Shown here in pieces: positions 1 through 6,639 of a stretch of DNA of 6,639 bases. Under the pieces are notes generated by a model, which was given only the letters and a program-made list of their open reading frames with translations, searched no databases and had not been told where the DNA came from. Origin of the DNA: a bacterium Ga0077546 (GTDB lineage Bacteria > Cyanobacteriota > Vampirovibrionia > Obscuribacterales > Obscuribacteraceae); assembly GCA_001464165.1 (NCBI GenBank), contig LNEX01000024.1, positions 1 to 6,639 of the forward strand, read 5' to 3'. Each line of letters begins with the position of its first letter. Position 1 is the stretch's first letter. The translations under genes and the position numbers were made by a program.

Positions 1-959
1 GGTTCTGGCTTGGGTTCTGGTCTCGGGGGAATCGGTTCTGGTCTGCGTGGTAAAGGTTCCGGTCTCGGTGGCAGAGGCGCAGGAGGCTCTATCTCTCCAT
101 TCTTGAGCTGGTGTATCAACTTCGACTGTTGATCAAGCTGATCGGCAAGATCCCGCCGCTCGCGCCCGTTCAAACGACCACCAGAATTCACAGCTTTCAA
201 ATAATTGGCAAAAATTTCGGCTTCCTTCTTCTGCAGCAGATCTTGCTCTTCCCTTGTCAAACTGCCATCTTTGATACCGTCATTAATGCGATGCTCCTGC
301 CTGGCAAGCCTGGTAGAAATATCAAGGCGGTCATACTCTGGCTCACCTGGCTGCCCCGGACGCTCATCGCCGTTGCGTTTCAAGAAGCGCAATATTCGCC
401 CCTCACCATCAAGCATGCGGGCAAGCACTCTCTTTTCTCTACTATCTAAACCGCCACCAGACTCCATGGCATCTTGATACTTTTCGGAAATCTTGGCTTG
501 GCGCTTAACTAAAAATTCTTGCTCTCTGCGACTCAAACTATGGTCGACTATGCCATCGTAAATGCTGTCACCGTGCTTAGCTAAGCGCGTTGATATATCA
601 AGCCGATCTTTCTGATTGCGCTCAGATTGCGGCAAAAACTCACTAGGCCAGCCGCGATCACCCCTGGACACAAAGCCAATTACATCTCTAGAGTTCATCG
701 AAAAATTGGAAAAATCTCTACCATGATCGCCACGAGTCTGGCCATTGAATGAACGCTCAACGCCATAGATTGACGGGAAAACAGAAAAATCTAATTCTTG
801 TTTACCAAAGGAACGGTCCTGGCCCTTGGCGCTAGCAGAGTGCTTTGGCAGGTCGCGCCATAGCTCGTTTATTTGCGAAGAAAAGCCGCCTTCATCAGAG
901 CGGTCGGCGCGATGGGCGCGCTGCTCTCTCTCAATTGCTTGAGATGGTTCTCTTGTCAT
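1..959 (-). CDS. Hydrophilic protein with two tandem helical 'DG-x-LT' modules and a Pro/Glu/Arg tail (3' end beyond the window)
   Basis: Reading minus from ATG at 959, 319 codons stay open to the window edge, so the C-terminus is missing. There is no signal peptide; it begins MTREPSQAIEREQRAHRADR. Two homologous modules start with RLDISTRLA at about residues 119 and 211, each roughly 75-80 aa. Each continues as I-x-DGI-x-D-x-SL(S/T)-x-RE-Q, then a helix, then SGG-x-L-x-x-RE(K/R)R-x-LA, then a charged helix ending LK(R)N. From about residue 292 the chain becomes P-rich with repeated RPEP. The pattern resembles bacterial proteins carrying 'I-x-x-G-x-x-x-G-x-LT-x-x-E' modules, which I recall only as proteins of unknown function. 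No clear Shine-Dalgarno precedes the ATG; a GTG 12 bases upstream (969-971) is possible, with a stop shortly beyond. The Pro tail suggests an extended linker or protein-binding segment. The coding call is strong, the function unknown. Confidence 0.85.
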   Translation of the reverse strand, partial: MTREPSQAIEREQRAHRADRSDEGGFSSQINELWRDLPKHSASAKGQDRSFGKQELDFSVFPSIYGVERSFNGQTRGDHGRDFSNFSMNSRDVIGFVSRGDRGWPSEFLPQSERNQKDRLDISTRLAKHGDSIYDGIVDHSLSRREQEFLVKRQAKISEKYQDAMESGGGLDSREKRVLARMLDGEGRILRFLKRNGDERPGQPGEPEYDRLDISTRLARQEHRINDGIKDGSLTREEQDLLQKKEAEIFANYLKAVNSGGRLNGRERRDLADQLDQQSKLIHQLKNGEIEPPAPLPPRPEPLPRRPEPIPPRPEPKPE

Positions 960-1058
960 AATTGGGCTCACACAAAAGGGAAATCAAACTAATCGTGCAA
1001 TTACACGTGGGGGCAGTTCGAAAACATCCTTAAGAAAGAGCGCGCTAAATTAGAGCCA

Positions 1059-1079
1059 CTTAGCCCATTTAGGGCTAGG
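1059..1079. repeat. Inverted repeat TAGCCC-attta-GGGCTA
   Basis: Six perfect pairs (1061-1066 with 1072-1077) around a 5-base loop, extended by a T-G and a C-G pair to 8 bp. No T-run follows on either strand, so it is not a standard terminator. Its place about 100 bases upstream of the start at 959 would suit an operator or a leader hairpin, but this is inference. Confidence 0.4.
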
Positions 1080-1130
1080 CCGTTTAGTAAAATACGTCCT
1101 ACAAACTAAATTCTGCTCAAACAAAGAAGA

Positions 1131-1148
1131 GCACAACTAAGTTGTTGC
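1131..1148. repeat. Dyad ACAAC-taa-GTTGT
   Basis: ACAAC and GTTGT flank TAA at 1133-1145. With one bulged base the symmetry reaches GC at both ends (1131-1148). It lies in the spacer upstream of the gene starting at 959. A protein-binding site is possible; no regulator is evident nearby. Confidence 0.35.
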
Positions 1149-1200
1149 AAGAGTCGTCTTAATTAGTAATTTACGCGACAGTACCCCGTCATATTGGGGC

Positions 1201-1226
1201 AAAAAAAACCTCCTGTCAAGAGGATT
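1201..1226 (-). terminator. Possible rho-independent terminator (minus strand)
   Basis: Read on the minus strand, CCTC-ttgacag-GAGG is followed directly by eight T. The four GC-rich pairs can be extended past one mismatch by two A-T pairs. It lies about 130 bases past the stop codon at 1355, so it could end that transcript. The stem is short, so the call is tentative. Confidence 0.4.
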
Positions 1227-1257
1227 CACATGAGAAATTACGGATTTTTTTACAAAT

Positions 1258-1285
1258 GACACTATGGACTCACAGCTCCAGTGTC
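1258..1285. repeat. Hairpin GACACT-at-GGA / TCC-AGTGTC
   Basis: Nine pairs (1258-1263 plus 1266-1268 against 1277-1285) interrupted by a 2-base bulge, with an 8-base loop. On the minus strand it comes about 70 bases after the stop at 1355 and before the candidate terminator at 1201-1226. It could protect or help end that mRNA. There is no U-tract directly after it. Confidence 0.4.
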
Positions 1286-1354
1286 TTTGGAGTAAGTCGA
1301 TTCAAACCAAGACCAATCAACTCAATAACCTAGATCAGATCTAATTTGATCAAC

Positions 1355-2221
1355 TCAGATCAAATCTTCAATGCTTGCTCCAGCGGCACGTAGTGCTTTG
1401 ACGCTGGCCTTCAGGTCGCTAGCAGCTTTCTTCACCGCAGCACTGTCAGGCTGGTCATTTGATAGCTGATCAAACAATTGATCAAGAGCTCTGTGAAACT
1501 CAGCAGCAGAACTATTCCATTGACTAGCAATATTAGCAGCAGAATTTGCGTTGGCACTACCCTTAGTATTACCGATAGCAGCACTAACAGGACCAAGTGC
1601 ATACTGCAAAGACTCAAGATCAACACAAGTAGATAGCAGCATCTCTCTTGTTCCGCTAATCCAGCCGTCGCCTTGAGCCACTTCACTCGGTATGTAGTCA
1701 GCAAGAACTACCATCTGCTTAATCATGCGCTCAATATCTTTGCACGCAGCAACATCAATTGGTCTGCTTGGCGCGGCCTTGAGAGCACCAAGACCAGAAG
1801 TAGGAGAAAGAGAATCAACAACTAACGACTTCGACTCGCTCTCTTTATCAAACGTGAATAGACTGTCAGGCAAATCATTGCGCACCACAACATTATTGAG
1901 CTGTAGCGCCGAAGCCAGTTTATTACTATTGAAAATATTCCACTCAGATGGCAGCTTCACGTGTGAATCAACCGCAATTCGATCTTTTACATCACCATCA
2001 CTTTCAAGCAGCTCTACCACCGCGGGCCGACCAGAGCCAGCGCCTACAGCCAAACACTTGAAATCGCCCTTGGCCTTTTGTTCTGCATCGCTCAGAAGGC
2101 TCTCAAGATCAGCTTCCATAATGCTAAAGCCATTGGCCGACTTCAGTATCTTCGAATCTGGCGAAAGGGTAAGTTTTATGCCACGGAAGGCTCCGCCCAT
2201 GTGTCCGCGAATCTTGCCATC
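1355..2221 (-). CDS. C-terminal part of frameshifted LolA/DUF1571-like secreted protein
   Basis: This frame continues the domain begun in the piece at 2176-2553. It reads DGKIRGHMGG, then IKLTLSPDSKIL, then NGFSIMEADLESLL, and a strand-rich part with KLPSEWNIFNSNKLAS and LPDSLFTF, as expected for the second half of a LolA/DUF1571-like fold (substrate-carrying half-barrel). After about 150 residues a separate alpha-helical region follows, ending in an Ala/Lys-rich helix and IEDLI-stop. An internal ATG at 2200 lies inside the MGGAF motif and has no purpose as a natural start, so I treat this as the 3' part of one gene. The frame is open only back to 2239, where a TAA blocks it, so the shift lies between about 2239 and 2215. 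Identification rests on motif resemblance alone. Confidence 0.7.
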   Translation of the reverse strand, partial: DGKIRGHMGGAFRGIKLTLSPDSKILKSANGFSIMEADLESLLSDAEQKAKGDFKCLAVGAGSGRPAVVELLESDGDVKDRIAVDSHVKLPSEWNIFNSNKLASALQLNNVVVRNDLPDSLFTFDKESESKSLVVDSLSPTSGLGALKAAPSRPIDVAACKDIERMIKQMVVLADYIPSEVAQGDGWISGTREMLLSTCVDLESLQYALGPVSAAIGNTKGSANANSAANIASQWNSSAAEFHRALDQLFDQLSNDQPDSAAVKKAASDLKASVKALRAAGASIEDLI

Positions 2222-2553
2222 CCGCTGCGCGAACCGCTTTTAATCACTTCGAAACGCACCAAATTGGGGCTCTTAAAATAAAGCTTGCCGATTTCAACAA
2301 CTGGCTTCTTGCCAGTATATGTAGTGAGAACGCTGTCATAGCAATAGCCCTTGAGCTGGCGCACACGCCCAAGCATGGTCTTCAACTCGTCGCGGCCATC
2401 GTTGCCAGAGTTAGCGGTCAAACTCTGCGGTGAGAGCAAGGCTTCATCAACAGTTACTCCCGCCCAAGATGGCGCGGCAAGAAGAGCAAGACCGACCGAC
2501 AGAGCGATTTGCTGGCAGCCAAATAACTTGAATCTGTTTCTACGACCACGCAT
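2176..2553 (-). CDS. N-terminal part of frameshifted LolA/DUF1571-like secreted protein
   Basis: ATG at 2553 has a good Shine-Dalgarno, GGAGG, five bases upstream; a GTG at 2565 overlaps that site and is less likely. Residues 1-31 form a Sec signal peptide: basic RGRRNRFK, a hydrophobic core, then a cut after PSWA. The mature part has TVDEAL, a helix with LGRVRQLKGYCYDS, and the strand-turn motif KLYFKSPNLVRFEVIK (residues about 90-105), a hallmark of LolA/DUF1571-like domains ('f..P..vR.e'). The frame then becomes out-of-family (ARFADTWAEPSVA) and stops at 2176. The sequence DGKIRGHMGG continues in the -1 frame. One extra G in the GGG at 2221-2223 would join them as SRSG-DGKIRG. The whole gene would span 1355-2553. 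The cargo is unknown. Confidence 0.7.
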   Translation of the reverse strand: MRGRRNRFKLFGCQQIALSVGLALLAAPSWAGVTVDEALLSPQSLTANSGNDGRDELKTMLGRVRQLKGYCYDSVLTTYTGKKPVVEIGKLYFKSPNLVRFEVIKSGSRSGMARFADTWAEPSVA

Positions 2554-2595
2554 AGACACCTCCACTATCCACTTGGGGATAAAGCGTTAGCCCTC

Positions 2596-2622
2596 AATAG
2601 AGCACCGGCTAAGAATAGAGCA
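2596..2622. repeat. Two direct repeats AATAGAGCA, 18 bases apart
   Basis: Copies lie at 2596-2604 and 2614-2622 in the leader of the gene starting at 2553 (minus). Both are partly extended (cAATAGAGCA / gAATAGAGCA). Identical 9-mers spaced nearly two helical turns upstream of a gene suggest paired binding sites for a regulator, which is inference. Confidence 0.4.
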
Positions 2623-2668
2623 TTGGTCACGTCTTGCGGCAAAAGACGACAGCAAAAGTTGCCAGGTG

Positions 2669-2714
2669 TAACAAAGGACCTAACAAAGGACCTAACAAAG
2701 CTGGTCTAACAAAG
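2669..2714. repeat. Four short direct repeats TAACAAAG
   Basis: Copies start at 2669, 2681, 2693 and 2707 (steps of 12, 12 and 14). The first two full 12-base units, TAACAAAGGACC, are identical; the third unit continues CTGGTC and the fourth CCCC. The array ends three bases before the stop codon (2718-2720) of the hydrolase gene and lies upstream of the gene at 2553. It may be a slippage-expanded tract or a cluster of binding sites. Confidence 0.6.
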
Positions 2715-2717
2715 CCC

Positions 2718-3854
2718 CTACTTAAACTCAAAAGTCGCCTGATTTCCAAGATACGCAGCCGCACTTTGCTTGAGCCACTGCTTCTGCTTGGCGTCACCCT
2801 TGAGGTAAGCATCGAAAAAGGCCACACTCAATTTATTGATAAGCTCATGATACTGAGCGTCTTTTGCCTGATCGCGCTTGCCAATGCCGCGGGCTTGGGT
2901 TCCACCAAAAATGGCATGATCGCCACCATTGAAATTGACTTGATACTGATCAGGGGCGTTGACAAACTTATAGGGAATCAAGCGATCGGCAGCGGTATTG
3001 TTATTGATGGGCGAATTGTCTTCAGTGCCAGTCATATGCATACCGGGTATTTTAATTGAGCCATACAGATTCTTAGGGTCACGGCCCGCAAGATTAACCG
3101 GAGCGCTCATGTATATCGCCGCTTTCACTCTGGCATCAGCCTCGTTGATGCGCCTAGCACCAGTACCAAAATTCTGACCAGCGATGGCCATTGTGGTGCC
3201 AGCTCCAAATGAGTGTCCAGCGCAACCAACCTTTGTCATATCAAGCTTGCCATGCCAAGGTCCGGCCCCGCTGTTAAGCCGCTCAAGCTGATTGAGAACA
3301 AACTTGACGTCGTCGACACGAGCACGCAAATTGTCACCGGTCATCCCCTGTTTCATCTCACGCATAAGGCCTTGTTTCATGCCCTGTGAATTGCCGGGCT
3401 GCATGTTGATGCGCCCGTCTTTCAAGGCGTCTTGCCAAAGCGAGGAATCGCTACCGGGATGCTGCAAATGCAAAGACAAATAGCCGTTCGCGGCCATGGC
3501 TTCACCGAAGTATCCAGCAGCTTCGCGGGAACCACCTAGGCCATGCGAGAAAATCACAACCGGCCAAGGTCCAGTAGTTTTAGGCTGGTAGATTTTAATA
3601 GGAATAGTGCGTTTGCGCGTGGTGTCAGTCCAGTTTTGCAAGGAGATTATGGCGTTGGGGTTGTTTGAGTTTGTAGCAGCCCGTTTCGCCTCCATTAACT
3701 TCTGAAACTTGGCGAGCTTTTCAGCGCGGCTACCTTGAAGAAAGCCTTGGCCAGAGCTCTGCCCGGGGCCTTGCGCCATAACGGGCATCACGACCAAGCC
3801 AAGCGATGCCAAGCCAAGAACCAAACCAGTAACAGAAGATTTGCAGTGAAACAC
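2718..3854 (-). CDS. Secreted alpha/beta hydrolase (PAF-acetylhydrolase / dienelactone-hydrolase-like)
   Basis: A 378-aa protein from GTG at 3854, preceded by GAGG with a 5-base spacer. An ATG at 3887 adds 11 residues but has a poorer ribosome site, and it would bury the signal peptide. Residues 1-27 form a Sec signal (HCKSS, hydrophobic core, cut after VMA). Residues 95-108, GPWPVVIFSHGLGG, match the oxyanion strand-turn. G-H-S215-F-G is the nucleophile elbow. GTED (Asp279) and GGDH (His313) are the likely acid and base. This order fits the predicted dienelactone hydrolase / platelet-activating-factor acetylhydrolase-like group, which cleave ester bonds; the substrate is unknown. A Met/Gln-rich insert (about 151-171, with GMKQG and EMKQGM) lies between the HPGSD loop and the nucleophile and may shape the lid. 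The gene is intact, in contrast to the broken genes on both sides. Confidence 0.88.
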   Translation of the reverse strand: MFHCKSSVTGLVLGLASLGLVVMPVMAQGPGQSSGQGFLQGSRAEKLAKFQKLMEAKRAATNSNNPNAIISLQNWTDTTRKRTIPIKIYQPKTTGPWPVVIFSHGLGGSREAAGYFGEAMAANGYLSLHLQHPGSDSSLWQDALKDGRINMQPGNSQGMKQGLMREMKQGMTGDNLRARVDDVKFVLNQLERLNSGAGPWHGKLDMTKVGCAGHSFGAGTTMAIAGQNFGTGARRINEADARVKAAIYMSAPVNLAGRDPKNLYGSIKIPGMHMTGTEDNSPINNNTAADRLIPYKFVNAPDQYQVNFNGGDHAIFGGTQARGIGKRDQAKDAQYHELINKLSVAFFDAYLKGDAKQKQWLKQSAAAYLGNQATFEFK

Positions 3855-3924
3855 TTTAGCCTCGCAAACACTGAAGGAAAACAGCATCAGTTTAGCAAAA
3901 CTAGACTTACTTCTGTGAGAAGTT

Positions 3925-4030
3925 TTAGTTCGATGGTAGTGTACCGACCGCCTGAGAGAGAATTGCCGCAGTTAATGCCTTAGCCGGAGCAGAAGCGCTG
4001 GCACCACCAATGGTATCGATATCTTGATTT
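3925..4030 (-). other. Coding-like remnant without start codon
   Basis: The spacer 3855-4072 contains a minus-strand frame reading DIDTIGGASASAPAKAL, then TAAILSQAVGTLPSN and TAA at 3925. It has a protein-like composition (Ala/Ser/Leu-rich, like a secreted-protein end) but no start codon in frame; an in-frame TGA lies just upstream. Before that TGA the same frame reads SLGLILLLGG, a hydrophobic run. It could be a decayed small secreted peptide gene or chance. Nothing else is clear in this spacer apart from a small ACTTC/GAAGT hairpin near 3910-3925. Confidence 0.25.
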
Positions 4031-4072
4031 CAGTTAGATCTTCTTCCACCAAGCAAAAGAATAAGGCCAAGA

Positions 4073-4477
4073 CTAACTTTTGTCGTTGAGTTCGGACTCG
4101 AGCAAATCAAGGTCTGTTCTCTCATATTTGGCTAAAATTTCTCTGCATTTTTGACGGACCGTCTGTTGTACTTGGTCGGCGTAATCATTAATACGGAGTT
4201 CACAGCTCTGCAAGTGTTCGGCACTACAGCAAATGCGAAAGTCATCGAGTATAGGAAGGTCGTCACACTCCGACGCCACACCAACAAAAAAGAGGTCATC
4301 AAATGGTGGCCGCTCTCGCTCATTAGTTACGGAGGACAAATAGTGCAAATTGCAGGCACCGACAAGAATCTGCCTGCCAGTTGCAGTCAGGAGTTCTTCA
4401 GCAATATCGAGCATCTCGTTGATGTTTCTATGGAGCGCATACTCTTGGCCACTTAGAGGTTTTTGGTACATGTTCAT
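4073..4477 (-). CDS. Uncharacterised 134-aa soluble protein
   Basis: ATG at 4477 follows AAGGG with a 6-base spacer. The start overlaps the stop of the preceding frame by four bases (ATGA, 4474-4477), so the two are probably translationally coupled. There is no signal peptide or membrane span. The N-terminal part is helical (NINEMLDIAEELL), then ILVGACNLHYLSS, a hydrophobic strand DLFFVGVASECDDLP (61-75), RICC, and a C-terminal helix with QTVRQKCREILAKYE. Five cysteines sit at 42, 71, 83, 84 and 92 and one at 111. The layout (helix, G-x-C/R-x-L-x-x-L, 'F-x-x-x-SE-x-D-x-LP', helix) reminds me of small bacterial proteins of unknown function, but I cannot name the family. Codon use and length look like a genuine intact gene. 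Confidence 0.78.
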   Translation of the reverse strand: MNMYQKPLSGQEYALHRNINEMLDIAEELLTATGRQILVGACNLHYLSSVTNERERPPFDDLFFVGVASECDDLPILDDFRICCSAEHLQSCELRINDYADQVQQTVRQKCREILAKYERTDLDLLESELNDKS

Positions 4478-4668
4478 CTCAGGCCCTTTGACTTGTGTTC
4501 CGTTGAGGTACTCCCGGGAACGTAGCCCGTACTGTAAGTCTGAATCGGAACAGCTCTAGCTCTCCGATTTGTTGGATTGTGCAGACGAGGCGCCTCTCCC
4601 TTCCGAACGGCACCACCAGCATCTATCGGCTTCGCTGGCACCGACATCACTCGCGGCGAAGCTGTCAT
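4474..4668 (-). CDS. C-terminal piece of the broken proline-rich anchored protein (or a coupled small ORF)
   Basis: A 64-codon frame from ATG at 4668 reads TASPRVMSVPAKPIDAGG and then RKGEAPRLHNPTNRR, Pro/Ala/Arg-rich like the piece before it. It ends in HKSKGLR-stop, overlapping the next gene by ATGA. Its ATG also overlaps the upstream frame's TGA (4665-4668), so it could be an independently coupled ORF. No ribosome site is visible at 4668. The alternative is one protein: a seventh A in the A6 run at 4677-4682 would fuse the frames as PLKK-ILPMTASPRV. Similar composition on both sides of the junction favours a single gene. Confidence 0.5.
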   Translation of the reverse strand: MTASPRVMSVPAKPIDAGGAVRKGEAPRLHNPTNRRARAVPIQTYSTGYVPGSTSTEHKSKGLR

Positions 4669-4856
4669 CGGTAGAATTTTTTAAGCGGGAAATCACCAAT
4701 TGGCCCCGTTGGAGTAAACCTGGCCCGCTCTCTCGCCGAGCTAGCAGGAACAGCAGCATACTCCTTACCCAAAGGCGAAATTCGGCTTTGGGGTTCAGGC
4801 ACTTGCGGACGAGCAGACGCACCAGGCAGAAGGTCTGGGGGAAAATTGAAACTTGG
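4665..4856 (-). CDS. Middle piece of the broken proline-rich anchored protein
   Basis: This frame takes over from the N-terminal piece at a CCCC run (4855-4858) and reads PSFNFPPDLLPGASARPQVP, then PLGKEYAAVPASSARER and FTPTGPIGDFPLKKFYR-stop. It is rich in Pro, Ala and Arg, as in extracytoplasmic linkers. The competing frame gives SAWCVCSSASA-stop, which is not protein-like. Removing one C from the run joins the pieces as VRAKDD-PSFNFPP. It has no plausible start of its own, so it is a fragment rather than a separate gene. Confidence 0.5.
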   Translation of the reverse strand, partial: PSFNFPPDLLPGASARPQVPEPQSRISPLGKEYAAVPASSARERARFTPTGPIGDFPLKKFYR

Positions 4857-5013
4857 GGTCATCTTTCGCCCGCACCGGCTCTGCCAGCAGCGGCTCAGCC
4901 ACAACAAAATCAACCAACAAAACAGCGGCAGCTACCAGCACAACACGACAAGTCAACGCCAGAGCACCCGGCTTGTTAGTCGTAATTCTAGCTAGCAGGT
5001 CGCGATTGCTCAT
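4795..5013 (-). CDS. N-terminal piece of a membrane-anchored proline-rich protein (frameshifted; full span 4474-5013)
   Basis: ATG at 5013 lies in the conserved module described at 5014-5048 and starts MSNRDLLARITTNKPGALAL. Residues about 16-39 form one hydrophobic span (VVLVAAAVLLVDFVVAE), either a signal anchor or an uncleaved signal, followed by EPLLAEPVRAKDD. The authentic frame appears to leave at residue 52. The full reconstructed protein would be about 179 aa: short cytoplasmic tip, one membrane span, long Pro-rich outside domain. No family was recognised. A GTG at 5040 would extend it by nine residues (NEVWYVSI), but that stretch is the promoter-like element, so I reject it. The gene is first in a probable unit with the 134-aa gene (4073-4477). 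Confidence 0.55.
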   Translation of the reverse strand: MSNRDLLARITTNKPGALALTCRVVLVAAAVLLVDFVVAEPLLAEPVRAKDDPKFQFSPRPSAWCVCSSASA

Positions 5014-5048
5014 GATGGATACATACCACACCTCGTTCACTCAGGCAA
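5014..5048 (-). promoter_or_regulatory. Extended -10 promoter abutting the start codon (copy 1)
   Basis: Minus strand: TTGCCT at 5048-5043, 17-base spacer ending GTGTGG, TATGTA at 5025-5020 with a TG one base upstream, then TCCATC and ATG at 5013. If TATGTA is the -10 box (-12 to -7), transcription would begin at the A of ATG. A second copy at 6270-6304 has the same hexamers and the same spacer length, but six of the eleven bases between TTGCCT and GTGTGG differ. No Shine-Dalgarno is present. Confidence 0.6.
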
Positions 5049-5062
5049 TCACGAAATATACT
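5036..5062 (+). promoter_or_regulatory. Possible plus-strand promoter for the zinc-ribbon gene
   Basis: TATACT at 5057-5062 is a good -10 match. The best -35 is only TTCACT at 5036-5041 with a short 15-base spacer. Transcription would begin near 5069, leaving room for the ribosome site at 5077. It overlaps the divergent minus-strand promoter at 5014-5048, so the two may compete. Confidence 0.35.
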
Positions 5063-5093
5063 AGAATAGTTGCACCAAAGGAGCTTGAAGTAC

Positions 5094-5309
5094 TTGGAAG
5101 CAAATCTAGATTGCCTGAGATGCAAAGGAAAAATGGAGCGGGGATTCTTGCTAGACCACTCTGATTCCCTACATTTTTCGACTAAATGGGTAAAGGGTCG
5201 GGCGATGGAAAGTAAGTGGATGCCAGGGACCGTGAAAATGCCAGACTCCACAAGGGAAGTCAAAACATACCGCTGCACATCTTGTGGCTATCTCGAATCT
5301 TACGCCTAG
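5094..5309 (+). CDS. Small CxxC...CxxC zinc-ribbon protein (DUF6487-like)
   Basis: A 71-aa protein with Cys7-x-x-Cys10 near the start (DCLRCKGKMERGFLLD) and Cys61-x-x-Cys64 near the end, in YRCTSCGYLESYA. Between them lie KWVKG and W-x-PG-x-VK. The pairing of 'C-x-x-C-x-G-x-M-x-x-G' with a C-terminal 'YRC-x-x-CGYLE-x-Y' matches a short family of single zinc ribbons of unknown function, which I recall as DUF6487. The two CxxC pairs should hold one zinc. AAAGGAG at 5077-5083 is ten bases from TTG at 5094, my preferred start; a TTG at 5070 would add eight residues but lies upstream of the ribosome site. It is intact, reads opposite to its neighbours, and ends 17 bases from the stop of the convergent membrane gene. 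The role is unknown. Confidence 0.82.
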   Translation: MEANLDCLRCKGKMERGFLLDHSDSLHFSTKWVKGRAMESKWMPGTVKMPDSTREVKTYRCTSCGYLESYA

Positions 5310-5326
5310 TAACGCTCAAAAGCAGT

Positions 5327-5512
5327 TCACGCCTTGCGCTTCAGCCAGTTGAAGACATCGCTGGCGTATTGATGCAAGCCAACCCAAAATGTGAAAAAGG
5401 AAACATCAAAAACGAATCGAGTTGGCGCATCAGTGAAATTGTTCGTCAGAAGGTAGGCAATACCAATTACGATCACGTTTCCGCGATATGCCCATACGAC
5501 AGGCATAGTCAT
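5327..5512 (-). CDS. C-terminal piece of the frameshifted polytopic membrane protein
   Basis: This frame continues the protein of 5430-6269. From ATG at 5512 it reads TMPVVWAYRGN, a membrane span VIVIGIAYLLTNN, DAPTRFVFD, another hydrophobic stretch SFFTFWVGLHQY, and ends ASDVFNWLKRKA. The ending 'G-x-H-x-Y-x-x-D-x-x-x-W-x-x-(K/R)' is typical of bacterial polytopic membrane proteins whose last helix carries a histidine, which supports it as the true C-terminus. A TAA in this frame at about 5519-5521 means it cannot be reached without a frameshift. Dropping one base from the tctt near 5512-5516 joins YHYLRS to MTMPVVW. It is not an independent gene. Confidence 0.65.
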   Translation of the reverse strand: MTMPVVWAYRGNVIVIGIAYLLTNNFTDAPTRFVFDVSFFTFWVGLHQYASDVFNWLKRKA

Positions 5513-6269
5513 AAGATCTTAGATAGTGATAGAAACTTGCCATGGCGATGTGAAAGACATAAATACCTTGTTGAAATTGAAAGACCATGTATTGACGGTA
5601 TGTAGCCCAAACCATACCCTCGGCAATCAAAGCCACCGCCAGCAGTGCATACTTCGAAAGTTGTTTGTCTTTCAATTGCCGCCGCAGATTTAGGGCAAAT
5701 CCAGCACCTATAGTGACTTCCGCCAGCAAGATCAGATTCCATCTGTTTGAGAGAATCTCGACTGGTCCAAACAAGGCAAAGGTGAAAAATGCAAATGCCA
5801 GCGCTGGAAAAATGTAAACTCCGGGGCCTGCTGAAGCTTCTGGTTTGTCATTCAGAGTGTTTGTGAAGAGAATCTCCGCCCTGACAAAGTGTGGCAGGAA
5901 ATAAATCCACATCAAAAAGCTGAACATCATATAGCCGAGAAAATGTCGAAGGGCAAGGAGAACTGCGGCTCCGACCATGAGCAGCGCAAGATATGGCGCA
6001 ATTTTCTTGCGCGCCCGCGACAGAGCCTTGGCCTGCCCGTAATAGGCGTAAATAAAGTGGGCGAGGCCCATCCATCCGACCAGAAAATTGAGATTGAGAA
6101 TCTCAGGGCTGGTTGGACCGTTGAAAGCGTGGGTCGTGGGATAGAGCGCAAACGGCAGCGCGTATGCCAGCCCTGTGAGCAGCAGCATTCCGGCAAGAGA
6201 TGATGCCGCGCAGTCGACTTCGTTCAGTGTAGTTTGGTTCGGTGGCGCGTCAGAAAGCGTATTGCTCAT
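5430..6269 (-). CDS. Polytopic membrane protein, N-terminal ~252 residues authentic then frameshifted
   Basis: ATG at 6269 (MSNTLSDAPPNQ) sits directly after the promoter-like module. An upstream start at 6425 would translate repeat DNA, so I reject it. Hydrophobic spans are visible near residues 22-45, 57-77, 91-109, 111-130, 150-170, 176-194, 205-224 and 234-250. Histidines recur at helix edges: GLAHF (71), LRHFLGY (109), LPHFVRAE (127), VFHIA (240), YHYL (248). This pattern could bind metal or haem, which is inference. After YHYLRS the frame turns hydrophilic (CRMGISRKRDRNWYC) and stops at 5430, while the expected membrane sequence continues in the frame of 5327-5512. The intact gene would be 5327-6269 with about 313 residues. 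No family name is assigned. Confidence 0.75.
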   Translation of the reverse strand: MSNTLSDAPPNQTTLNEVDCAASSLAGMLLLTGLAYALPFALYPTTHAFNGPTSPEILNLNFLVGWMGLAHFIYAYYGQAKALSRARKKIAPYLALLMVGAAVLLALRHFLGYMMFSFLMWIYFLPHFVRAEILFTNTLNDKPEASAGPGVYIFPALAFAFFTFALFGPVEILSNRWNLILLAEVTIGAGFALNLRRQLKDKQLSKYALLAVALIAEGMVWATYRQYMVFQFQQGIYVFHIAMASFYHYLRSYDYACRMGISRKRDRNWYCLPSDEQFH

Positions 6270-6304
6270 TATGGATACATACCACACGGCGCTGACCGAG
6301 GCAA
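6270..6304 (-). promoter_or_regulatory. Extended -10 promoter abutting the start codon (copy 2)
   Basis: Minus strand: TTGCCT at 6304-6299, 17-base spacer ending GTGTGG, TATGTA at 6281-6276, then TCCATA and ATG at 6269. It matches copy 1 at 5014-5048 in both hexamers, in spacer length and in the first nine coding bases (ATGAGCAAT). The -35 box overlaps the first arm of the palindromic repeat array (6302 onward), so the repeat may affect this promoter. Confidence 0.6.
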
Positions 6305-6425
6305 TCGCGACATTTTGTCGCGATTCGAACTCCGAAAATGGCGTTTTTCCCGAATCGCGACACCAATCGCGACATTTTGTCGCGATTCGAACTCCAAAAA
6401 TGGCACTTTTCTCGAATCGCGACAA
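6302..6425. repeat. Two tandem 62-bp palindromic repeat units
   Basis: Units 6302-6363 and 6364-6425 agree at 57 of 62 positions; four of the five differences are transitions in the central spacer and the fifth is the last base. Each unit opens with a 10-bp inverted repeat, AATCGCGACA-ttt-TGTCGCGATT. Its right half also pairs with a third arm: TGTCGCGATTCG with CGAATCGCGACA, 12 perfect pairs (6316-6327/6351-6362 and 6378-6389/6413-6424), with an inner GAAAA/TTTTC stem in unit 1. TCGCGA occurs six times. The two folds exclude each other. No transposase or CRISPR-like spacer is present. It resembles REP/BIME-type or MITE-like intergenic repeats. Confidence 0.85.
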
Positions 6426-6533
6426 ATGAACCGAAGAATCGCACCTAAAACTGGGGCGGAAAGCATGCTAGTCGAAAAGAACTGCTGTAACGACCTCTGA
6501 GCTTGGGTTGCGGACCTACTGACCTTCGGGCAA

Positions 6534-6548
6534 GAGCCTAAAGGGCTC
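6534..6548. repeat. Small hairpin GAGCC-taaag-GGCTC
   Basis: Five GC-rich pairs at 6534-6538 and 6544-6548, followed by a second GGGCTCA at 6554-6560 (direct repeat of AGGGCTCA). It lies just upstream of the possible start at 6560. There is no T-run for a terminator on either strand. The rest of 6426-6559 shows only an unsupported 24-codon plus-strand frame from about 6426. Confidence 0.3.
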
Positions 6549-6559
6549 ACATAGGGCTC

Positions 6560-6639
6560 ATGATTCAATTGCTCGCGATTTCAGTGCTACGCCTTGCTGG
6601 GTTTACTTTTTCAGCGCTGTCGGGGGATGCCAAAAAGCC
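6560..6639 (+). CDS. Possible start of a secreted protein, cut by the window edge
   Basis: ATG at 6560 opens a frame reading MIQLLAISVLRLAGFTFSAL then SGDAKK to the edge. This looks like a signal peptide, but it has only 26 codons and an AGGG just three bases from the ATG, too close for a good ribosome site. A minus-strand frame ending ARRSTEIASN-stop near 6566 (tail of a gene from the right) is an equally possible reading. I cannot decide between them. Confidence 0.25.
   Translation, partial: MIQLLAISVLRLAGFTFSALSGDAKK

What the first reader, a model, noticed from the sequence alone, without database searches (positions are those of the whole stretch)
5011..6304. Two copies of a promoter-plus-start module predicting leaderless mRNAs
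Seen: at 5048-5005 and 6304-6261 (minus) the order TTGCCT, 17 bases ending GTGTGG, TATGTA, TCCAT plus one base, ATGAGCAAT is repeated. GTGTGGTATGTATCCAT is identical in both, while six of the eleven bases between TTGCCT and GTGTGG differ. Conserved hexamers, fixed spacer length and a variable spacer are what a sigma-70-type extended -10 promoter predicts. Inference: the start point falls on the A of ATG and no Shine-Dalgarno exists, so both membrane/secreted genes would be translated leaderless.
Basis: partly seen in the sequence, partly recalled or inferred. Interest (0 to 1): 0.72.

Follow-up and report, generated by a model that had tools for sequence, protein, structure and literature searches.

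The report
Shared promoter-start module, predicted leaderless mRNAs
A short stretch of DNA that looks like a promoter running straight into a start codon sits before several unrelated neighbouring genes in one group of uncultured relatives of cyanobacteria, and probably makes messages with no leader.

Summary
Four related genomes (G001, G002, G003, G008) carry eight more copies. All ten align without gaps: -35 box TTnnCT (8 of 10), 17-base spacer, TGG, TATRTA at -12..-7, a TCCAT-like stretch, ATG; the spacer varies. It is a discrete family of 1-3 copies per genome at gene starts, not a common promoter class. The genes behind it are unrelated: membrane protein A, secreted-protein family B and, in G001, a DUF433 antitoxin operon. 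Window copy 1 is an antitoxin 5' end (promoter plus 14 codons) joined to a B remnant; local recombination is the likely cause. A small class of genes in these genomes has a TATAAT-like box at the same 6-base distance from ATG (9 of 1003 candidate ATGs against 9 of 6483 internal ones), so leaderless initiation is plausible. Weak points: TATGTA matches consensus at 3 of 6 bases and lacks the final T; TCCAT is conserved although a leaderless mRNA would not contain it; lack of a Shine-Dalgarno is not rare here; no RNA data. Verdict: real module, probably a leaderless promoter; new member of a known kind with an interesting history.

The parts
6299..6304 (-). copy 2 (gene A) -35-like box TTGCCT
   Evidence: position -35..-30 from ATG, aligned in 10 copies
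6276..6281 (-). copy 2 -10-like box TATGTA, preceded by TGTGG (6286-6282)
6261..6269 (-). copy 2 start ATGAGCAAT; A of ATG is the predicted +1
   Evidence: +1 is inferred from position only
5430..6269 (-). gene A: membrane protein of unknown function (hydrophobic by eye), 279 aa as read; the C-terminal part lies in another frame (ORF 5327-5512)
   Evidence: 62 homologs, alignment, no Pfam hit up to E 0.1
5043..5048 (-). copy 1 -35-like box TTGCCT
5020..5025 (-). copy 1 -10-like box TATGTA, preceded by TGTGG (5030-5026)
4972..5013 (-). first 14 codons MSNRDLLARITTNK, identical to residues 7-20 of the DUF433 protein P0098
   Evidence: 14 of 14; 58-nt DNA match 4972-5029 to the DUF433 gene of G001 at 86%
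4795..5013 (-). copy 1 ORF, 72 aa: DUF433-derived start joined to the signal-peptide-like region of secreted protein B
   Evidence: residues 18-55 match G001 protein B at 47% over 38 columns
4474..4913 (-). further pieces of gene B in other frames (ORFs 4665-4913 and 4474-4668)
   Evidence: 4665-4913: 86% identity over 58 aa to G001 B; DNA match 4445-4848 to L064 at 78%; 4474-4668 by reading
6261..6313 (-). 53-nt direct repeat, copy 2
5005..5057 (-). 53-nt direct repeat, copy 1

Best explanation
The two copies belong to a small, lineage-specific family of 5' modules: a sigma-70-type promoter (TTnnCT, 17-base spacer, TRTGG-like extended -10, TATRTA) whose +1 falls on the A of the start codon, so that the mRNAs would be leaderless and be translated without a Shine-Dalgarno site. 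Shown: ungapped geometry in ten copies, divergence of the spacer, adjacency to gene starts, absence of a Shine-Dalgarno, and one 5' end shared by a DUF433 antitoxin gene, B-family secreted proteins and membrane gene A. Inferred: that RNA polymerase uses it, that transcription starts at that A, and that local recombination (gene conversion or deletion) put the same 5' end on unrelated genes.
For: Ten copies align without gaps from -35 to ATG: the commonest base is held by 9.6 of 10 copies on average at -17..-2 and by 5.7 of 10 in the spacer -29..-18 (my arithmetic); TTnnCT in 8 of 10 (the others CTGCCT and TCTAGT). Full-geometry search of 4 genomes (22 Mb), up to 3 mismatches: 12 hits, 7 at 0-1 mismatch, all at A/B/DUF433 starts, none at 2, 5 at 3 of which one is G003_B2. 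50 genomes of the family: 9 hits in 5 genomes, 8 of them these copies, reversed control 0. Chance control: 15 exact hits in viral contigs are all followed by frames of at most 46 codons. Register: a TATAAT-like box exactly 6 bases before ATG in 9 of 1003 candidate ATGs against 9 of 6483 internal ATGs, Fisher p 0.0002; 1 and 3 at distances 5 and 7; several of the nine head genes that I recognise by eye (DnaJ-like, NUDIX-like, IspG-like). Recombination: window copy 1 and the G001 DUF433 gene share 263 bp upstream (78%) and 58 nt from -16 into the gene (86%), but from -44 to +9 copy 1 also matches the A promoters (83% to the window's own over 53 nt, 86% to G001_A over 50 nt), which G001 DUF433 does not do upstream of -16; G003 A and B1 share 175 bp (87%) ending 7 bases into the gene.
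Against: TATGTA matches TATAAT at 3 of 6 and lacks the final T; the consensus scan did not list it. TCCAT between -10 and ATG is conserved (-6..-2: 10, 9, 10, 10, 9 of 10), which a plain leaderless promoter does not need. -10-like boxes are as frequent 28-30 bases before ATG (10, 10, 8 of 1003) as at 6, so most promoters in these genomes give leaders. In the first, smaller sample the 6-base peak was not clear. Shine-Dalgarno signals peak 5-8 bases before ATG, so leaderless starts would be a minority. The ten copies are not independent. G003_B1 is about as like A of G008 (84% over 178 bp) as like A of G003, so the exchange need not be recent. The codon test against coding is weak (p about 0.06). 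No RNA evidence.
Confidence: 0.6

Rival explanations
1. The conserved block is coding: the proteins start upstream with a short tail such as (V/L)WY(V/I)SI before the methionine.
For: The frame is open through the block in most copies, and several database proteins begin upstream (P0001 ...AAWYVSIM, P0003 ...VLWYVSIM, P0096 and P0097 ...IAWYISIM, P0098 MWYVSIM). The variable base at -1 is a third codon position.
Against: G003_B2 has TAG at -30 and no ATG/GTG/TTG before the ATG; W_B has TGA at -30. Of the five varying positions in -17..-2 three are second codon positions (-17, -5, -2), one first (-9) and one third (-16), while the third positions -4, -7 and -10 do not vary. In A orthologs 65 of 162 same-residue codons keep their third base in all five, so three invariant codons have p about 0.06: suggestive only.
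Confidence: 0.1
2. The block is a regulator's operator (for instance of the DUF433 antitoxin) or a site for an alternative sigma factor that makes A, B and the antitoxin one small regulon; transcription may start elsewhere.
For: TCCAT is conserved beyond what a promoter needs; TGG-N7-CCA is a weak dyad (by eye); -10 and -35 are off consensus; one 5' end serves three kinds of gene. In Synechocystis the COG2442/DUF433 antitoxin VapB10 binds its own promoter (PMC3834315, passages and section 14 seen).
Against: A keeps the block in G002 and G008, where no DUF433 was found, and in G003, whose one DUF433 lacks the block (these are draft genomes and may be incomplete). Of 13 distinct DUF433 loci found I read the upstream DNA of 11: only the G001 C38 one has the block (L031 and L120 were not read). 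VapB10's inverted repeat is unlike this block and its transcript starts 45 bp upstream of the ATG. These speak against the antitoxin as regulator, not against an alternative sigma factor.
Confidence: 0.2
3. The block is only a duplication or recombination scar with no promoter role.
For: Copies lie 1.3, 1.8 and 5.1 kb apart in the window, G001 and G008; G003 A and B1 share 175 bp.
Against: Between the A genes of G001 and G003 the upstream similarity begins only at -17, yet a TTnnCT-like box stays at a fixed distance while the spacer has diverged; a mere scar should decay evenly. (A of G003 and G008 are alike over the whole 444 bases compared, so this rests on the more distant pairs.)
Confidence: 0.1

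Closest known systems
TA-led (leaderless) bacterial genes of Zheng et al. 2011, BMC Genomics 12:361 (PMC3160421, passages seen)
   Same: A Pribnow-like box about 12 bases before the start codon and no Shine-Dalgarno.
   Different: Their consensus is TANNNT; TATRTA lacks the T. Here the box sits in a conserved low-copy module shared by a few neighbouring genes.
DUF433 (COG2442) antitoxin - PIN-like toxin operons, e.g. Synechocystis vapBC10 (PMC3834315, passages and section 14 seen)
   Same: In G001 the module precedes a DUF433 gene followed by a DUF5615 gene. That DUF5615 is the toxin partner is recalled, not tested.
   Different: vapBC10 has a 45-base leader and another promoter; the module also serves other genes, and the window keeps only 14 codons of the antitoxin.
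Extended -10 (TRTGn) sigma-70 promoters (recalled)
   Same: TGTGG directly before the -10 hexamer in most copies and a 17-base spacer.
   Different: -10 hexamer TATGTA/TATATA; -35 TTnnCT; predicted +1 on the start codon.

Membership tests
Leaderless (TA-led) gene | -10-like box about 12 bases before the start codon | tested here: met
   TATRTA at -12..-7 in 10 of 10 copies
Leaderless (TA-led) gene | box fits TANNNT | tested here: not met
   TATGTA (9) or TATATA (1) end in A in 10 of 10 copies
Leaderless (TA-led) gene | no Shine-Dalgarno before the start | tested here: met
   no GGAG, GAGG, AGGA or GGGA in the last 15 bases before ATG in the 10 copies, by reading
Leaderless (TA-led) gene | mapped transcript 5' end at the start codon | not testable with these tools
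   no RNA data
Extended -10 sigma-70 promoter | TG one base before the -10 hexamer, and a -35 box 16-18 bases upstream | tested here: met
   TGG in 10 of 10; TTnnCT 17 bases upstream in 8 of 10
Extended -10 sigma-70 promoter | -10 close to TATAAT, with A2 and T6 | tested here: not met
   A2 met, T6 not; consensus scan, which asks for both, did not list it
DUF433-DUF5615 toxin-antitoxin operon (window copy 1) | DUF433 domain and partner gene present | tested here: not met
   only the first 14 codons match; no Pfam hit for the ORF; both genes present in G001

The most novel reading that the evidence does not exclude
A leaderless promoter-plus-start cassette taken from an antitoxin gene acts as an interchangeable 5' end: because it needs no ribosome-binding site and carries its own start codon, recombination between its copies can give a neighbouring gene a working promoter and start in one step, a bacterial counterpart of first-exon shuffling, and may keep A, B and the toxin-antitoxin operon under one control.
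Probability: 0.2. Interest if true: 0.68.

Novelty: new member of a known kind. Interest (0 to 1): 0.42.

Why it matters
How translation starts without Shine-Dalgarno sites is little charted in the cyanobacterial phylum (passage in PMC3160421), and I found nothing on it for these uncultured relatives in the held library ('leaderless' + 'Melainabacteria'; 'Obscuribacter' + 'transcription start': 0 papers each; nothing else was searched for this). The module gives a clean, testable prediction, and its presence before unrelated neighbours suggests how a gene can acquire a complete promoter and start codon at once.

Tried and rejected
Rejected: a general promoter class (1-3 copies per genome); an operator that belongs to DUF433 antitoxins as such (10 of 11 DUF433 loci read lack it); a phage-borne element (15 exact viral-contig hits look like chance; phage and plasmid records were not searched); a known structured RNA (no Rfam match at gathering scores); a coding extension in all copies (stops in W_B and G003_B2).

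Inconclusive: the first sample (411 kb, ORFs of at least 150 aa, ATG/GTG/TTG) had 2 of 566 (G001) and 2 of 238 (G008) candidates with a -10-like box at distance 6, no clear peak. The larger sample (1.57 Mb, which includes the first; ORFs of at least 200 aa, ATG only) showed it. Both size and criteria changed between the two, so the statistic is not a single pre-planned test; the distance 6 itself came from the finding. The order of the fusion events is not resolved: window copy 1 and G003_B1 have similar DNA after LLARITTNK, while in G001 an intact DUF433 precedes a separate B. Three weak DNA matches in G017, G025 and G045 (E 0.002-0.006) and four of the five 3-mismatch hits were not examined. 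On re-checking, the confidence of the best explanation was lowered from 0.62 to 0.60, because only 310 of 909 ORFs show a Shine-Dalgarno-like site by my crude count, so its absence says less; the scar rival went from 0.08 to 0.10, because A of G003 and G008 are alike over the whole upstream stretch.

Full report
Observation. The two modules are present exactly as described. The joint pattern matches twice in the window and never in 200 shuffles. The repeated block is 53 nt long at 83% identity.

Where it is. No whole genome is held for the window. The closest locus is L001 in G001 (92% protein identity).

Ten copies. Searching the eight genomes with TGTGGTATGTATCCAT at up to 2 mismatches gave 15 hits in 6 of 8 genomes. 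Read out, 6 of 6 hits with 0-1 mismatch and 2 of 9 with 2 mismatches lie one base before the ATG of gene A, a B-type secreted protein or a DUF433 protein (the frame of one, G008_B, is masked just after its start); the other 7 do not. With the two window copies that makes ten. Aligned from the ATG they need no gap: TTGCCT (3), TTGTCT (1), TTCTCT (2), TTTTCT (2), CTGCCT (1) or TCTAGT (1) at -35..-30; 17 bases ending TGTGG (7), CGTGG (2) or TTTGG (1); TATGTA (9) or TATATA (1); TCCATn (8), TCCAAC (1) or TGCATC (1); ATG. The spacer is much less conserved than the block. The copies are not independent: G002_A and G003_A are 98% alike over 89 bases, and G003_A and B1 share 175 bp.

How specific. TGGTATRTATCCATNATG at up to 1 mismatch in 50 genomes of the family: 9 hits in 5 genomes, 0 for the reversed control. 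Eight are the copies above; the ninth, in G029, is an ATG followed at once by a stop. The full geometry at up to 3 mismatches in four genomes: 12 hits, 7 at 0-1, none at 2, 5 at 3; the reversed control gave 4. Of the 3-mismatch hits one is G003_B2; the other four were not checked. In viral contigs 15 exact hits occur, all followed by frames of at most 46 codons, which shows what chance looks like. A looser DNA search with the B1 5' end found 15 matches in 7 of 50 genomes, the three outside the four genomes being weak and unexamined. So the module is a discrete family at gene starts, not a general promoter class.

The genes behind it. A has no Pfam match and looks like a multi-pass membrane protein. 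In G001 the second copy precedes a DUF433 gene (PF04255, 3.6e-19), followed by a DUF5615 gene (PF18480, 2e-19) and then a 263-residue secreted-type protein B. In the window the corresponding ORF begins MSNRDLLARITTNK, identical over 14 residues to a DUF433 protein in the database (P0098), and goes on as protein B (residues 18-55). Its DNA matches the G001 antitoxin gene over 58 nt around the start and over 263 bp further upstream. So window copy 1 is an antitoxin 5' end in front of a B body. In G003 two B genes carry the module and this kind of N-terminus, and a third has the N-terminus with only part of the module. Of 32 B homologs in the protein database 13 have a recognisable MSNCxLLARITTNK-like segment near the start, by eye, and others start quite differently. 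The four more distant DUF433 proteins that I fetched also have an LL-RIT segment there (P0099, P0101, P0114, P0203), so I infer that it went from antitoxin to B.

Local exchange. Window copy 1 from -44 to +9 matches the A promoters (83% to the window's own over 53 nt, 86% to G001_A over 50 nt), while its upstream flank and its codons 4-14 match the G001 antitoxin locus. G003 A and B1 share 175 bp that end 7 bases into the gene; B1 is about as like A of G008 (84% over 178 bp). Patch-wise recombination between neighbouring copies would leave such traces; order and age are not settled.

Promoter and leader. The boxes have canonical numbering if the A of ATG is +1. Shine-Dalgarno words peak 5-8 bases before ATG; by a crude count 310 of 909 ORFs have one. 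In 1.57 Mb from G001, G002, G003 and G008 (909 ORFs of at least 200 aa, 732 with an ATG in the first 26 codons, 1003 such ATGs) a TATAAT-like box (TAnnnT, at least 5 of 6) stands exactly 6 bases before 9 ATGs, against 9 of 6483 internal ATGs (Fisher p 0.0002) and a mean of 2.35 at the other distances 0-20 (Poisson 0.00075; the next highest there is 6, at distance 14). Boxes are as frequent at 28-30 bases (10, 10, 8), as expected of promoters with short leaders. The smaller first sample, taken with other criteria, had shown no clear peak. So a small leaderless class, about one gene in a hundred, is likely in this lineage, in the register seen in the module. Against: the module's own -10 hexamer ends in A, and TCCAT is conserved.

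Coding alternative. The frame through the block reads (V/L)WY(V/I)SIM in many copies and database proteins use it, but G003_B2 has TAG at -30 and no start codon after it, and W_B has TGA at -30. Third positions are invariant in the block, where 65 of 162 same-residue codons of A keep theirs in five orthologs (p about 0.06 for three codons, suggestive only).

Literature. Leaderless genes with TANNNT near -12 are known in many bacteria (PMC3160421, passages). A DUF433/COG2442 antitoxin gene in Synechocystis has a 45-base leader and an unlike operator (PMC3834315, passages and section 14). No paper in the held library joins 'leaderless' with 'Melainabacteria', 'Obscuribacter' with 'transcription start' or 'DUF433' with 'DUF5615'.

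Verdict. A real, conserved promoter-plus-start module shared by unrelated neighbours, probably through local recombination; leaderless transcription is the best reading but unproven.

Noticed in passing
window 6302-6424: Two tandem 61-nt units rich in inverted repeats (AATCGCGACATTTTGTCGCGATT) run up to, and overlap by 3 bases, the -35-like box of copy 2; G001 lacks this insertion there, and a search of about 1.59 Mb of related DNA gave no match longer than 13 bases.
   Followed up: partly
window 4474-5013, 5327-6269, 1355-2565: Three genes are split over different frames compared with relatives; either indel errors in the contig or decaying genes.
   Followed up: partly
L066 (G003 C82) 799-6842 and L067 (G003 C457) 8416-8880: A cluster of secreted B-family paralogs; B homologs in the database show several quite different N-termini on one body (MSNC-LLARITTNK, MQNPQMLDTARHHQHQ, MVALSKFA, MRLIEKSLNRAL), as if 5' ends are swapped.
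   Followed up: partly
L064 9856-10251: DUF5615 gene directly behind the module-led DUF433 gene in G001; not seen in the window's ORF list.
   Followed up: partly
window 5070-5309 (+): Small ORF with a DUF6487 match just over the Pfam cut-off (25.1 against 24 bits), divergent from copy 1.
   Followed up: no
window 2718-3887 (-): Alpha/beta hydrolase of the PAF-acetylhydrolase type (PF03403, 1.2e-14).
   Followed up: no
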